DNA of 64,000 nucleotides from Nostoc sp. TH1S01 (GTDB taxonomy: Bacteria; Cyanobacteriota; Cyanobacteriia; Cyanobacteriales; Nostocaceae). The notes beneath the pieces were generated by a model. It did no database searches. It saw only the letters and a list, made by a program, of their open reading frames with translations, and had not been told where the DNA came from. The DNA lies in NCBI GenBank assembly GCA_018993265.1, contig JAGKSW010000032.1:1-64000 (forward strand), read 5' to 3'. The translations under genes and the position numbers were made by a program. Shown in pieces: positions 1 to 64,000 of this stretch. Each line of letters begins with the position of its first letter. The stretch's first letter is position 1.

Positions 1-2
1 CT

Positions 3-167
3 AGCCTCAACAACCTAGCATTACTCTACAAATCCCAAGGCAGATACCCCGAAGCCGAACCCCTTTACATCCAAGCTTTAGATATTTGTGAGCGACGGTT
101 AGGCGCAAATCATCACGATACTGTGACTACGAGGAATAATTTAGCATATTTGCGCGATTCTCTATAA
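3..167 (+). CDS. C-terminal end of a TPR-repeat protein (partial)
   Basis: An open frame runs in from the left edge and stops at TAA 165-167. Its 54 residues contain one tetratricopeptide unit of the kinesin-light-chain/NB-ARC-associated type (SLNNLALLYKSQGRYPEAE, then PLYIQALDICERRLG), followed by the start of the next helix (TVTTRNNLAYL) and a short tail. In filamentous cyanobacteria such tails usually end long NB-ARC/TPR or CHAT/TPR proteins, but that part lies outside the window. The repeat type is seen directly; the identity of the whole protein cannot be known from here. Confidence 0.75.
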   Translation, partial: SLNNLALLYKSQGRYPEAEPLYIQALDICERRLGANHHDTVTTRNNLAYLRDSL

Positions 168-205
168 ATCACAACAGTAATTTTGAGTCCCATATCATTT
201 TTTAT

Positions 206-246
206 CTCGCGCAAAGGCGCAAAGTCGCAAAGGAAGGCGCAAGGGC
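206..246. repeat. Short tandem repeat (GGCGCAAA type)
   Basis: A run of GCGCAAAGGCGCAAAGTCGC units follows the TPR gene. Closely similar runs occur at 27696-27726 and 39823-39849, so this is a dispersed intergenic repeat and not coding sequence. Confidence 0.7.
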
Positions 247-269
247 GTTGTGTTAAATGAGAATGTTCT

Positions 270-540
270 TGTTTCAAGTGAGAGTGTTCTTGTTTTGAAC
301 TCGGAGTTTTGTGTTCTGAACTCGGAGTTTTGTGTTCTGAACTCGGAGTTTTGTGTTCTGAAGTCGAAGTTTCGTGTTTGCAGGTGGAATGATGGTGTTG
401 TGAAGGCGAACGCTCGACTTTTTTACTCGAAGTCTCGTGTTCTGAAGTGGAATGATGGTGTTGTGAGGGCGATCGCTCCACCTTTTTACTCGAAGTTTCC
501 TGTTCTGAGGTGGAATGATGGTGTTGTACGGTCTACGCTC
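270..540. repeat. Tandem array with 21-bp and 63-bp periods
   Basis: GTTCTGAACTCGGAG-type units start at 292 (variant), 313, 334 and 355, exactly 21 bp apart. They run into longer units starting GTGGAATGATGG at 384, 447 and 510, exactly 63 bp (3 x 21) apart. Because both periods are multiples of 3, frames on both strands stay open and give repetitive low-complexity peptides on either strand. No ribosome binding site or known domain supports translation. A 30-bp block of the array (450-479) recurs at 1314-1343 with one mismatch. I read this as a noncoding repeat, though a repeat peptide cannot be excluded. Confidence 0.8.
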
Positions 541-592
541 AAGTTTAATTGTAGAATGATCAGAACCGTCATGAATTAGTACAAACTTACCG

Positions 593-829
593 ATGAATCA
601 AGAACTGACTCAAGCGATCGCTTCCGAAATTCAATTATTTCAGAATCTTGAACAAAAAGAAAACTTTCTTTTTTTACTTGGTGCTTTAACTGCTAAAGTA
701 ATTAGCTTAAAAAAAGCTGCGGAAGTTATGCAGTTAGAACCAGCAGAATTACTCAAAATTTTAGACTTGATGGGAGTTGAGTTTTCCTATCTCTGTGAAG
801 AAGATGTGGCTTTAGAAAAAAGCTGGTGA
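593..829 (+). CDS. UPF0175-family antitoxin-like protein
   Basis: This 78-residue helical protein has the UPF0175 layout: an N-terminal helix followed by a helix-turn-helix-like segment (ISLKKAAEVMQLEPAELLKIL) and the short acidic C-terminus typical of the family. UPF0175 proteins are usually encoded directly upstream of a DUF3368 PIN-like protein and are thought to be the DNA-binding antitoxin. Here the stop is 4 nt before the ATG of exactly such a partner. It probably binds and neutralises the partner and represses its own promoter. Family assignment comes from sequence pattern and neighbour; activity is inferred. Confidence 0.75.
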   Translation: MNQELTQAIASEIQLFQNLEQKENFLFLLGALTAKVISLKKAAEVMQLEPAELLKILDLMGVEFSYLCEEDVALEKSW

Positions 830-833
830 ATGA

Positions 834-1319
834 ATGCAGATTATTCTTAATTCATCGCCATTGATTTTTTTGTCGAAATTGAACTATTTAAATCAGTTTG
901 TTGAATCTGCTGATGATTTCTACATTCCTCAATCTGTTGCGGATGAAATCAAAGCTAAATCAGATCCATCTAGCCAAACTGTTCAAGCTCTGATTAACTC
1001 TGGTAATCTTCAAGTTCGAGCATCCAAGTTAATAACCATTGTCAACAGTTTAAATCAACGCTTGGGCAAAGGTGAATCAGAAGCTATTGCTTTGGCAATT
1101 GAGTTAAACACAGATTATGTCTTGTTAGACGACTCAACAGCCAGAAGAGAAGCTAGAAGACTCGGTTTAAATATCAAAGGTACGTTAGCTGTTATCAAGA
1201 AATTGAGTAAAGATGGCAAAATCAGCATTGAAAGCTTGGATGAATTTTATCAACAAATCATGCAAATTGAGTTTAGAGTTAAAAGGTCTTTGTTTGATAA
1301 AATCTTTTCTGAAGAATGA
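834..1319 (+). CDS. DUF3368 PIN-like toxin
   Basis: 161 residues with the DUF3368/PIN pattern: an N-terminal strand with the first acidic-site region (IILNSSPLIFLSKL), a central conserved segment GKGESEAIALAIEL, and a third acidic cluster YVLLDDSTARREARRLGL followed by GTLAVI. PIN-domain proteins are metal-dependent RNases; the central E and the DD pair are the expected metal ligands. The first site reads NSSP, not the more usual D-x-S, as is common in DUF3368. It forms a two-gene operon with the UPF0175 gene just upstream. The stop codon (1317-1319) lies inside a copy of the repeat block also found at 450-479. Confidence 0.78.
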   Translation: MQIILNSSPLIFLSKLNYLNQFVESADDFYIPQSVADEIKAKSDPSSQTVQALINSGNLQVRASKLITIVNSLNQRLGKGESEAIALAIELNTDYVLLDDSTARREARRLGLNIKGTLAVIKKLSKDGKISIESLDEFYQQIMQIEFRVKRSLFDKIFSEE

Positions 1320-1343
1320 TGGTGCTGTGAGGGCGATCGCTCC
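1314..1343. repeat. Detached copy of the 63-bp repeat block
   Basis: Thirty bases starting GAATGATGGTG and ending GGGCGATCGCTCC match 450-479 in the same orientation with one difference (C for T). Together the two copies bracket the UPF0175/DUF3368 pair as direct repeats. Confidence 0.8.
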
Positions 1344-1373
1344 TGTTTAAAGTGTAAAATGAGAGGCGATCGC

Positions 1374-1733
1374 TTAAAATGGAATCCACTCTAACTGATC
1401 TATCCATTCTTCAGCTTCCGTTGTTTCCCAAATTAGCAAAAGTTCTTGTGCTAATTGCCCTATTGGTATTCTAGGACGCACCCAAAATAATCCCCAAATA
1501 TGCCCACCTTCTGTCCAATGTGCTTCTAGGTGAGATGGCATACTAGCACGGTTGTCTGTCACCAAGAGCCGTTGAGATAATTCTAAATAACGCAACACAT
1601 CGGGGTCTAAAGTTCCAAATGGTGGCGTATTACTTTCACCCACACGCAAAATATCTATCTCTGGGTTAAGGCGAAGAACAGCTATTTTTAGACGTGGTGA
1701 TAAATTTTCATCAAGTAAAAAACGCACCTTCAC
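1374..1733 (-). CDS. DUF5615 PIN-like toxin
   Basis: 119 residues beginning MKVRFLLDENLSPRL, the signature N-terminus of DUF5615 (Mut7-C-like PIN) proteins, with a later acidic site in LLVTDNRASMPSHL. The D-E pair near residue 8 and the D of TDN are the likely metal ligands of a PIN RNase fold. Its start codon overlaps the stop of the DUF433 gene by 4 nt (ATGA at 1730-1733), so the two are translationally coupled. DUF433/DUF5615 is a recognised candidate toxin-antitoxin pairing in cyanobacteria; RNase activity is inferred from the fold only. Confidence 0.8.
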   Translation of the reverse strand: MKVRFLLDENLSPRLKIAVLRLNPEIDILRVGESNTPPFGTLDPDVLRYLELSQRLLVTDNRASMPSHLEAHWTEGGHIWGLFWVRPRIPIGQLAQELLLIWETTEAEEWIDQLEWIPF

Positions 1734-2062
1734 AAAGCACTTACCTGTTGATTTTTTCTATGAGTTTTTAAAGTTTTCAGGCGTTGTGCTAAGGGTGAAG
1801 GATGAGTCAGAGATTCTTGATAACGCTGTTCACGCCATTTTGCCAGTCGTGACAAATAAGCATCAATTTGAGTGCGATTATGTAAATAGTAAGTAATAGT
1901 CGCGTGGATTTGCTCTAAACTTAGAGAAGGCAAATTAGTAACAATTTCTTCCGTTGTATATCCTTCCAAGTAATATTCAAGGATGTTATCAATACCGATA
2001 CGGTGTCCTTTTAGGCGAATATCATCGGGTGAGAGAAAGTCAAAATAATCTTCTAGTAGCAT
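1730..2062 (-). CDS. DUF433 antitoxin-like protein
   Basis: 110 residues. The DUF433 core is visible: RLKGHRIGIDNILEYYLEG followed by a helix-turn-helix-like region YTTEEIVTNLPSLSLEQIHA and the ITYYL helix. The C-terminus is basic and probably unstructured. DUF433 proteins are predicted winged-HTH or MerR-like DNA binders and are typically the antitoxin partner of DUF5615, which follows here with a 4-nt overlap. The pair is convergent to the UPF0175/DUF3368 pair, leaving 54 bp between the toxin stops. Confidence 0.8.
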   Translation of the reverse strand: MLLEDYFDFLSPDDIRLKGHRIGIDNILEYYLEGYTTEEIVTNLPSLSLEQIHATITYYLHNRTQIDAYLSRLAKWREQRYQESLTHPSPLAQRLKTLKTHRKNQQVSAL

Positions 2063-2355
2063 GAATTTTGAATCGTGATTTTATTAGTGCGATCGCTTTA
2101 CTTAAATTGTAGAATGATTTACGTAGATGCAAAGTTGCGTGTTGTTAGCGATCGCCTTTGAAAATTGAGAGATAAAGAGCATTGCATTCGGCTTTACCGT
2201 TGCAAAAAGATTGCTGGCTTTGAGAGAAATATGTTGACAATCTTGATTTAAGAACCGAAACCCCAAATTCCTTACACAGTTTTAGACAGCTACTTTTTTT
2301 ACTCGATGCACTGTACAAATGCTAAAATCCTCAGATGGACAGTTAGGATATCCCA

Positions 2356-3792
2356 ATGCCAGTTGTAGCTAGCTCAATCAAATTTGGTACAGATGGCTGG
2401 CGAGGTGTGATTGGTGAGGAATTCACCTTTGAACGCCTTGCCCTGGTAGCGCCAGTTGCCGCTAAAGTCTTATATGATACTTATTACTCGACAGTCGGCA
2501 GCCGTACTATTATAGTGGGTTACGATCGCCGTTTTATGGCGGAAGACTTTGCTCGTGCTGTGGCTGATGCTGTCACCGCCGTCGGATTTGATGTTTTGCT
2601 GAGTGAGACATTCGCCCCAACTCCGGCTTTTAGCTGGGCTGCGAAGCAACTAAATGCTTTGGGGGCGTTAGTAATTACAGCTAGTCATAATCCTGGTGCA
2701 TATTTAGGGTTAAAAGTTAAAGGATATTTTGGTGGTTCGGTATCACCAGAAGTTACAAAAGATATAGAAGCACTATTAACTCAGGGAGTACCAACAGCAG
2801 CTACTCCTGGGAAATTGGAAAAGTTTGACCCCTGGCCTAGTTACACCAGAGGGCTAGAAGGTAAAGTTGATATTGCCAAAATTCGAGAAGCGATCGCCTC
2901 TGGTAAACTGACAGTATTCGCTGATGTGATGCACGGTGCAGCAGCTGGCGGACTGGCAAGATTATTAGGTGATCAAGTCAAAGAAATCAACAGTAACCGC
3001 GACCCTTTATTTGGTGGTGGTGCGCCGGAACCATTACCAAAATATCTTTCTAAGTTATTTGAAGTTATCAAAAATCACCACGAAACTCATAAATCTGCTT
3101 TAACAGTTGGTTTAGTATTTGATGGAGATTGCGATCGCATTGCAGCAGTAGACCAAGAAGCTAATTTCTTAAGTTCGCAAATTTTAATTCCGATATTAAT
3201 TGACCACTTAACCCTGCGACGCGGTTTTACAGGGGAAATCATCAAAACAGTCAGCGGTTCTGACTTGATTCCCCGTGTCGCAGCACTGCACAATCTATCA
3301 TTGTTTGAAACCCCAGTCGGTTACAAATACATCGCCGACAGAATGTTAGTCTCACAAGTACTGCTGGGTGGGGAAGAATCCGGCGGTATTGGCTACGGTA
3401 GCCACATTCCAGAACGGGATGCGCTACTTTCTGCATTGTATGTTTTAGAAGCAATTGTCGAATCTGGGCGAGATTTGAGCGAATATTATCGCCACTTGCA
3501 GCAACAAACAGATTTTAATTCGGCTTACGATCGCATAGACTTACCCTTAGCTAGTATGGAAGTGCGATCGCGTCTTTTGCAACAACTGCAAACTCAACCT
3601 TTAACAGAAATTGCTGGGAAAGCCGTAATTGATTGTCAAACAATTGATGGATATAAATTCCGCCTCGCAGACAATAGCTGGTTAATGATTCGCTTTAGTG
3701 GAACCGAACCAGTACTCCGTCTCTACTGTGAAGCCCCAACCATCGAACAAGTACATCAAACCCTTGATTGGGCGAGACAGTGGGCAGGGTAA
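2356..3792 (+). CDS. Phosphoglucomutase/phosphomannomutase family protein
   Basis: 478 residues with all landmarks of the alpha-D-phosphohexomutase family: KFGTDGWRG at the N-terminus, the phosphoserine loop TASHNPGAY with catalytic Ser110, the metal-binding loop DGDCDR (256-261), the sugar-binding GGEESGG loop, and the C-terminal phosphate-binding RFSGTEPVLRLYCEA. It interconverts hexose 1- and 6-phosphates in the cytosol and so supplies sugar nucleotides and glycogen. Substrate preference (glucose versus mannose) cannot be fixed from sequence alone. It starts at ATG 2356 with only a weak upstream ribosome site. rdgB follows after a 75-bp repeat-containing gap. Confidence 0.93.
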   Translation: MPVVASSIKFGTDGWRGVIGEEFTFERLALVAPVAAKVLYDTYYSTVGSRTIIVGYDRRFMAEDFARAVADAVTAVGFDVLLSETFAPTPAFSWAAKQLNALGALVITASHNPGAYLGLKVKGYFGGSVSPEVTKDIEALLTQGVPTAATPGKLEKFDPWPSYTRGLEGKVDIAKIREAIASGKLTVFADVMHGAAAGGLARLLGDQVKEINSNRDPLFGGGAPEPLPKYLSKLFEVIKNHHETHKSALTVGLVFDGDCDRIAAVDQEANFLSSQILIPILIDHLTLRRGFTGEIIKTVSGSDLIPRVAALHNLSLFETPVGYKYIADRMLVSQVLLGGEESGGIGYGSHIPERDALLSALYVLEAIVESGRDLSEYYRHLQQQTDFNSAYDRIDLPLASMEVRSRLLQQLQTQPLTEIAGKAVIDCQTIDGYKFRLADNSWLMIRFSGTEPVLRLYCEAPTIEQVHQTLDWARQWAG

Positions 3793-3833
3793 TATCAGTG
3801 AACAGTTATCAGTTGTCAGTTAGCACTTTTAAT

Positions 3834-3861
3834 TGTTAACTGTTAACTGTTAACTGTTAAC
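3834..3861. repeat. Heptamer tandem repeat TGTTAAC x4
   Basis: Four perfect, contiguous copies of TGTTAAC end 6 bp before the rdgB start codon. The unit contains the palindrome GTTAAC. It is one of several 7-bp arrays in this window and lies where the rdgB leader should be. Confidence 0.9.
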
Positions 3862-3867
3862 TGAAAT

Positions 3868-4476
3868 ATGACTAAATTACTCGTAGTAGCCACAAGTAAT
3901 CCTGGTAAGTTAAAGGAAATGCAAGCTTACCTGGTAAATTCTGGTTGGGAATTAACTTTAAAACCAGAAGAATTAGAAGTAGAAGAAACAGGTGATACAT
4001 TTGCGGCTAACGCTTGTTTAAAAGCATCCGAAGTTGCAAAAGCTACAGGAAAATGGGCGATCGCCGATGATTCTGGTTTACAGGTAGATGCTTTGAATGG
4101 TGTACCTGGAGTATATTCGGCGCGTTATGGCCAAACTGACGCAGACCGAATTGCCAGACTACTCAAAGAATTAGGTGATGAAACTAACAGACAAGCACAA
4201 TTTGTCTGTGCAGTAGCGATCGCTCGTCCAGATGGTGAGATAGTAGTGCAATGCGAAGGTATTTGTCGTGGTGAAATACTTCATGCACCACGTGGGGATG
4301 GTGGTTTTGGCTATGATCCTGTATTTTACGTGCCAGAAAAGCAGTTAACCTTTGCCGAAATGTCACCAGAGGAGAAAAAATCAGTTAGTCATCGTGGTCA
4401 GGCCTTTGCGGTGTTAATCCCACAACTGAGTACAATACTGAGTGCTGAGTCAAGTTCTTACTTTCTATTCTTATAG
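3868..4476 (+). CDS. rdgB: RdgB/HAM1 family non-canonical purine NTP pyrophosphatase
   Basis: 202 residues. The Ham1/ITPase signatures are in order: TSNPGKLKEM (phosphate binding), the acidic ADDSGL segment, the GFGYDPVF motif, and the SHRGQA C-terminal motif. The enzyme hydrolyses dITP, ITP and XTP to monophosphates and keeps deaminated purines out of DNA and RNA. The last 16 or so residues (from ...LSTILSAES) extend beyond the conserved fold. They are encoded by a CTGAGT-rich tandem-repeat stretch (4426-4452), so the C-terminus has been reshaped by intergenic repeat sequence. Confidence 0.93.
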   Translation: MTKLLVVATSNPGKLKEMQAYLVNSGWELTLKPEELEVEETGDTFAANACLKASEVAKATGKWAIADDSGLQVDALNGVPGVYSARYGQTDADRIARLLKELGDETNRQAQFVCAVAIARPDGEIVVQCEGICRGEILHAPRGDGGFGYDPVFYVPEKQLTFAEMSPEEKKSVSHRGQAFAVLIPQLSTILSAESSSYFLFL

Positions 4477-4504
4477 ACTTAGCAATTATCATTTACAAAT
4501 TACT

Positions 4505-4975
4505 ATGGCTATAGCGATCGCACTCAATACAGACTCGATTCACAAATTAGATTTGTCACCTGCTTTAGAGGTAATTGAACCACTGCTGCAAGAGGGAGTC
4601 GCTGCTTATGAACAGCAGTTAAGCTTTGATATCAACTACCCTTTAGATCCTGGCGATCCCCGCGAACTTTCAGAAGTTCCTGAGTTACGTTTGTGGTTTA
4701 TTCGCTTAGATGCTAAATACCCTTGGATACCATTTTTACTAGATTGGAAAGCTGGGGAATTGGCTCGTTACACTGCCATGCTTGTACCACACCAATTCAG
4801 TGTTAAAGAAGGCATTCAATATAATCCTGAAGCATTAGAAATATTTTTAATGCACAAAATATTTGTTTTAACTGATTGGTTAAAACAGCAAGATATTACC
4901 AGTTCATCAAGGCTCAAATCTATGGCGCAAATGCTGGGTTATGAATTAGATGACGGGTTTTTTGAAATGATTTGA
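4505..4975 (+). CDS. crr6: Crr6 (DUF1817) NDH-1 assembly factor
   Basis: 156 residues from ATG 4505. A longer frame from 4442 would overlap rdgB and is unlikely. The conserved core includes YPWIPFLLDWKAGEL, YTAMLVPHQF, YNPEALEIFLMHKIF and a C-terminal MAQMLGYELDDGFF. I recognise this as the CRR6/DUF1817 family. CRR6 is needed in chloroplasts and cyanobacteria to assemble the NdhI hydrophilic subunit into the NDH-1 complex of cyclic electron flow. It is a soluble, cytosolic (stromal-side) factor with no signal peptide or membrane helix. The assignment rests on memory of the family consensus, so confidence is moderate. Confidence 0.68.
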   Translation: MAIAIALNTDSIHKLDLSPALEVIEPLLQEGVAAYEQQLSFDINYPLDPGDPRELSEVPELRLWFIRLDAKYPWIPFLLDWKAGELARYTAMLVPHQFSVKEGIQYNPEALEIFLMHKIFVLTDWLKQQDITSSSRLKSMAQMLGYELDDGFFEMI

Positions 4976-5019
4976 ACAAATTTCAGAAAATTCCTAAAAG
5001 ACGATTCATAAATAAATTT

Positions 5020-5060
5020 TAAGTAGGGTGCGTTATGGCTTCAGCCTAACGCACCATCGT
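5020..5060. repeat. Hairpin GGTGCGTTA..TAACGCACC
   Basis: GTAGGGTGCGTTATGGC is followed after a TTCA loop by GCCTAACGCACC, an imperfect inverted repeat just upstream of the larger palindromic element at 5069. It shares the GGTGCGTTA terminus with that element, which suggests a nested or partial second copy. Confidence 0.7.
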
Positions 5061-5068
5061 AATCTGGC

Positions 5069-5155
5069 GGTGCGTTAGGCGCTCTTATCTAGTTTTTGTG
5101 ATGAATTACCTCACAATCTGCGCCTAACACACCCTACGGGAATTATATTTTTACT
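5069..5155. mobile_element. MITE-like palindromic element, copy 1
   Basis: The element begins GGTGCGTTAGGCGC and ends GCGCCTAACACACC, inverted termini matching at 13 of 14 positions, then CCTACGG and an AT-rich tail. A second copy sits at 17769-17857 with only a handful of differences over about 88 bp. No coding capacity. Consistent with a miniature inverted-repeat element or a mobile hairpin repeat. Confidence 0.75.
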
Positions 5156-5197
5156 AAGGGAATTGTATTTTTACTTTACTCAGTACTATAAACAGCA

Positions 5198-5230
5198 AGA
5201 TACCCGATTTCTTTGAGAAATCGGGTATCT
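5198..5230. repeat. 33-bp perfect palindrome (hairpin), copy 1
   Basis: AGATACCCGATTTCT and its exact complement AGAAATCGGGTATCT are separated by TTG. It lies 32 bp past the stop of the minus-strand GT9 gene, so it may act as a transcription end, but no T-run follows on that strand. A related hairpin with compensatory changes is at 41094-41126. Confidence 0.85.
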
Positions 5231-5261
5231 GAGGTTCGCAATTTTCACCAAGAATTGCTGA

Positions 5262-6221
5262 TCAGCCGCCCCAAATTTTTTCGGAAACTGTTGTAGGTGA
5301 AATATCTGCCACTTTCCCAGTAGGGGATTTAATAGCGAGAAATTTTTCACTTTTTGGTAACAACTTTGCCGGATCTGAGGAGCCAAATAAACCGATGGTG
5401 TAGGTCTGGACTGCAACACTCAACTGTAATGGCGCACTTTCGGTAGACAGCATTAAGTTTGCACCAGCAATCATCGCTGTCAACTTACCTGGATTATCAG
5501 GAGATGTTACCTTAATTTCCGGACAGGATTCTCGGAGCGATCGCACAAACTGTTCATCATCAGCACCTTGAATCACAACTACAGGCATATCTGGCTGCTT
5601 AACTTGAAACTCTTGAATAATTGGCTGCCAATTCTCAACAGGATAGATTTTATCAGCACCTTTCGCCCGTGATGCTAAATCAACACCTCCATAAATCAAG
5701 ACGTAGCCTGTTTCATTTACGCCTAGACGTTTTTGCTCATTTTGTGACCAGTCAATATCTGGTTTAGGGACATTTACTGCTAACTCAGGCAGAGGTGTGG
5801 CTATACTTAATGGTTTTAGCAACTCGTGATACGCCGCCGCTACATACTGAGATGGATTAAACGGCACAGTATGAGTCAGAAACACGGCTCCTTTGCCTTG
5901 AAAGCCAATACGCATGGGAATCCCTGTTAACCAGAGCATTAGTCCCACTAACCAGCTTTGCCCAAAAGCAATGGCGACATCATACTCGCGATCGCGAAGT
6001 GTGCCTACCAAGTTACCCCAATCTGCTAAACTGTTACGATCTTTATAATCAAAGGTTAGTACCTCGTGAACAGACTTGCTCACCCGGTAGGCAGCCTTTG
6101 ACTGGGGTTCCGTAACCACATCTATCTGAGCATCGGGATAATAACGCTTCAGATCATCTAGAGCCGGAAAGAAGAGAATTTGGTCGCCAATTCCGCCAGG
6201 TACAAGGGCTACTACTCGCAT
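5262..6221 (-). CDS. Glycosyltransferase family 9 (heptosyltransferase-like)
   Basis: 319 residues with the GT-B, GT9 pattern: N-terminal nucleotide-fold start MRVVALVPGGIGDQILFFPAL (the GGIGD loop is diagnostic), an internal IYGGVD loop, and a C-terminal MLSTESAPLQLSVAV segment corresponding to the STDSGPMHLA-type donor-binding motif. Family members transfer ADP-heptose or other sugars to LPS core-like or glycan acceptors at the cytoplasmic face. The D/E variant in STESAP and the lack of neighbouring LPS genes make the actual sugar unknown. It is a monocistronic minus-strand gene between plus-strand housekeeping genes. Confidence 0.85.
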   Translation of the reverse strand: MRVVALVPGGIGDQILFFPALDDLKRYYPDAQIDVVTEPQSKAAYRVSKSVHEVLTFDYKDRNSLADWGNLVGTLRDREYDVAIAFGQSWLVGLMLWLTGIPMRIGFQGKGAVFLTHTVPFNPSQYVAAAYHELLKPLSIATPLPELAVNVPKPDIDWSQNEQKRLGVNETGYVLIYGGVDLASRAKGADKIYPVENWQPIIQEFQVKQPDMPVVVIQGADDEQFVRSLRESCPEIKVTSPDNPGKLTAMIAGANLMLSTESAPLQLSVAVQTYTIGLFGSSDPAKLLPKSEKFLAIKSPTGKVADISPTTVSEKIWGG

Positions 6222-6298
6222 AATAATTATTGACGCTTACTCGCTCCTTATTTTAGGGGAATATAGGTATGAAAGATTAGGGAGTCGGGAGTGGGGGG

Positions 6299-6450
6299 GC
6301 TAGAGGCTAGAGGCTAGGGACTAGGGACTAGTTCAAAAAATTTTTCTTCTCATCCAACCTCTAACCCCCAACCTCTAACCTCTAACCCCCAACCTCTAAC
6401 CTCTAACCCCCAACCTCTAACCTCTAACCCCTAATCTCTAACCTCTAACT
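6299..6450. repeat. Short tandem repeats (GGCTAGA / CTAACCT types)
   Basis: A GGCTAGAG/GGGACTAG run at 6299-6329 is followed by a long run of AACCTCTAACCCCC-type units to about 6450. The two types are roughly complementary (TTAGAGG/CCTCTAA), so the region can fold back. It reaches to 26 bp before the ispD start. Confidence 0.85.
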
Positions 6451-6475
6451 TTTAGTTTTGTCATCGAGGACGCTT

Positions 6476-7162
6476 GTGTATTTATTAATTCCAGCTGCTG
6501 GTGTCGGCAAAAGAATGGGTAGTAACCGCAATAAACTTTTTCTTGAAGTACATTCAAAACCAATTATTGCTTGGACTTTGTTAGCGGCGGAAGCAGCAAG
6601 TTCCATCAGTTGGATAGGAATTATTTCTCAACCTAGTGATTGGCCTGACTTTAAAAACATCATTGCTGATTTGTCGCTGACTAAACCTGTGGAATTTATT
6701 CTTGGTGGTGCGACTCGGCAAGAATCGGTTTACAACGGCTTGCAAGCGTTACCAACAGAGGCAGAGCAAGTACTAATTCATGATGGTGCAAGATGTTTAG
6801 CTACTCCCAATTTACTCAACGCTTGTGCAGAAGCAATTCGTCATTGTGCTGGTTTAATTGCTGCCATACCAGTGAAAGACACGATTAAAATTGTTGACAA
6901 AAGTGGCATAATCCAAAGTACTCCCGACCGTCAGCATTTGTGGGCAGCCCAAACTCCCCAAGGATTTAATGTCCAGTTATTAAAACAGTGCCACGCTGAA
7001 GGGATTCGTCAAGGTTGGGAAGTTACTGACGATGCCGCTTTATTTGAAAAGTGTGGCATAGAAGTACGAATTGTTGAAGGTGAGGAAACTAATTTAAAAG
7101 TGACTACTCCCCAAGATTTAGCGATCGCTGAATTTATTCTCAGCCACAGAAAAAGAGGCTAG
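6476..7162 (+). CDS. ispD: 2-C-methyl-D-erythritol 4-phosphate cytidylyltransferase
   Basis: 228 residues from GTG 6476. IspD couples MEP with CTP in the plastid-type (MEP) isoprenoid pathway, needed for carotenoids, phytol and quinones. Signatures: LIPAAGVGKRMGSNRNK (CTP binding), GGATRQESVYNGL, VLIHDGAR, TPQGF and the late VTDDAALFE. No ATG exists upstream of the conserved start. GTG 6476 has a good ribosome site (GAGGA, 5-nt spacing) and matches the usual start of the family, so I prefer it over TTG 6458, which would add six residues. The stop codon TAG is inside a GGCTAGGGATTAG repeat unit. Confidence 0.92.
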   Translation: MYLLIPAAGVGKRMGSNRNKLFLEVHSKPIIAWTLLAAEAASSISWIGIISQPSDWPDFKNIIADLSLTKPVEFILGGATRQESVYNGLQALPTEAEQVLIHDGARCLATPNLLNACAEAIRHCAGLIAAIPVKDTIKIVDKSGIIQSTPDRQHLWAAQTPQGFNVQLLKQCHAEGIRQGWEVTDDAALFEKCGIEVRIVEGEETNLKVTTPQDLAIAEFILSHRKRG

Positions 7163-7313
7163 GGATTAGAAAATAGGAGCTAGTATTCTTGACTGATCAC
7201 TTTTAATAATTACGAATAATTAAGCTTTTCTTTGACTTTTGCAACGATAGCTAGTATAATCCCACACACAATTGTTAATTGTCAGTTATTTCGTCATCCG
7301 TGGTCAGTTACTC

Positions 7314-7360
7314 ATGACAAATGACAAATGACAAATGACAAATGACAAATGACAAATGAC
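7314..7360. repeat. Heptamer tandem repeat ATGACAA x6
   Basis: Six perfect ATGACAA units (7314-7355) plus a partial seventh end 9 bp before the scpB start codon, overlapping its expected leader. Confidence 0.9.
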
Positions 7361-7369
7361 TAATACCCA

Positions 7370-7924
7370 ATGAAAACAGCCACCGCGACCAAGACAGCGA
7401 CTAAAATTGAAGCAATTCTCTACTTGAAGGGTAAACCTTTATCTCTGGGCGAAATAGCCGAGTATGCCGCTTGCGATCGCTCGACGGCAGCAGAAGGCAT
7501 AATTGAACTGATAGATAGTTACGCCCGTAGAGATAGCGCCTTAGAAGTTGTTGAAACCACAGATGGTTATAGCCTGCAACTGAGGCCTGATTTTCAAGAT
7601 TTAGTGCAAACACTGATTCCTGTAGAATTGGGAGTAGGCGCATTGAGGAGTTTAGCTGCGATCGCCCTCAACAGTCCGATTTTGCAAAGCGATTTAATTA
7701 ATCTCCGGGGTTCAGGAGCGTATCAACACGTTCAAGAATTAGTCGAACTAGGTTTTGTCAAGAAACGCCGAGATAACGAATCCCGTTCTTACTCCCTACA
7801 AATAACACCAAAATTTCATCAGTACTTCCAAATCGAACAACTTCCCCAACCATTTGACACCAAAGAACAACAGCTAGAACTAAACCTCGTTATTGAAGAT
7901 GAGGTAGAAGAGGCTAGGGGTTAG
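7370..7924 (+). CDS. scpB: Segregation and condensation protein B
   Basis: 184 residues. ScpB forms dimers that bind the ScpA kleisin in the SMC condensin complex. The two winged-helix domains are visible: the first starts KIEAILYLKGKPLSLGEIAEYA, the second includes LGVGALRSLAAIALNSPILQSDLINLRGSG and VQELVELGFVKKRRD. The C-terminal tail ends EDEVEEARG, and the last residues and stop are encoded by the GAGGCTAGGGGTTAG repeat that continues into the intergenic region. Upstream is an ATGACAA array. No scpA is adjacent. Confidence 0.9.
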   Translation: MKTATATKTATKIEAILYLKGKPLSLGEIAEYAACDRSTAAEGIIELIDSYARRDSALEVVETTDGYSLQLRPDFQDLVQTLIPVELGVGALRSLAAIALNSPILQSDLINLRGSGAYQHVQELVELGFVKKRRDNESRSYSLQITPKFHQYFQIEQLPQPFDTKEQQLELNLVIEDEVEEARG

Positions 7925-7970
7925 AGGTTAGAGGCTAGAGGCTAGAGGCTAGGGGTTAGATTAGAGGAAA
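7908..7970. repeat. GAGGCTAGGGGTTAG tandem repeat
   Basis: Units of GAGGCTAG/GGGTTAGA overlap the scpB stop codon and extend downstream. Related AACCTCTAA units reappear at about 8125-8152. The remainder of 7971-8253 shows a TTTTGACTTTTGACTT run and no convincing gene. Confidence 0.8.
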
Positions 7971-8253
7971 AATTTGATGAGAATACACATTCTCAAACTA
8001 GTACAACGCGGCGGGAATAAAGATACCATTTCAAGTTAGTGAAAAGCTTGTGATCTGAGCTTTTTGACTTTTGACTTTTTTACCCTGAGCGCAGCCGAAG
8101 GGTGACTTTTGACTTCCGCCTAGCCCCTAATCCCTAACCTCTAAACCCTAATCCTTCTTTCTGGTAGATATAAAACCCATACCTGTGGAAAAGGCCCTAC
8201 CCTTGTACTATGGTTTAGAGTAGAATTAGCAACTAAGCTAAAAAAGACTGCCA

Positions 8254-8601
8254 ATGGTGTTTGATCCTGACTTTTTGAATGACAACTCCGAGGAACACCC
8301 GAATCAACTTCTAAGCGAGAACTTTGAGGAAAATCCCAATCAGTTACTCCAGTATTTGCAACATCAGTCTCCTGATGTTCTAGCGCGTGTAGCCCAGTCT
8401 GTCAGCCCCGAAATTAAGCAAATCATTTCCCAAAATGTCCAAGGGCTGGTGGGAATGTTACCCGCAGAAAACTTCAATGTGCAAATTACTACAGACAGAG
8501 AAAATCTAGCTGGGCTATTAGCGTCAGCAATGATGACGGGGTATTTCTTACGGCAGATGGAACAAAGAATGCAGTTAGATTATTTATCTGAAGGGCAATA
8601 G
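8254..8601 (+). CDS. DUF760 family protein
   Basis: 115 residues, all-helical and acidic. The second half carries the conserved DUF760 core: LLQYLQHQSPDVLARVAQS, SPEIKQIISQNVQGLVGMLP, and RENLAGLLASAMMTGYFLRQMEQR. DUF760 proteins occur in cyanobacteria and chloroplasts; their biochemical role is not established. There is no signal peptide or membrane span. The N-terminal 30 residues contain an imperfect NPNQLL duplication (HPNQLLSENFEENPNQLLQYL). It is convergent with the HtrA gene, and the two stops lie in opposite arms of one palindrome. Confidence 0.85.
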   Translation: MVFDPDFLNDNSEEHPNQLLSENFEENPNQLLQYLQHQSPDVLARVAQSVSPEIKQIISQNVQGLVGMLPAENFNVQITTDRENLAGLLASAMMTGYFLRQMEQRMQLDYLSEGQ

Positions 8602-8675
8602 TCAATCAATTTGGGATTTTAGATTTTAGATTGGCTCAAAATCCAAAATCTAAAATTGTCTGGCTATTGACTATT
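8597..8675. terminator. Bidirectional hairpin between convergent genes
   Basis: An outer inverted repeat AATAGTCAAT (8597-8606) / ATTGACTATT (8666-8675) encloses a 17-bp stem (8616-8632 with 8640-8656, one mismatch, 7-nt loop). A T-run follows at 8674-8679 on the plus strand. It sits exactly between DUF760 (+) and htrA (-), and the outer arms contain both stop codons, so it can end transcription from both sides. Confidence 0.7.
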
Positions 8676-9876
8676 TTTTCGGATAGACACCTGACTGTAC
8701 TTTCAAAGTCTGTATTTTTCCACCGCGGTTGATTTCAAGTACGAGGATATCTCCAACTGTGCTGGATTCTACTAGTTTCTGCACTTGGGCGGCTGTTTTA
8801 ACTGGCCTCGCGTTAACTTTTTGAATTACGTCTCCAGGAAGCAGTCCAGCCCGTTTTGCTGGCGAGTCATCTAAAACTCCCTTAATGACAACGCCAGAAT
8901 CTTGCTTGATGTTGAGCTTGTTTTCCAGATTAATTTGCTGCTTTTTAGTTGGAGATAAATCTGCCATTTCAATCCCTAAAAAAGGATGATCTACCCGCCC
9001 TTTTGTAAATAATTCTTTAGCAACACGGGCGGCGGTTTCAATCGGAATGGCAAAACCTAATCCTTGGGCATCAGCACGAATGGCTGTATTCACGCCTATC
9101 ACTTCGCCTTGGGCATTTAACAAAGGCCCACCAGAGTTACCAGGGTTAATAGCTGCATCAGTTTGGATGAAACTTACACGTTTATCTGGTACACCAACTT
9201 GGGCGCTTGTGCGGTCGGTCGCACTGATGATACCGATAGTAACAGTGTTATCTAAACCGAGAGGATTGCCAATAGCGATCGCCCACTGTCCAGGAATTAA
9301 ATTTTGAGAATTGCCCAGCTTCACAGTCGGCAAGTCATCGCCAGGAATTTTTACAACCGCCACATCCGTAATCGTATCAATGCCCACTACCTTGCCTTCA
9401 AAAGTTCGACCATCCTTGAGGGTGACTTGGACTGTATCTGTATCAGCTACAACGTGGGCATTTGTCAGCAATTCACCATTTTCGCTCAAAATAAATCCTG
9501 AACCTGTACCGCGCTCAATGCGCTCTTGGGGAATTGCTTGTTCCTCTTCCCCAAAAAAGCGGCGCAATAGGGGGTTTTTCAAAGCTTCCGAGATAGGATT
9601 TGCCACCTTGCGAGTTGCATTAATCCGGACTACAGCCGGGCCGACTTTCTGCACTGCCGTGGCGATAAAATTCACATTATCTCCGCCAGCCGCGCCAATA
9701 GTACCACTGGGGGCATAAGGGGTTACAGATTCTGGAGGTAAAGCCGCTGTCACATTTCTTAACTCTCTGAACGAGTGATTTTGCGTCAGGAGATAGCGAC
9801 TACCAAACAGACCTGCACCACCACCAACCAACAATAAAGATAAATAAATAGCCAGTTGCTTCAAAGATAAATTCAT
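8671..9876 (-). CDS. HtrA/Deg-family serine protease
   Basis: 401 residues from ATG 9876; an upstream in-frame ATG at 9900 is less likely because the hydrophobic anchor LAIYLSLLLVGGGAGLFGS should follow closely. This is a trypsin-like S1C protease with catalytic His141 (TNAHVV), Asp171 (ITDVAVV) and Ser248 (GNSGGPL), followed by one PDZ domain (about 300-390, GVVIKGVLDDSPAKRAGL). Cyanobacteria encode three (HtrA, HhoA, HhoB) that degrade or refold damaged envelope and periplasmic proteins under heat and light stress. With an uncleaved or cleaved N-terminal helix it acts in the periplasm. Which of the three it is cannot be settled here. Confidence 0.92.
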   Translation of the reverse strand: MNLSLKQLAIYLSLLLVGGGAGLFGSRYLLTQNHSFRELRNVTAALPPESVTPYAPSGTIGAAGGDNVNFIATAVQKVGPAVVRINATRKVANPISEALKNPLLRRFFGEEEQAIPQERIERGTGSGFILSENGELLTNAHVVADTDTVQVTLKDGRTFEGKVVGIDTITDVAVVKIPGDDLPTVKLGNSQNLIPGQWAIAIGNPLGLDNTVTIGIISATDRTSAQVGVPDKRVSFIQTDAAINPGNSGGPLLNAQGEVIGVNTAIRADAQGLGFAIPIETAARVAKELFTKGRVDHPFLGIEMADLSPTKKQQINLENKLNIKQDSGVVIKGVLDDSPAKRAGLLPGDVIQKVNARPVKTAAQVQKLVESSTVGDILVLEINRGGKIQTLKVQSGVYPKK

Positions 9877-10555
9877 AATAATTACGCTTAAGGACAGCAA
9901 TGCAGTTGCTAATTTCTAAGTGTAGTCAAGCAATTGGTAAGTGGACAGATAAATTTAACATACAGTTGCTTAATAAATATTGAAATTAGAAATCAGTAGC
10001 TAGGAAAGAGCTTTACTCTTTGAGAGAAATACCAATATCCATTTATAGTTATACGACTAATATTTCTGGGAAAACTAGTCTTAATTGATCTAGATTCAGA
10101 TCCCTAGACTGTGATGACAATTTTTTCTTGTGATGTAGAAGTTAGGCAAACCTATAGTCGCGCTCATGCAACTAGTGAAAATTACTGACTCTCTCACCGC
10201 CAGGAAGATTTATTCTGGGGGTCGTATTTTAGTTGATCGGGTATTCACTATGCTGACTAATTCCCCATTGTCTTCAAACAGTTTATGGAAGTATTTACAC
10301 GCGATCGCCAAGACCTATCACCACAAGGTGGCGGACTCAAGCCCAATGCTGGGGAAAGGGAACAAACGGATGAACTGTTGCCTGTTGCCGGTTCCCTGCA
10401 ATGCCTTGAGCTTGTTGAAGGGTTCCCTCTCCCGCAGGGAGTTGAACAAAATGCCCAACTGCGACAAAGCAAAAACTTAGTAGCAGCGGATAAAATTCAT
10501 CTCTGGGTTGGTTTCATCGCAGGCAATTGGCCAATTTCGGTGGATGAGGTGCGGT
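9877..10555. other. 679-bp region without a supported gene
   Basis: Two overlapping open frames (10166-10480 and 10285-10569, plus strand) lie here. Neither resembles a family I know, and their middle part is made of repetitive sequence (CTGTTGCCTGTTGCCGG and similar). The second frame ends 11 bp inside the downstream kinase start, so a short leader protein or a degraded upstream domain is possible. I do not call either as a gene. Confidence 0.5.
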
Positions 10556-12544
10556 ATGTCCATTGTTAGCCTGAGAAAAATTCTGAACAAAAAAGAGTTA
10601 CAGTCTCTGCTTGAGAACTTAGCCAGCCAAATCAACAGTGCTATTGAGATTGAACTGTTAGATGGCACGCAACTGATCAGTATTGGCACACACATTACAA
10701 AAAACCGATATCCAATTGAGGTTTCTGGAAAACACATCGGTTGGGTAATTGGGGAAGAACAGACACATACAGTCGCAAACTTACTTTCGCTTTTGGCAAA
10801 ACAAGAAGCCGAAAAGAAAGAACTAGCTAAAGAATTACTAGAGCGATATCAGGAAATTGATTTATTTCAGGATATCTCGACTCAACTGACAACGAGTTTG
10901 GATAAACGACAAATTGCCCAACTCGTACTTCAAGAAATGAGTCAATTAATTGAATCATCTGCCGGGGCGATTCTTCTCCTCAGTCAGGATGCAGCTACCT
11001 TGGAACTGATTGCCGAATTTGGCAAGTTTTTCGACCACCGTCAAATCGCATCAAACAAAGGCATTATTGGCAATATTGTGCAATCTGGTCGTGCAGAACT
11101 CGTCAATCATGTGCAAGCTGATCCGCGATTAGGAGAGGAGAAAAACATTCAGGCGCTGATTTGTGTTCCCTTACAAGCCAAAGAACAAATACTAGGTGCG
11201 ATCGCAATTGGCACTCATAAAATCGACGCTTACACAGCCGAACATCTCAAACTTGTGAGTATTTTTGCCTCACAAACCGCAGTAGCCATTGAAAAAGCAT
11301 TGCTTTATGAACAAAGCACTCAAGCTACTGCCCAAGCAAAAGCCCAGACAGAAAAGCTCCAGCAAGCTTTACAAGAGTTGCAACTCGCACAAACCCAGTT
11401 AATTCAAAGCGAAAAAATGTCCAGCTTAGGACAACTCATTGCCGGAGTCGCCCATGAAATTAACAATCCAGTTAACTTTATTTGCGGCAACTTGCGGTGT
11501 GTTTCCGAGTATGCCCAAGACTTATTGCACCTGCTGCAAGAATATCAAAAATGCTTTCCTGTGACCCCGCCAGAACTGGAATCAGAATTAGACAATATCG
11601 ATGTGGAGTTTATTACCGAAGATTTGCCCAAATTACTAGATTCAATGAAACTAGGGAGCGATCGCATCGTAGAAATTGTCAAATCCCTGAAAAACTTCTC
11701 TCGCCACGACGAAGCCCAAACCAAAGCCGTCAACATCCACGATGGAATTGACGGAACATTGATGATTCTCCGCCATCGCCTCAAAGCCACTAGCCACCGC
11801 CCAGAAATTGCCATCATTAAAGACTATGCCAAACTTCCCTTGATTGAATGCTATCCCGGACAGTTAAATCAGGTGTTTATGAACATCATGGTCAATGCCA
11901 TTGATGCTTTAGAAGAGTCAATGGTGAGTGGGGAATCGGAAGTAGGGAATCGGGAAATGTCCACCCCAACTCACCAAATTACCATTCGCACCCAAAACTT
12001 AGACAATCAGTGGATTGTGATTCGCATTGCCGACAATGGCCCAGGAATGACGGAAGAGATCATGCAACGCATCTACGATCCCTTTTTCACCACAAAAGAA
12101 ATTGGTAAGGGAACAGGCTTAGGTATGGCCATCAGCCACCAAATTATTGTGGACAGACACCAAGGAATACTCAAGTGTCGTTCTCAACCAGGTCAAGGCA
12201 CAGAATTCTGGATTCAGATTCCAGTGAATTTTGCCACAGAAGATGCTGAAGAAAATGACTCTCACACTGTTGTAGTGCCATCTGTGGTAGAGACTGCCTT
12301 ACCAACCAATACATCTGATGCAGAAGGCTTTATCGCATCTACCACCCCTATACTCAAACCCACTGAACTGCTGATTCGCCATAGTCAACTTATCCGGCGA
12401 CTTTCACAGCAGAGTCCCAGGGTGAGTACAACTTCTCCAAACCAAATTTACCAAATGTTCCAACGTCATCCGATTTTATTAAAGCTTTACGCCACTTTGT
12501 TGTCCTGGTTTTGTTGTGCCACCCCTACCCAAACCCACCATTAA
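10556..12544 (+). CDS. GAF-domain sensor histidine kinase
   Basis: 662 residues from ATG 10556, chosen for GAGG spaced 6-7 nt upstream; the longer frame from 10508 adds residues without support. Order: an N-terminal cyanobacterial sensor segment (SLRKILNKKELQSLLENLA to YPIEVSGKHIGWVIG), GAF domain (about 105-265), coiled coil rich in Q/A, phosphoacceptor helix with His300 (AHEINNPVNF), and a HATPase domain with N box (NIMVNAIDAL), DNGPGM and GKGTGLGMA. About 95 C-terminal residues have no known domain. No transmembrane segment, so it is a cytosolic kinase. It precedes the hybrid kinase by 29 bp, probably in one operon. Confidence 0.9.
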   Translation: MSIVSLRKILNKKELQSLLENLASQINSAIEIELLDGTQLISIGTHITKNRYPIEVSGKHIGWVIGEEQTHTVANLLSLLAKQEAEKKELAKELLERYQEIDLFQDISTQLTTSLDKRQIAQLVLQEMSQLIESSAGAILLLSQDAATLELIAEFGKFFDHRQIASNKGIIGNIVQSGRAELVNHVQADPRLGEEKNIQALICVPLQAKEQILGAIAIGTHKIDAYTAEHLKLVSIFASQTAVAIEKALLYEQSTQATAQAKAQTEKLQQALQELQLAQTQLIQSEKMSSLGQLIAGVAHEINNPVNFICGNLRCVSEYAQDLLHLLQEYQKCFPVTPPELESELDNIDVEFITEDLPKLLDSMKLGSDRIVEIVKSLKNFSRHDEAQTKAVNIHDGIDGTLMILRHRLKATSHRPEIAIIKDYAKLPLIECYPGQLNQVFMNIMVNAIDALEESMVSGESEVGNREMSTPTHQITIRTQNLDNQWIVIRIADNGPGMTEEIMQRIYDPFFTTKEIGKGTGLGMAISHQIIVDRHQGILKCRSQPGQGTEFWIQIPVNFATEDAEENDSHTVVVPSVVETALPTNTSDAEGFIASTTPILKPTELLIRHSQLIRRLSQQSPRVSTTSPNQIYQMFQRHPILLKLYATLLSWFCCATPTQTHH

Positions 12545-12573
12545 TCCACAATCAATATTAGGAAACTATAAAT

Positions 12574-15500
12574 ATGTCTCACCAACTTGACGAATTTCAC
12601 CGTCAGCTTTTGGAAAAATGTCCCGTTGGTCTGGTATTGTGCCGAACAGATGGTACTCTGATTGACATTAACCCTGCATACGCTGCTATTTTGGGGCGCA
12701 CTGTTTCAGAAACTCTTAACCTCAACAATTGGCAAATTACTTCTGATACCTATGTTGCCACTGAGCAAGCCATAATCAAAAACTTAGAACAAACTGGCCG
12801 CTACGAGTCTTATGAGAAAGAATACATCCACAAAGATGGGCATTTGGTGCCAGTGAAAATCTCCGCCGTAATGATTGAAAGAGATGGAGAGAAGCTGATT
12901 TGGTCGAGTGTGGAGGATATTACAGACCTCAGACAAGCTCAACAACAACGGCTACAATCGGAAAAAATCTTAAAACAGAGTGAAGCAAGATACCGTTCTT
13001 TGATTAAAACCAACACGCAAATTATTTGGGTTAGTTCACCAGAAGGAATTTGCTTTGAACTTACCGATTGGATAGCCTACACAGGACAAACCTTAGCGGA
13101 AGCTGAGAACGGCGGCTGGATTGAGGCCGTTCATCCTGACGATCGCGGCTACACGGGAGAAGCTTGGGGTATTGCTGTCGCCAACCTCAGCCAATATCAA
13201 ATTGAATACCGTATTCGGGGTAAGGATGGCAACTATCGCTATTTTTGGGTCTGGGGCGCACCTGTAATTGAAGATGATGGTAGTGTGCGAGAGTGGATTG
13301 GCACTTGCACAGATATTCACGATCGCAAACTGGCAGAAGCAGAAAATCAAAGATTAAAAGAAAGATATCGCTCTTTAGTAACTGCTACCTCTCAAATTGT
13401 TTGGGGAGCAACAGCCGAAGGTCTAGGGATTAGCAGTGAAATGCTGACTTGGATCGCTTATACAGGGCAAACTGAAGCAGAAGTTACTGGTTGGGGTTGG
13501 ATTGATCCGATTCATCCTGATGACCGTAGTCAATCACAAGCCGCCTGGAATGCAGCCGTGGCAAACCGCAGTATCTACCAAACTGAATATCGGCTGCGGG
13601 GCAAAGATGGAATCTACCGCTATTTCTCAGTTTGTGGTACTCCTGTCTTAGCAGCAGATGGTAGCATTCGAGAATGGATTGGAACTTGCACTGACATTCA
13701 CGATCGCAAACTAGCAGAAGCGGAAAATCAACGTTTATTAGATATGTTGAATCACTCTAGTGATGCGATTATTGTCCGCGATATGAGTGATAAAATCTCC
13801 TACTGGAATCAAGGTGCAGAAAGGCTTTACCATTGGACGCGTGAGGAAGTTAAAGACCAATATATTTACACATTTCTCGAAAAAATCTTTCCCAAACCCA
13901 AAGCAGAAATCACAGCCGAGTTATTACAACAAGGCAATTGGGAAGGAGAAGTCCAACACATTACCCATGATGGCAAACTAATTACTGTCCAGAGTCGATG
14001 GACTTTACAACGTGATGCTGCTGGTGAACCTTGTGCCGTGTTAGAAATTAATACTGATATTACCGCCCGCAAACAAGCGGAAATTGCGCTGCGCCAACTC
14101 AATCAAGAACTGGAAGCCAGAGTTGCCGAACGGACAGCCGCTTTACAAAATACCCTTGCAGAAGCCCAAGGTTTAAACGCGATTTTGGATAACTTAGCAG
14201 ATGGTTTGTTAGTCGTAGATATGTCAGGGCAAATTACCCATTTCAATCCTGCCTTTTTAGCAATGCACGGATTGACAGCCACCGCCCTCAAAGGTCATTA
14301 TCAAGAACTGCCGATCGCTGGTTTAGCACATCTGATTGAACAAACTCAATCCCATCCCCAAGAGGTATTTGCTGCCGAAATTGAACTAGCAAAAGAACGC
14401 ATTGGTCAAGCTGTCGCCACCGCCATCTTTAAGCAAACAACAGCTAACGAACCTGCTACTTGTTTTGGTTCTGCACTCCTGATTCGGGATGTGACCGCCG
14501 AAAAAGAAGTTGACAAAATGAAGACCGACTTTATTTCCACAGTTTCTCACGAACTGCGGACACCTTTAACTTCGGTGCTGGGATTTGCCTCCATCATTCA
14601 AGAAAAACTCGAAACCGATGTCTTCCCGATGCTGACTACCGAAGACCGCAAACTGCAAAAAACGATTAAGCGGGTGGGTGACAATCTCAACATTATTGTG
14701 TCGGAAGCAGAACGACTGACATCCTTGATTAATGATGTGTTAGACATTGCCAAGATGGAAGCCGGAAAAGTGGAATGGCAAATGCAGCCTCTTGATCCCA
14801 GTGAATTGCTAGATTGGGCGACTACTTCCACAGCAGCCTTGTTTGAAACCAACGGCTTGCAACTGGTGAGCGAGATTGATCCTGGAGTACCGCAAATAGT
14901 GGGCGATCGCAACCGATTGTTGCAAGTCTTGATCAACCTAATTTCCAATGCAGTAAAATTCACTCAATACGGTACTGTTACCTGTCGCGTCAAACAACAA
15001 AATGATGGTGTTTGCATCAGCGTGATTGACACAGGTATCGGTATTGCCCTCGAAGACCAGCCGAAGGTTTTTGAGAAATTCCGCCAAGTTGGTGATACCC
15101 TCACCGACAAACCCAAAGGTACAGGGCTAGGATTACCCATTTGCAAACAAATCGTCGAACATCATGGCGGCAGAATTTGGGTGGAAAGTGAACCAGGAAA
15201 AGGCAGCATATTCTCGTTTCTGATTCCGATTTACGCTAAAGATGACAAAGCCAATGGACAAATAAATTTGGAGGCCTTGGTTAAACAACTCAAAGAACAT
15301 GTCATCACTACCAACGCTGTGCTGAACGAAAAACGCAAAACCATTCTGGTAGTGGATGATGATAGCAACATTCGCGAATTACTCCGACAGCAACTCGAAA
15401 ACGAAGGCTATAAAGTTCGAGAAGCGAAAGATGGTATGGATGCCATTCATCAAATCAAAATCGCCCGTCCCGATTTGATTCTCTTAGATGTGATGATGCC

Positions 15501-15945
15501 GCAAATTAACGGCTTTGATGTAGCAGCCGTCCTCAAAAATGATCCCCAAACAGCAGATATTCCGATTATTATTCTGTCAATTATTGAAAATAAAGAACGG
15601 GGCTACCACATTGGCATCGATCGCTATCTCACCAAACCCATCAATTCAGAACAACTCCTCAGCGAAATTGGCTTACTCCTTTCCCAAGGTACTTCGAGTA
15701 AAAAGGTATTAGTTGTTGATAAAAATGCCTCAACACTTAAAATCCTATCAGATGTGCTGCAAACTCAAGGATACAGCGTCATTGAAGCCTCCAATCCCCA
15801 AGAATGCATCCACAAAGCCCGATCAGCTAAACCTGACATGATTATCATTGATTCTATCTTTTCTCATGAAACCGACCTGGTGAAAACTTTACGGTTTGAA
15901 AAAGATTTAGAGAATGTCTTTTTCATCATGTTGTCTGATCGCTAA
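12574..15945 (+). CDS. Hybrid histidine kinase, five PAS domains, two receiver domains
   Basis: 1123 residues. Five PAS/PAC units lie at about 1-125, 135-255, 262-382, 385-505 and 530-635, with a coiled coil before the fifth. HisKA follows with His659 (TVSHELRTPLTS), then a HATPase domain (DTGIGI, GTGLGLPI), and receiver 1 with Asp972 (LILLDVMMPQ). Receiver 2 has Asp1093 (MIIIDSIF) but ends at FFIMLSDR, lacking the last strand-helix and the conserved Lys. PAS2 and PAS3 are near-duplicates offset by 381 bp, sharing the segment IGTCTDIHDRKLAEAENQR. No membrane span. It likely passes phosphate to the downstream single-domain regulator. Confidence 0.92.
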   Translation: MSHQLDEFHRQLLEKCPVGLVLCRTDGTLIDINPAYAAILGRTVSETLNLNNWQITSDTYVATEQAIIKNLEQTGRYESYEKEYIHKDGHLVPVKISAVMIERDGEKLIWSSVEDITDLRQAQQQRLQSEKILKQSEARYRSLIKTNTQIIWVSSPEGICFELTDWIAYTGQTLAEAENGGWIEAVHPDDRGYTGEAWGIAVANLSQYQIEYRIRGKDGNYRYFWVWGAPVIEDDGSVREWIGTCTDIHDRKLAEAENQRLKERYRSLVTATSQIVWGATAEGLGISSEMLTWIAYTGQTEAEVTGWGWIDPIHPDDRSQSQAAWNAAVANRSIYQTEYRLRGKDGIYRYFSVCGTPVLAADGSIREWIGTCTDIHDRKLAEAENQRLLDMLNHSSDAIIVRDMSDKISYWNQGAERLYHWTREEVKDQYIYTFLEKIFPKPKAEITAELLQQGNWEGEVQHITHDGKLITVQSRWTLQRDAAGEPCAVLEINTDITARKQAEIALRQLNQELEARVAERTAALQNTLAEAQGLNAILDNLADGLLVVDMSGQITHFNPAFLAMHGLTATALKGHYQELPIAGLAHLIEQTQSHPQEVFAAEIELAKERIGQAVATAIFKQTTANEPATCFGSALLIRDVTAEKEVDKMKTDFISTVSHELRTPLTSVLGFASIIQEKLETDVFPMLTTEDRKLQKTIKRVGDNLNIIVSEAERLTSLINDVLDIAKMEAGKVEWQMQPLDPSELLDWATTSTAALFETNGLQLVSEIDPGVPQIVGDRNRLLQVLINLISNAVKFTQYGTVTCRVKQQNDGVCISVIDTGIGIALEDQPKVFEKFRQVGDTLTDKPKGTGLGLPICKQIVEHHGGRIWVESEPGKGSIFSFLIPIYAKDDKANGQINLEALVKQLKEHVITTNAVLNEKRKTILVVDDDSNIRELLRQQLENEGYKVREAKDGMDAIHQIKIARPDLILLDVMMPQINGFDVAAVLKNDPQTADIPIIILSIIENKERGYHIGIDRYLTKPINSEQLLSEIGLLLSQGTSSKKVLVVDKNASTLKILSDVLQTQGYSVIEASNPQECIHKARSAKPDMIIIDSIFSHETDLVKTLRFEKDLENVFFIMLSDR

Positions 15946-16207
15946 TCAGCATCAAGAGAGACTAGAGACTTGAGGCTAGGAAATAGTATTTTTTCACTTT
16001 CCAGTCAGCTAATCACGCGAAAATTCATCACTAATACCAAGTTGCAATCAAAGATAGTAATTTGGGCTGGGAGTGGGGATTAGGAATACTATTTCTGAAC
16101 GCAACTTAGTATAAACATCAAAAAATTGCTAGTCTCTAGCCCCTAATCCCTAGCCTCTCATTTCACTTCCTAAATAAATAATTTTAGAAATCACATCGGA
16201 TTGCTAT
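15946..16207. other. Intergenic region with weak repeats
   Basis: It contains scattered TAGAGACTTGAGGCTAGG and CCCCTAATCCCTAGCCTC units, which are complementary members of the same repeat type seen near ispD and scpB. I see no gene or clear promoter. Confidence 0.5.
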
Positions 16208-16585
16208 ATGACGCAAAAAATTCTCATTGTTGATGATGAACCTAACATCGTAATTTTGATGGAACAAGCTCTAGAATCATTAGAGGATGAAGGTGTAGAA
16301 CTCCTAACTGCTAGAAATGGAGAAGAAGCACTGGAAACTATTAAAACTGAAAAGCCAAATTTAGTTTTTCTAGATGTTATGATGCCGAAAATGAGTGGTT
16401 TAGAAGTTTGTCAGATAGTCAAACACGACCTCCAAATGAATGAAATTTACATTGTGATGTTGACAGCAAAGGGGCAAGAATTTGATAAACAAAAAGGAAT
16501 CGAGGTTGGTGCTGACTTATATTTAACAAAACCCTTTCGTCCAAAAGAAGTACTAGAAAAATCCATACAGGTATTAGGGTTTTAA
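16208..16585 (+). CDS. Single-domain response regulator
   Basis: 125 residues forming one receiver domain: acidic pocket DDE at 10-12 (ILIVDDEPNI), phosphoacceptor Asp56 (LVFLDVMMPK), Thr in VMLTAKG and Lys in LTKPF. No output domain, so it works as a phosphotransfer partner or by protein contact, like CheY or Rcp proteins. Its position after the hybrid kinase suggests it receives phosphate from that kinase. Confidence 0.9.
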   Translation: MTQKILIVDDEPNIVILMEQALESLEDEGVELLTARNGEEALETIKTEKPNLVFLDVMMPKMSGLEVCQIVKHDLQMNEIYIVMLTAKGQEFDKQKGIEVGADLYLTKPFRPKEVLEKSIQVLGF

Positions 16586-16606
16586 ATAAAATTTACAAAT
16601 TTTAAG

Positions 16607-16642
16607 TACGAACCGCCAAGTACGCCAAGTACGCCAAGAATA
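16607..16642. repeat. GAACCGCCAAGTACGCCAAG repeat
   Basis: Three CCAAGTACG units follow GAACCG. It belongs to the dispersed 'CGAACCGC...' repeat family also present in the opposite orientation at 39865-39897, 51797-51826 and 61705-61737. Confidence 0.7.
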
Positions 16643-16689
16643 GAAGATTGAAGAAGAACTCAGAAGTCAGAATTCAGGAGTCAGAATGT

Positions 16690-16749
16690 AATTAGTGGGG
16701 GATTCAGACCCGCCACTAATTGTAGACCACTAAATTTTTAATTTAGTGG
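16690..16749. repeat. Two adjacent TTAGTGG hairpins
   Basis: AATTAGTGG (16690-16698) pairs with CCACTAATT (16713-16721), and CCACTAAATT (16727-16736) pairs perfectly with AATTTAGTGG (16740-16749) across a TTT loop. The flanks carry GAATTCAGGAGTCAGAA and its complement (16669-16687, 16798-16815), making a larger symmetric unit between the response regulator and the phosphorylase. Confidence 0.75.
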
Positions 16750-16880
16750 GGGTTTTAAACCCAGTTATTCATCCGCCAGTCGTACATAATTCATACTGAA
16801 TTCTGACTCCTGACACCTGAATTCTATTTTGATAATTGTTAAGTGCAAGTTTATAGAGAATTGGTATTACTCTCCACGGT

Positions 16881-17657
16881 ATGACAAATAAACGCTTCTA
16901 TCACATTGGTTTTGGGCAAGACGATTTAGGGGAATCGCCTCCGGAGATTGCTTTATTATCGGGCGATCGCGATCGCACTTGTCTTATTGCCCAAAATTAT
17001 TTACAAGATGCGCGTTTATTATCGCAAAATCGTGGGCTTGATAGTTATCTAGGATACTTACCAAATAACCGCCCCATCTTATCTGCAACGAGTGGGATGG
17101 GTGCGCCTTCTTTAAGTATTGTAGTGAATGAATTGGTACAAGTAGGCATCCGGCAAATTATTCGCATCGGAACTTGTGGTTCAATTCAACCTCATGTCCC
17201 AGTCGGCAGTATTGTGGTTAGTAGTGCAGCTTTGTGTCGTCAAGGTGCGGCTAATGACATTGCACCTATAGAGTATCCGGCTGCGGCTGATCCGTTCTTG
17301 ACGGTGGCTTTAGTTAAGGCTGCACAAGAATTAGGATTTGAGCATTATTGGGGAATTACAGCTTCTGTTGATACTTTTTATGAAGGACAAGAACGCACTG
17401 ATTCGGCAAATCCTGATTTAATGCGATCGCTACGTGGAATTACGGAAGAGTATCGACGGTTAAATATTTTGAACTATGAAATGGAATGCGGCACACTGTT
17501 CAAAATGGCAGGAGTATATCAATTTGCGGCGGCGGCTGTTTGCGGTGTGGTGGCGCAACGTACTGTTGATGAAGGAATAGTTTTAGAACAGAAAGATGTT
17601 GCAGTAAGAAATGCGATCGCCACTGCTATTCATGCAGTCACTCATTATTGTGCCTAG
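16881..17657 (+). CDS. Uridine/nucleoside phosphorylase family protein
   Basis: 258 residues of the PNP_UDP_1 fold: phosphate-binding GDRDR (28-32), SATSGMGAPSLSIVVNEL, the IRIGTCGSI strand-loop, and the late NYEMECGTLF substrate loop. Such enzymes cleave nucleosides with phosphate to base plus ribose 1-phosphate for salvage. The arrangement is closest to uridine phosphorylase, but the substrate is not proven. Cytosolic, monocistronic, starting at ATG 16881. Confidence 0.88.
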   Translation: MTNKRFYHIGFGQDDLGESPPEIALLSGDRDRTCLIAQNYLQDARLLSQNRGLDSYLGYLPNNRPILSATSGMGAPSLSIVVNELVQVGIRQIIRIGTCGSIQPHVPVGSIVVSSAALCRQGAANDIAPIEYPAAADPFLTVALVKAAQELGFEHYWGITASVDTFYEGQERTDSANPDLMRSLRGITEEYRRLNILNYEMECGTLFKMAGVYQFAAAAVCGVVAQRTVDEGIVLEQKDVAVRNAIATAIHAVTHYCA

Positions 17658-17768
17658 TACAACAAGGCAAAAGTAAAAAGTGAGCCATTGCGGTGGACGG
17701 GTTTCCCGGCATAAAGCAAATGGCGACCCGAAGGGCAAAAGGAAAAAGAAAGAATAGCCAAATTATGA

Positions 17769-17857
17769 TGGTGCGTTAGGCGCTCTTATCTAATTTTTGT
17801 GGTGAATTAGCTCACAATCTGCGCCTAACACACCCTACGGTAATTTTATTTTTACTT
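17769..17857. mobile_element. MITE-like palindromic element, copy 2
   Basis: It starts GGTGCGTTAGGCGC and ends GCGCCTAACACACCC plus the AT-rich tail, nearly identical to 5069-5155. The few differences are mostly in the loop (AATTTTTGTGGTGAATTAG versus AGTTTTTGTGATGAATTAC). It lies between the phosphorylase and the retropepsin gene. The rest of the 17658-18139 gap is very AT-rich and holds no gene I can support. Confidence 0.75.
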
Positions 17858-18139
17858 TATAAGTCTTCTTTAAATATCACCTCAGTAGATTCATTGACTC
17901 TTCACTTAATCTTTAAGTTAGCTTTTCCTCAATCTAGATAATATATATCTATTACGTAAAAAAATCATATTCTGCACATAAATAAATCCTAAAAAATACT
18001 GGATTTATTTGAAAAACATGGTTGGATAACCTAGAAAACTTATTGAAAAATAAGTGGATTTTTAATAATTAGTAAATTAATTTATTTTTTAATTAAAAAT
18101 TTATTTTTTGTCTTGATAAAAATTCGGAGAAATCCTCAA

Positions 18140-18709
18140 ATGAACTGTGCTTTGAAGCGTGCAATTACTAATATTAACTTAGCTTTGATTGCAGTAATGC
18201 CAACGCTGATATTTTCAGGATTCACACACCGAGCAATAGCTGAAGATAAAGGCACTTGTTTTATGGTGACTTCTTCCGGGATGACAGTAGAATTAACCAA
18301 GCTTTGCAGTGATTCTCATCAAACAAAGGCAACTTCTGAAGGCAGGGTTTTTCGCGTGCCGATCAAACGGCACTTTGGGAGAACTCCGGTGATTGATGTC
18401 ACCTTTAATAATCAAAAAACCTTTGAGATGATTGTCGATACAGGTGCTAACGGAACTTTAATTACGCAAGCAATGGCGAACGCTTTGCGAATCAAACCTA
18501 CAGGAACACTCCAAGCTCAAACTGCCGATGGTAGCCAAGTAGAACTTGCTACAGGCAAGATTCAGTCGATCGCTGCTGGTGGTGCTGTCGCAAATAATCT
18601 GGAAGTGGCGATCGCATCCAAAGCAGGTATTGGCTTACTTGGTCACGATTTCTTCGGCGATTATGACATCAAAATTTTACAAACAGCCGTGGAATTTCAC
18701 CCACGTTAA
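18140..18709 (+). CDS. Retropepsin-like aspartic protease
   Basis: 189 residues from ATG 18140 (GGAGA nine bases upstream); an upstream TTG at 18113 is less likely. The N-terminus is a signal peptide (basic, then LALIAVMPTLIFSGF, cleavage probably after HRAIA). The mature part has the single aspartic protease motif IVDTGANGTLI with Asp100 and a C-terminal GIGLLGHDFFGDYDI, as in clan AA TIGR02281-type proteins. Like retropepsins it would need to dimerise for catalysis. Its role in the periplasm is unknown. Its stop overlaps by 4 bp the stop of the convergent kinase gene. Confidence 0.85.
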   Translation: MNCALKRAITNINLALIAVMPTLIFSGFTHRAIAEDKGTCFMVTSSGMTVELTKLCSDSHQTKATSEGRVFRVPIKRHFGRTPVIDVTFNNQKTFEMIVDTGANGTLITQAMANALRIKPTGTLQAQTADGSQVELATGKIQSIAAGGAVANNLEVAIASKAGIGLLGHDFFGDYDIKILQTAVEFHPR

Positions 18710-21003
18710 GTTTCTTTAACTAGTTGAGTAATTAACTTGACTAACTCGTTCGGTTCAACTGGTTTAGAGGAGTGCATTTGAAAACCAGCTAACAGAGCTT
18801 GTTCTTTATTTAATTCTCCGGCATAAGCTGTCAGGGCGATCGCCGGAATTTGCCCGCCTTTTTCTGGAGGTAGACTTCTAATTTGACGCATGAGCATATA
18901 ACCATCGACATCAGGCATCCCAATATCAAAGACGAGGACATCTGGTCGTAATTGGTTAAAAGCTGAGAGTGCTTCTGTGGCTGATGCGACGGCGATGACT
19001 TCTGCACCACTTTCTTTGAGCATGAAAGCTACCACTTCCCGCGAATCTACTTCATCATCGACAACTAAGATGCGAACACCTGTTAACTCTTGGTAAATAT
19101 CAGACTGTTCAGTACTCGGAGCTTGCTGAGTTTGACTGTTGATTAACGGTATTCTGACAGTAAAGATAGCCCCTTGTCCTTCTCCTGGACTGGCTGCCCA
19201 GACTGCACCACCATGTAACTCTACCAAATGTTTGACAATTGCCAGTCCTAATCCCAATCCACCAAATTTTCTCGTAGTTTGACTATCGGCTTGGCGGAAA
19301 TATTCAAAGACATAAGGCAAAAAGTCAGGGCTAATGCCTTGTCCATTATCGATGACTTGAATTTGCGCTTGTCTGCCAACTTGTTCTAAGCGGACTTCTA
19401 CACGACCACCAGCCGATGTAAACTTCACAGCATTAGAAAGCAAATTCCAAACTACTTGCTGCAAACGCACGGGATCTCCCAAAACCTCACCAACATTGGG
19501 TGATAAGGTAGTTTGAATTTGAATTGCTTTGGCTTGGGCTGCTAACTGGACAGTTTCTAAGGCTGCCGAAATTACTGAACGCAAATCTACAGAAGCAATA
19601 TTGAGGCTGAGTTTACCTCGCAGAATTTGTGAGATATCCAATAAATCTTCGATGAGTTGAGCTTGTAATTTAGCATTGCGTTCAATAGTTGCTAAAGCTT
19701 CCGTTCGCTTGGCTTCGTTTAATTTGTGGCTAGTGAGCAACTTCGACCAACCTAAAATCGGATTCAGTGGCGATCGCAACTCATGGGATAAAATAGCGAG
19801 AAATTCATCTTTAACACGATTAGCGGCTTCTGCGGCTTGACGTGCTGTTTGTTCTCGTTGCAAAAGTTGTTCTCGTTCTTGTTCGGCTTGCTTGCTTGCT
19901 GTTAAATCAACTACAAAGGCAAAACCATCAGTTTGAGAACCTTCTCGAAAAGCACAGCCTATCAGAATGGGAACACGATAACCAGCTTTGTGAATGTAAT
20001 ACTTTTCTACAGGAGTTGAAATTCCACACTGCTTGAGTTCTTCAATTATCCGTAAATCTTCCTCATTGTATTCAGACGCAGAGATGTCTATCCAACGCAA
20101 ACCTTTCGTTTCCATATCTGCACGGGTGTAACCTACAAGCTGTAAATAAGCATCGTTGGCTGCTGTAATATTGCCATCAATATCCCAAAAACAAATTCCA
20201 ATGACATTTGAATCAAATATCCATCGGAACCTAGCTTCACTTTCCTGAAGGGCTTTTTCGGCATATTTCCGCTCTGTAATGTCTTCCATAATTCCATCAA
20301 TAATTGTTGTATCGCCGTTAGTCGTAAAAGTTTGACTAATCCTCACCCAAATTTCACTGCCATCAATGCGATGCAACAATAATTCCCGCTCTCGGCCATT
20401 GCCATTTGTTCTGAGTTGTTGCCAGAGTCGGGCATCTTCTTCTGATGCAAAATAAGACTCTAGAGTTTGATGTAAAGGAAATTCTGTTAAGGAATCTAGA
20501 CCGAGCAGTTGTAAAAATGCTGCATTAGCTTCTAGTAAAATACCATCGGCGGTAATACGATACACTCCTACTTTCAGTTGATTGAGTAAAGTTTGAAAGC
20601 GCGTTTCTAACCCTTTCATTTGGCGTTGAGTTGTAACTTGCTTGAGTGCCAAACGTACCGCTATAGGTAAACGCATATAATTACTTGGTGACTTAATTAC
20701 ATAGTCATCCAAGCCTGATTTCATCGCCTCTACCGCAATTTCTTGTGAGCCACTGTTAGTAAACATCACCACAGGTATTTCTGGATAGCGGCTTTTGATT
20801 TTGCGAAGTACAGTGATTCCATTACTCCAACGCAGCTCGTAGTCAGTAATTACCAAGTCAAATTCTCCTGCTGACAATGCCTGCTCAAGCTCTTGTGGAC
20901 GAGCAATTTGCTGAATTTGCAACTCAGCAAACTCTCGCTCTAAGGCATGAATTGCCAGCAAGCGATCGTGGGGATTGTCATCAATCAAGAGAATACGTAA
21001 CAT
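18706..21003 (-). CDS. REC-PAS-PAS-histidine kinase-REC protein
   Basis: 765 residues from ATG 21003; the 21 upstream in-frame residues overlap the preceding gene and have no support. Domains: N-terminal receiver (LRILLIDDNPHD, acceptor in LVITDYEL), two PAS domains (about 140-255 and 265-385), coiled coil, HisKA with His407 (ILSHELRSPLNP), HATPase (NLLSNAVKF, DNGQGI, GLGLGLAI) and a C-terminal receiver (ILVVDDE, VFDIGMPD). Receivers at both ends imply it both receives and sends phosphate in a relay. It starts 20 bp after the response regulator stop, so the two are one operon. Confidence 0.92.
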   Translation of the reverse strand: MLRILLIDDNPHDRLLAIHALEREFAELQIQQIARPQELEQALSAGEFDLVITDYELRWSNGITVLRKIKSRYPEIPVVMFTNSGSQEIAVEAMKSGLDDYVIKSPSNYMRLPIAVRLALKQVTTQRQMKGLETRFQTLLNQLKVGVYRITADGILLEANAAFLQLLGLDSLTEFPLHQTLESYFASEEDARLWQQLRTNGNGRERELLLHRIDGSEIWVRISQTFTTNGDTTIIDGIMEDITERKYAEKALQESEARFRWIFDSNVIGICFWDIDGNITAANDAYLQLVGYTRADMETKGLRWIDISASEYNEEDLRIIEELKQCGISTPVEKYYIHKAGYRVPILIGCAFREGSQTDGFAFVVDLTASKQAEQEREQLLQREQTARQAAEAANRVKDEFLAILSHELRSPLNPILGWSKLLTSHKLNEAKRTEALATIERNAKLQAQLIEDLLDISQILRGKLSLNIASVDLRSVISAALETVQLAAQAKAIQIQTTLSPNVGEVLGDPVRLQQVVWNLLSNAVKFTSAGGRVEVRLEQVGRQAQIQVIDNGQGISPDFLPYVFEYFRQADSQTTRKFGGLGLGLAIVKHLVELHGGAVWAASPGEGQGAIFTVRIPLINSQTQQAPSTEQSDIYQELTGVRILVVDDEVDSREVVAFMLKESGAEVIAVASATEALSAFNQLRPDVLVFDIGMPDVDGYMLMRQIRSLPPEKGGQIPAIALTAYAGELNKEQALLAGFQMHSSKPVEPNELVKLITQLVKET

Positions 21004-21023
21004 CGAACTTATAATTAATTTAT

Positions 21024-21482
21024 TTAAGAAGTACCCAGTTCTGGTTTTTGGTTCAAAACCATCCAATGTTGGTTAATAATCGTGACAATTGCAACTAAAT
21101 CATCAAAAGCCACAGGCTTAACCATGTAAGCATTTGCACCTAAATCATACAAATGATTAATATCTATATATTCTTGAGAAGCAGTTAAAATCACCACTGG
21201 CAGACGCTTGATACCTGGTTGTTGCCTTAACCATGTCAACACCTCAGCGCCAGAACGACGCGGCAGTTTTAAATCGAGCATAATTAAGGCAGGTAATGGA
21301 TAAAGACCGCGATCGCCATAAACTGCTTCTCCAGCAAGGTAAAATACGGCTGCATCGCCATCATTCACCACTTGTAATGGATTAGTAATGCCAGCTTTGC
21401 GAAACGCTCTTTGCACAAGCAAAATATCTTGGGGATTGTCTTCTACTAGTAAGATTGTTTCCCCTGTCGATAAAGTATTCAT
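21024..21482 (-). CDS. Rcp1-like response regulator
   Basis: 152 residues from ATG 21482, a single receiver domain: ILLVEDNPQD acidic pocket, acceptor Asp70 in IMLDLKLPR, Thr in VILTAS and Lys in YMVKPV. The extended loop before the acceptor (GEAVYGDRGLYPLPALIM) and LDLKLPR are typical of the Rcp1 class that partners with phytochrome-type kinases. The CHASE3-GAF kinase upstream on the same strand is the likely partner. Confidence 0.9.
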   Translation of the reverse strand: MNTLSTGETILLVEDNPQDILLVQRAFRKAGITNPLQVVNDGDAAVFYLAGEAVYGDRGLYPLPALIMLDLKLPRRSGAEVLTWLRQQPGIKRLPVVILTASQEYIDINHLYDLGANAYMVKPVAFDDLVAIVTIINQHWMVLNQKPELGTS

Positions 21483-21872
21483 TCGTATTTTGTAGTTTTT
21501 AGCAGCACAGACCAAAAGTTATCTGCTCGTATGAATTTACACTTATTTTTTAATAGATTTCTCATATACTTCACTCCTTACCTCTACAAACTGCTATGTG
21601 AGTTTATAGAACATCTAAAATCACCTATTATTATCCTGAGCAATTTCTGCGTTCTTGTCTTCTACCGCAGGAGTTATCGAAGTTACATTAAAAAAACACC
21701 CTACGTAGATAGTCATTAACTATCTATGGTGTCTTGGCGATAAAATAATTTTGAATTTTGGATTGTAGATTACTTTTCAAGATAAATCTACTTGTAAGTA
21801 AATAGATAGAATTAATTACACAACGTCGTTTTCCTGTTCCCTATCTCCACCGTTGAATTAAATTTTGTCCAA
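21483..21872. other. Intergenic region, no gene seen
   Basis: A 62-codon plus-strand open frame (21531-21719) is hydrophobic and compositionally biased, with no ribosome site or recognisable pattern. I regard it as chance. The stretch probably contains the promoter of the response regulator operon. Confidence 0.5.
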
Positions 21873-23831
21873 CTACTTATTGTGAAGTAAATATTGGTCA
21901 AAAACAGCTTTTGGTAGAGTAAAAAAGAAGCGACTACCTGTATTTAGCTGAGATTCCACTCCACATAAACCACCCATACGTTCTAAGGCTTTCCGCACGA
22001 TCGCTAGTCCAATACCTGTACCAGGATACACTTCTATACCGTGGAGCCTTTCAAACACTCGAAAAATTCGCTCTTGATGTTCTGGTGCAATACCAATACC
22101 GTTGTCAGCAATCCACAACTTAATCCAACTAGTGTCATTGTGAATATACTCTTCGGAGTATATCTGAATGATTGGTAAATCATCTGGTTTAACAAACTTG
22201 ATGGCGTTGCTCAATAAATTGGTTAATACTTGCACAAGGGTAGAGCGATGAGCCATTACCTGCGGTAAAGAATTGTCAATTTTAATTTGAGCTTGGTGTT
22301 CCTTAATTTGGACATCTAATTGTTTCAGAGCTTCTCTGACTACATTATTTAAGTCAACGGGTTGCATTTGAATTTGCACACGACTCAAACGACTGTAATT
22401 CAGCAAGTCAGTAATTAAGGTATCCATTTGCAAAGCCCCCTCAGCAATATAGTGAAGATAGCTTTGACCAGACGAGTCTAGTTGGTCGCTGTAGTCTTCT
22501 AATAAAGCTTGGGCAAACCCTTGCATAGTACGCAGAGGAGCGCGTAAGTCGTGAGATACAGAATAGTTAAAAGCTTCTAAATCTTGATTAACTTCTTGGA
22601 GTTCGGCAGTACGTTGTAATACTCGCTGCTCCAATTCTGTGGCATAATCTTGCAGTTGTTGGCGGAGTTGGGATTGTTGAATAGCGATCGCTAATTGTGC
22701 TGAAACTTCACTAGCAATTTCGACAATTTCACTACTAAAAGTTGCCGCCTCAGATTTAGCTAAAATTATTTCACCAATCACTGTATCTTCCATCTGCATA
22801 GGGATAATTAAACAACTATTTAGCCCTGTAGCTAGAAGTTTTTTGAGAATTGGCGGATGTTCATCATGACTAGCAAAAACTTCTGGAGTCTGTAGAACTT
22901 CCACAGGCGCAAAATCGGTAATTGGTAGTGTTGTACCTTCAGCTAGTTGTAATTCACCATCAGCGTTACCTGCTAGCACCTCGGCTGTTTTGGTCTCAAA
23001 ATTAAACAAGATAGAAAAGGCTTGTTGGCAATTTATCAGTTGACGCAACCTACCTAAACCATCCCTGATGATTGTGACATCAGGTTGAGCCGATAAAATG
23101 GCTCGGTCAATTTGATGCAAATCAGCCAAGCGTTGAGCCGAACGTTGTGATTTTTCAGTTTGCTCAATAGCAGTTTTCAAAGCATGTTCATAAGTGTGCA
23201 AGACTTGGAAAATTTGTTGTCGGATGTAGTAAGCCAGCGTTATCCCAATTACTAATGCCAAAATGATGCTAATTGCACTTACTTGCTGTGCTGTATTGCG
23301 AGCAGTTCGGCTGCGTTTATTACGTAGTTGTTCTTCTGTTGCAACAAAATCTGCGATTTGCTGACGCATTACCTCCATCTTCTGTTGACGCACTTCCAAA
23401 CCTACCAATGGTTCAGTTTCTCCTCGCTGACGACGTTCTACTGCTTGGGAGATGAGACGATTCCACTCTTGATAATGCACCTCTAGTTGCTGCACACGTT
23501 GAACTTGAGGAAAATTATCTGCAACTAAATATTTTAATTCTGCAAAAGCAGCACCAGTGACTGGCCTAGCTTCTTGATAGGGTTCAAGAAATTCTGGCTT
23601 TCCGCTGAGGAGATAGCCACGCGAGCCTGTCTGTTCGTCTAACAGTAGTTTATGAGCGCGGTAAGCCTGAGCAATTACCTGATCTGTATGATCTACCCAT
23701 TGCAGGGCTGAAAGTAAGCGGTTTACTTGCCAAAGGGAAACCCCAGAAAATAACAATAACAGAACGCTGGGAAGAGCGATCGCACTAGTTAGCCGACGAC
23801 GGAAGATAGACTTAGCAATTTGCAGCAGCAT
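21873..23831 (-). CDS. CHASE3-GAF sensor histidine kinase
   Basis: 652 residues. A first membrane helix (about 15-38) and a second (about 185-205) flank a periplasmic CHASE3 domain (LLDEQTGSRGYLLSGKPEFLEPY is diagnostic). A cytosolic GAF domain (about 240-385), a coiled coil (ATELEQRVLQRTAELQEV), a HisKA with His427 (SVSHDLRAPLRTMQGFAQAL, phytochrome-like) and a HATPase (NLLSNAIKF, DNGIGI, GTGIGLAI) follow. The ligand sensed by CHASE3 is unknown. The kinase core is the type found in cyanobacterial phytochromes, matching the Rcp1-like regulator downstream. Confidence 0.92.
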   Translation of the reverse strand: MLLQIAKSIFRRRLTSAIALPSVLLLLFSGVSLWQVNRLLSALQWVDHTDQVIAQAYRAHKLLLDEQTGSRGYLLSGKPEFLEPYQEARPVTGAAFAELKYLVADNFPQVQRVQQLEVHYQEWNRLISQAVERRQRGETEPLVGLEVRQQKMEVMRQQIADFVATEEQLRNKRSRTARNTAQQVSAISIILALVIGITLAYYIRQQIFQVLHTYEHALKTAIEQTEKSQRSAQRLADLHQIDRAILSAQPDVTIIRDGLGRLRQLINCQQAFSILFNFETKTAEVLAGNADGELQLAEGTTLPITDFAPVEVLQTPEVFASHDEHPPILKKLLATGLNSCLIIPMQMEDTVIGEIILAKSEAATFSSEIVEIASEVSAQLAIAIQQSQLRQQLQDYATELEQRVLQRTAELQEVNQDLEAFNYSVSHDLRAPLRTMQGFAQALLEDYSDQLDSSGQSYLHYIAEGALQMDTLITDLLNYSRLSRVQIQMQPVDLNNVVREALKQLDVQIKEHQAQIKIDNSLPQVMAHRSTLVQVLTNLLSNAIKFVKPDDLPIIQIYSEEYIHNDTSWIKLWIADNGIGIAPEHQERIFRVFERLHGIEVYPGTGIGLAIVRKALERMGGLCGVESQLNTGSRFFFTLPKAVFDQYLLHNK

Positions 23832-24280
23832 AATATTATGCTAATGGCTTTGTCTGAAAATTAGCATAGTGTGGCAGCAGATGCGGCTAATTAAATCAGT
23901 ATTGGTGTGCAATCTTAGCACTAATATTAAATATTTAACCTCACCTTAATAGCTGGCAAACACAATATACTATGTGTCTAAATAATTACGAACTCAAAAA
24001 AGCATTGTTATCTTTACCAAATACTCTCAAGCTATTACGTTATCGAATGCACATAATTATCCAATTCGCAATTACCTTTTGAAAGATGCAAACAAAATAT
24101 TTAGCTTCATTTGTTTACTGACTGTCCCTGTTAAAGTGCGATCGCTATTGCTAGTAGAGCGATAATGAACGAATGATGTTTTGCTGATCAAAGCGTGGTA
24201 GCAATAACTGAGTTAGTGGAACGTGCGATCGCCCCTTCATTCCCATCTTTTGAAATAGTGCGATCGCTTCAAATTCAATG
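23832..24280. other. Intergenic region with HIP1 sites
   Basis: 449 bp holding several GCGATCGC octamers near 24140 and 24225-24265 but no gene I can support. The plus-strand frame 24195-24452 lies mostly over the HNH gene and is a shadow. Confidence 0.5.
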
Positions 24281-24718
24281 TTATTCTGATTTCGGCGGAT
24301 GCAGCCCTACTGAGTTCAGAAGACGACGCAAGTTAACGACTCCAACTCGATTCAATTTCAGAGCTTCCACGGTTGCTCGACCACAGGGAGTTTTACCCAT
24401 AACCTCGGTAAAATCATCGTTCCAGCTAAAATGCTCTGACCAAAGCTGCTGACGAGGATGAAAGAGCGCAACCTCTTGTTCGGTTTGGGGATCGAAATGG
24501 CTAGTTTTGGTATGCTTTCGACCATTACAACCAAAACATGACCAAGCTAAATTTTCTGCGATGGTTTCTCCACCAGCCTGACGGGGTTTGATATGTTCTA
24601 CCGTAAAACTGTCAGGGGAAAATTCTTCTGGGCATCGACAATATTCACAAAAATGATTAGCTCTGCTGGCGACTGTTCGCCTCAGCGCAACAGGTACTCG
24701 CTCGAACTCAGACGGCAT
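24281..24718 (-). CDS. HNH endonuclease
   Basis: 145 residues from ATG 24718. A zinc-binding CxxC pair (FCEYCR) and a second one (SCFGCN) bracket the HNH core VEHIKPRQAGG and ENLAWSC. HNH proteins are metal-dependent DNA nucleases. The C-terminal part (GKTPCGRATVEALKLN) resembles the extension of cyanobacterial HNH proteins found next to a small helical protein, as here. The start overlaps the end of that upstream gene by 11 bp, so both are translated from one mRNA. Whether it is an immune, homing or toxin-like nuclease is unknown. Confidence 0.85.
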   Translation of the reverse strand: MPSEFERVPVALRRTVASRANHFCEYCRCPEEFSPDSFTVEHIKPRQAGGETIAENLAWSCFGCNGRKHTKTSHFDPQTEQEVALFHPRQQLWSEHFSWNDDFTEVMGKTPCGRATVEALKLNRVGVVNLRRLLNSVGLHPPKSE

Positions 24719-25103
24719 GGAATGACTGAGACTCCGATACAAATTGACGATTCAAAGTCAGCAAGTCGATATTCCTAAGTCTGGCTAACTCTATGAGAGC
24801 TTCTAAGCGTTCTACTCTCCACTGTTCTAGCCGATCCTCATACTGAATCAATTCTTGATGTTCTATGTCAGTCAGTTCGCCCCACTCACACTTTTCGCGC
24901 AACTCTTCTAATCGTTTCTGCTCATCCGGAGGAAGACGGCGTTGGATACCTTCAATCAAGGCTAACTCCTCAGAATTAGATGTAGCTTTATGAGTGGATT
25001 CAGATAGAAATTCTAACAATTGAACGACAGCAGTTAACCGTTCTGGAGACAACTGCTCAATGAGTGCGATCGCTCGTCTACGAATATCTGCGGCTGGAGT
25101 CAT
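24708..25103 (-). CDS. Helical protein paired with HNH nuclease
   Basis: 131 residues, strongly helical and charged. The N-terminus (RRRAIALIEQLSPERLTAVVQLLEFLSES) resembles the helix that begins many cyanobacterial antitoxin-like proteins. The C-terminal half (LREKCEWGELTDIEHQEL, then YEDRLEQWRVERLEALIELA) is conserved in my recollection of such HNH pairs. No catalytic motif. Its overlap with the HNH gene suggests a partner or inhibitor of the nuclease, which is inference from arrangement only. Confidence 0.7.
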   Translation of the reverse strand: MTPAADIRRRAIALIEQLSPERLTAVVQLLEFLSESTHKATSNSEELALIEGIQRRLPPDEQKRLEELREKCEWGELTDIEHQELIQYEDRLEQWRVERLEALIELARLRNIDLLTLNRQFVSESQSFHAV

Positions 25104-25367
25104 ACAAAGTCACCCTTGCCTGTGTCTGTTCTAATTTTAATTCAGAGGGAAGTTTCTCGATTCCCGGAAAGATGAAACAGAAGCGTGATCGCTTGTAACA
25201 AGCAGTACCACCAATTGACGGATTTTTACGCAATTAGAAACAGTGTTTAGCGATCACTATTTTATGGCATCGAATGAACTGAATCTTCTCAATACCATTC
25301 TGCTAGAAGATGAAGCAGAGTAAAATTTTTAGACAATTGAGAAGAGTTAAATTTTAGGAGTAAGCTT

Positions 25368-25988
25368 CTGTCTTTACAATTTATCAATGTCCCGCCTGCT
25401 AATTCTCAACCCCCGGTTGGCTTAATTGTGGCTTTGCATGGTTGGGGTGCTAATGCCGATGATGTGGCATCTTTATTACCTTACTTCCAATTACCGAATT
25501 ACCATTTTGTTTTTCCGAATGCACCTTATCCACATCCTTATTCTGCTGTGGGTAAGGCTTGGTATGAGTTGCGAAATGAGAATATGTATCAGGGTTTAGC
25601 CGAAAGTCGGCAATTACTCACCGAGTTTTTACAATCTTTAGAAAGCAGCACTGGTGTACCTTTATCGCGGACGGTTTTGTGTGGGTTTTCTCAAGGCGGG
25701 GCGATGACTTTAGAGGTGGGATTAAAGTTACCTCTGGCTGGTTTAACGGTGATGAGTGGCTATTTACATCCTGATGCAGTACCTAAAGAACAGAAGGAGA
25801 TTCCACCGACTTTAGTTATGCACGGTACTCAAGATGAAGTTGTGCCATTGCAAGCAGCTATCAGAACGCGGGAAAGCTTGCAGTCTCTAGGTTTTACAGT
25901 AGATTACCGGGAATTTGAGGCAGGGCATGAAATTAATTTGCAAATGTTAGAAGCGTTACGAAATTTTGTTTTAACGACAATTGCGTAG
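25368..25988 (+). CDS. Carboxylesterase/phospholipase-type alpha/beta hydrolase
   Basis: 206 residues if started at CTG 25368. The fold begins with a strand LSLQFINVPPA, then VGLIVALHGWGAN (oxyanion loop), nucleophile GFSQGGAM, acid in VMHGTQDEVVP and histidine in EAGHEIN. The family hydrolyses short acyl esters or lysophospholipids in the cytosol. No ATG, GTG or TTG occurs between the upstream stop at 25338 and GTG 25428, which would cut off the first strand. An excellent AGGAG lies 7 nt before CTG 25368, so I choose CTG, or a mutated ATG, as the start. Confidence 0.85.
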   Translation: MSLQFINVPPANSQPPVGLIVALHGWGANADDVASLLPYFQLPNYHFVFPNAPYPHPYSAVGKAWYELRNENMYQGLAESRQLLTEFLQSLESSTGVPLSRTVLCGFSQGGAMTLEVGLKLPLAGLTVMSGYLHPDAVPKEQKEIPPTLVMHGTQDEVVPLQAAIRTRESLQSLGFTVDYREFEAGHEINLQMLEALRNFVLTTIA

Positions 25989-26141
25989 CTTTAAATACAA
26001 ATTTTTTACAATTATGGTAAAAATCATGCAAATTTTTACGAAAGAAATGCCGTCTAATGAGTAATATAGATTGGGTGGTTGCGTCAAGCGCAACTTTACC
26101 CAAGCTGGATGCAAATGCTGCATAAGGGAGGGGCAAGCATT

Positions 26142-26354
26142 ATGAAGACTCTAGGCATTTCCAGAAATGAAATAGCTGCCATGACCGCAGCAGATGTGGA
26201 AGATTTAGCTACTCGTCTGGAACTTGATAATTATAGCAATGCTTTTGAAGGTTTGAACGATTGGCATCTACTGCGGGCGATCGCCTTTCAGCGTCCAGAA
26301 TTAGTTGAACCCTATATCTACCTCTTAGATTTAGAACCTTACGATGAAGCTTAG
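26142..26354 (+). CDS. DUF2555-like small cyanobacterial protein
   Basis: 70 residues from ATG 26142, preceded by GGGAGGGG. The C-terminal half (SNAFEGLNDWHLLRAIAFQ, then RPELVEPYIYLLDLEPYDEA) is highly conserved-looking and matches my memory of the DUF2555 family in cyanobacteria. No membrane helix or signal peptide; function unknown. It sits 62 bp upstream of coaBC on the same strand, with an AGTATGAAGTATAAAG repeat between them. Confidence 0.7.
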   Translation: MKTLGISRNEIAAMTAADVEDLATRLELDNYSNAFEGLNDWHLLRAIAFQRPELVEPYIYLLDLEPYDEA

Positions 26355-26416
26355 GTAAAGTATGAAGTATAAAGTATGAAGTGTGAAAATAATTTCAGGC
26401 TTCATATTTTTTTCTG

Positions 26417-27649
26417 ATGTCTAATCTTCAGTCTCCCAGCGAAAAACGCAACAACAGGGTTCTTATTTGTGTAGGCGGCGGTATCGCCGCCTATAAAGTT
26501 TGTGAGGTGGTTTCAACGCTGTTTAAAAGTGGGGTGGAAGTTCGTGTAATTCTCACCCGTTCAGCACAAGAATTTATCACACCTCTGACTTTAGCGACTC
26601 TCTCCCGTCATCCAGCCTATACAGATGATGATTTTTGGCAACCAACTCACTCTCGTCCGTTGCATATTGAGTTGGGAGAATGGGCAGATTTAATTGTAAT
26701 TGCGCCTTTAACTGCAAATACATTGGCTAAGTTAACCTACGGGATGGCTGATAATTTGCTGACTAATACGGTGTTAGCTTCGACTTGTCCTGTGCTGTTA
26801 GCGCCGGCGATGAATACGGATATGTGGGAACAGTTGACGGTGCAGCGCAATTGGCAGCAATTGTTAACAGACAGCCGCTATCATGGGATGAGTACAGCAT
26901 CGGGGTTACTGGCGTGCGATCGCATCGGTGCTGGTAGAATGGCGGAACCAGCAGAAATTGTCACACGTGTTCAATCTTTGTTACATACTGGCGGTAAGCG
27001 AGATTTAGTCGGTAAACGCATATTAATTAGTGCTGGGGGAACGCGAGAGTATCTCGACCCAGTAAGATTTATTGGTAATCCTTCTACGGGAAAAATGGGT
27101 TTGGCTTTAGCCCAAGCCGCCTTGCATCGTGGTGCAAATGTGACTTTAGTACATGGTGTAGCTAGTTGGGATGTACCCTTGGGAGTGCAAGCAATACCCG
27201 TCATCTCAGCAGAGGAAATGCAGCAGGTAATGCTGGAATACTTACCGAATGCTGATGTGATTGTGATGTCGGCAGCTGTGGCTGATGTAAAGCCTAGAGA
27301 TTATAGTACAGAGAAATTGCCCAAGCGATCGCTCCCTCAAGCATTACCTTTAGAATCTGTACCTGATATCGTTGCCCAATTAGCACAACTCAAACAACCA
27401 CATCAGTTATTAATTGGCTTTGCTGCACAGACGGGAGATATCATCACCCCTGCAAAGGCAAAGTTGCAGACTAAGAAATTAGATGTAATTGTTGCTAATC
27501 CTATTGATAAACCTGATAGTGGTTTTGGGAGTAACAACAATCAAGCCATATTTTTAGATGGGCAGAATCATCAATTAGAAATTGCCCATTGTTCTAAGTT
27601 GGAAATGGCGCATCATCTGTTTGATTTTGTGATGAGTCGAGATGCTTGA
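26417..27649 (+). CDS. coaBC: Phosphopantothenoylcysteine decarboxylase/synthetase
   Basis: 410 residues. The N-terminal CoaC flavoprotein half has [13 protein letters not shown], the catalytic His in SRPLHIEL, and APAMNTDMW. The C-terminal CoaB half has [34 protein letters not shown] and a C-terminal ADP-loop lysine region ([10 protein letters not shown]). It converts 4'-phosphopantothenate to 4'-phosphopantetheine in coenzyme A synthesis. Length is normal for the fused enzyme. The start follows a repeat-rich leader with no strong ribosome site. Confidence 0.94.
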
Positions 27650-27654
27650 TGATG

Positions 27655-27680
27655 TTTCTCCAATACTTAATAATGGAGAA
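27655..27680 (+). terminator. Possible coaBC terminator
   Basis: TTCTCCA and TGGAGAA form a 7-bp stem 7 bp after the coaBC stop, followed by AAGAATTTTATTTT. The T-rich stretch is interrupted, so confidence is low. Confidence 0.35.
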
Positions 27681-27695
27681 CAAGAATTTTATTTT

Positions 27696-27726
27696 CTCGC
27701 GCAAAGGCGCAAAGGCGCAAAGAGTT
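27696..27726. repeat. Short tandem repeat (GGCGCAAA type)
   Basis: CTCGCGCAAAGGCGCAAAG and a further unit, the same repeat as at 206-246, between the convergent coaBC and methyltransferase genes. Confidence 0.75.
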
Positions 27727-27754
27727 AGAGAAAGTTTGTTTGTTTAGTAGGCGG

Positions 27755-28378
27755 TTATTTTTTGGAGTGAATCACTTGTAAACTCCCGCCTGCATACAAT
27801 TGTGTCTTCTCTACATTGAAGCCAATTTCCTTTAATAACTCTGGCAAATCAGTTTTGATTAACTCCCAAGCTGTTTCTGTTTCAAATAATAGTAAAAACA
27901 CTGAGACACCAGGCCAAAATATGGGATTATTCGGTGCATGAAAATCTACCAATGTAAATACACCTCCTGGTTTCAGGACTCGATATACTTCTTGCAGAAT
28001 TTGTCGTAATTGTGCAGCGTGCATTTCATGTAATGCGGCACTGGTATGCACCACATCAAAAAAATTCTCGGCAAAGGGCATATTTTCGGCAAAGGCTTCT
28101 ATATATGAGGCTTCAGGGACATTTTGTCTTGCCCGTTGCAAAGATTTTGGTGAGGCATCTAATCCTGTTACATTTTGTGAATATTTCACTAAAAATTGTG
28201 TAGATTGCCCACTGCCACAACATAAATCTAATACCTGAGTATCTGAATGAATTGTTAAGCCTTGTAAGGCAAGTTGGCGAAAACGGGTTTCTCCACCGAC
28301 GCTGATAGCTGCTAAACGGGAAATAGCATCATATAACCATTGATAGCGGTAACTTAAATCTCGTAAAATTGTTGCCAT
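27755..28378 (-). CDS. Class I SAM-dependent methyltransferase
   Basis: 207 residues with motif I VLDLCCGSGQST, the acidic end of strand 2 (VTGLDASPKSL), motif II FDVVHTSAALHEM and motif III VLKPGGVFTLVDFH. The pattern fits the UbiE/MenG-like group, but the substrate (quinone, lipid or small molecule) is not indicated. A hydrophobic segment WPGVSVFLLLF could associate with membrane. The start has AGGAAAGG upstream. It is divergent from hemH with 93 bp between them, which must hold both promoters. Confidence 0.85.
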   Translation of the reverse strand: MATILRDLSYRYQWLYDAISRLAAISVGGETRFRQLALQGLTIHSDTQVLDLCCGSGQSTQFLVKYSQNVTGLDASPKSLQRARQNVPEASYIEAFAENMPFAENFFDVVHTSAALHEMHAAQLRQILQEVYRVLKPGGVFTLVDFHAPNNPIFWPGVSVFLLLFETETAWELIKTDLPELLKEIGFNVEKTQLYAGGSLQVIHSKK

Positions 28379-28471
28379 TGCACCTTTCCTGACTGTTAAG
28401 CTTTATATTTAATAAAGATATATTGTTAACATTAGTAAAAAATCTGAAAGGGTTGGGGGAAAATAACTGCT

Positions 28472-29638
28472 ATGGGTCGTGTAGGCGTTTTATTACTCAA
28501 TCTCGGTGGCCCCGATAAGTTAGAGGACGTTGGGCCGTTTTTGTTCAATTTATTTTCTGATCCTGAAATCATTCGCCTACCATTTCGTTGGTTGCAAAGA
28601 CCCTTAGCTTGGTTTATTGCGTCGCGGCGTACTAAAACATCGCAAGAGAATTATAAACAAATTGGTGGTGGTTCTCCCTTGCGGCGAATTACAGAAGCGC
28701 AAGGAGAAGCTTTAAGAGAACAGTTGAGTGATTTGGGTAAAGAGGCTAACATCTATGTGGGTATGCGGTACTGGCATCCTTATACAGAAGAAGCGATCGC
28801 CCAGCTTACCCAAGATGAAATTGATAAGCTGGTAATTCTGCCCCTTTATCCGCAATTTTCTATCAGTACCAGTGGTTCTAGCTTCCGGTTATTAGAAAAA
28901 CTTTGGCAAGAAGACCCCAAACTGCAAAGTCTTGAATACACCGTCATTCCTTCTTGGTATAAACAGCGCAATTACCTCAAAGCAATGGCGGAACTCATCG
29001 CCCAGGAAATAGACCAATTTCCTAACCCTAATGATGTACATATCTTCTTTAGTGCCCACGGTGTACCAAAAAGCTACGTGGAAGAAGCAGGTGACCCCTA
29101 TCAGCAAGAAATTGAGGAATGCACATACTTAATTATGCAGACCCTCAACCGTCCGAATGCTCATACTTTGGCTTATCAAAGCCGTGTCGGCCCTGTAGAA
29201 TGGCTACAACCTTATACAGAAGATGCGTTGAAGGAATTAGGCGCACAAGGTGTACAAGATATCGTGGTTGTACCCATCAGTTTTGTCTCCGAACATATTG
29301 AGACACTGCAAGAAATTGACATTGAATATCGAGAAATCGCCGAAGAAGCGGGAATTCACAACTTCCGTCGCGCACCTGCACCTAATACTCATCCAGTATT
29401 TATTCGCGCCTTGGCTGATTTAGTCATTGAAGCACTGGAACAACCCAACTTCAAGCTGTCACAAGCAGCCCAAATGAAGAAAAGGGTGAAAATGTATCCC
29501 CCAGAAAGTTGGGAATGGGGTATGACTACGAGTGCGGAAGTTTGGAATGGTCGAATTGCGATGTTAGGCTTTATTGCCTTAATTATTGAGCTAGTTACTG
29601 GTCATGGTTTGTTACACATGATTGGACTGTTGCAATAA
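28472..29638 (+). CDS. hemH: Ferrochelatase with C-terminal LHC-like helix
   Basis: 388 residues. The chelatase domain (1-320) inserts Fe2+ into protoporphyrin IX; visible signatures are [13 protein letters not shown], the GSPLRRIT loop, [18 protein letters not shown] with the metal-binding His, and the conserved [13 protein letters not shown]. After a linker (about 320-345) comes one chlorophyll-binding-like transmembrane helix ([17 protein letters not shown]), the hallmark of cyanobacterial and plastid type II ferrochelatases. That helix anchors the enzyme to thylakoids and couples heme and chlorophyll synthesis. Confidence 0.96.
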
Positions 29639-29691
29639 AAAAAAGGGTTAGGGAGTATTTTCACACTACAACCACAACAAAATACAGGCGC

Positions 29692-29805
29692 TCATTCCCA
29701 TACGATATAATTTGCAGCGAGCTTCTCATCAAGAGTAGCGATGCGGTGGAATTGCTTGAGTCGGTTGATAGTACGTTCAACAATGTTACCTCGGCAGTAA
29801 TAGGA
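29692..29805 (-). pseudogene. IS5-type transposase C-terminal remnant
   Basis: The minus strand encodes SYYCRGNIVERTINRLKQF followed by HRIATLDEKLAANY and a stop at 29692-29694. This is the end of the DDE domain of IS5-family transposases (R.NVER.INRLK..R.IATRYDK). Everything upstream of YCRG is missing; the frame is replaced by the start of a separate inverted-repeat element at 29802. Confidence 0.75.
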
Positions 29806-29943
29806 CTTACGCATGAAAACGAAAAATCAAGGTTTTGGGCCAGGGTGTCAGGGTGTAGGGGTAGATGTATCCAAAACCCTTACACCCCATACCCGTTCAC
29901 CCATAAACCCAATCTCTACTGAGAATCTTTGTGCGTAAGTCCT
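29802..29943. mobile_element. MITE with AGGACTTACGCA termini (copy A)
   Basis: AGGACTTACGCA at 29802-29813 and its perfect complement TGCGTAAGTCCT at 29932-29943 bound 142 bp that contain a GTGTAGGGGT/ACACCCC hairpin and no gene. It joins the transposase remnant directly. Related degenerate sequences are at 32135-32195 and 47707-47800. Confidence 0.75.
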
Positions 29944-30063
29944 GTTTGTATTAAAGTCACCACGTGAACGATTTAGTTTTTCCTCTTGTTCACCCCTTTT
30001 TTTCCCCAGATGCGTGTTGGTGAGAGCAGATGAATTTAGCCTCTGGAAAAACCACAACCAAAC

Positions 30064-30654
30064 ATGAAAATCTTTTCTTCCCTACTCTCTCTCTTAGCTT
30101 CTACTTTTTGCTTTGTAATTTTAAATACTATTGATCCACCAGTATTTTCTCAAGCCGCAGAGATGAAAGCAAACTCTGCTTGTAGAGAAAAAAATCTTGA
30201 AACATTAACTACTCAACTTTTACGAGATTTACCTAGCTATGCTAATCGTGCTGGTCAACGCGCTCGTCGTCGGACAAGAAGTAGTGATTTGTTCAGTTAT
30301 ATGGTGTTAGCAGGTAGACCAGAATTTAAACCTCTACCATTAAATCCTGTTGGTGATCATCTCAACGAGCAAAAGATTTCCAATACAAAAGTTGAACAAG
30401 TTTTTTTTACCACCTTAGAACGGCAGTATATAGACAATCAAGCAATTGAATTACAAGAATTTCATTGGTTATTTTTAACTAAAAATCAAAGTGGCTGGTA
30501 TTTGGTTATGATGTTGACACAAACTGGTTCTTCTACTAACAAACAACCACCAACACCACCGCGTGATAGTAGCAATGGTATAGTTGCCCAAGGTATAAAA
30601 GCTTGGCTGCGAGATTGCCAGGCAGGAAGTCTGCGAGAGACAGCGATAAATTGA
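30064..30654 (+). CDS. Secreted protein of unknown function
   Basis: 196 residues with a clear signal peptide (MKIFSSLLSLLASTFCFVIL, cleavage near VFSQA). The mature part contains two cysteines (ACRE and DCQA near the ends), which could form a disulfide, a basic stretch RARRRTRSSDLFSY, and a proline-rich QPPTPPRDSS linker before a final GIVAQGIKAWLRDCQAG segment. I recall similar hypothetical proteins in filamentous cyanobacteria but no domain name. Periplasmic or outer-membrane location is likely. Confidence 0.7.
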   Translation: MKIFSSLLSLLASTFCFVILNTIDPPVFSQAAEMKANSACREKNLETLTTQLLRDLPSYANRAGQRARRRTRSSDLFSYMVLAGRPEFKPLPLNPVGDHLNEQKISNTKVEQVFFTTLERQYIDNQAIELQEFHWLFLTKNQSGWYLVMMLTQTGSSTNKQPPTPPRDSSNGIVAQGIKAWLRDCQAGSLRETAIN

Positions 30655-31066
30655 GGCATTCATCTTTAGGATTAATCAAACCTAATGCAAAGCTATAGGT
30701 TTAAATTCATCTATGTATTGCATTATTTTTGTTCAATGGTTATAAGTAGCAGGTTGCAAATAAATCCAACTGTATAACTAAATGTAAAATACTCAAAATC
30801 TCTGCGATTGCTTCACTTCACGTTGCTCCGTACCCTACGGCAAGGCTTAAGCCTACGCGATGACATAATTTATAAATTTTACCGCATACTTACTTAAAAG
30901 CATCATTTCAACACATAAGTGCTAAATACAAAAGGCATTTCCTACTTCCGGCCCCTCACTCGCTTAATATTGACTTTTATTCCTAAAAGTTGCTAGATTC
31001 ATTTGTTGAGATAGTTGAAACTTATTATCAAAAATACTGCCAATAGTTCCTAACGGAGAGTTAGAA
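30655..31066. other. Intergenic region, no gene seen
   Basis: 412 bp. It includes a commonly dispersed cyanobacterial stretch around 30815-30860 (GCTCCGTACCCTACGGCAAG, then GCTTAAGCCTACGCGATGAC). The last 100 bp should contain the promoter of the PhnD-type gene, whose ribosome site CGGAGAG lies at 31052-31058. Confidence 0.5.
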
Positions 31067-32053
31067 ATGAGTGTGAGTAAAAAGGGCGTTTTGGGTGCTG
31101 GTGTTGCATTTGCAGCACTGACAGGTTTGGTTGTTGGTACTTTTGGGGCGATGCAGACAACTAATGCTAATGCTAACTCCATTCCTAATCAACAAGCGCC
31201 ACGCTTACTTGCCCAAGCTAGAAGACTAAGTAATTTAACAGTAATTTTTCCTAGTCGTTCTGACTCTACAGACTTGCAAAATAAAGCCAACGCTGTAGCC
31301 AGGTTTCTCTCTAACGAGTTAAAGATTCCCGTCAAAGCACAGATTGGTGATGATACTGCGGCGGTGGAAGCTTTAAGAGCAAATCGCGCTGATGTGGCTT
31401 TTCTTAGCAGCCGTCCGGCGTTGAAAGCTGAACAATTGGCAAATGCTAAGTTGTATCTAGCTGAAGTCCGTGACAATTACTCTGGTAGATACACCTATAA
31501 TTCAATATTTGTCGTTCCTAACAATAGCTCTTTGAAAACCAGAAATACGGCTCAAGCAACCCTAGGACAACTGCGGGGTAAGCGCATAGCCTTTACTTCC
31601 CCAACTTCTGGTTCAGGATTTGTTTTCCCGGTGAGTGAGTTAGTCAAACAGGGATTTGTCCCCAACCGCGATCGCCTGGATAATTTCTTCGGTCAAGTTG
31701 CTTACGGTGGTAATTACAGCAAAGCGTTGCAAGCAGTAGTGCGCGGTCAAGCTGATGTAGCGGTTGTTTCTGAGTATGCTATGTTCTCACCGTACATCAC
31801 GCCTCAAGAAAAAAGCCAATTACGCGTACTTTACAAAATTTCCGGTGTTCCTGCCCACGGTATCGCCATTGATGATGATGTACCAGTACAAGACAGAGAA
31901 AGATTAATCAACGCTCTCCTGAAGTTAAATCAATCACAAAATAATCAGCTATTACGCAACTTATACAACTCCACCGAATTGGTCAGAGTTGATCATAATC
32001 GTCACCTGTCACCAATTCGCACTGCTCTTTCCCGGATTGGGATTGCGCCGTAG
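31067..32053 (+). CDS. phnD: PhnD-type phosphonate/phosphite-binding protein
   Basis: 328 residues. A signal peptide (KKGVLGAGVAFAALTGLVVGTFGAM) precedes a type II periplasmic binding fold of the PhnD/PtxB/AioX group: LTVIFPSRSDSTDLQNKANA, then ALRANRADVAFLS, LRGKRIAFTSPTSGSGFVFP and a GQADVAVVSEYAM segment. It would capture a phosphorus oxyanion (phosphonate, phosphite or similar) for the transporter encoded downstream. Good ribosome site CGGAGAG. No C-P lyase or phosphite dehydrogenase gene is in the window, so the ligand is open. Confidence 0.85.
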   Translation: MSVSKKGVLGAGVAFAALTGLVVGTFGAMQTTNANANSIPNQQAPRLLAQARRLSNLTVIFPSRSDSTDLQNKANAVARFLSNELKIPVKAQIGDDTAAVEALRANRADVAFLSSRPALKAEQLANAKLYLAEVRDNYSGRYTYNSIFVVPNNSSLKTRNTAQATLGQLRGKRIAFTSPTSGSGFVFPVSELVKQGFVPNRDRLDNFFGQVAYGGNYSKALQAVVRGQADVAVVSEYAMFSPYITPQEKSQLRVLYKISGVPAHGIAIDDDVPVQDRERLINALLKLNQSQNNQLLRNLYNSTELVRVDHNRHLSPIRTALSRIGIAP

Positions 32054-32134
32054 TCAAAGGGTGTAAGGGCAAAATCAAGTCAAAAGTCAAAAGTTAAAAG
32101 TCAAAAATTCTCTGACTTTTGAATTTTGGCTTCC

Positions 32135-32195
32135 CTGTAAGGGTGTAGATATTCAAAACTCTTACACCCATTCTCAACAGACAACAATCTCGTTA
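32135..32195. repeat. Degenerate MITE-related hairpin (copy C)
   Basis: GGGTGTAGATATTCAAAACTCT followed by TACACCC forms a hairpin, then TTCTCAACAGAC. The same order (hairpin, then TCTCAACAGA) is found at 47707-47790 and, in diverged form, in 29802-29943. It lies between phnD and phnC. Confidence 0.6.
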
Positions 32196-32289
32196 AAGTT
32201 GATGAGTAGCGAGAAACGCAAAACTTATCATTCCCTACACCGTTCGGCTGACGCTCACGGCGAAGCCCTTACACTCATGATAAAAATCG

Positions 32290-33015
32290 ATGAATGATTG
32301 TGTAATTGAATGTCATAACTTAGAGACAGCATACACTGCGTCTTTAAATCGTCCTATCCTGAATGGGATTAGTTGTCGGATAAAACAGGGTGAGTTTGTT
32401 GTTCTGTTAGGACTTAATGGTGCAGGGAAATCGACACTATTGCGATCGCTGATCGGATTAGTCCCCTTCACCAAGGGAGAAATTCAAATCAACGGTGTAA
32501 CAATGACACCCCGCACCCTACCGCAAATTCGCCGCAATGTTGGAATGATATTTCAGGGAGGCGGATTAATTCGCCAGTTGTCAGCAATTGATAATGTGTT
32601 GTGTGGCAGACTTGGTGTCAGGACAACTTGGCAGACATTATTGGGCTTTCCAGGGCGCGATCGCAACTTAGCAATGGATTTACTTGCACAGTTGGGTTTA
32701 AAAGAACAGGCTGATCAAAAAACCAGCCAACTCAGTGGTGGACAGCAACAACGAGTGGCGATCGCCCGCGCATTAATTCAATCACCGCAAATTCTCTTAG
32801 CTGATGAACCAATTACAGGTTTGGATGTTGTCGCCTGTCAACAGGTAATGGAAACTTTATCAGAATTGCACCAGCAAGGTATGACGATTGTGACAGTTCT
32901 GCACGATTTAGGTATAGCTGCAAAATACGGTCAACGTGCGATCATCTTAGATGCTGGACGGATTGTTTACGACGGACTTTGTGAAAACTTGCAAGCCCAA
33001 TTTGTCAAATGTTAA
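32290..33015 (+). CDS. phnC: PhnC-type ABC transporter ATP-binding protein
   Basis: 241 residues of an ABC ATPase: Walker A LNGAGKST, Q loop MIFQGGG, signature LSGGQQQRVAIARAL, Walker B ILLADEP and switch His in VLHDLG. The pattern RRNVGMIFQ..LI.QLS..DNVL.GRLG is characteristic of phosphonate importers. It energises uptake through PhnE. The start overlaps nothing upstream; its stop overlaps the phnE start by 7 bp. Confidence 0.9.
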   Translation: MNDCVIECHNLETAYTASLNRPILNGISCRIKQGEFVVLLGLNGAGKSTLLRSLIGLVPFTKGEIQINGVTMTPRTLPQIRRNVGMIFQGGGLIRQLSAIDNVLCGRLGVRTTWQTLLGFPGRDRNLAMDLLAQLGLKEQADQKTSQLSGGQQQRVAIARALIQSPQILLADEPITGLDVVACQQVMETLSELHQQGMTIVTVLHDLGIAAKYGQRAIILDAGRIVYDGLCENLQAQFVKC

Positions 33016-33794
33016 ATTCAAAAACTCTTCGCCGTTATCCTTGGATCAGTCCCCTACTCATCCTTTTAATTGTTGTTACAGTCTATGCTTGGGCTTTGCG
33101 AGGCATCAAAGTCGATTTTGAATTAGTAATATCTAGCTGGCCTTACATCACTGATTTTGTTTCTCGCTTATTTCCCCCTGATCTGACAGTTATCGATATA
33201 GCAATTAAGGCACTCATAGAAACAGTGCAGATGTCTTTGTGGGGAACTAGTATAGGTGCAATTTTATCTTTACCCATTGCTGTAGCGAGTGCTAGTAATG
33301 TTGCGCCTCGTTGGTTGCAATGGTTAGCCAACTTACTACAAAACGCAGTGCGTTCCGTCCCTTCCATCATTTTGGGGTTAATTTTCGTCGCCGCCACTGG
33401 CTTAGGCGCACCCGCCGGAACCTTAGCTTTAGCAATTTACACCATTGGCTATTTAGCAAAGTTCTATCAACAAGCCATTGAAGCGGTGAATGCCAAATCT
33501 TTAGAATCTTTGCAAGTGATGGGTGCATCGAGATTTCAGATTGTGCAGTACGGCATTCTACCTCAAGTCTTACCCTTGGGTTTAGGATATACCTTATGGA
33601 TGTTTGAATATAATATCCGCGCTGCTTCAGTGTTGGGTGTAGTGGGTGCAGGTGGAATTGGCTTTCAACTCAAGAGTTACATTGATGGTTTTGAGTACAA
33701 CAAAGCTACAACTATGATGCTAGTGCTGTTAGTAGTTGTGACTGTAATTGATGCGTTCAGTAGTAAATTACGCCAGCGACTAGATTCACTCTAA
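33009..33794 (+). CDS. phnE: PhnE-type ABC transporter permease
   Basis: 261 residues with about six transmembrane helices. The permease EAA loop is EAVNAKSLESLQVMGASRFQ, followed by ILPQVLPLGLGYTLWMFEYNIRA, which is typical of PhnE. The ATG lies inside the phnC 3' end (ATGTTAA), so translation is coupled. Together with phnD and phnC it forms a complete three-gene importer. Confidence 0.9.
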   Translation: MLNSKTLRRYPWISPLLILLIVVTVYAWALRGIKVDFELVISSWPYITDFVSRLFPPDLTVIDIAIKALIETVQMSLWGTSIGAILSLPIAVASASNVAPRWLQWLANLLQNAVRSVPSIILGLIFVAATGLGAPAGTLALAIYTIGYLAKFYQQAIEAVNAKSLESLQVMGASRFQIVQYGILPQVLPLGLGYTLWMFEYNIRAASVLGVVGAGGIGFQLKSYIDGFEYNKATTMMLVLLVVVTVIDAFSSKLRQRLDSL

Positions 33795-33803
33795 ATAATA
33801 TAG

Positions 33804-34388
33804 CTACCAAACTTTGCTCATATTTAACACAAACCCAGGCAATGCAGGTTCACCACTGACTGTATCAGGATTTTCTAAACATTCTTCTGGTTGATGAGGA
33901 CGATAAATATAAACTCGGCGATGCTTACGGTCAATCAAAAAGCCTAATTGTACCCCTGGTTCTTGCATATATTCTGTCATTTTATCTTTTAGGGGTTGGA
34001 GGCTATCGCTAGGCGATCGCAGTTCCACTACAAAATCTGGGCAAATGGGTGCAAATCTTTGTTGCTGTTCTGCTGATAAAACATTCCACCGTTCTAGTTT
34101 CATCCAGGAAGCATCAGGAGAGCGTTTTGCACCCGTGGATAAGGTAAATCCTGTACTGGAACTAAACGCTATACCTGTTCCATTTTGTTCTGACCACACC
34201 CACAACTGTCCAGCAATATTAAATTCTCTGTTACCTGTCTCTGAACCTGTAGGGGGCATAATTGAAATTTCTCCGAATTGATTGCATTCAATGCGTAAGT
34301 CACGATTTATTTGACAGAAATCAAAGAATTGTTCATCTGTCATTTGCATTGATGGCGGAATTTGTATCACTAAGGGAGATGACAACAT
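33804..34388 (-). CDS. Uma2 family (DUF820) nuclease-like protein, intact copy
   Basis: 194 residues of the Uma2/DUF820 family, a PD-(D/E)XK nuclease fold that is greatly expanded in cyanobacteria. Visible are MTDEQFFDFCQINRDLRIE, ISIMPPTGSETGNREFNI, FTLSTGAKRSPDASWM, and the catalytic-like ICPDFVVELRSPSDSL. The D of PDFVVE and the E/R following are the expected site. Function is unproven; suggestions include mobile-element-related nuclease. A second copy lies immediately upstream, so this is a tandem duplication. Confidence 0.85.
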   Translation of the reverse strand: MLSSPLVIQIPPSMQMTDEQFFDFCQINRDLRIECNQFGEISIMPPTGSETGNREFNIAGQLWVWSEQNGTGIAFSSSTGFTLSTGAKRSPDASWMKLERWNVLSAEQQQRFAPICPDFVVELRSPSDSLQPLKDKMTEYMQEPGVQLGFLIDRKHRRVYIYRPHQPEECLENPDTVSGEPALPGFVLNMSKVW

Positions 34389-34405
34389 AATGCCTCAACA
34401 ATTTT

Positions 34406-35126
34406 TTACCAGACTTTGTTCATCTTTAAACTAAATCCAGGCAATACAGGTTCACCACTGACTGTATCAGGATTTTCTAAAATTTCTTCTGATTTACCAG
34501 GACGATAAATATAAACTCGGCGGTGTTTACGGTCAATCAAGAAACCTAACTGCACCCCTGGTTCTTGCATATATTCTGTCATTTTATCTTTCAGGGGTTG
34601 GAGATTATCGCCTAGCGATCGCAATTCCACTACAAAATCTGGGCAAATTGGTGCAAATCTTTGTTGTTGTTCTGCTGATAAAGCATTCCACCGTTCCAAT
34701 TTCATCCAGGAAGCATCGGGAGAGCGTTTTGCACCCGTGGATAAGGTAAAGCCTGTACTAGAGCTAAAAGCGATACCTGTACCGTCTTGTTCTGACCAAA
34801 CTCCTAGAGCATCGATTCAGTAATCAAAAACCTAACCCCCCACCCCCCTTCCCTACGAGGGAAGGGGGAGCCAAACTCCCCTCTCCTCGTAGGAGAGGGG
34901 TAGGGGGAGAGGTTATTTCAAGATTACTGAATTGGTGTTCTAGCTGTACAGCAATATTAAATTCTCTGTTACCTGTCTCTGAACCCGTGGGGGGCATAAT
35001 TGAAATTTCTCCGAGTTGATTCATTTCAATGCGTAAGTCACGATTAACTTGACAGAACTCAAAAAATTGTTCGTCTGTCATTTGCATTGATGCTGGCATT
35101 TGAAGTAACAAGGGATCTGAAAGCAT
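34406..35126 (-). pseudogene. Uma2 family gene disrupted by a MITE
   Basis: The 5' part (35126 to 34944) encodes MTDEQFFEFCQVNRDLRIEM to NREFNIAVQL, and the 3' part (34803 to 34406) encodes FTLSTGAKRSPDASWM to the end, both closely matching the neighbour at 33804-34388. A 132-bp element plus a duplicated CTAG separates them and shifts the frame. Removing 136 bp restores exactly 585 bp, the length of the intact copy. Both remaining halves are otherwise open, so the insertion looks recent. Confidence 0.92.
34808..34939. mobile_element. 132-bp MITE with CTAG target duplication
   Basis: Flanked by CTAG at 34804-34807 and 34940-34943. The 18-bp termini match at 14 positions, including ATTCAGTAATC/GATTACTGAAT exactly. 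Inside are two GC-rich hairpins (CTTCCCTACGAGGGAAG and CCCCTCTCCTCGTAGGAGAGGGG-like arms). No coding capacity, so it needs a transposase supplied elsewhere. Confidence 0.92.
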
Positions 35127-35298
35127 AATGCTTGGGCAACTGGCTTTATTTTTATTCTCATGGAAAAGCGCAAAGTCGCCAAGAATAGAGCCTTGCAACT
35201 TTGCGCCTTTATACGAAATTTCAATGAGACTTTAGCATACCCAGTACTGATTGCTGAATGCTTTAACTCAGCACTCAGCACTTTCAACTCAGCACTCA

Positions 35299-35937
35299 TT
35301 ACTTGTTAGGTTGAGGAGTTAACCGCAGATAGGGTTTGACTACTTCATAACCTTTGGGGAATTTTTCTTTCAATACTTCGGGGTCTTTGAGGGAGGGGAC
35401 GATAACAACCTTATCACCATCTTTCCAGTCTGCTGGGGTAGCAACACTGTAGTTATCAGTCAGTTGCAGTGAATCAATGACTCGCAAAATTTCGTCAAAG
35501 TTGCGTCCGGTGCTGGGGGGGTAGGTGAAAGAAAGACGCAGTTTTTTGTTGGGGTCAATTACAAACACGGAACGCACTGTGACTGCTGCGTTAGCGTTGG
35601 GGTGAATCATGTCGTAAAGGTCGGAAACCTTACGATCTGCGTCTGCCAAAATTGGATAGTTGAGTGAGGTATTTTGTGTTTCTTCGATGTCGCCTACCCA
35701 ACCGTTGTGAGATTCTACATCATCAACGCTGAGTGCGATCGCTTTCACATTGCGCTTGTCAAATTCTGGCTTGAGTTTTGCAACTGTACCTAGTTCAGTA
35801 GTGCAAACAGGTGTAAAGTCAGCAGGGTGAGAAAACAGCACCACCCAGCTGTCACCTGCCCATTCGTAAAAATTTATGTCGCCGTGTGTAGAGGCTTGTG
35901 TAAAGTTGGGTACTGTATCACCAAGATGGAGAGTCAT
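35299..35937 (-). CDS. 1-Cys peroxiredoxin (Prx6 type)
   Basis: 212 residues. Peroxidatic Cys45 is in PADFTPVCTTELG, and the Prx6-specific C-terminal dimer domain follows (TPADWKDGDKVVIVPSL, then FPKGYEVVKPYLRLTPQP). No second resolving cysteine is seen, so it is the 1-Cys class, which reduces H2O2 and organic hydroperoxides in the cytosol with an external reductant. Start ATG 35937 with GGGAATC upstream. Confidence 0.94.
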   Translation of the reverse strand: MTLHLGDTVPNFTQASTHGDINFYEWAGDSWVVLFSHPADFTPVCTTELGTVAKLKPEFDKRNVKAIALSVDDVESHNGWVGDIEETQNTSLNYPILADADRKVSDLYDMIHPNANAAVTVRSVFVIDPNKKLRLSFTYPPSTGRNFDEILRVIDSLQLTDNYSVATPADWKDGDKVVIVPSLKDPEVLKEKFPKGYEVVKPYLRLTPQPNK

Positions 35938-36230
35938 GAGAGATTCCCTGTAGATAAAGAGGCAGATGTAGTCTACTTTGCCATCATCCCATAAAACATC
36001 GGTTTCCCTATCGACTTTTGGCTATTTGTTACAAAATTTTAAGTTCTTAGCACGGAGGCAGGGAAAGATGCAGTGTAACTAGATGAGGCTTGATTATTAT
36101 ACAGATATAATGTTTATCTTTTACACTCCATCAATTAACTGAAAATTAACTTTTTTATCACACAATAGAATCGGGATTCACCAATTGATTGCAGAGATTG
36201 CTAGATTACTAATCATTTTGGGAGAAGTGC

Positions 36231-37943
36231 ATGATTTTTCAAAGGTCGCGGTTCGCCATTCGTCTTGTAGTAATCTCTGCTTTAGTGTTAATGACGGGGT
36301 GTAACACTAACTCGACTTCAGATAATAATTTTACAGGTTTAACAGTTAAATTGCTGGTTGGTAGTGCTTTGGGCGACTTTTGCAACCAAGCGGCGAAAAA
36401 TTTTAATGCTACCCAACCAAAGCTAGACAATGGTACAGCTTTTCAAGTGAAATGCGAATCTTTGGGTAGTGGTGATGTCGTCACTGAGGTAGTAGCTTTA
36501 GCAGATCAATTGCAAAAGGGGACAGTACAAGCTGACGCACCAGATTTTCCGACGATTATTTCTCTGGATGGAGATATATATCACAGTCAGTTAATTTACC
36601 GGATGAATCAACTTTTTCCAGGGAAAAATTACATTCCAGAGATCACAGAGTCGCCACTTATTGCTAACACCCCAATGATATTTATGGCGCAAGCTGATAT
36701 AGCAAGTGGTTTGCGGAAAGTTGCAGATCCTTATAAAGCTTTGGTGACAGCTAAAACTCACCGCGATATCGACCCAGCATCACCACCGTTGACAGTTCAT
36801 TATGTACATTCTGCCCCAACTCGTTCAAATTCTGGGTTGCAAACATTGGTAGCCCAATACGCCAGCGTATCAGGGAAACGTCCTGAAGATATAACTGTGG
36901 CGGATGTGCAGAAGTTTCAACCACAAATTCAGCAAATCCAAAGCAAAATTACTCGTTATGGGGTTTCGACTAATTCTCTCGCCCAAGCAATGGTGAAGAA
37001 TGGGCCGTTTTGGGCTTCAGTTGGTTCAGTGTATGAATCGAGTGTAATTGTGGCTAATTCGGGTTTAGCAACAGGACAGCAGCGTTATCAGGCAGTTTAT
37101 CCCAAAGCCACATTTACTTCTAATATGCGGGCGATTATCCCGAATGCACCTTGGGTAAGCGCGGATGAAAAGGCAGCTGCAGAGAAGTTTATCACCTATT
37201 GGCGATCGCCTGAAACTCAAAAAATTGCCCCCGATTTAGGTTTACGTCCCGGAACCCCAGGAGTTGCTTTAGGTGCTAAGTTTAGTCCCGAATTTGGTGT
37301 GGAAGCCCAAGCCAAGTATGATTCCTTGCGTCCACCAAAGCCGGAAGTTGTTGATGCAATGCTGAAATCATGGCAGGAATCAGCAAAAAAACCATCGTTG
37401 GTAGTGGTTGTTGTTGATTCTTCGGGTTCAATGTCGGGTGATAAATTACCAGCCGTACAAAATACTTTACAAAATTACATTAAGAATTTGGGGCCGAAAG
37501 AACAAATTGCTTTGATTGATTTTGACTCAGTAATTCGTCCACCTGTATTAGTAGATGGTACACCCCAAGGACGCGATCGCGGTTGGCAATTTATCAATGG
37601 ACTTCAGGCTGATGGTGGGACAAAATTATACGATGCAGCTTTAGAGGCGAGAAATTGGCTACAAAAAAATCTGCGGAAAGATGCAATTAACGCTGTGTTG
37701 ATATTAACTGATGGTGAAGATGCGGGTTCAAAAATTAAGTTGAATGAGTTGGAAGAAGAATTGAAAAAAAGCGGTTTTGCAACTGACCAAAGAATTGGCT
37801 TTTTTACGATTGGCTATGGTAAAGAAGGTGAATTTCAACCAGATGTTTTAAAAGAAATTGCGGAGTTAAATGGAGGGTATTATTCTCAAGGCAATACTGA
37901 GACAATTTTGCAGTTAATGTCAAATTTACAGGTAGAATTTTAA
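36231..37943 (+). CDS. Lipoprotein with substrate-binding and von Willebrand A domains
   Basis: 570 residues. A lipobox (SALVLMTGC) makes it a lipoprotein. Residues about 35-375 form a bacterial extracellular solute-binding domain with PTRSNSG at 196-202. Residues about 385-570 are a vWA domain with an intact MIDAS: DSSGS (396-400), the GGTKLYDA threonine and LTDGEDAG. No ABC permease or ATPase is near, so it is not an ordinary importer component; the vWA domain points to metal-dependent protein contacts at the membrane surface. It is the first gene of a tight three-gene operon (8-bp gaps) with ribosome site GGGAG. Confidence 0.88.
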   Translation: MIFQRSRFAIRLVVISALVLMTGCNTNSTSDNNFTGLTVKLLVGSALGDFCNQAAKNFNATQPKLDNGTAFQVKCESLGSGDVVTEVVALADQLQKGTVQADAPDFPTIISLDGDIYHSQLIYRMNQLFPGKNYIPEITESPLIANTPMIFMAQADIASGLRKVADPYKALVTAKTHRDIDPASPPLTVHYVHSAPTRSNSGLQTLVAQYASVSGKRPEDITVADVQKFQPQIQQIQSKITRYGVSTNSLAQAMVKNGPFWASVGSVYESSVIVANSGLATGQQRYQAVYPKATFTSNMRAIIPNAPWVSADEKAAAEKFITYWRSPETQKIAPDLGLRPGTPGVALGAKFSPEFGVEAQAKYDSLRPPKPEVVDAMLKSWQESAKKPSLVVVVVDSSGSMSGDKLPAVQNTLQNYIKNLGPKEQIALIDFDSVIRPPVLVDGTPQGRDRGWQFINGLQADGGTKLYDAALEARNWLQKNLRKDAINAVLILTDGEDAGSKIKLNELEEELKKSGFATDQRIGFFTIGYGKEGEFQPDVLKEIAELNGGYYSQGNTETILQLMSNLQVEF

Positions 37944-37951
37944 ACTAGTTT

Positions 37952-38674
37952 ATGAAAATTGTTAATCCTCTTTATTATCCATTAGCAGTGTTAGCTGGGG
38001 GAATTTCTCTATTTTTGGGAGTGCGTTTATTACAATTGCCCAGCTTAGTTATGTTACCTGTAGCTTCGGGGATAGCTCTAATTAGCGCGAGTTTTATCAA
38101 ATATCGTGAACCCCAAGCTTTTGAATTAGCAAATCCAGAATTAGAAAGAGAAGTTAACGCCGTTAAGCTGGCAGCTTTAGGATTAGTAAATCAATCAGAA
38201 AATTTGCGTTTGGAGGCGAAAAAATTACTCAATGATTCATTTCAAATAGAACTTTTAACAGCATTGGAAATAAATGGCGATCGCATTTCCACATTACCCA
38301 ATAAAATCGACACATTAGCCTGGAACTTATTCAGCAATAATTCAATTCTTTCAGTCAGTGCTTTACAGCAGCAATTAGCAGAAGTCCAAAAAAAATTGAG
38401 TACGAGTTCTGGTGTCGCCAAAGAACATCTCAATCAACTAGCTGCAAGCCTGAAACGCAATCTTAAATTAGCCCAAGATGGTGAGGACACGCGGTTAGCC
38501 AGAATTATCAATATTTCCACATTAATTCAAGATTGTACAGGCATATTGCAACAATTACAAACTAAATTGCGAAACTCAGATTTAAGTGATGCTCAACAAA
38601 TTCATGAGATGCAATTACTCAGTGATGAACTTACTAGCTTAGTAGAAAATATAGATTTATTAGTGCAGAAATAA
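37952..38674 (+). CDS. Membrane-anchored coiled-coil protein
   Basis: 240 residues. Two closely spaced N-terminal membrane helices (LAVLAGGISLFLGVRLL and LVMLPVASGIALISASFI) are followed by a long helical, mostly coiled-coil domain of about 190 residues (ELEREVNAVKLAALGLVNQ, LQQQLAEVQKKLSTSS, ELTSLVENIDLLVQK). No catalytic motif. The topology resembles XpaC-like proteins that accompany TelA, but I see no definite match. Encoded between two substrate-binding-type proteins with 8-bp spacers, it likely bridges them at the cytoplasmic membrane. Confidence 0.75.
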   Translation: MKIVNPLYYPLAVLAGGISLFLGVRLLQLPSLVMLPVASGIALISASFIKYREPQAFELANPELEREVNAVKLAALGLVNQSENLRLEAKKLLNDSFQIELLTALEINGDRISTLPNKIDTLAWNLFSNNSILSVSALQQQLAEVQKKLSTSSGVAKEHLNQLAASLKRNLKLAQDGEDTRLARIINISTLIQDCTGILQQLQTKLRNSDLSDAQQIHEMQLLSDELTSLVENIDLLVQK

Positions 38675-38682
38675 CTAAAATT

Positions 38683-39813
38683 ATGCCACCAGGATTAAAA
38701 GCTTCTAAAACAAAATCAAAATCTGCAAAAGTTATGACTTCAGTTGCAATTATGATTGCAGCTTTGGGTTTGACTTATATTCCGCTTCCTGGTTCAAATA
38801 AAACTATAGTTATTGTTAGTGGTACAGAACTACAAGAACCACTGCAAGAATTAGAAGCGAAATTTGAGCAAGTAAATCCTAATATTAAACTAGATTTAAA
38901 ATTTCAAGGTTCTCAAGAAATTGTTAACAATTATCTTGACCAGAAAAATGATTTTAAACCAACCATCTTAATTCCTGCTAATGGAGAAATTTTAACAGAA
39001 TTAAGCGATCGCCTCCGCACTACTAGCCAAACCGAACCCTTTTACGACACTCCCCGACCACTAGCAAAAACTCTATTAGTCGGTATTGCTTGGCCAGAAC
39101 GGGGTAAAGTCCTCTTTCCCAATGGACGCTTTCAATGGTCAAAACTAGAACAAGCAATGCAAGCAAGTAACTGGGGAAAAGTTGGCGGTTCAAGTAATTG
39201 GGGAAGTTTCGATTTTGTCACTACCGACCCCACGCGGTCTAATAGTGGTCAGTTGACTTTGGAATTGTGGACGCAATCAAAATTAGGCGGAACTATCAAC
39301 GCCGATAGTTTCAACAGTTCATCTATACAACCGCTATTTAGTTTAATCAAAAAATCAGTTTATCAGCCACCTCGTTCTACAGATATTCTCTTACAAGAAT
39401 TTATTGTCAGAGGCCCTAACGATGCCGATGTTGCCACTGTCTATGAAAGTATAGCTTTATATCGTTGGCAGCAATCAGCCGCCAGTAAAGGCAAACCTTA
39501 CCAAGTTTATTATTTAGACCCATCCATTGAAACTACTGCCACCGCCGCCATTGTCCGACGAGACGTAGATGAGGGTACAGTAAAAGCCGCCAAACAATTT
39601 TTAGACTTTCTCACCCAACCAGAACAACAAGCAGTATTTGTCAAATACGGTTTCCGTCCAGTGAATAATGGGGTTGATTTAAAAACTGTACCTAATAGCC
39701 CCTGGAATCAAAATATTCCCGGTGCAGAAATTAAACCGAGTGTAAACATTCTTCCACCACCTGATAGCAAAACAATCACAGAAATTCAACGTCAATGGGA
39801 AAGGGCGAATTAA
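38683..39813 (+). CDS. Membrane-anchored substrate-binding-domain protein
   Basis: 376 residues. One N-terminal membrane helix (VAIMIAALGLTYIPL) without a lipobox is followed by a solute-binding fold (TIVIVSGTELQEPLQELEAK, LLVGIAWPERGK, ATVYESIALY, LDFLTQPEQQAVFVKYGFRP). It shares the exact motif PTRSNSG (183-189) with the first gene of the operon, so the two are probably paralogous binding domains of the SBP_bac_11 type. No transporter components are nearby. Function unknown; a surface sensing or assembly role with the vWA protein is inferred. Confidence 0.82.
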   Translation: MPPGLKASKTKSKSAKVMTSVAIMIAALGLTYIPLPGSNKTIVIVSGTELQEPLQELEAKFEQVNPNIKLDLKFQGSQEIVNNYLDQKNDFKPTILIPANGEILTELSDRLRTTSQTEPFYDTPRPLAKTLLVGIAWPERGKVLFPNGRFQWSKLEQAMQASNWGKVGGSSNWGSFDFVTTDPTRSNSGQLTLELWTQSKLGGTINADSFNSSSIQPLFSLIKKSVYQPPRSTDILLQEFIVRGPNDADVATVYESIALYRWQQSAASKGKPYQVYYLDPSIETTATAAIVRRDVDEGTVKAAKQFLDFLTQPEQQAVFVKYGFRPVNNGVDLKTVPNSPWNQNIPGAEIKPSVNILPPPDSKTITEIQRQWERAN

Positions 39814-39822
39814 GAAATTTTT

Positions 39823-39897
39823 CACGCCAAGGCGCAAAGGCGCAAAGAGGAGTGCAAGCTTATTCCTCTGCGTCCTCTGTGCCTCTGTGGTTCGTTA
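39823..39897. repeat. Paired dispersed repeats (GGCGCAAA and CCTCTGCG types)
   Basis: CGCCAAGGCGCAAAGGCGCAAAG at 39823-39849 and CCTCTGCGTCCTCTGTG plus CCTCTGTGGTTCG at 39865-39897 fill the space between two convergent genes. Both types recur elsewhere in the window. Confidence 0.75.
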
Positions 39898-41067
39898 CTT
39901 AATTAGAATTTGCTGATAAGCTTGAATCATTTGGCGAGCGATCGCATCCCAACTAAAATGTTCTAAAGCATATTTTTGAGCATTTATTCCCCGACGTTGA
40001 CATTCTTGGGGACTTTGTAACGCCTGTTGCAATAACTCAAACAACGATGAAACCTCAGTTTTACCCACCCATCCCGACTGACTATCGCTGACTTGCTGCC
40101 AAATATGCACCTGGTCAGAAATCACTACAGGTATCCCTGCAACCATCGCCTCAGCAACCGCAATACCAAAGTTTTCGTAATAAGAAGGTAAAACAAATAA
40201 ATCAGCCGCTTGTAATAAGCCTGCTTTCAATTCACCACTCACAAAGCCTGTAATGGTAGTATGCGATCGCAATGGTGAATTCTCAATTTGAGATTTAATG
40301 TTTTGTTCATAGTCTGGGTCTTGAGGATTTGTCCCTGCTAGAACAAAATGGAATTTACAATCATTTGCCAACAGCTTTTCTAAAGCCGGAATTAACAAAT
40401 TCAAGCCTTTTTTTGGGTCAATTCGCGACATAAACAAAACTAAAGGCACATCTTCCGATATACCTAGCTGACCGCGTACTGCACTTGATGAAGTTTTTTG
40501 CGTCGGTTTTACACCCAAAGGAATTACTAAATCTTTGGTATTGACTCCAAATCTTTCTGATATTTTTGCTTCTTGTTCGCTAGTAAAATGAATTGCTGCT
40601 GCACCTGCTAAATTGTTTCTTTCTAACAGTTCTACATACAACTTTTTTAATTGTTTTTTCTTTTGTAAATCAGCCGGATCAAGAGTACCTAAAGGGCGCA
40701 AGATATAAGGTAATTTTTGTTGACGGCAGACCATCGCCGCCGCACTACTAATAGGTGAAAATAAAGCATGAATATGGGCTAAATCAAATTCAACCGCATG
40801 ATTTTTCAGCCAATTGAGTAAATCTAGCGAAAATTTATAGCGGCGAAATGGCGCACAGCGAAAGTAAATTATTTCATAACCATCTTGTTGAATTGGGTGA
40901 TTTAAAGGTACATCAAGAGGTTGTTGACCAGTATCACCATTACTATCAGTTGTGAGAATAGTAACTTTTACGCCTTCTTTTGCTAAAGCTGGAGCTAACC
41001 CTAATACCATTTGGCTAGGGCCACCATAAATTAAAGAAATAGATGGAACAATTTGTAGTATTCGCAT
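39895..41067 (-). CDS. Glycosyltransferase family 4
   Basis: 390 residues, GT-B fold. The N-terminus has the donor-independent loop SISLIYGGPSQMVLGLAPALAKEG, and the C-terminal half has the start of the Rossmann domain LVLFMSRIDPKKGLNLLI and the EX7E motif in SYYENFGIAVAEAMVAG. It transfers a sugar from a nucleotide donor to a glycan lipid intermediate at the inner face of the membrane. It follows the GT2 gene on the same strand with only a 79-bp gap containing a hairpin repeat. In context it could correspond to one of the Hps glycosyltransferases (HpsO/HpsP type), which is inference. Confidence 0.87.
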   Translation of the reverse strand: MRILQIVPSISLIYGGPSQMVLGLAPALAKEGVKVTILTTDSNGDTGQQPLDVPLNHPIQQDGYEIIYFRCAPFRRYKFSLDLLNWLKNHAVEFDLAHIHALFSPISSAAAMVCRQQKLPYILRPLGTLDPADLQKKKQLKKLYVELLERNNLAGAAAIHFTSEQEAKISERFGVNTKDLVIPLGVKPTQKTSSSAVRGQLGISEDVPLVLFMSRIDPKKGLNLLIPALEKLLANDCKFHFVLAGTNPQDPDYEQNIKSQIENSPLRSHTTITGFVSGELKAGLLQAADLFVLPSYYENFGIAVAEAMVAGIPVVISDQVHIWQQVSDSQSGWVGKTEVSSLFELLQQALQSPQECQRRGINAQKYALEHFSWDAIARQMIQAYQQILIK

Positions 41068-41093
41068 TTTAATTTAAGATTATCGAGAGAATC

Positions 41094-41126
41094 AGATCCC
41101 CGACTTCTTTAAGAAGTCGGGGATCT
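41094..41126. repeat. 33-bp palindrome (hairpin), copy 2
   Basis: AGATCCCCGACTTCTT and AAGAAGTCGGGGATCT form a near-perfect palindrome between the two glycosyltransferase genes. It differs from the one at 5198-5230 at two stem pairs, both compensated, and at one loop base. Confidence 0.85.
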
Positions 41127-41146
41127 CAAGACCGCAACAGCAATTT

Positions 41147-42169
41147 TCAATTAGCAGACATAGAAGCTTCTTTATTAACAACTAACATTTGGGATTGTTT
41201 ATCTAACATGCTATAACTCTGTCCATTATTCCAGAGTGATTGAATCACAGTAGACAAAGCATTCATAAAGCCTAATAAGTAGAACATAGCACGAGACACA
41301 ACTGCCACAAAAGAACCGCTTTTGTTACAAGGTGGATGTCCCAAAACCTGACAATCAAATAAACGAGCGTATAGCTGTAAAGCTTCAATAAAAGTCAGAT
41401 TCTTCAACGCCATCAAAAAATTATTGTGATAGAAAGTGAGTTGATATTTGAGCGATCGCGTACTGATATCATGACAACCACCCGTCTCCTCACCTAAATG
41501 CACTAAATGTGCTTCTGGGTCGTACCAAATCTTATATCCTGTCTGCCTAATTCGCAAACAAAAATCAGATTCTTCCCGTACTGCACTCCCGCGAAACCTC
41601 TCATCAAACCTCAGTCCGTACTTACTAAAAATATCGCGGCGAAATGACATATTACAACCCCTTGCTGTTAACACTTGTTGGGGTTTAATTGTATGTACTA
41701 AATCAATATAATACCAAGCAATACCAGGGTTCATCGCTTGAGGAGGAAGATATTCAATCTGTAATTTTCCCCCAGACTCACCCAACTTCATTCTGTCAAA
41801 TACTCTTCCAGCCACAGCCCCAATTTCTGGATTTTGCAAATAATTTTTCGCATGAGCCATTAAAAACCCAGGCGTTAATTTCACATCATCATCAATAAAT
41901 AAAATTATTTCTCCAGATGAGCGCCGCACACCATAATTCCGCGCCCCAGGTAAACTAGCCCAATTCAAACGAAACCATTGAATTTTACCTAAAGTAGTAA
42001 CTTCTTCTAAATAAGCTTGCACTTCTGGTTGGTGTTTTGGCGATTGATCTACTACCAAAACTTCAAAATTAGGATAGTCTTGATTCAGAACATCCACAAT
42101 ACTATCCTTTAGTGCTTCCTCTCGTCCGTAGGTTGGTATGATTACGGAAATTAAAGGCAAATCATTCAT
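41147..42169 (-). CDS. Glycosyltransferase family 2
   Basis: 340 residues with a GT-A fold: SVIIPTYGREEALKDSI, VVDQS, ARNYGVRRSSGEIILFIDDDVKL containing the DXD-type metal site, and a later REESDFCLRIRQTG (acceptor-side ED-like motif). It is a metal-dependent inverting transferase. A C-terminal hydrophobic stretch (AMFYLLGFMNALSTVI) may tether it to the membrane. Neighbours suggest extracellular polysaccharide assembly; it could be the HpsN-type transferase, but I cannot confirm this. Confidence 0.87.
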   Translation of the reverse strand: MNDLPLISVIIPTYGREEALKDSIVDVLNQDYPNFEVLVVDQSPKHQPEVQAYLEEVTTLGKIQWFRLNWASLPGARNYGVRRSSGEIILFIDDDVKLTPGFLMAHAKNYLQNPEIGAVAGRVFDRMKLGESGGKLQIEYLPPQAMNPGIAWYYIDLVHTIKPQQVLTARGCNMSFRRDIFSKYGLRFDERFRGSAVREESDFCLRIRQTGYKIWYDPEAHLVHLGEETGGCHDISTRSLKYQLTFYHNNFLMALKNLTFIEALQLYARLFDCQVLGHPPCNKSGSFVAVVSRAMFYLLGFMNALSTVIQSLWNNGQSYSMLDKQSQMLVVNKEASMSAN

Positions 42170-42255
42170 GTGATTTTATGCTCAAATAAATTGGTTGTTT
42201 TGATAGTAGAGTTACCAGGGATGATATTTGTTACTTTCCAGAGAAACTTACTCAA

Positions 42256-43914
42256 TTAAAACTTGATTTGTAGACGTTTTTTCTGGGTTGAGTTTTCAGG
42301 CTCGGCATCTTCCTTTTCTTGTTTATCTAGTGTGGGTAATTTGAATAGTATTCCCGCAACAAACCAGTAATACACAGCCACCGGATCAACATCTAAAGGA
42401 TAGTAGTAGGTGTTATAACTAATAAACAATATAAACACCCACAAAGCTGCTCCGTAACTGCGGAAATTACGGTTTTTTATGGAACGATAAGTTTTGAACC
42501 CTGTAAATGTCAGGGTACTAACTAAAGCGAAAAAACCTAACACACCAAAAATCCCAACCTCGTATAAAACTTTGGGATAGTATGTCTCTACTAACTTAGT
42601 TTGACCCAATGCACGCGCCGAGTTAGTCGCTCGACCTAAGCCGCTTCCTATGGGGGTGTCTACATTTTTCCAGTTTTCCGCAAATTGCTGGATAATAAAA
42701 TCTTGGGGTGGTGAAGCATTCCAGCGTACCAAAAAGCTATCTAGTCGCTCTTGAACCACTACAGGGTTCGTCACCACTGCAATTCCCAAAATCATCACTA
42801 GTCCTATCCCAATCGGTAAAAACCGCTTCAGGTTGGCAATTTGACCAGTGAGTAATAGCAGCATCACAAAGCAAGTTGGTACTAAAGCTAAGGCAATTCT
42901 CTGTCCAGAAATTACTGCATTAACAAAGATTAATGCCAAAGAACCTAAACTTGTTAACCGCCACAAAATTGATGGGTCGGAAAAGCCTGTAGCAAAGGCA
43001 AAAAAGGTACTAGAAATTAAAAACCATGCCCACTGCCAAGGCGCAACAAATGTTCCTGGGAGGCGAATAATTCCTTGACTGGGGCTATAAACTAAAGCTC
43101 CACCAAAATAACATCGAGCATCAAGTGTGGCTTTAAATAAAGCCGCACCTTCTAAATTTCGTGTACCTTCACAAATGCCAACTACTAATAGTATGTATTG
43201 CAGAAATCCCAGTCCACAGCAAATGATGATGAGAACAATTTGTAAGCGCGTTATCTTCAGAAAATCTTTCTTATCACGAATGAGATAATAAGCGCAGGTA
43301 ATTAAAGGAACGTAACCTAAAAATACTTTTAAACCTAAAATTCCTAAGCCTATAGGTACTTCCTTGACTGGTGTTTCTAAAAGTCCTACAGGTGGTGGGT
43401 TAAGTTGCTGTCCACCATTGATAAATACCAACGTTAATAAACTTGAACCCAATACAAAATAAAAAGGAATTGTAATCTCTTTGGGGATAATGAAGGGTAA
43501 CTTTTGTTTGCGGCAAATCTGCCAAAGCGCGATCGCTACTGGAATGTAAAATGAATCTTTAGCTAATTGCAGGATTGGACTGTTACCAATGTAATAAGTA
43601 ATTGTTCCGCCAAAAGGGACATATATAATAAAGGCAATTAAAGCCTGACGGGGGTATTTATAAGAAAAAGCCATCACAAGAACACCCAAGACAGCGGGTA
43701 ATGCTGCCTTAATTCCGGCGAATAAAAATAGCAAAAAACCTAAAAATAACGCGCCCGATAAGGATTTAGTCAGCAAATCCATGAACTCTTGGCGAGCTTT
43801 CTTTGCTTGACGCTTTTGGGCTAACCTTTCTTGGAGGCTAAGAGTAGGTGCATCCTTTTGAGGCTGCTTTTTTGAGTTTTTTGATTTCTGGGATTTTGAT
43901 TTTACTTTTGCCAT
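42256..43914 (-). CDS. hpsL: HpsL-like polysaccharide biosynthesis membrane protein
   Basis: 552 residues. A highly basic N-terminus (KVKSKSQKSKNSKKQPQK) precedes about 11-12 transmembrane helices and a large periplasmic loop (VVQERLDSFLVRWNASPPQD to GSGLGRATNSAR). This matches the O-antigen ligase/polymerase superfamily. The basic head, QERLAQKRQAKKARQEF and the overall size fit what I recall of HpsL from the Nostoc hormogonium polysaccharide genes, which is needed for gliding filaments. It would polymerise or ligate the exported glycan. Two glycosyltransferases follow on the same strand. Confidence 0.6.
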   Translation of the reverse strand: MAKVKSKSQKSKNSKKQPQKDAPTLSLQERLAQKRQAKKARQEFMDLLTKSLSGALFLGFLLFLFAGIKAALPAVLGVLVMAFSYKYPRQALIAFIIYVPFGGTITYYIGNSPILQLAKDSFYIPVAIALWQICRKQKLPFIIPKEITIPFYFVLGSSLLTLVFINGGQQLNPPPVGLLETPVKEVPIGLGILGLKVFLGYVPLITCAYYLIRDKKDFLKITRLQIVLIIICCGLGFLQYILLVVGICEGTRNLEGAALFKATLDARCYFGGALVYSPSQGIIRLPGTFVAPWQWAWFLISSTFFAFATGFSDPSILWRLTSLGSLALIFVNAVISGQRIALALVPTCFVMLLLLTGQIANLKRFLPIGIGLVMILGIAVVTNPVVVQERLDSFLVRWNASPPQDFIIQQFAENWKNVDTPIGSGLGRATNSARALGQTKLVETYYPKVLYEVGIFGVLGFFALVSTLTFTGFKTYRSIKNRNFRSYGAALWVFILFISYNTYYYPLDVDPVAVYYWFVAGILFKLPTLDKQEKEDAEPENSTQKKRLQIKF

Positions 43915-44157
43915 AGCAGCACTTTAGCCTGTTAGCCCTTGTATAAAAAAAGCTGATTCATGAGTTAGAAATACTAGTTTCTTCCGTCTAGTTACCTAGT
44001 GCTTTTTCTTGGTTTTTGATGGCTAATGACTTAATCCGGAAAGTTAAAACCTGATAATAACATACATAAAGCTTGTGTCTAATGAGACTCCTGATAATGA
44101 AACTTGTTTCATCGGCAAGTATGAAAGTAGTCTGTCTTTTACTCCCCACTCCCAACA

Positions 44158-46884
44158 TTATTCTTGGCGCACACCACCGACTACTGGTTTGACTTGGTTA
44201 GTGGAAAATGGGTCTGTACCACCAGTCCAATTAAAGTCACTAATGCGAATGCTAAAGCCGCCTAATTCTAAGACAGGATTGTAGCGTAGCGTAATGCCAT
44301 AGGTGCGGCGACTATACTCAAGAATATAGTCTGTACTGGTTTCTCTGCCTGTATCCAAGTTAATTGAGGTTTGAAACCCGATCCGAAATGGCCCATAAAT
44401 TTGTTGAACAATTCCCGCGTTCAGAACTCTCACATCAACGGAACGGTCAAAGAAAAAGGGCGACAATCCACTGTTAAAACCTTGGGAGTAACGAATATTA
44501 AAAGCTGTGTAATCAAAAAAGGGACGAGAAAAATGGCCAATTTGTCCCAGCAAGCCAACTGTACCAATTAAAGTGCTTTGGTCATCGCCACTGGTGTAAT
44601 AAGTAGTAGTGCCTCTGAGACTAGCAACTGCCTGTAAGTAGGGAACTACAGGTTTGGCTGTATAACGCAATCCTTCTGTAGCAGTTGCTGGTAATGCTTT
44701 TCCTTGCCAGAGGTACACACCGGTGCTAAGAGCGGCGCTAGCTTGTAGGCGACCCAAGGAGATGCGATCAATTGTTTGACCGATGTTGGTGCCAAACAAG
44801 TCTTCACGATCGCTATTAGCAGTAACATATTGTGCGCCTGCTTGATAGGTGAGGTTAATGCCACTGTTACCTAAAGGAATGATGGGAGAAGTGACAACAG
44901 CACCCAAGCTACTTTGAACGGTTTGAAAGCCTAGAGAACCGTTGTATAAACGATCGCGGTAACTATATTCCAAGTTTAAAAGATGGGGATTGCGATCGCC
45001 TAATTCCTGTCGCAGTCGTAAACTCGCCCGCAAATTTGAGTCTACTTGGCTTACGTCAAAACTTGTTAATTCACCGGAACCACGCAATGTGGTTTTTGGG
45101 CCTAAAACGGAATTCAGTCTACTTCTCACACCAAACACAGATGCGGGATTTTCCAACCCTGACTGAATAGCTTCCTGGACAAAAAACTGTGGCGTGATTG
45201 TCCAACGTGTTGTTTCTGTATTGATGGGTGTAAAACTTCGCTCCAGATATAAACCACCACGGTCGTCGCCATCATAACCAGGCGAAACAATTGCGGGAGT
45301 GACTTCTTGTTCCCGGCGGTCAATAGTTTGGTTATCTACAGGTATGGGTAAACTCAGTCCTTGATCAAATACCAAACGCTGACGTTCGGTTTTAATCCGG
45401 TCAATTAATGGGGCTTGGCGTGTCAAGGTAACTTTATTTGCCCGTAATTCTAGTTCGGGAGGCGAAAATGGGTCATTGGTAATTCGCACATCCCTAGCTT
45501 GCCAACCTCGCGGATAAAAATCGATGTGTCTGGCTTCAAATCGCAGTCGTTTGACTTCTCCACCTTGTGGCGGCGATGGTAGATTACTTGCACCACGACC
45601 ACCGACAACCACATTCACTTCGCCTGGACTCTTGACATTTGTGAGTGGCTGATTAGCACGGACGCGATCGCTCGGCGGTCTGAGTTCTAAACTACCAGGG
45701 GTATTCTCGGCGGGTAAAAAGCCCAAATCTGTAGAGGATGTGGGGATATAAATTTCGCCTCTGCCATTTTCTAATTCCCCACTGTCTTGCAAGAAGTTAT
45801 AAGTAAAACGCTGACCACGCAACAACTGATCACCTCTGGTCAAGGCAACATTTCCTTCACCAACCGCAATTAAATTTGCTAAATTCACTTGTAGGCGATC
45901 GGCATCCACTACAGCCCCATCAAATCGCACTACTACATTACCTTCCGCCGTGACAATTCGTCTTTGCTCATCATACTCCTGCCGATCTGATATAACTTCG
46001 ACAATTCTTTCTCTGACTACTGGTGTGGTTGTCTGTGATGGCTGTTGGGGAGTGGGAGAAGTTGTAGTTGGTGGAGTTGGTTGGCTGGGTGATTTGAATT
46101 CTATATTGGTCGGGCTATCTGATTGGCTGGTGAGGTTGCGAGATTTAAACTCAATAATATTTTGGACTGGTTGAGTATTCGGTACATAATCGCTAAATTT
46201 ACCCGAAAGATTAATTGTTTTTGGTTGCTGTGGCGGTGCAGTCGTTGGCGTTTGAGATGCTGGTGGAGTGATTTTTTGGGCAACGACTTGTGCTGGTGCG
46301 GGGAATTGCTGAATAGATGCAGGCTGGGTGATTTTCTCAGTTACAACTTTTTTTGATGCGGGGAATTGCTGAACAGATACAGGCTGGCTAACTTTTTCTA
46401 CAACGACTTGTGCTGGTGCAGGGAATTGTTGAACAGATACAGGCTGAGTGATTTTTTCAGTTACAACTTTTGCGGGTGCAGGGAATTGTTGAACAGATGC
46501 ACCAGCTTGTGGTGGATTTTCACCAATTAGATTCCCTGACTGAACGCCATAACCAATACTGAGTGGTTGCCCTAAAGTGGCAGCATTTCTGGAGGGTGAA
46601 AACGGTGCAAGTGCTGGTGGTAAAGTTTCTGGTGTATTGGGAGTAGGTAGAGTTTTTGCAGTTACTAAATTATCTGAAGCAGTTGCGATCGGCACTAACT
46701 GAGGCGGTACACTTTTAGTATCCGCAATTTTGGCACTTTGTGGTTTTTCAGCAGTGTTTTGCGTATCAGTAGCTGGATCTACAAAAGCATGAGTTTGGGT
46801 ATTGTCAACCGATGACAGAGAATTTGTAGATTTTATTGGTTCAATAACAGGAGGCGGCGCAGGCGGCAGAACTGGATGAAGCAT
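44158..46884 (-). CDS. DUF3769 outer-membrane protein (cyanobacterial LptD-like)
   Basis: 908 residues. A proline/glutamine-rich N-terminal region (1-290) includes four 20-residue repeats (SVQQFPAPAKVVTEKITQP type). An OstA/LptA-like segment follows (VTAEGNVVVRFDGAVVDADR, then GEGNVALTRGDQLLRGQRFTY, about 300-390), and then a long beta-barrel region ending with alternating strands. This is the arrangement of cyanobacterial LptD homologues that place lipopolysaccharide in the outer membrane. No classical signal peptide precedes MLHPVLPPAPPP, although an upstream stop prevents an earlier start; export is therefore puzzling. Confidence 0.82.
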   Translation of the reverse strand: MLHPVLPPAPPPVIEPIKSTNSLSSVDNTQTHAFVDPATDTQNTAEKPQSAKIADTKSVPPQLVPIATASDNLVTAKTLPTPNTPETLPPALAPFSPSRNAATLGQPLSIGYGVQSGNLIGENPPQAGASVQQFPAPAKVVTEKITQPVSVQQFPAPAQVVVEKVSQPVSVQQFPASKKVVTEKITQPASIQQFPAPAQVVAQKITPPASQTPTTAPPQQPKTINLSGKFSDYVPNTQPVQNIIEFKSRNLTSQSDSPTNIEFKSPSQPTPPTTTSPTPQQPSQTTTPVVRERIVEVISDRQEYDEQRRIVTAEGNVVVRFDGAVVDADRLQVNLANLIAVGEGNVALTRGDQLLRGQRFTYNFLQDSGELENGRGEIYIPTSSTDLGFLPAENTPGSLELRPPSDRVRANQPLTNVKSPGEVNVVVGGRGASNLPSPPQGGEVKRLRFEARHIDFYPRGWQARDVRITNDPFSPPELELRANKVTLTRQAPLIDRIKTERQRLVFDQGLSLPIPVDNQTIDRREQEVTPAIVSPGYDGDDRGGLYLERSFTPINTETTRWTITPQFFVQEAIQSGLENPASVFGVRSRLNSVLGPKTTLRGSGELTSFDVSQVDSNLRASLRLRQELGDRNPHLLNLEYSYRDRLYNGSLGFQTVQSSLGAVVTSPIIPLGNSGINLTYQAGAQYVTANSDREDLFGTNIGQTIDRISLGRLQASAALSTGVYLWQGKALPATATEGLRYTAKPVVPYLQAVASLRGTTTYYTSGDDQSTLIGTVGLLGQIGHFSRPFFDYTAFNIRYSQGFNSGLSPFFFDRSVDVRVLNAGIVQQIYGPFRIGFQTSINLDTGRETSTDYILEYSRRTYGITLRYNPVLELGGFSIRISDFNWTGGTDPFSTNQVKPVVGGVRQE
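46261..46500 (-). repeat. Four 60-bp tandem repeats inside the LptD-like gene
   Basis: Units of exactly 60 bp (each containing GGGGAATTGCTGAA or GGGAATTGTTGAACAGAT) start at 46261, 46321, 46381 and 46441. They encode the 20-residue QQFPAPA-VV-EKITQP repeats. Copy number is likely to vary between strains. Confidence 0.9.
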
Positions 46885-47315
46885 ATCTGGGCAAAATTAA
46901 CCTAACAAATAGCCAACGAATAGCCGGAAAGATGAGATCACCTGTGTCTTCCGACTTTTGCTTTCTGCCTACACGCAGCAAGCTGCTAAAAAGAGGAAAT
47001 TGCACTGTCAAGGACGCTGCTTGGCCAAAATTTTCTTTGTTTTGTTAGAGAAAACGGCTTCCTACTGGGTAGCACCTTTGCGATCGCCTAAACTAATTTA
47101 ACTTTTATAGCTAGTATATTTTAATACTATTAATTTAGTAAAAACCCAGTTACTGCGAAGGGAAACTCCGGTTTAGCCATTGGCTGCGGATTTTCCCTGT
47201 GTAGCAACTGCTAATCAGTATTTAGACGTACAGCTTTCCTGTAGGATAGCAAGCAATTGTCCGTGACTTTGGGTGTTTTCCACCTTCCGGCAGTCGCGGA
47301 TAATTTGTCTTGTTC
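46885..47315. other. Intergenic region upstream of the LptD-like gene
   Basis: 431 bp without a gene. It includes an imperfect hairpin at about 47159-47197 (GGGAAACTCCGG ... GCGGATTTTCCC) that lies downstream of psbI on the minus strand and could end its transcript. Confidence 0.45.
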
Positions 47316-47432
47316 TTACTCTAAATCCCGACGACCGGGGTTACGAGCAGGATCATTTGACAAGAATCCGAAGACAAAGATAGTCACAAAGAAGGCAACA
47401 ACAATATAAACAGCGATTTTTAAAGTCAGCAT
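47316..47432 (-). CDS. psbI: Photosystem II reaction centre protein I
   Basis: 38 residues on the minus strand, start ATG at 47432, stop at 47316: it begins [16 protein letters not shown] and ends [14 protein letters not shown]. This is unmistakably PsbI, a one-helix subunit at the edge of the PSII reaction centre next to D1 and CP43, used early in assembly. The membrane helix spans about residues 4-25. Ribosome site GGAG lies 9 nt upstream. The 38-residue length is standard. The gene is easily missed because of its size. Confidence 0.96.
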
Positions 47433-47706
47433 AGAAATATCTCCAAAGGGGGTCGGAAAAAAGCTTCTCTCGGTATCTGCCATGCAGAAAAGATAGCTCC
47501 TTTATCTTACCCAAATCTTGTCTCGTTTTGAGCGGACTCTGTTGAGAGTGGAAGGCTATGTTATGATGACCACCCCATAGAGTATGGCACAAGTTTGGCT
47601 ATTATCTCATGCTGTGGGTTGTTTTATAAGTAGATGCCAATAAGATGTAGTTGTTGACTGGCTAATGTTGTGACGTTAATTAATGCCAGAGGTTTCCTGA
47701 ACGTTT
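47433..47706. other. psbI upstream region
   Basis: It should hold the psbI promoter (minus strand). A purine-rich stretch GGGTAAGATAAAGGAGC lies about 70 bp before the psbI start. No other gene is seen. Confidence 0.4.
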
Positions 47707-47800
47707 AGAGTGTAGGGGTGTAGGTGTTCAGCACTCTTACACCCCTATACTTTTAAACCCTTACACCCAGTCTCAACAGACCATCTTGGTGCGTAAGTCT
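47707..47800. repeat. MITE-related hairpin (copy B)
   Basis: GTGTAGGGGTGTA and TACACCCCTATAC (12 of 13 pairs) form a hairpin, followed by CTTACACCCAGTCTCAACAGA and GGTGCGTAAGTC. The ending matches the terminus of the element at 29802-29943. It lies just past the glgP stop and may limit its transcript. Confidence 0.65.
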
Positions 47801-47807
47801 AACTTCA

Positions 47808-50339
47808 TCATTTCACTTTCAAACCAGCCCTGGCTTGAATATATTCTGCTAGTTCGATTTTCACGGGTACAGCATTCCAAATTTCTTGGCAATATTCTTT
47901 GATGGCTCGGTCAGAAGAGAATTTGCCCATCCTGGCTGCATTGAGGATTGACATTTTTGTCCAATGTTCTTGGTCACGGTAAGCTTGATTTACCTGGTCT
48001 TGACAGTCAATGTAAGACTGGTAATCGGCAAACAGCAGATAAGGATCGTGGTATAACAGTGAGTCTACTAATGGCCGGAAAAGATTAGTATCACCGTGAG
48101 AGAAGAATCCAGAACTGATCAGGTCTATTACTTCTTTGAGTTGGTGATTGCTATGGTAATAATCCCAAGGGTTATAGCCTTTGGATTTTAAATCGTATAC
48201 TTGTTCGGTTGTCAGTCCAAACAAGAAGAAGTTTTCTGCGCCTACTTCTTCCCGGATTTCGATGTTAGCGCCATCAAGTGTACCAATAGTTAGTGCGCCA
48301 TTCATGGCAAATTTCATATTGCCAGTCCCGGAAGCTTCTTTACCGGCAGTAGAGATTTGTTCGGAAAGGTCGGCGGCTGGGTAAACTCGTTGACCAAACC
48401 TGACATTGTAATCAGGTAAGAATACTACTTTTAGGCGATCGCGCATATCGGGATCATTATTAATCACATCCCCAACGGAGTTGATGAGTTTAATGATTAA
48501 TTTCGCCATAAAGTAGCCAGGAGCGGCTTTCCCACCAAAAATAAAGGTACGGGGTGTAATTTCCAGATTGGGATTGTCTTTGAGACGCTTATAGAGTGTG
48601 ATGATGTGCAGCACATTCAAGTGTTGGCGCTTGTACTCATGCAACCGCTTCACCTGAACATCAAACAGTGATTCGGGATTGACTTCAATCCCGTGGTTTT
48701 CCTTAATATAATTTGCCAAATAAGTCTTAATATCCTGCTTTGTTTGCCGCCATTCATGACGAAACTCGGCATCTTCCACAAAAGCTTCGAGTTGCTTTAA
48801 ATCTTCTAAATGGCTAATCCAATCTGTGCCGATTTTACGAGTAATCAAGTTAGCCAGTAGAGGATTACTGACGACTATCCAACGGCGGGGTGTGACACCA
48901 TTGGTTTTGTTGGTGAACTTCTCTGGCCAAAATTCGTAAAAGTCACGCAGAACATCTTGTTTGAGTAACTCTGTATGTAAGGCGGCGACACCGTTAATTG
49001 CATGAGAACCAACACTGGCTAGATGTGCCATCCGGACATACTTTTCCCCACTTTCATCAATTAATGATAGCCGCGCTAGGCGATCGCCATCATCGGGATA
49101 TTTAGCACGCACTTGACCGAGAAAACGTTGGTTAATTTCATAGATAATTTGCAAATGTCTGGGCAATAAGTGACTGAATAATTTTAAAGGCCACTTTTCT
49201 AAAGCCTCTGGTAACAGGGTGTGATTGGTGTAGCCAAAAGTATTTTGCGTAATTTGCCAAGCTTGATCCCACTCTAGTTGATACTCATCTACCAACAACC
49301 GCATCAATTCTGCCACACCAATGGATGGGTGAGTGTCATTGAGTTGTACTGCAAATGACTGATGAAAAGTCTCTATAGTTTCGCCTTTTTGCAAGTGCAG
49401 CCGAATCATGTCTTGCAGAGAACAAGACACAAAGAAATATTGTTGTTCTAGGCGCAGTTCTTTACCTTGCAGCAATTCATCGTTAGGATAGAGAACTTTG
49501 GTAATGTTTTCGGAAACTACTTTTTTGTTGACTGCACCGTAATAGTTGCCATCGTTAAATGCCCGGAATTCAAACGACTCAGGCGCTTCGGCTTTCCACA
49601 ACCGTAAGGTATTAGCCGTGTTGACGCGATAACCTAATATCGGCGTATCGTAGGGAACGCCTTTGACCACCTTATCGGGAATCCAGCGTACCCGATAGCG
49701 GCATTTTTCATCGTAATAACCTTCGGTGCGACCGCCAAACTTGACTTCTATGGTTTCTTCTAGACGAGGAATTTCCCAAGGGTTGCCTAAATGCAGCCAT
49801 TTATCAGTAATTTCTACTTGCCAACCATCCCGAATTTCTTGGTCAAAAATGCCAAATTCGTAGCGAATTCCATAGCCGATGGCGGGAATTTCTAGAGTTG
49901 ACAAAGAGTCCATATAACAAGCAGCCAAACGACCTAGACCGCCATTCCCTAAACCTGGTTCTTCTTCGATTTCGCGTAGTTGGACAAAATCTAGCCCAGA
50001 TTCTTCAACTGCTTGGCGCACTAAATCATAAATGCCCAAGTTGATTAAGTTATTACTTAAGTGCGGCCCCAAGAGAAATTCTGCTGAGAGATAACTGACA
50101 ACTTTGACACCTTTTTTTGTATAGGCTTCTGTAGTTTTGAACCAGCGTTGCAACATGCGATCGCGCACGGTGTAAGCCAAAGCCATGTAATAATCATTGG
50201 GCGTGGCTGTACCAGGGTATTTACCTTGGATGTAAAAAAGATTATCAGCCAAAGCGCGTTTGATAGTTTCTTTACTTAACCCAGTGCGATCGTCTTCAAA
50301 TTCACACTGAAATATTGGAGCTTGCTCAAATGTCGTCAT
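47808..50339 (-). CDS. glgP: Glycogen phosphorylase
   Basis: 843 residues, the full length of the classical GT35 enzyme. Visible are YLSAEFLLGPHLSNNL, the GLGNGGLGRLAACY catalytic region, QLNDTHPSIGVAELMRLL, and the PLP-binding lysine in GTGNMKFAMNGALTIGTLDGA. It phosphorolyses alpha-1,4-glucan to glucose 1-phosphate, which the phosphohexomutase pathway can feed into glycolysis. Cytosolic. It is transcribed alone on the minus strand, with a MITE-related hairpin just past the stop. Confidence 0.96.
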   Translation of the reverse strand: MTTFEQAPIFQCEFEDDRTGLSKETIKRALADNLFYIQGKYPGTATPNDYYMALAYTVRDRMLQRWFKTTEAYTKKGVKVVSYLSAEFLLGPHLSNNLINLGIYDLVRQAVEESGLDFVQLREIEEEPGLGNGGLGRLAACYMDSLSTLEIPAIGYGIRYEFGIFDQEIRDGWQVEITDKWLHLGNPWEIPRLEETIEVKFGGRTEGYYDEKCRYRVRWIPDKVVKGVPYDTPILGYRVNTANTLRLWKAEAPESFEFRAFNDGNYYGAVNKKVVSENITKVLYPNDELLQGKELRLEQQYFFVSCSLQDMIRLHLQKGETIETFHQSFAVQLNDTHPSIGVAELMRLLVDEYQLEWDQAWQITQNTFGYTNHTLLPEALEKWPLKLFSHLLPRHLQIIYEINQRFLGQVRAKYPDDGDRLARLSLIDESGEKYVRMAHLASVGSHAINGVAALHTELLKQDVLRDFYEFWPEKFTNKTNGVTPRRWIVVSNPLLANLITRKIGTDWISHLEDLKQLEAFVEDAEFRHEWRQTKQDIKTYLANYIKENHGIEVNPESLFDVQVKRLHEYKRQHLNVLHIITLYKRLKDNPNLEITPRTFIFGGKAAPGYFMAKLIIKLINSVGDVINNDPDMRDRLKVVFLPDYNVRFGQRVYPAADLSEQISTAGKEASGTGNMKFAMNGALTIGTLDGANIEIREEVGAENFFLFGLTTEQVYDLKSKGYNPWDYYHSNHQLKEVIDLISSGFFSHGDTNLFRPLVDSLLYHDPYLLFADYQSYIDCQDQVNQAYRDQEHWTKMSILNAARMGKFSSDRAIKEYCQEIWNAVPVKIELAEYIQARAGLKVK

Positions 50340-50713
50340 AATTATTTCCTATCAAGAATAGAGAGTAGACAAGAGAGAAATCACAACTCCTCACCCCTAA
50401 GTCATCACAGTTGGTTTTATGCTGTTAGTTGCTTCAGCCAGAGTAATGAAACAAGCATGTACTTATTAGTATCAAGGTGATGTGCGGTGTGATTTTTCTC
50501 TAGCTGGCTCAATAAACTCTGAGGATTGCACCTTGAGTACCTGTACCGGAAAGTTTCACCACTACAGGAGAACATCGATAAAGCCAATGCGAATGCCCTG
50601 TTTATGACTACAAATGTCATTAACAGGGTTGGTATAACTTAAGTCATGATTATTCTATGACTTGGTTTCTTGAACGGAAAAAAAGACACACTTTTCTTTA
50701 GATACAGTGGTGA
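50340..50713. other. Intergenic region between glgP and acetyltransferase
   Basis: 374 bp. A 67-codon minus-strand frame (50417-50620) shows no recognisable pattern. I see no tRNA, hairpin or repeat of note. Confidence 0.45.
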
Positions 50714-51424
50714 TTATGTCTGGGAAATGCCTAGGCCCGTTTCTGATAATTGCTGATTCATCCGGTTTTTCACAACTTTTGCAGGTACACCCATAGCAAC
50801 AGAGAATGGCGGAATATCTTTAGTAACGACTGCACCTGCACCAATGACGCTACCTTGACCAATGGTTACGCCATCTAATACCGTGACTCCATGTCCCAAC
50901 CAACAATCATCTTCAATCACAATTCCTTTGCGTGTAATGCCTTGGTCTTTAATTAGCTCTAAGGGATTCTTAAAGTTGTGATTGTTAGCATATATGCCGG
51001 AGTGGGCTGCAATCATACAGTTTTTGCCAATGGTAATATCTCCTGGCCCGGCAATACATACATGAGGGCCGATAAAGGTTTCTTCGCCAATATAAATCGA
51101 TGTGTTGTCTAAACAACCAATATCAACATTGCGTTCAATAGCTACGCCATGACCTAAATAAATTTTATTGTTGGCGTGTCCTTGAGCATCAATTCTTACG
51201 CCTTTAAAGATATGCACTTTATTACCAATAGAAATACAATTTGTACCCAAAAATTCCACACCGTTTTGAATATAAACTGAATTGTTTACCTGAGCAAAAA
51301 TACTGCGATATAACCAATTACGGAGTTTTGTGCCGAGGGCAATTGTCGGAATATCTGCTAATAAAGTTGTGAGCAGTACTTCCTTGAGGCGTTGAATTCT
51401 GGAAGAATATTTTTGGTTACTCAT
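50714..51424 (-). CDS. Hexapeptide-repeat O-acetyltransferase
   Basis: 236 residues from ATG 51424 (an upstream in-frame start adds 16 residues without support). After a helical N-terminus come many left-handed beta-helix hexapeptides (IGNKVHIFKGVRID, IYIGEETFIGPHVCI, IAGPGDITIGKNCMI), the active-site-type loop GIYANNHNF, and the closing WLGHGVTVLDGVTIGQGSVIGAGAVVTKDIP. This is the LbH family that acetylates sugars or antibiotics with acetyl-CoA. A role in decorating exopolysaccharide (for example an HpsU-like enzyme) is possible but not shown. Confidence 0.88.
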   Translation of the reverse strand: MSNQKYSSRIQRLKEVLLTTLLADIPTIALGTKLRNWLYRSIFAQVNNSVYIQNGVEFLGTNCISIGNKVHIFKGVRIDAQGHANNKIYLGHGVAIERNVDIGCLDNTSIYIGEETFIGPHVCIAGPGDITIGKNCMIAAHSGIYANNHNFKNPLELIKDQGITRKGIVIEDDCWLGHGVTVLDGVTIGQGSVIGAGAVVTKDIPPFSVAMGVPAKVVKNRMNQQLSETGLGISQT

Positions 51425-52811
51425 GGCTGTGTTTCTCTGGAATAAATTTTTTGAAGCTGAAGTGACTCTCAAGATTTTGGTAGTGCCACTTATCTAGAAT
51501 TAATCAAACAATTAATTGGTTGAGCCTTGGAGACGAAACTTGTCAAGATATCTGGAAATAAATCGCCAGATAAAAAATGTATTTGATGAAAGTAAATCTC
51601 GTTTTTTCAAAGAGCGATCGCTTGAGATTTTTTATTTTTTCATCAATTACTTTTGGCAACGAAATTTTGCATTTAGTATCAAGATTAATTTCAGCCAGAT
51701 ACTAATGCTGCTGCTAATTTTTCCAGCCAAGCGCAGATAGCAACATCAACTATAGCAATCCTAAATCATTTGTGAAATTCTCTTTCTTCTCTTTCTTTGT
51801 GTCCTTTGCGTCCTTTGCGGTTCGTTAAAAAGAATATTTTTCACAACTCAGATAGGATTGCTATATTCAACTGTTTGATAGTTGAAATAAATTGATATCG
51901 TGACTCTCAAGTTGCTCTATGCAGTTTTTTAAATATATTCAATGACTTAACTAAACAAAGACAAATTTTGCCAAGGACAATATATATGTGATTGCTGAAG
52001 CTCAAAATCTGCTGCGGACTGTTTACCAATCACAAAATAATTGCTGCTAACTGTCTTGTTATTTTTAAGTCAATTAAAACTTAATTTGTAATTAAGGTGG
52101 AGTATCACCAACTTCAGCCATCACATTAAAATTTACCATCGGTGCAAACAAGTAGGCGCTTCCCCGACTGCAATGACGACTTTCTTGCAATAAATTTCTA
52201 CAGTATCCCGCTACGCTCATTTTGCACACGGATGATTTACAACTTAACCAAGTCACGATTTCATTTAGATGGGTGGCTTTTCATAACAATTGCCTCCCAG
52301 AATAACACATTTTATTTTTGATGGATCACTCTAAAGTTGGAAGTTTTTAACAATATAATTAATTGGCTAAAATTGGTAGTTTAAACAACATTTGTTTTAT
52401 TCTAACCAGCAAAATTACAAATTTTAGATTCGTGATTTAAAATACATTAAAATAATATAAAAAATTTTGAATCAAGCAGATGAAGTTGGGTTTCGTTCCT
52501 CCACCCAACCTAAATTTGTAGCTAGATTTATACTCAGCACTTATTTCAATACAGTTCCGATTAGCCTAATTCTTTGTTTCTTTCCCTTCATACAGAAACT
52601 TTCTGCACGAAACCGGATAGACACATAACCATAACTGCCAAATTTGTAAATCACCCAATCAGGTGAACCACATGGACGATGTGTCTAGGATATCGCCCAT
52701 TATAAATTTTGAAGTCTAGAGAACATCCACGCTCTGAGAAGGAATCCTCACAAGAAAACCAAATTTATAGACTAAGCTCCTCTAGATTAATTGCCACACT
52801 TGGTTGAAATT
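51425..52811. other. 1.4-kb region without a supported gene
   Basis: Only a 74-codon plus-strand frame (51516-51740) is long enough to notice; it is aromatic-rich and unrecognised. A dispersed repeat is at 51797-51826. The region is AT-rich, includes long T/A tracts (52300-52470), and contains no tRNA-like or CRISPR-like structure. It may hold noncoding RNA or decayed sequence. Confidence 0.5.
51797..51826. repeat. CCTTTGCGTCCTTTGCGGTTCG repeat
   Basis: Two TCCTTTGCG units and GGTTCGTTAA. It is the same family as at 39865-39897 and 61705-61737, and the inverse of 16607-16642. Confidence 0.75.
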
Positions 52812-53135
52812 ATGGTTAAAATTAAACAAATCGTCCAGCAAGCTTTTAGAACTGGTTATTTGAGTATCGCCGATCGCAACCAGATACAAACTTTACTGCG
52901 GCGAGATTATGACTCAGAAGACTTGGATGCTTTTATCATTTTGCAGCGAGCGATCGCCTCTGGTGAGGTTCAGCAAGAGTCAAAACATCGACAAGCTACT
53001 TCTGCCACTAACACTAAGGATAGCGCATCTAATATAAAACTTGCTTATAAGATAGCCGCAGAGTTGGCTTATGCAGCGGCTCAAAGTCTCACCATGCCAA
53101 AAAATCAACAAGATCAGCCTTCTTTGGGAAGTTAA
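52812..53135 (+). CDS. Small conserved-type hypothetical protein
   Basis: 107 residues from ATG 52812 (TTG 52791 would add seven). The first half is helical and well structured (VQQAFRTGYLSIADRNQIQT, LLRRDYDSEDLDAFIILQRAI). A polar linker and a second helix (IKLAYKIAAELAYAAAQSL) follow. No signal peptide or membrane span. I recall similar uncharacterised cyanobacterial proteins but no family name. It precedes the glucan phosphorylase by 286 bp, so a shared operon is doubtful. Confidence 0.65.
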   Translation: MVKIKQIVQQAFRTGYLSIADRNQIQTLLRRDYDSEDLDAFIILQRAIASGEVQQESKHRQATSATNTKDSASNIKLAYKIAAELAYAAAQSLTMPKNQQDQPSLGS

Positions 53136-53421
53136 ACATTGTTACTCTGACATTAACCTCTCTGTTCTGAGTGGGAATGGGGAGTTTTGATGTCATTCGC
53201 TGGAAAAATTAAATTATTAAATTTTACTGACTCAGCCTACACTCAAAGAGAACCAAGAAAATGGCAAATTCGCTTGGGGCAAGGCTTAGCAATCATTTTA
53301 GTCTAGGTTTTTAATACTTAACAAAGTCATCTGTACTTTACAAACACAGTATAAAGAATTGGCAGCATTAGATAAAGAAGGTAAACAATAACCATAGCTG
53401 AACTTGGAGAGTTGCTAACTT

Positions 53422-55986
53422 ATGCAGCCAATTCGCACATTCAATGTTTCCCCGTCACTACCGCCGCGCCTGGAACCACTGCGGCGGTTAGCATATAACT
53501 TGCATTGGGATTGGAATGTTGAAACCAAAGATTTATTTCGCCGTTTAGATACAGATTTATGGGAATCTAGCCATCATAATCCAGTGTTGATGCTGGGTAC
53601 TATCTCCCAAGCACGGCTTTTGGAGGTAGTAGAGGATGATGGCTTTTTAGCACAAATGGATCGCGCTGCTCGTCAGTTAGATGATTATCTTCAAGAAGGA
53701 ACTTGGTATCAGAAACAACGCGCTCAAAAGCCAAAAGAATGTTATGCCTATTTTTCGGCAGAGTTTGGCTTGGTTGACTGTTTACCTGTGTATTCTGGTG
53801 GCTTGGGTGTTCTGGCTGGGGATCATTTAAAATCTGCCAGTGACTTAGGGCTACCACTAGTGGGTGTCGGCTTGCTTTATCAACAAGGGTATTTTGCTCA
53901 ATATCTCAACGCTGATGGCTGGCAACAAGAACGTTACCCCATCAACGATTTTTATAATATGCCCTTGCATTTAGAGCGCAATCCCGATGGTTCCGAATTG
54001 CAAATTGCGGTTGATTATCCGGGACGCAAGGTATACGCCAGAGTCTGGCGTGTGCAGGTGGGGATGGTGCCTTTATATATGTTAGACACCAACATCGAAC
54101 CCAATAACCAATATGACCACGACATCACAGATCAGCTGTATGGTGGCGACATTGATATGCGTATCCACCAAGAAATTATGCTGGGGATTGGTGGTGTGCG
54201 GATGCTGAAAGCTTTGGGCTATGATGTGACTTCCTACCACATGAATGAAGGCCACGCCGCTTTCTCGGCTTTAGAGCGCATCCGCATCTTAATTCAAGAA
54301 GAAGGTTTGAGCTATGCCCAAGCCAAACAGGTAGTGATGTCTAGCAACATCTTTACGACGCACACGCCTGTACCTGCGGGGATTGATTTGTTCCCTCCCG
54401 ATAAGATTTTGTATTATCTGGGATATTACGCAGATATCTTTGGCTTACCCAAAGAGCAATTTTTAGGGCTGGGGCGAGAAAATACAGGCGATTTATCCGG
54501 GCCTTTCAGTATGGCAGTGCTGGCGTTGAAAATGGCGACATTTTCTAACGGTGTGGCGCAGTTGCATGGTGTGGTATCACGGCAAATGTTCCAAGGCTTG
54601 TGGAAAAAAGTTCCAGTCGAGGAAGTGCCAATTACCGCCATTACCAACGGTGTTCACGCTCGCAGTTGTGTAGCTAAATCAACCCAAGAGTTGTACGATC
54701 GCTACTTAGGGCCAAACTGGTCATCAGTACCACCAGATAACCAACTGTGGGAGCGGATGGAAGCAATTCCTGACGAAGAGTTGTGGCGCAATCACGAACG
54801 CTGCCGTTTGGATATGGTACTGTATGTGCGGGATCATCTGGTCAAACATTTGCGCGATCGCGGTGCTTCGCCTTCGGAAATTGCCCAAGCCCAAGAAGTA
54901 TTAGATCCCTACGTTTTAACAATTGGTTTTGCCCGTCGGTTTGCAACTTATAAACGCGCTACTCTGTGGATGCGCGATTTAGAACGCATTCAACGCATTT
55001 TACTTGGTGATAAAAACCGCAAAGTTCAATTTGTGATTGCTGGGAAAGCCCACCCCAAAGACATCCCTGGCAAAGAACTGATTCGTGAAATCAATCATTT
55101 TATCCGCGAACATCATTTAGAAAAACAAGTTGTGTTTGTGCCGAACTATGATATTCATATATCTCGGTTGATGGTGGCTGGTTGCGATGTCTGGCTGAAT
55201 ACACCACGTCGTCCCAGGGAAGCGTCGGGAACTAGCGGGATGAAAGCCGCAATGAATGGCTTACCTAATTTAAGTGTTTTAGATGGTTGGTGGGATGAAG
55301 CTGATTATGTCCGCACCGGTTGGGCGATTGGACATGGCGAAAATTACGACGATCCCAATTATCAAGATGAGGTAGAAGCTAACGCTCTCTACGATTTGTT
55401 AGAGAAAGAAGTTGTGCCTCTATTTTATGACCACCGCGACGAAGACGGACTGCCCCGGCGTTGGGTAGCCAAAATGAAAGATGCGATTCGTTTAAACTGT
55501 CCGTTCTTTAATACAGCGCGGATGGTACGCGATTATGCCCAACAAGCTTATTTCCATGCCAGCGATCGCTATCATACTTTAGTGACTGATAATTATGTCC
55601 CAGCGAAGGAATTAGCCGCTTGGAAAGCTAAACTCAGCGACCACTGGTTTAACATCAAAATCAAAGATATTGATGTTTCAGTGGGTTCTGATATTGAGGT
55701 TAACCAAAAGGTTGCTGTCAAAGCCACAGTGGATTTAGCCACGTTGAGTAATGATGATATCCAAGTAGAGTTATATCAAGGTGCGATCGATGCTAATGGT
55801 GAAATCGTGAATGCGGTTCCTGTAGTCATGGATTACCAAGGTCAGGATGACCAAGGCTTGAGTCTCTACACTGCCGATATTATCTACACTACCTCTGGTT
55901 TTCAAGGCTTGTCCTTGCGTGTGTTACCCAAACACCCACACTTGTCTAATGCTTATGAACCAAGATTGATTGCTTGGGCGGAGTAA
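53422..55986 (+). CDS. Alpha-glucan phosphorylase (DUF3417/GT35 type)
   Basis: 854 residues of the second phosphorylase subfamily. The N-terminal DUF3417 domain is clear (PPRLEPLRRLAYNLHWDWN), then YFSAEFGLVDCLPVYSGGLG, HMNEGHAAFSALERI, and the PLP lysine in ASGTSGMKAAMNGLPNLSVLDGWWDE. This class, also found in thermophiles, acts on maltodextrins or glycogen. It is unlike the classical GlgP encoded at 47808-50339. The last 100 residues form a beta-rich domain (DVSVGSDIEVNQKVAVKATV). Cytosolic. Confidence 0.95.
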   Translation: MQPIRTFNVSPSLPPRLEPLRRLAYNLHWDWNVETKDLFRRLDTDLWESSHHNPVLMLGTISQARLLEVVEDDGFLAQMDRAARQLDDYLQEGTWYQKQRAQKPKECYAYFSAEFGLVDCLPVYSGGLGVLAGDHLKSASDLGLPLVGVGLLYQQGYFAQYLNADGWQQERYPINDFYNMPLHLERNPDGSELQIAVDYPGRKVYARVWRVQVGMVPLYMLDTNIEPNNQYDHDITDQLYGGDIDMRIHQEIMLGIGGVRMLKALGYDVTSYHMNEGHAAFSALERIRILIQEEGLSYAQAKQVVMSSNIFTTHTPVPAGIDLFPPDKILYYLGYYADIFGLPKEQFLGLGRENTGDLSGPFSMAVLALKMATFSNGVAQLHGVVSRQMFQGLWKKVPVEEVPITAITNGVHARSCVAKSTQELYDRYLGPNWSSVPPDNQLWERMEAIPDEELWRNHERCRLDMVLYVRDHLVKHLRDRGASPSEIAQAQEVLDPYVLTIGFARRFATYKRATLWMRDLERIQRILLGDKNRKVQFVIAGKAHPKDIPGKELIREINHFIREHHLEKQVVFVPNYDIHISRLMVAGCDVWLNTPRRPREASGTSGMKAAMNGLPNLSVLDGWWDEADYVRTGWAIGHGENYDDPNYQDEVEANALYDLLEKEVVPLFYDHRDEDGLPRRWVAKMKDAIRLNCPFFNTARMVRDYAQQAYFHASDRYHTLVTDNYVPAKELAAWKAKLSDHWFNIKIKDIDVSVGSDIEVNQKVAVKATVDLATLSNDDIQVELYQGAIDANGEIVNAVPVVMDYQGQDDQGLSLYTADIIYTTSGFQGLSLRVLPKHPHLSNAYEPRLIAWAE

Positions 55987-55987
55987 A

Positions 55988-56053
55988 GTGCTGAGTGCTG
56001 AGTGCTGAGTGCTGAGGGTTGAGTGCTGAGTGCTGAGTGCTGAGGGTTGAGTA
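55988..56053. repeat. Heptamer tandem repeat GTGCTGA
   Basis: Seven GTGCTGA units and two GGGTTGA variants form two 4-unit blocks immediately after the phosphorylase stop. Complementary units (TCAGCACT) occur at about 56203-56212 and 56268-56276. Confidence 0.85.
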
Positions 56054-56100
56054 GTAAAAAGCATCTCCACTTACAGCAGTTTCGATATTCGTGAAATACG

Positions 56101-56128
56101 GTAGAGACGTTACATGTAACGTCTCTAC
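56101..56128. repeat. 28-bp perfect palindrome
   Basis: GTAGAGACGTTACA is followed directly by its exact complement TGTAACGTCTCTAC. This is a dispersed hairpin type in cyanobacterial genomes. It lies between two convergent genes and may act as a transcription end. Confidence 0.85.
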
Positions 56129-56263
56129 ATAGTTTTAGGTTTTACGCTTGTACCTCATGTACCCAAAATATGCTGTATTAGCGCCACAGGCGCTATCCTA
56201 ACTCAGCACTCAGCGAGAAGTTGCGTGCGGGGGTTCCCCCCGTTGAGCAAACTTCGGTGACTT

Positions 56264-56995
56264 TCAACTCAGCACTGATTTCGGGATGACAATGTAACCT
56301 GTGGTGCTATCGCCTAATACTAAGTTGCGTTGTTCTCCCCAATACCACCAGTGTGCAGCAACATAGGCACAGATTAAACTATCTAATTTGTCTTCGATGG
56401 CTTTGAGGGCTGCACCTGTGTTGGGGATTTCGGGAATCAAAGCACTACCAAAAATCAGAGGTGGTTGGAGATTGGGTAAAATTTCTCGAATATATTGATA
56501 AAGTTTGATTAATTCTAAGCGACGCTCATTGATGCGTCCTTTTTTATATTTAAGAATGCGTTCTAATTTAAATAAATGCACAATCGCTGGGTGCGGAAAA
56601 ACTTCTATTTGATATCTACCAAGTGTTTTTGCTGCTATCGTTGGTGCATGAGCAAAACCACGTGATTCTAACTCTAAACCAAAGTTAATTGTCCGCTCGG
56701 CAAACGGTAAATTTTGATTAGCAGGATAGCAGCCGGCGTGATATTTGCCAAAGTATTTATGACTAAGTTTATCGGGGAGACGGCTACCTGTGGCGTTAGG
56801 AATCAAAGTCGGTGCATCAACGGCAATGATGGCTGGTGCTTCTGGTTGTACCCAGGTATCTATCCAAGTTAAAATGTCAGCGATCGCATCTTGCCGTTCT
56901 AAATCTAGTAATTGCAATTGCCCATCGATTAATTCTAAGCAGCATAAGCCACTTGGTTGAGATTTCCAACCTAAATCAATCCCAATAAATTTCAT
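56264..56995 (-). CDS. DUF429 family protein
   Basis: 243 residues starting MKFIGIDLGWKSQPSG, with a conserved acidic site (IAVDAPTLIPN), ARRLPDK-type segment GSRLPDKLSHKYF and the late EDKLDSLICAYVAAHWW. DUF429 proteins have an RNase H-like fold with the D of GIDLGW and AVDAP as likely metal ligands and are predicted nucleases. The biological role is not established. No operon partner. Confidence 0.82.
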   Translation of the reverse strand: MKFIGIDLGWKSQPSGLCCLELIDGQLQLLDLERQDAIADILTWIDTWVQPEAPAIIAVDAPTLIPNATGSRLPDKLSHKYFGKYHAGCYPANQNLPFAERTINFGLELESRGFAHAPTIAAKTLGRYQIEVFPHPAIVHLFKLERILKYKKGRINERRLELIKLYQYIREILPNLQPPLIFGSALIPEIPNTGAALKAIEDKLDSLICAYVAAHWWYWGEQRNLVLGDSTTGYIVIPKSVLS

Positions 56996-57224
56996 CGTAA
57001 TAATTCAGCACTCAAAAGTCAGAATTTAAAAGCAATTTAGCATAATTAATCTATTAATTGAGAATAATTTGACTAAATTTTCCCACCTTCTTACTCCTGA
57101 ATTCTTACGATTTACAGATAAGCAGAGAAATAAATGTTTATTTCTCTGCTTGATACACTTAAGTTATTGAAAAAACAAAGGAGACTTTTCCAACTTGCTC
57201 AAAATTGAAGTTATCAAAATCTCA

Positions 57225-57503
57225 TTAGTCTTGAGTTTGAGAACCTTGTCCGCCGTAACAACCTTGTCCGGGTAAACACTTGGCAAATGGTGTTACTGTA
57301 ATAATATTACCTACAACTAGACTTGCTGTCGGTTGTGATGCCATCATGGGCGATGACTGTTCAGGTGATGATTCTTCTGCTGGCGATACTCCTTGAGTTG
57401 GTTGTTCACCACGACCATAATATTTACATCCTCCAGCTAAAAATTCTTGTTTTTCTGGAGATAAATCCACAAATAAATCGGATACATTTGTTTTAACCAA
57501 CAT
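57225..57503 (-). CDS. Double-glycine leader peptide (bacteriocin/RiPP-like precursor)
   Basis: 92 residues. The first 25 are a typical cyanobacterial double-glycine leader (FVDLSPEKQEFLAGG; Gly24-Gly25), as in peptides exported by C39-peptidase ABC transporters. The 67-residue remainder starts with Cys26 and is rich in S, P and Q (PAEESSPEQSSPMMAS). It ends with a short hydrophobic VVGNIITVTPF segment and two cysteines in CLPGQGCYGGQG. A GAGG ribosome site lies about 10 nt before the ATG. No transporter, modifying enzyme or immunity gene is recognised beside it. Confidence 0.78.
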   Translation of the reverse strand: MLVKTNVSDLFVDLSPEKQEFLAGGCKYYGRGEQPTQGVSPAEESSPEQSSPMMASQPTASLVVGNIITVTPFAKCLPGQGCYGGQGSQTQD

Positions 57504-57998
57504 AATCTTGACCTCACTTACATTACCTAGGTATTTGTTAATTACCTATGCTTAATTTATAGACATATTTGTGAAATCAAAAATTATTCTTTGGTTATAA
57601 AAAAATAAAATAAAATTCTATCTTTAGATGTTGAATAAAAATATTTGAGTAAGTATTTAGGAGTCAGAATTCAGGAGTCATAAGTGTTAAAAAACTGGAG
57701 AAATATTTGATACATCAATTTATTAATCATAAATAATTGATATATAGTACTCATATTTGATTTATGAAAAAATCAGTACACCCAGATTAGCCTTCTTTCC
57801 TACTCCCAACTCCCTATTCCCTGTCTACACAACTAGATTCAGAAATCAAATCGGATTCTTATAACTGAATTAGCCAAACATAATTAATGCTATAGATATA
57901 AATTTAAAATTATCTCTGTAACTTTTGGATGATGGAAACAGTTAATAGTTTGATTACGCTTCTATAGTGATTAGTAGCTTTTAGAGGAGATATTGATA
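57504..57998. other. Intergenic region between divergent genes
   Basis: 495 bp of AT-rich DNA. It holds a GAATTCAGGAGTCA repeat unit (57658-57680; same type as at 16669-16687) and must contain the promoters of the leader-peptide gene and the membrane protein/ATPase pair. No further gene is seen. Confidence 0.5.
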
Positions 57999-58523
57999 AT
58001 GGAGCCTACCTTCGATTGGGAAAAAGTCAATTTACCAGAAATTGTTGAAGGTTTGAGTGCGATTATTTTCTCACCAATGATTGTACCTGTGGCTGAAGTT
58101 ATCAAACAACCTTTAGTCCAAACAGCTATTAAAGAAGGTATAAATCTCTCACAAAGTTATCAAGAAACCATTGCAGCCATAACAGGTGATAGTCGCACTC
58201 AACAAACAACAGCCGAATTAAATTATAGAAATAGCTCAACTTCTCAAACTTATTTAACAAATGGCAAATCGGCGATCGCTAAAGACTTGTTAAATATAAT
58301 GTCAGATTTTAATACCGATGTTTATAAAATGACTAATGGTGCTGCTGATTTACGGTTAATAGTACCTCTAGGGCTTGGTTTATTTGCACTTAATCAGTTA
58401 ATTAAACAAGGTTTTAAGTTAGAAGATATACCTTGGTACATATTAGTCTGGTTTGCCTTTGATAGTTTTACCAAACTTAATCCTTCTGAAGAATCACAGC
58501 TAGTAAATATAAATCAAAATTAA
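57999..58523 (+). CDS. Unknown membrane protein upstream of P-type ATPase
   Basis: 174 residues from ATG 57999 (GAGGAG upstream; a TTG two codons earlier is possible). Two hydrophobic stretches are visible: a weak one near the N-terminus (IIFSPMIVPVAEVI) and a stronger one, LIVPLGLGLFALNQLIKQG, followed by WYILVWFAFDSFTKL. The middle is polar and S/T/Q-rich. I do not recognise a family. It lies 91 bp upstream of the ATPase gene on the same strand, suggesting an accessory subunit. Confidence 0.7.
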   Translation: MEPTFDWEKVNLPEIVEGLSAIIFSPMIVPVAEVIKQPLVQTAIKEGINLSQSYQETIAAITGDSRTQQTTAELNYRNSSTSQTYLTNGKSAIAKDLLNIMSDFNTDVYKMTNGAADLRLIVPLGLGLFALNQLIKQGFKLEDIPWYILVWFAFDSFTKLNPSEESQLVNINQN

Positions 58524-58614
58524 TCAATTTAACCCAATAATTTTAGGAATAAACTTTGAAACTCTTAACATTTCTATTAACAGAAATCAGGATTTCATAC
58601 ATTATAATTTTTTA

Positions 58615-61600
58615 ATGGGATATATATCTCTAAATTGCAGTTTTGCAAGAGAAACTACGGGGGCAAAAATTGCAGTGATTCAAGCAGTACATACAAAAGT
58701 TAAAGGTAGAGCTAGATATAAAGTAGAAGAACTTCACAATTCAGCAGAACTCAAAAATTATCTGGAGCGATCGCTATTAAATTATCCAGAAATACATTTT
58801 GTTAATGCTAATCCCTTAACTAGCAAAGTTTTGGTCTACTTTCCCAAAGAAAAAAGCTATAAAGATATAGCAGCTATCATTGACAGCGTTGTATTAACTT
58901 ACAAAAGTAAGAGTAAGTTAATGCCAGCGAAAAAAAGCGAAAAAAACTTCAAAAATAACAAACAAACTCTGACTAATCCCAAACAACCAACAGGAGAAGA
59001 CTGGTATCTGATGCCAGCCGATAAAGTTCTCTACAGGTTAAATAGTTCGCAAACATTGGGATTATCCAGAGAATCAGCCGCCGCCAATCTACATAAATAT
59101 GGCGCTAATGTCCTCGCGCAAACAGAAACACGCTCTGATTTAAGCATTATTCTTGAGCAATTTCAATCTCTACCTGTGGCATTATTAGGTGTAGCGGCGG
59201 GGGTATCGATATTCACAGGTGGAGTAATTGACGCGGCGGTAATTTTAGGTGTAGTAATTCTCAATGCCGCCATTGGTTATACGACCGAAAGTCAATCAGA
59301 AAAAATCATTCACTCCCTAAAAAATCGAGACCAACCATCAACATGGGTAATTAGAGACGGTAAACAGCAAGAAATACCCACAGAAAAGGTCGTTTTAGGG
59401 GATATATTAGTCCTCAAACCTGGCAGTTATATAGCCGCCGATGCGCGACTAATTGCAGCAGATAACCTGAGTATTGATGAATCTGCTTTAACAGGTGAAA
59501 GTCTCCCCATTACGAAAATCAATGATTCCCTGATCGGTGAAGATATCCCATTAGGCGATCGCTTGAACATGGCCTACAAAGGAACTTTAGTTACAGGTGG
59601 TCAAGGGCTGGCGGTTGTGGTCGCCACAGGTCAAAATACTGAAATGGGCAACATCCAACAACTTGTGGGTGAAGCCACCGCAATGGAAACTCCCCTCGCC
59701 AAACAACTAGACCAAGTAGGTAGCCAGCTAGTATTAATTAGCATGGGTATTTGCGGTCTTGTCTTTGGCTTGGGCGTGTGGCGGGGATATGGTTTAGTGC
59801 AGATGTTGAAATCATCCATATCTCTAGCCGTGGCGGCGGTTCCCGAAGGCTTACCCACCGTAGCGACTACCACCCTCGCCCTTGGTATCCGTGATATGCG
59901 CCGCAACCGCGTCCTCGTACGTAGTTTGAGTGCAGTTGAAGCCTTGGGTTCAGTGCAGACAATTTGCATGGATAAAACCGGCACACTGACAGAAAACAAA
60001 ATGTCCGTCGTCGAAATTCAAAGCAACACCCACAACATTAAAGTTGCGGACGGGGAATTTATCACCGGGGAAAAAACAATCAATCCCTACAACAACGATG
60101 AACTATTAAAACTGATTCATGTTTCAGTTCTCTGCAACGAAAGCCAAGTCAGCCGCCAGGGAAATGGCAAGTATGAAGTCATCGGTTCAGCTACAGAAAA
60201 TGCCCTGATTTACATGGCAATTAGTTCTGGGGTGGATATTATCGACCTGAGAGACAAATATCCCTTGTTGCAAACCAACTTGCGGTCAGAAAATCGTAAC
60301 TTGATGAGTACAATTCATCAAACTTATGATGGGAAAGAGTTTGTTGCCGTCAAAGGTAGCCCCGCCGAAGTTGTGGAACTCTGCCAAACATGGGTACAAG
60401 ATGGGCAAATTGTAGAATTAACCCAAGCCGATAAAAGAGCGATCGCTATTGAAAATGATCGCATGGCAGGCAAAGCATTACGAGTCTTAGGCATAGCCTA
60501 CAAGCATATTAACCAGTCACCAACCAACAATAACCATGAATCAGACTTGATTTGGTTAGGTTTAGTCGGGATGGCTGACCCGATTAGGAAAGGTGCAAAA
60601 GAACTCATTTGTGACTTTCATCAAGCCGGAATTGCCACCGTGATGATTACTGGGGATCAAAGCCCCACAGCTTATGCGATCGCCAAAGAATTAGAATTAA
60701 GTCGAGAACAACAATTAGAAATTCTCGATTCCAGCAACATCAATAATCTCACCCCCGAAGCCTTAACCGCCCTCAGCGACAAAGTAGATGTCTTTGCCCG
60801 CATCAGTCCCAGCAATAAACTGCAAATAGTCCAAGCCTTGCAAGCCGCCGGTAAAGTCGTCGCCATGACAGGCGATGGAATTAACGACGCACCCGCCTTA
60901 AAAGCCGCCCAAGTCGGTGTCGCAATGGGTAAAGGCGGTACAGATGTCGCCAGAGAAGTTGCTGATATCGTCCTGGAAGACGACCGCCTCGAAACAATGA
61001 TTGTCGCCGTCAGTCGCGGAAGGACAATTTACAACAACATCCGCAAATCTGTGCATTTCCTCCTCGCCACCAACCTCAGCGAAATCATGGTGATGACAGC
61101 AGCCACCGCCGCAGGTATTGGCGAACCTTTAAATGCGATTCAACTACTCTGGCTAAACTTAGTTACCGACATCTTCCCCGGTTTGTCCTTAGCAATGGAA
61201 GCCCCAGAACCAGAAGTTTTGAGTCAACCACCACGCAACCCCGACGAACCAATCATTAAAAAATCCGACTTTGGGCGAATTGTCTTTGAGTCTGCTGGTT
61301 TATCTGTCAGTACCTTACTCGCTTACGCCTACGCCATCCGCAGATATGGTTTTAGCCCCCAAGCCAGTACCGTCGCCTTTTTCACCCTGACCTCAAGCCA
61401 ATTGCTGCATACAATTAGCTGTCGTTCCGAACATCACAGCTTATTTAGCAAAGAAAAACTCCCACGGAATAGCTATTTAAATGCTGCCATTGTTGGTTCC
61501 TTTGCTATCCAAATTTTAGCGATCGCCTTGCCACCTTTGCGAAACCTCTTAAAGATTACTCCAATTAACTTTATCGATACTGCCGTCATTATTGGTAGTG

Positions 61601-61704
61601 CATTGTGGCCTTTATTATTAAGTGAATCAACAAAGAATATTCAGCCACAAAATACCTCCTTACTCGCACTTCCTCCAAATAACAATGCAATACAGTTAAC
61701 TTAA
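58615..61704 (+). CDS. P-type ATPase with N-terminal HMA2-like domain
   Basis: 1029 residues. Residues about 20-100 resemble an HMA2-type ferredoxin-fold domain (HTKVKGRARYKVEELH) without a CxxC metal site. The transporter body has actuator SALTGES, membrane motif PEGLP (P2-type, Ca2+-ATPase-like, not CPx), phosphorylation site DKTGTLT with Asp453, VKGSPAEV nucleotide-binding and TGDGINDAP hinge. It has about ten membrane helices. A P2-type cation pump is clear; the transported ion is not. It is likely co-transcribed with the upstream membrane protein. Confidence 0.9.
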   Translation: MGYISLNCSFARETTGAKIAVIQAVHTKVKGRARYKVEELHNSAELKNYLERSLLNYPEIHFVNANPLTSKVLVYFPKEKSYKDIAAIIDSVVLTYKSKSKLMPAKKSEKNFKNNKQTLTNPKQPTGEDWYLMPADKVLYRLNSSQTLGLSRESAAANLHKYGANVLAQTETRSDLSIILEQFQSLPVALLGVAAGVSIFTGGVIDAAVILGVVILNAAIGYTTESQSEKIIHSLKNRDQPSTWVIRDGKQQEIPTEKVVLGDILVLKPGSYIAADARLIAADNLSIDESALTGESLPITKINDSLIGEDIPLGDRLNMAYKGTLVTGGQGLAVVVATGQNTEMGNIQQLVGEATAMETPLAKQLDQVGSQLVLISMGICGLVFGLGVWRGYGLVQMLKSSISLAVAAVPEGLPTVATTTLALGIRDMRRNRVLVRSLSAVEALGSVQTICMDKTGTLTENKMSVVEIQSNTHNIKVADGEFITGEKTINPYNNDELLKLIHVSVLCNESQVSRQGNGKYEVIGSATENALIYMAISSGVDIIDLRDKYPLLQTNLRSENRNLMSTIHQTYDGKEFVAVKGSPAEVVELCQTWVQDGQIVELTQADKRAIAIENDRMAGKALRVLGIAYKHINQSPTNNNHESDLIWLGLVGMADPIRKGAKELICDFHQAGIATVMITGDQSPTAYAIAKELELSREQQLEILDSSNINNLTPEALTALSDKVDVFARISPSNKLQIVQALQAAGKVVAMTGDGINDAPALKAAQVGVAMGKGGTDVAREVADIVLEDDRLETMIVAVSRGRTIYNNIRKSVHFLLATNLSEIMVMTAATAAGIGEPLNAIQLLWLNLVTDIFPGLSLAMEAPEPEVLSQPPRNPDEPIIKKSDFGRIVFESAGLSVSTLLAYAYAIRRYGFSPQASTVAFFTLTSSQLLHTISCRSEHHSLFSKEKLPRNSYLNAAIVGSFAIQILAIALPPLRNLLKITPINFIDTAVIIGSALWPLLLSESTKNIQPQNTSLLALPPNNNAIQLT

Positions 61705-61737
61705 ACTCTGCGTCCTCTGCGTCTCTGCGGTTCGTAA
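61705..61737. repeat. CTCTGCGTCCTCTGCG repeat
   Basis: CTCTGCGTCCTCTGCGTCTC and TGCGGTTCGTAAAA fill the 39-bp gap between the ATPase and metK-like genes, replacing any obvious ribosome site. Confidence 0.8.
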
Positions 61738-61743
61738 AATCTT

Positions 61744-62928
61744 ATGAAAAAAGACTTCATGTTCACATCAGAATCAGTCACCGAAGGACATCCTGATAAA
61801 TTGTGCGATCAAATCAGCGATGCCATAGTAGACAGATTCTTACAACAAGACCCCTACGCCAGAGTCATTACCGAATGTGCCGCATCCACAGGCATATTAT
61901 TTATTGCTGCCCGATTTGAACCAAACGCCAATGTAGACTTTACCAATATTGCCAGACAAGTAATCGAACAAATTGGTTACGAACAAAAAGAATTTAATAG
62001 TAAAACTTGTAGTATTTTGACCAGCTTGCGAGAATTACCCGCCAGTCAAACGCACTTATTTGATGAAAAGAATTTATCTGATGAAGAGATAGAAAAAATT
62101 ACCGTTACCAATCAAGTAACAGTATTTGGTTTTGCATGTAATCAAACCTATACCCTCATGCCCTTGCCGATTTGGTTAGCGCATAAATTAGCCAGACAAT
62201 TAAGCGAAGTCCGACACAAAAATATCCTACCCTATCTAACACCTGATGGTAAAACTCAAGTAGGAGTAGAATACCGCGATCGCCGTCCCTATAGAATCCA
62301 TAGTATTACCGTCATCGCCAGTCAAAATAAAGCAGGCAAACCAGATTACCAACAACTACAAGATGATATTCGAGAAACAGTAATTAATCCTGTTTTTGAG
62401 AATGAAGAAATTCGCCCCGATGCCAAAACCAGAATATTTATTAATCCCGATGGCGCATTTATTAAAGGCGGGCCAGCAGTACATTCAGGGTTAACCGGCA
62501 GAAAAAATGCCATAGATACCTACGGCGAATATTCTAAACATAGCGGCTCAGCTTTGAGTGGCAAAGACCCAATTAGAATAGATAGAATCGGTGCTTATAT
62601 TGCTCGTTATGCAGCCAAAAACGTAGTTGCTGCCAAACTTGCTGACGAATGCGAAGTGCAACTCAGTTATTCCATTGGTTTGTCTCGTCCCGTGAGTGTG
62701 CAAGTCGAGACATTTGGCACAGGCAAAATTTCTGATGAAGAAATTACTAACTTATTAGAAAAACATTTTGATTTCCGCTTGGCAGGAATTATTAAAAAAT
62801 TTAATTTAAGACATTTACCAACAATTCATCAAGGCGGTTTTTATCGCCAACTGGCAGTTTATGGTCATGTAGGACGCGTGGATATAGATTTACCGTGGGA
62901 AAAAACAGATAAAGCCGGTGTATTTTGA
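61744..62928 (+). CDS. metK: Divergent S-adenosylmethionine synthetase (MetK paralogue)
   Basis: 394 residues aligned over the full length with MetK: FTSESVTEGHPDKLCDQISD (His16, Asp18), LMPLPIWLAHKLAR, FINPDGAFIKGGPA, GLTGRK, and SGKDPIRIDR. Key positions differ from E. coli MetK: signature GAGDQG is TVTNQV (120-125, so Asp118 becomes Asn123), the GDCGLTGRK Asp is His247, HGGGAFSGKD is HSGSALSGKD, and Lys269 is Arg278. It may still use ATP and methionine-like substrates, but it is not a standard MetK. A canonical copy is presumably elsewhere in the genome. Confidence 0.85.
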   Translation: MKKDFMFTSESVTEGHPDKLCDQISDAIVDRFLQQDPYARVITECAASTGILFIAARFEPNANVDFTNIARQVIEQIGYEQKEFNSKTCSILTSLRELPASQTHLFDEKNLSDEEIEKITVTNQVTVFGFACNQTYTLMPLPIWLAHKLARQLSEVRHKNILPYLTPDGKTQVGVEYRDRRPYRIHSITVIASQNKAGKPDYQQLQDDIRETVINPVFENEEIRPDAKTRIFINPDGAFIKGGPAVHSGLTGRKNAIDTYGEYSKHSGSALSGKDPIRIDRIGAYIARYAAKNVVAAKLADECEVQLSYSIGLSRPVSVQVETFGTGKISDEEITNLLEKHFDFRLAGIIKKFNLRHLPTIHQGGFYRQLAVYGHVGRVDIDLPWEKTDKAGVF

Positions 62929-62983
62929 GATTAAATAATTGTAAGCATATTATGATTCTAAGACTGCTTCAGCCAAAATTTAC

Positions 62984-63523
62984 TTACTCATGTTGCAAGT
63001 AAAATCTCTCAACCAGATCAACAATTAAGTCACATGGATCTTCACCTCGTTCTTTAATGAAAAGCATTTCTTTAAGATGTTCTTTAGTCATAAAAAGAAT
63101 TATCTTGCGATGCTTACTATATATAGTATTTCGCTGAATATGAGCGCCACGATCAGGAAGCTTACTACAAATCATAATTGCCAGCCTGCCCATAGGTTCA
63201 GTAAGGTAATTATCAGTTTGAATTACCTCTTCATGTCCAATATCTGTTGTTGCATAGTTTTTGAACTCAAAAAGTACCATTCTTGCTTCTAATTCCCGCA
63301 GAAGTAAACCCCAACCATGCTTTTCATCAAAATTACGATTAGGGAATACAGCATCACGCCGATTTGTACCAGAGTATGTTCTTGGCTGAATGATTGGTCT
63401 AACCAATGGTGGAACAAATAGAAATTCTAGAATCTCTACACAAATGTCTTCAAACTGTTGCCAACCTCTTTTTCCAGCAGGACATTTATCAAGCCGATTA
63501 ACTAAATCAGTAACTCGGCTCAT
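62984..63523 (-). CDS. PD-(D/E)XK-like nuclease protein
   Basis: 179 residues. A segment NRRDAVFPNRN followed about 25 residues later by ARMVLFEFKNY fits the D...(E)xK core of restriction-like endonucleases. The N-terminus (GWQQFEDICVEILEFLF) resembles the first helix of such domains, and the C-terminus is helical. The start overlaps the stop of the upstream gene by 4 nt (ATGA). It is probably the second subunit or partner of that nuclease. Fold assignment is by motif only. Confidence 0.65.
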   Translation of the reverse strand: MSRVTDLVNRLDKCPAGKRGWQQFEDICVEILEFLFVPPLVRPIIQPRTYSGTNRRDAVFPNRNFDEKHGWGLLLRELEARMVLFEFKNYATTDIGHEEVIQTDNYLTEPMGRLAIMICSKLPDRGAHIQRNTIYSKHRKIILFMTKEHLKEMLFIKERGEDPCDLIVDLVERFYLQHE

Positions 63524-64000
63524 GAAGCATTGCTCAAGCTAGTAGAAAAATACTTGGAAACCAATTCAGTATTTTGTAACAGAAGCCTCTTTAACTCTGT
63601 TCCAGAAATAACTCTGATTGGTATACCAATAATTTTTTGGGCATCCTTTACCCAATCAAGCGCAACAGATGTAAGGTTTCCATTTGTAACAAGAAGTGCT
63701 TTGTTGATTTTTGGATTGCTTTTAGCATATCCAGCTAACTGTCTAAGAGTTTGTAAATCTGCGCGACCATGATGATAAAGTTTAGTTTCGACGGCGTAAA
63801 TTTCACGAGTTTCAGCACCAAATGGGTCTTTTTGACGAAACTCAACAACAGCATCAATACCTGAGTTCTTTTGCTGTATTTCTGACTGCAAGTTAACAAA
63901 ACCAAGTTTTTGAAGAAGCTCCACAACTAGTTGCTCAAAAGTTTGTGGAGATAGTTTTTCAAAATCAATTTTTGGAGTAAATCTTAAAGCCTCCGCAAGC
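63520..64000 (-). CDS. Mrr-like restriction endonuclease domain protein (partial)
   Basis: At least 160 residues, running off the right edge: the frame stays open to 64000, so the GTG at 63924 is not the real start. A domain beginning LSPQTFEQLVVELLQKLGF continues with SGIDAVVEF (acidic D), VETKLYHHG (ExK) and LRQLAGYAKSNPKINKALLVTNG, the Mrr/restriction_endonuclease pattern that cleaves DNA, often methylated. It is translationally coupled to the next gene. A larger restriction or defence locus may continue beyond the window. Confidence 0.78.
   Translation of the reverse strand, partial: LAEALRFTPKIDFEKLSPQTFEQLVVELLQKLGFVNLQSEIQQKNSGIDAVVEFRQKDPFGAETREIYAVETKLYHHGRADLQTLRQLAGYAKSNPKINKALLVTNGNLTSVALDWVKDAQKIIGIPIRVISGTELKRLLLQNTELVSKYFSTSLSNAS

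Follow-up and report, generated by a model that had tools for sequence, protein, structure and literature searches.

Two substrate-binding proteins and a membrane protein in one locus

Three plus-strand genes of this Nostoc sequence encode a substrate-binding protein (SBP) fused to a vWA domain, a small membrane protein and a second SBP, and they raise the question of what such a set does when no transporter is encoded within it. We refer to the genes as the triad (g1, g2 and g3; Table 1) and to the whole 64-kb stretch of DNA analysed as the window. An earlier reading made from the letters alone (the sequence-only reading) had placed the genes 8 bp apart, and the ORF coordinates agree, with both gaps being 8 bp. 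Promoter and terminator scans returned hits at chance level (12 versus 10.4 expected and 2 versus 3.9 expected, respectively).

Table 1. Genes of the triad and of the nearby phosphonate-type operon, with positions in the window.
Gene	Position	Strand	Length	Description	Basis
PhnD-like	31067-32053				
PhnC-like	32290-33015				
PhnE-like	33009-33794				
g1	36231-37943	+	570 aa	Lipoprotein (C24); type II solute-binding domain ~36-352; C-terminal vWA domain with MIDAS DSSGS 396-400	Pfam, relatives' alignment, AlphaFold2, Foldseek
g2	37952-38674	+	240 aa	N-terminal membrane hairpin (NPLxYP start) and helical domain of no known family	Hydropathy, AlphaFold2
g3	38683-39813	+	376 aa	N-terminal membrane anchor followed by a solute-binding domain that is a paralogue of the g1 SBP domain	Pfam, hydropathy, homology to g1

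The description of g1 as a lipoprotein joining an SBP to a vWA domain with an intact MIDAS is borne out by the domain searches. Pfam places SBP_bac_8 at residues 53-352 (E 7.7e-26) and, from residue 391, both VWA_3 (E 9.5e-14) and VWA_2 (E 2.7e-13). The lipobox cysteine is present in 35/35 aligned sequences. The MIDAS motifs DxSxS and GxTxLYD occur in 80/80 relatives, and LTDGxD in 79/80. The AlphaFold2 model of g1 (mean pLDDT 87.9) resembles sulfate- and ferric-binding proteins, as well as vWA domains, in Foldseek comparisons.

The second SBP, g3, had been described as membrane-anchored, as is also supported by an SBP_bac_11 match (E 1e-20) and a single, N-terminal hydrophobic segment (residues 17-35). 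The exact motif PTRSNSG, from which the two binding domains had been proposed to be paralogous, is found in both proteins (g1 196-202, g3 183-189). We judged their homology by profile comparison and not by the common heptapeptide alone. The domains are 29% identical over ~200 aa (E 5.9e-9 and 3.1e-9) and give an hhalign value of 98.7%, and they are homologous, as proposed.

For g2, two membrane helices and a long coiled coil had been predicted. Hydropathy supports the former, with two hydrophobic segments, but the AlphaFold2 model (mean pLDDT 81.7) replaces the long coiled coil with a hairpin of helices 10-26 and 31-51 followed by seven more helices. Pfam and NCBIfam searches with g2 gave no match above cut-off, and fold comparison against the PDB gave none at E <= 0.001. 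The best fold match was IncA (E 0.049), followed by yeast eisosome proteins (~0.2), neither of them significant, although IncA, like g2, combines a membrane hairpin with helices. A role in anti-phage defence was considered and set aside, PADLOC having matched g2 only weakly, to LmuB (E 0.0017). After the second helix, acidic residues are as numerous as basic ones and the charge bias is weak.

Conservation and fusion of the three genes

We searched 386 cyanobacterial genomes and found g1 in 30, g2 in 31 and g3 in 30, while 352 genomes have no triad gene. All three genes are present in 28 of the 34 genomes that have any of them, which is in line with the expectation that they co-occur and is beyond chance. 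The other six genomes have incomplete sets, of which five represent fragmented or decayed copies. The order g1-g2-g3 is preserved in 23 of the 28 genomes with a complete set, based on coordinates, and on one strand in 67/80 loci of relatives. In two genomes of one genus (G085 and G253) the genes are scattered yet all present. At some loci g1 stands without the other two genes, and neither g2 nor g3 was matched in G149, G150 and G151. The triad acts as a unit, mostly kept or lost together.

In one Gloeobacterales MAG (L091), g2 is fused to g3, with no ATG or GTG between the parts and one TTG remaining at the start of the anchor. This fusion is compatible with a complex and would put the helical part of g2 in the cytoplasm. 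Taken with hydropathy and the weak charge bias, it may point to a helical domain on the cytoplasmic face. An alignment of the fused g2-g3 with the single genes was dropped, as the g2 rows were just 11-17% identical to the fusion. At another locus (L084), g1 and g2 form a joint ORF in which the vWA domain breaks off near residue 490, as a deletion would leave it; we did not count this as a functional fusion.

Transporter genes near the triad

The sequence-only reading had stated that the triad has neither an ABC permease nor an ATPase in its vicinity. This does not hold for the window, where an ABC operon of phosphonate type, complete with an SBP (PhnD-, PhnC- and PhnE-like genes), ends 2.4 kb upstream of g1. 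Among relatives, a PhnE query of 80 loci, a single-sequence query that detects only fairly close permeases, found no permease (0/80). With a PhnC query, ABC ATPases turned up in 7/80 loci, the closest being 2.3 kb from the triad and none within 2 kb. Homologues are thus not normally found beside ABC genes, and, with the genes also co-occurring, neither of the two outcomes that would have refuted the sequence-only reading was observed. Neither within the operon nor conserved next to it did we find a permease and ATPase that could belong to the triad, which has no conserved transporter neighbour. Beyond the triad itself, no family is common to more than 5/11 triad genomes or more than 18/80 loci.

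Related operons with and without TelA

Outside the triad, operons with an SBP-vWA protein, an SBP and a helical membrane protein exist, some with TelA and one with XpaC; the sequence-only reading had overlooked them. The G034 operon reads SBP-vWA / XpaC / TM-SBP / TelA, and its first three genes are ordered as g1-g2-g3. In records of the TelA-linked operons, products are named "substrate-binding and VWA domain-containing protein" and "toxic anion resistance protein." The SBP-vWA protein of these operons combines an SBP with a MIDAS-bearing vWA domain, as g1 does (hhalign 99.9% with g1). The second SBP-like protein, for which Pfam gave a match in 0/5 cases, reaches hhalign 97.4% with g3, and a small protein with one or more N-terminal membrane segments recalls g2. 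One difference is TelA itself, which was not found in triad genomes: PF05816 is matched above cut-off in 2/146 genomes searched and at E <= 0.001 in 8/146, with 0 among the 11 that carry the triad. XpaC (PF10112) likewise had no match in triad genomes, nor did any of 40 g2 sequences match it at E <= 0.01. We therefore rejected g2 as an XpaC member (hhalign 6.8%). Across XpaC and the other small partners hhalign values with g2 range from 0.1 to 6.8%, with no detectable homology, so that the link between the triad and XpaC is architectural. The small counterparts in L141-L144 are also unlike XpaC (0.7%).

An SBP-vWA gene adjoining a gene for a protein that has one or more hydrophobic segments at its N-terminus also occurs without TelA, in Miltoncostaea (L138), Streptomyces (L140) and Deinococcus (L142, with an SBP). 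These loci differ from the triad in that the small partner is not homologous to g2 (hhalign 0.5%) and that, in the first two, no second SBP is listed alongside. The best match of g1 found outside the triad is the Miltoncostaea protein (29.5% over 518 aligned positions, E 5e-47). Because this nearest outside relative has no TelA at its locus, the TelA comparison tells little of function. The triad belongs to a loose kind of SBP-vWA operon, of which it is a TelA-free cyanobacterial branch. A further comparison is with the FtsZ-like 1 / vWA operons of bacteria, themselves uncharacterised, whose membrane-linked vWA proteins have an intact MIDAS (Makarova and Koonin, 2010; PMC2875224). The triad shares these features, but no additional family recurs around it above the counts given earlier.

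Possible functions of the triad

We consider the chances about even that the triad forms a transporter-less three-protein envelope complex. Because relatives mostly keep or lose the set together and show no transporter alongside, it is probably a surface-sensing complex, and its likely role is that of an extracytoplasmic ligand sensor or an envelope scaffold signalling across the membrane. Its parts may serve sensing, adhesion or assembly, as the sequence-only reading had suggested.

Three other roles have to be weighed against this one. The two SBPs may feed an ABC importer encoded elsewhere, for instance the upstream phosphonate-type operon or a system for sulfate, iron or molybdate, with the vWA domain and g2 as accessories. 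Both SBP domains do resemble SBPs of sulfate/iron/molybdate-type importers, and the Phn operon is close to the triad in the window. That operon already has its own SBP, however, and beside relatives no permease was found and the few ABC ATPases are at least 2.3 kb away. Orphan SBPs of such importers share the SBP fold with the triad, which differs in its membrane anchoring, its vWA fusion and the lack of a permease neighbour; importer SBPs need neither an anchor nor a vWA domain. We regard import as unlikely. About as improbable is the idea that the triad confers resistance to metals or toxic oxyanions or detoxifies them, as the TelA name would imply, with ions captured externally by the SBPs and the envelope shielded by the complex. 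The TelA association of some relatives, the similarity to oxyanion- and ferric-binding proteins and a divergent peroxiredoxin adjoining g1 in 18/80 loci would suit this role, but the 11 triad genomes among the 146 searched had no TelA match, the 80 loci show no recurrent metal-resistance gene next to the triad, and the TelA name is based on modest phenotypes.

We give a similarly low probability to adhesion or to exopolysaccharide or cell-wall assembly, in which a surface polymer would be bound by the vWA domain and its building blocks by the SBP domains. The conserved MIDAS is consistent with this role, as is a glycosyltransferase block that adjoins the triad in 17/80 loci and 5/11 genomes. 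Most occurrences of the block are in Nostocales-type records, and most other relatives lack it beside the triad, so that it may be inherited synteny; moreover, the SBP folds are closest to small-ion binders.

For the sensing complex, lipid-anchored g1 and membrane-anchored g3 would present two paralogous SBP domains outside the cytoplasm, and ligand binding would close one or both of them. The vWA domain of g1 could then use its metal-bound MIDAS to dock on an acidic residue in a partner, either g3 or an envelope component. Through the g3 anchor and the hairpin of g2, the resulting state would reach the helical domain of g2 on the cytoplasmic side, where that domain would act as an adaptor or sub-membrane scaffold; the complex may play a role in envelope homeostasis. 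The triad's mode of action would then resemble that of the operons in other bacteria, some with TelA, that combine an SBP-vWA protein, an SBP and a helical membrane protein. More tentatively, and leaning somewhat against it, we suggest an old cyanobacterial receptor built from importer parts without transporter or TelA, whose two SBPs, one with a MIDAS docking domain, would report an external ligand through the hairpin to a cytoplasmic helical adaptor. The ligand pocket and vWA MIDAS of such a receptor would parallel, by analogy only, the calcium-channel alpha2-delta subunit.

We found no publication on the triad in titles and abstract openings, with subscription papers mostly beyond reach, and the phrase "substrate-binding and VWA" is absent from the texts of the papers checked for it. 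If the proposed role is true, the triad would represent an unstudied way for cyanobacteria to read their surroundings or protect their envelope, and would call for caution in annotating such SBPs as importer components. In culturable strains, it would also allow the SBP and vWA components of the obscure TelA operons to be tested alone, in a version that lacks TelA. The spread of the triad is patchy, with records from Gloeobacterales to Nostoc that mostly hold or lack it whole.

Distribution and Organization of the Triad

The three genes, encoding a lipoprotein with solute-binding protein (SBP) and von Willebrand A-type (vWA) domains (g1), a helical membrane protein (g2) and an anchored SBP (g3), tend to occur together in Cyanobacteria. 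In a first draw of 146 genomes, even across the phylum, g1 (query residues 1–390) and g3, both at E ≤ 1e-15, were detected in the identical 11 genomes, and g2 (E ≤ 0.001) in all of these and, as a weak match, in one more (G053, 8e-5). A second, larger and overlapping draw of 386 genomes (g2 cut-off E ≤ 1e-10) yielded g1 in 30, g2 in 31 and g3 in 30 genomes, and any of the three in 34, 28 of which hold the complete triad, in keeping with the sequence-only reading of the genes as one unit. Fisher tests, which ignore kinship, gave 6e-37 for g1/g2 and 2e-41 for g1/g3; counted by genus, g1 is present in 19 of 142.

The incomplete sets consist of g1 alone (G372), a partial g1 with a stop plus a partial g3 (G317), a g3 remnant with 11 stops (G332) and g2 remnants, each carrying 4 to 6 stops (G159, G195, and G280). 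These last five genomes, with their decayed or partial copies, point to recent loss of the complete set. One complete set (G249) has g1 and g3 each split in two pieces, with a stop in g1. By coordinates, the order g1-g2-g3 is collinear in 23 of the 28 complete sets; g3 is divergent in three genomes (G187, G316, and G326), and in two members of one genus (G085 and G253) the triad genes lie far apart on the same contig, all present and stop-free. Genes that are kept although dispersed are a stronger argument for a shared function than inheritance as an operon.

A scan of genomes, one for each species (84,980 species as described), with the g1 alignment as query identified 140 relatives, the best 80 of which were analysed. 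All of these 80 are cyanobacterial by record title, and they include Nostoc, Calothrix, Okeania, Trichodesmium, Microcystis, Prochloron, Acaryochloris, Pseudanabaena, and a Gloeobacterales MAG. At 67 of the 80 loci, g2 and g3 occur in order on the same strand as g1 (two triad genes form one ORF at L084 and L091); the others have g3 without g2 (4), g2 without g3 (6) or neither (3), and at four loci (L078, L087, L090, and L098) less than 2.4 kb of DNA is available after g1. Four genomes without g2 at the g1 locus each carry it elsewhere; overall, g2 was found in 9 of 12 and g3 in 6 of 9 genomes checked, with g3 and g1 on different contigs in Prochloron (G154) and M5B4 (G155). Neither gene was found in two genomes titled Mastigocoleus (G149 and G150) or a 4.4 Mb MAG (G151), assemblies that may be incomplete.

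Two loci without g2 and g3 carry g1-like proteins with DSSASM at the metal site (MIDAS; L072:3192-4910 and L081:6956-8686); the protein encoded next is 279 aa long, has hydrophobic segments and belongs to no clear family. The g1-like proteins perhaps represent a derived use of g1. A relative of the peroxiredoxin beside the triad adjoins g1 there too.

Features of the triad and its surroundings in the window
Feature	Position	Orientation	Details
Phosphonate-type SBP	31067-32053		
ABC ATPase	32290-33015		
ABC permease	33009-33794		PhnE model 281.9 bits, cut-off 216.7
AhpC/TSA peroxiredoxin	35299-35937	divergent	1-Cys C-terminal domain
g1	36231-37943	+	570 aa; lipobox cysteine, SBP_bac_8 domain, vWA domain
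g2	37952-38674	+	240 aa
g3	38683-39813	+	376 aa; N-terminal hydrophobic segment, SBP_bac_11 domain
Putative two glycosyltransferases and polysaccharide polymerase/ligase	39895-43914	convergent block	assigned by eye

Domain Structure and Predicted Topology

Several details read from the sequence were confirmed: ORF coordinates give 8 bp at both gene junctions, the MIDAS motif DSSGS lies at g1 residues 396–400, and PTRSNSG is present in both SBPs, whose suspected kinship is borne out by detectable homology (E 3.1e-9; hhalign 98.7%). Among g1 copies at the 80 related loci, DxSxS and GxTxLYD are each retained in 80 and LTDGxD in 79. The three cysteines of g1 (C24, C51, and C75) are invariant in 35 aligned sequences, and C51 and C75 perhaps form a disulfide pair. 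For the g1 model (mean pLDDT 87.9), matches of the SBP region are to sulfate-binding protein (1sbp, E 7e-11), to ferric-binding proteins (4elo, 8e-11) and to SBPs of the molybdate type, and those of the vWA region are to the heavy chains of inter-alpha-inhibitor and to alpha2-delta.

Searches of Pfam and NCBIfam gave no match above cut-off for g2, nor did its model match the PDB at E ≤ 0.001. The long coiled coil previously read into g2 gives way in the model to a hairpin (helices 10–26 and 31–51) followed by seven helices. At the MAG locus L091, g2 and g3 are joined in one 605-residue ORF that lacks any ATG or GTG between the two parts and has one TTG where the anchor begins. If the SBP is outside, the g2 helical domain, which precedes the SBP anchor in this fusion, should be inside; this argument, carried by one MAG locus, is suggestive of a cytoplasmic-side domain. 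Such a position is consistent with a two-helix hairpin whose N-terminus is inside. The charge distribution in 40 g2 sequences weakly fits this topology: mean K+R values are 0.3 (hairpin loop), 1.0 (N-terminus) and 1.6 (after helix two), the last against a mean D+E of 1.75.

Gene Neighborhood

The sequence-only reading that no ABC permease or ATPase lies nearby fails in the window, where a phosphonate-type ABC operon is found upstream of g1 (31067-33794). This operon has its own SBP, and three opposite-strand ORFs separate it from g1. Across the 80 related loci, surveyed up to 7 kb each side, the PhnC query detected ABC ATPases at 7, all at least 2.3 kb from the triad (2.3 to 6.1 kb), and the PhnE query, which reaches only permeases detectable by a single sequence, detected none. 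The phosphonate-type operon is no conserved neighbor of the triad among its relatives, and the finding that would have refuted the sequence-only reading, homologues normally adjacent to ABC genes, was not seen at these loci.

A divergent peroxiredoxin lies beside g1 at 18 of the 80 loci and glycosyltransferase genes, a block kept in part, beside the triad at 17; these loci are mostly from what we take, by title, to be Nostocales-type records. At 12 of the 80, a small protein that has two hydrophobic segments and matches no Pfam family is encoded near the triad. Among the 11 triad genomes of the 146-genome draw, the glycosyltransferase block is common to 5, including one of another order, and the peroxiredoxin to 4. 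These recurring neighbors are local only.

Relationship to TelA-Type Operons

Elsewhere, some SBP-vWA operons include the "toxic anion resistance" protein TelA, and one includes the small membrane protein XpaC. Above cut-off, TelA (PF05816) was found in 2 and XpaC (PF10112) in 1 of the 146 genomes, none of them triad genomes. One genome sharing only the phylum (G034) encodes in a run an SBP-vWA protein (538 aa), XpaC (206 aa), an anchored SBP-like protein containing DPNKSNSG (354 aa) and TelA (371 aa); its first three genes are ordered like g1-g2-g3. A fifth gene, after TelA (L125:336-1034), encodes 232 aa with N-terminal hydrophobic stretches. In G041 (L126:7194-9246), TelA adjoins a protein of 271 aa that has a hydrophobic stretch near its N-terminus, with no SBP-vWA gene recognised alongside.

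The G034 SBP-vWA query retrieved 9 plasmid records, seven of which were examined (the other two are Variovorax records of like identity). The locus includes TelA in Nonomuraea (an unannotated record, with ORFs called here), Sphaerotilus and one Variovorax, together with an SBP-like, an SBP-vWA and a small N-terminal-hydrophobic protein. TelA is not at the locus in Deinococcus, which has the other three, in Miltoncostaea and Streptomyces, where SBP-vWA accompanies a small protein of this type, or in a Pseudanabaena plasmid. A further record of the plasmid collection, from Thiodictyon, encodes an SBP-vWA protein, an SBP and a 224-aa protein. At the five TelA-type loci, the SBP-like proteins match no Pfam family and are considered SBPs because of a 97.4% hhalign match to g3.

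With outside counterparts, hhalign gave 99.9–100% for g1 and 94.9–97.4% for g3; no link was found between g2 and the small partners outside (0.1–6.8%), or between the other small partners and XpaC (0.7%). A simple loss of TelA is disfavored because the nearest outside protein found for g1, that of Miltoncostaea (29.5%, E 5e-47), has no TelA at its locus; TelA-linked SBP-vWA proteins are more distant (E 4e-11 to 5e-20). The core may consist of SBP-vWA, SBP and a membrane protein, with TelA as an addition.

In Listeria, the gene pair lmo1966-lmo1967, which resembles XpaC and TelA, is discussed in connection with a bacteriocin response (PMC12791056), where studies are cited in which an lmo1967 mutant showed increased susceptibility to nisin (four-fold) and tellurite (two-fold) and the Bacillus subtilis homologue YaaN was upregulated by poly-L-lysine. 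TelA is also named as one of the components predicted for the sub-membrane structures of Ter systems (PMC7824862). From these data we propose that the triad could form an envelope-sensing complex; whatever goes further than gene content, domain structure and distribution is what we infer.

Among the plasmids, that of Pseudanabaena sp. ABRG5-3 (L145:5530-12328) encodes tandem SBP-vWA-like proteins of 594 and 600 aa flanked on both sides by membrane proteins, a possible second cyanobacterial SBP-vWA system. The TelA/SBP-vWA operon on Variovorax sp. SRS16 plasmid 2 is followed, after a few kb, by genes with Wadjet (JetA) and SbcC/MukB-like annotations (L144:11496-15449).
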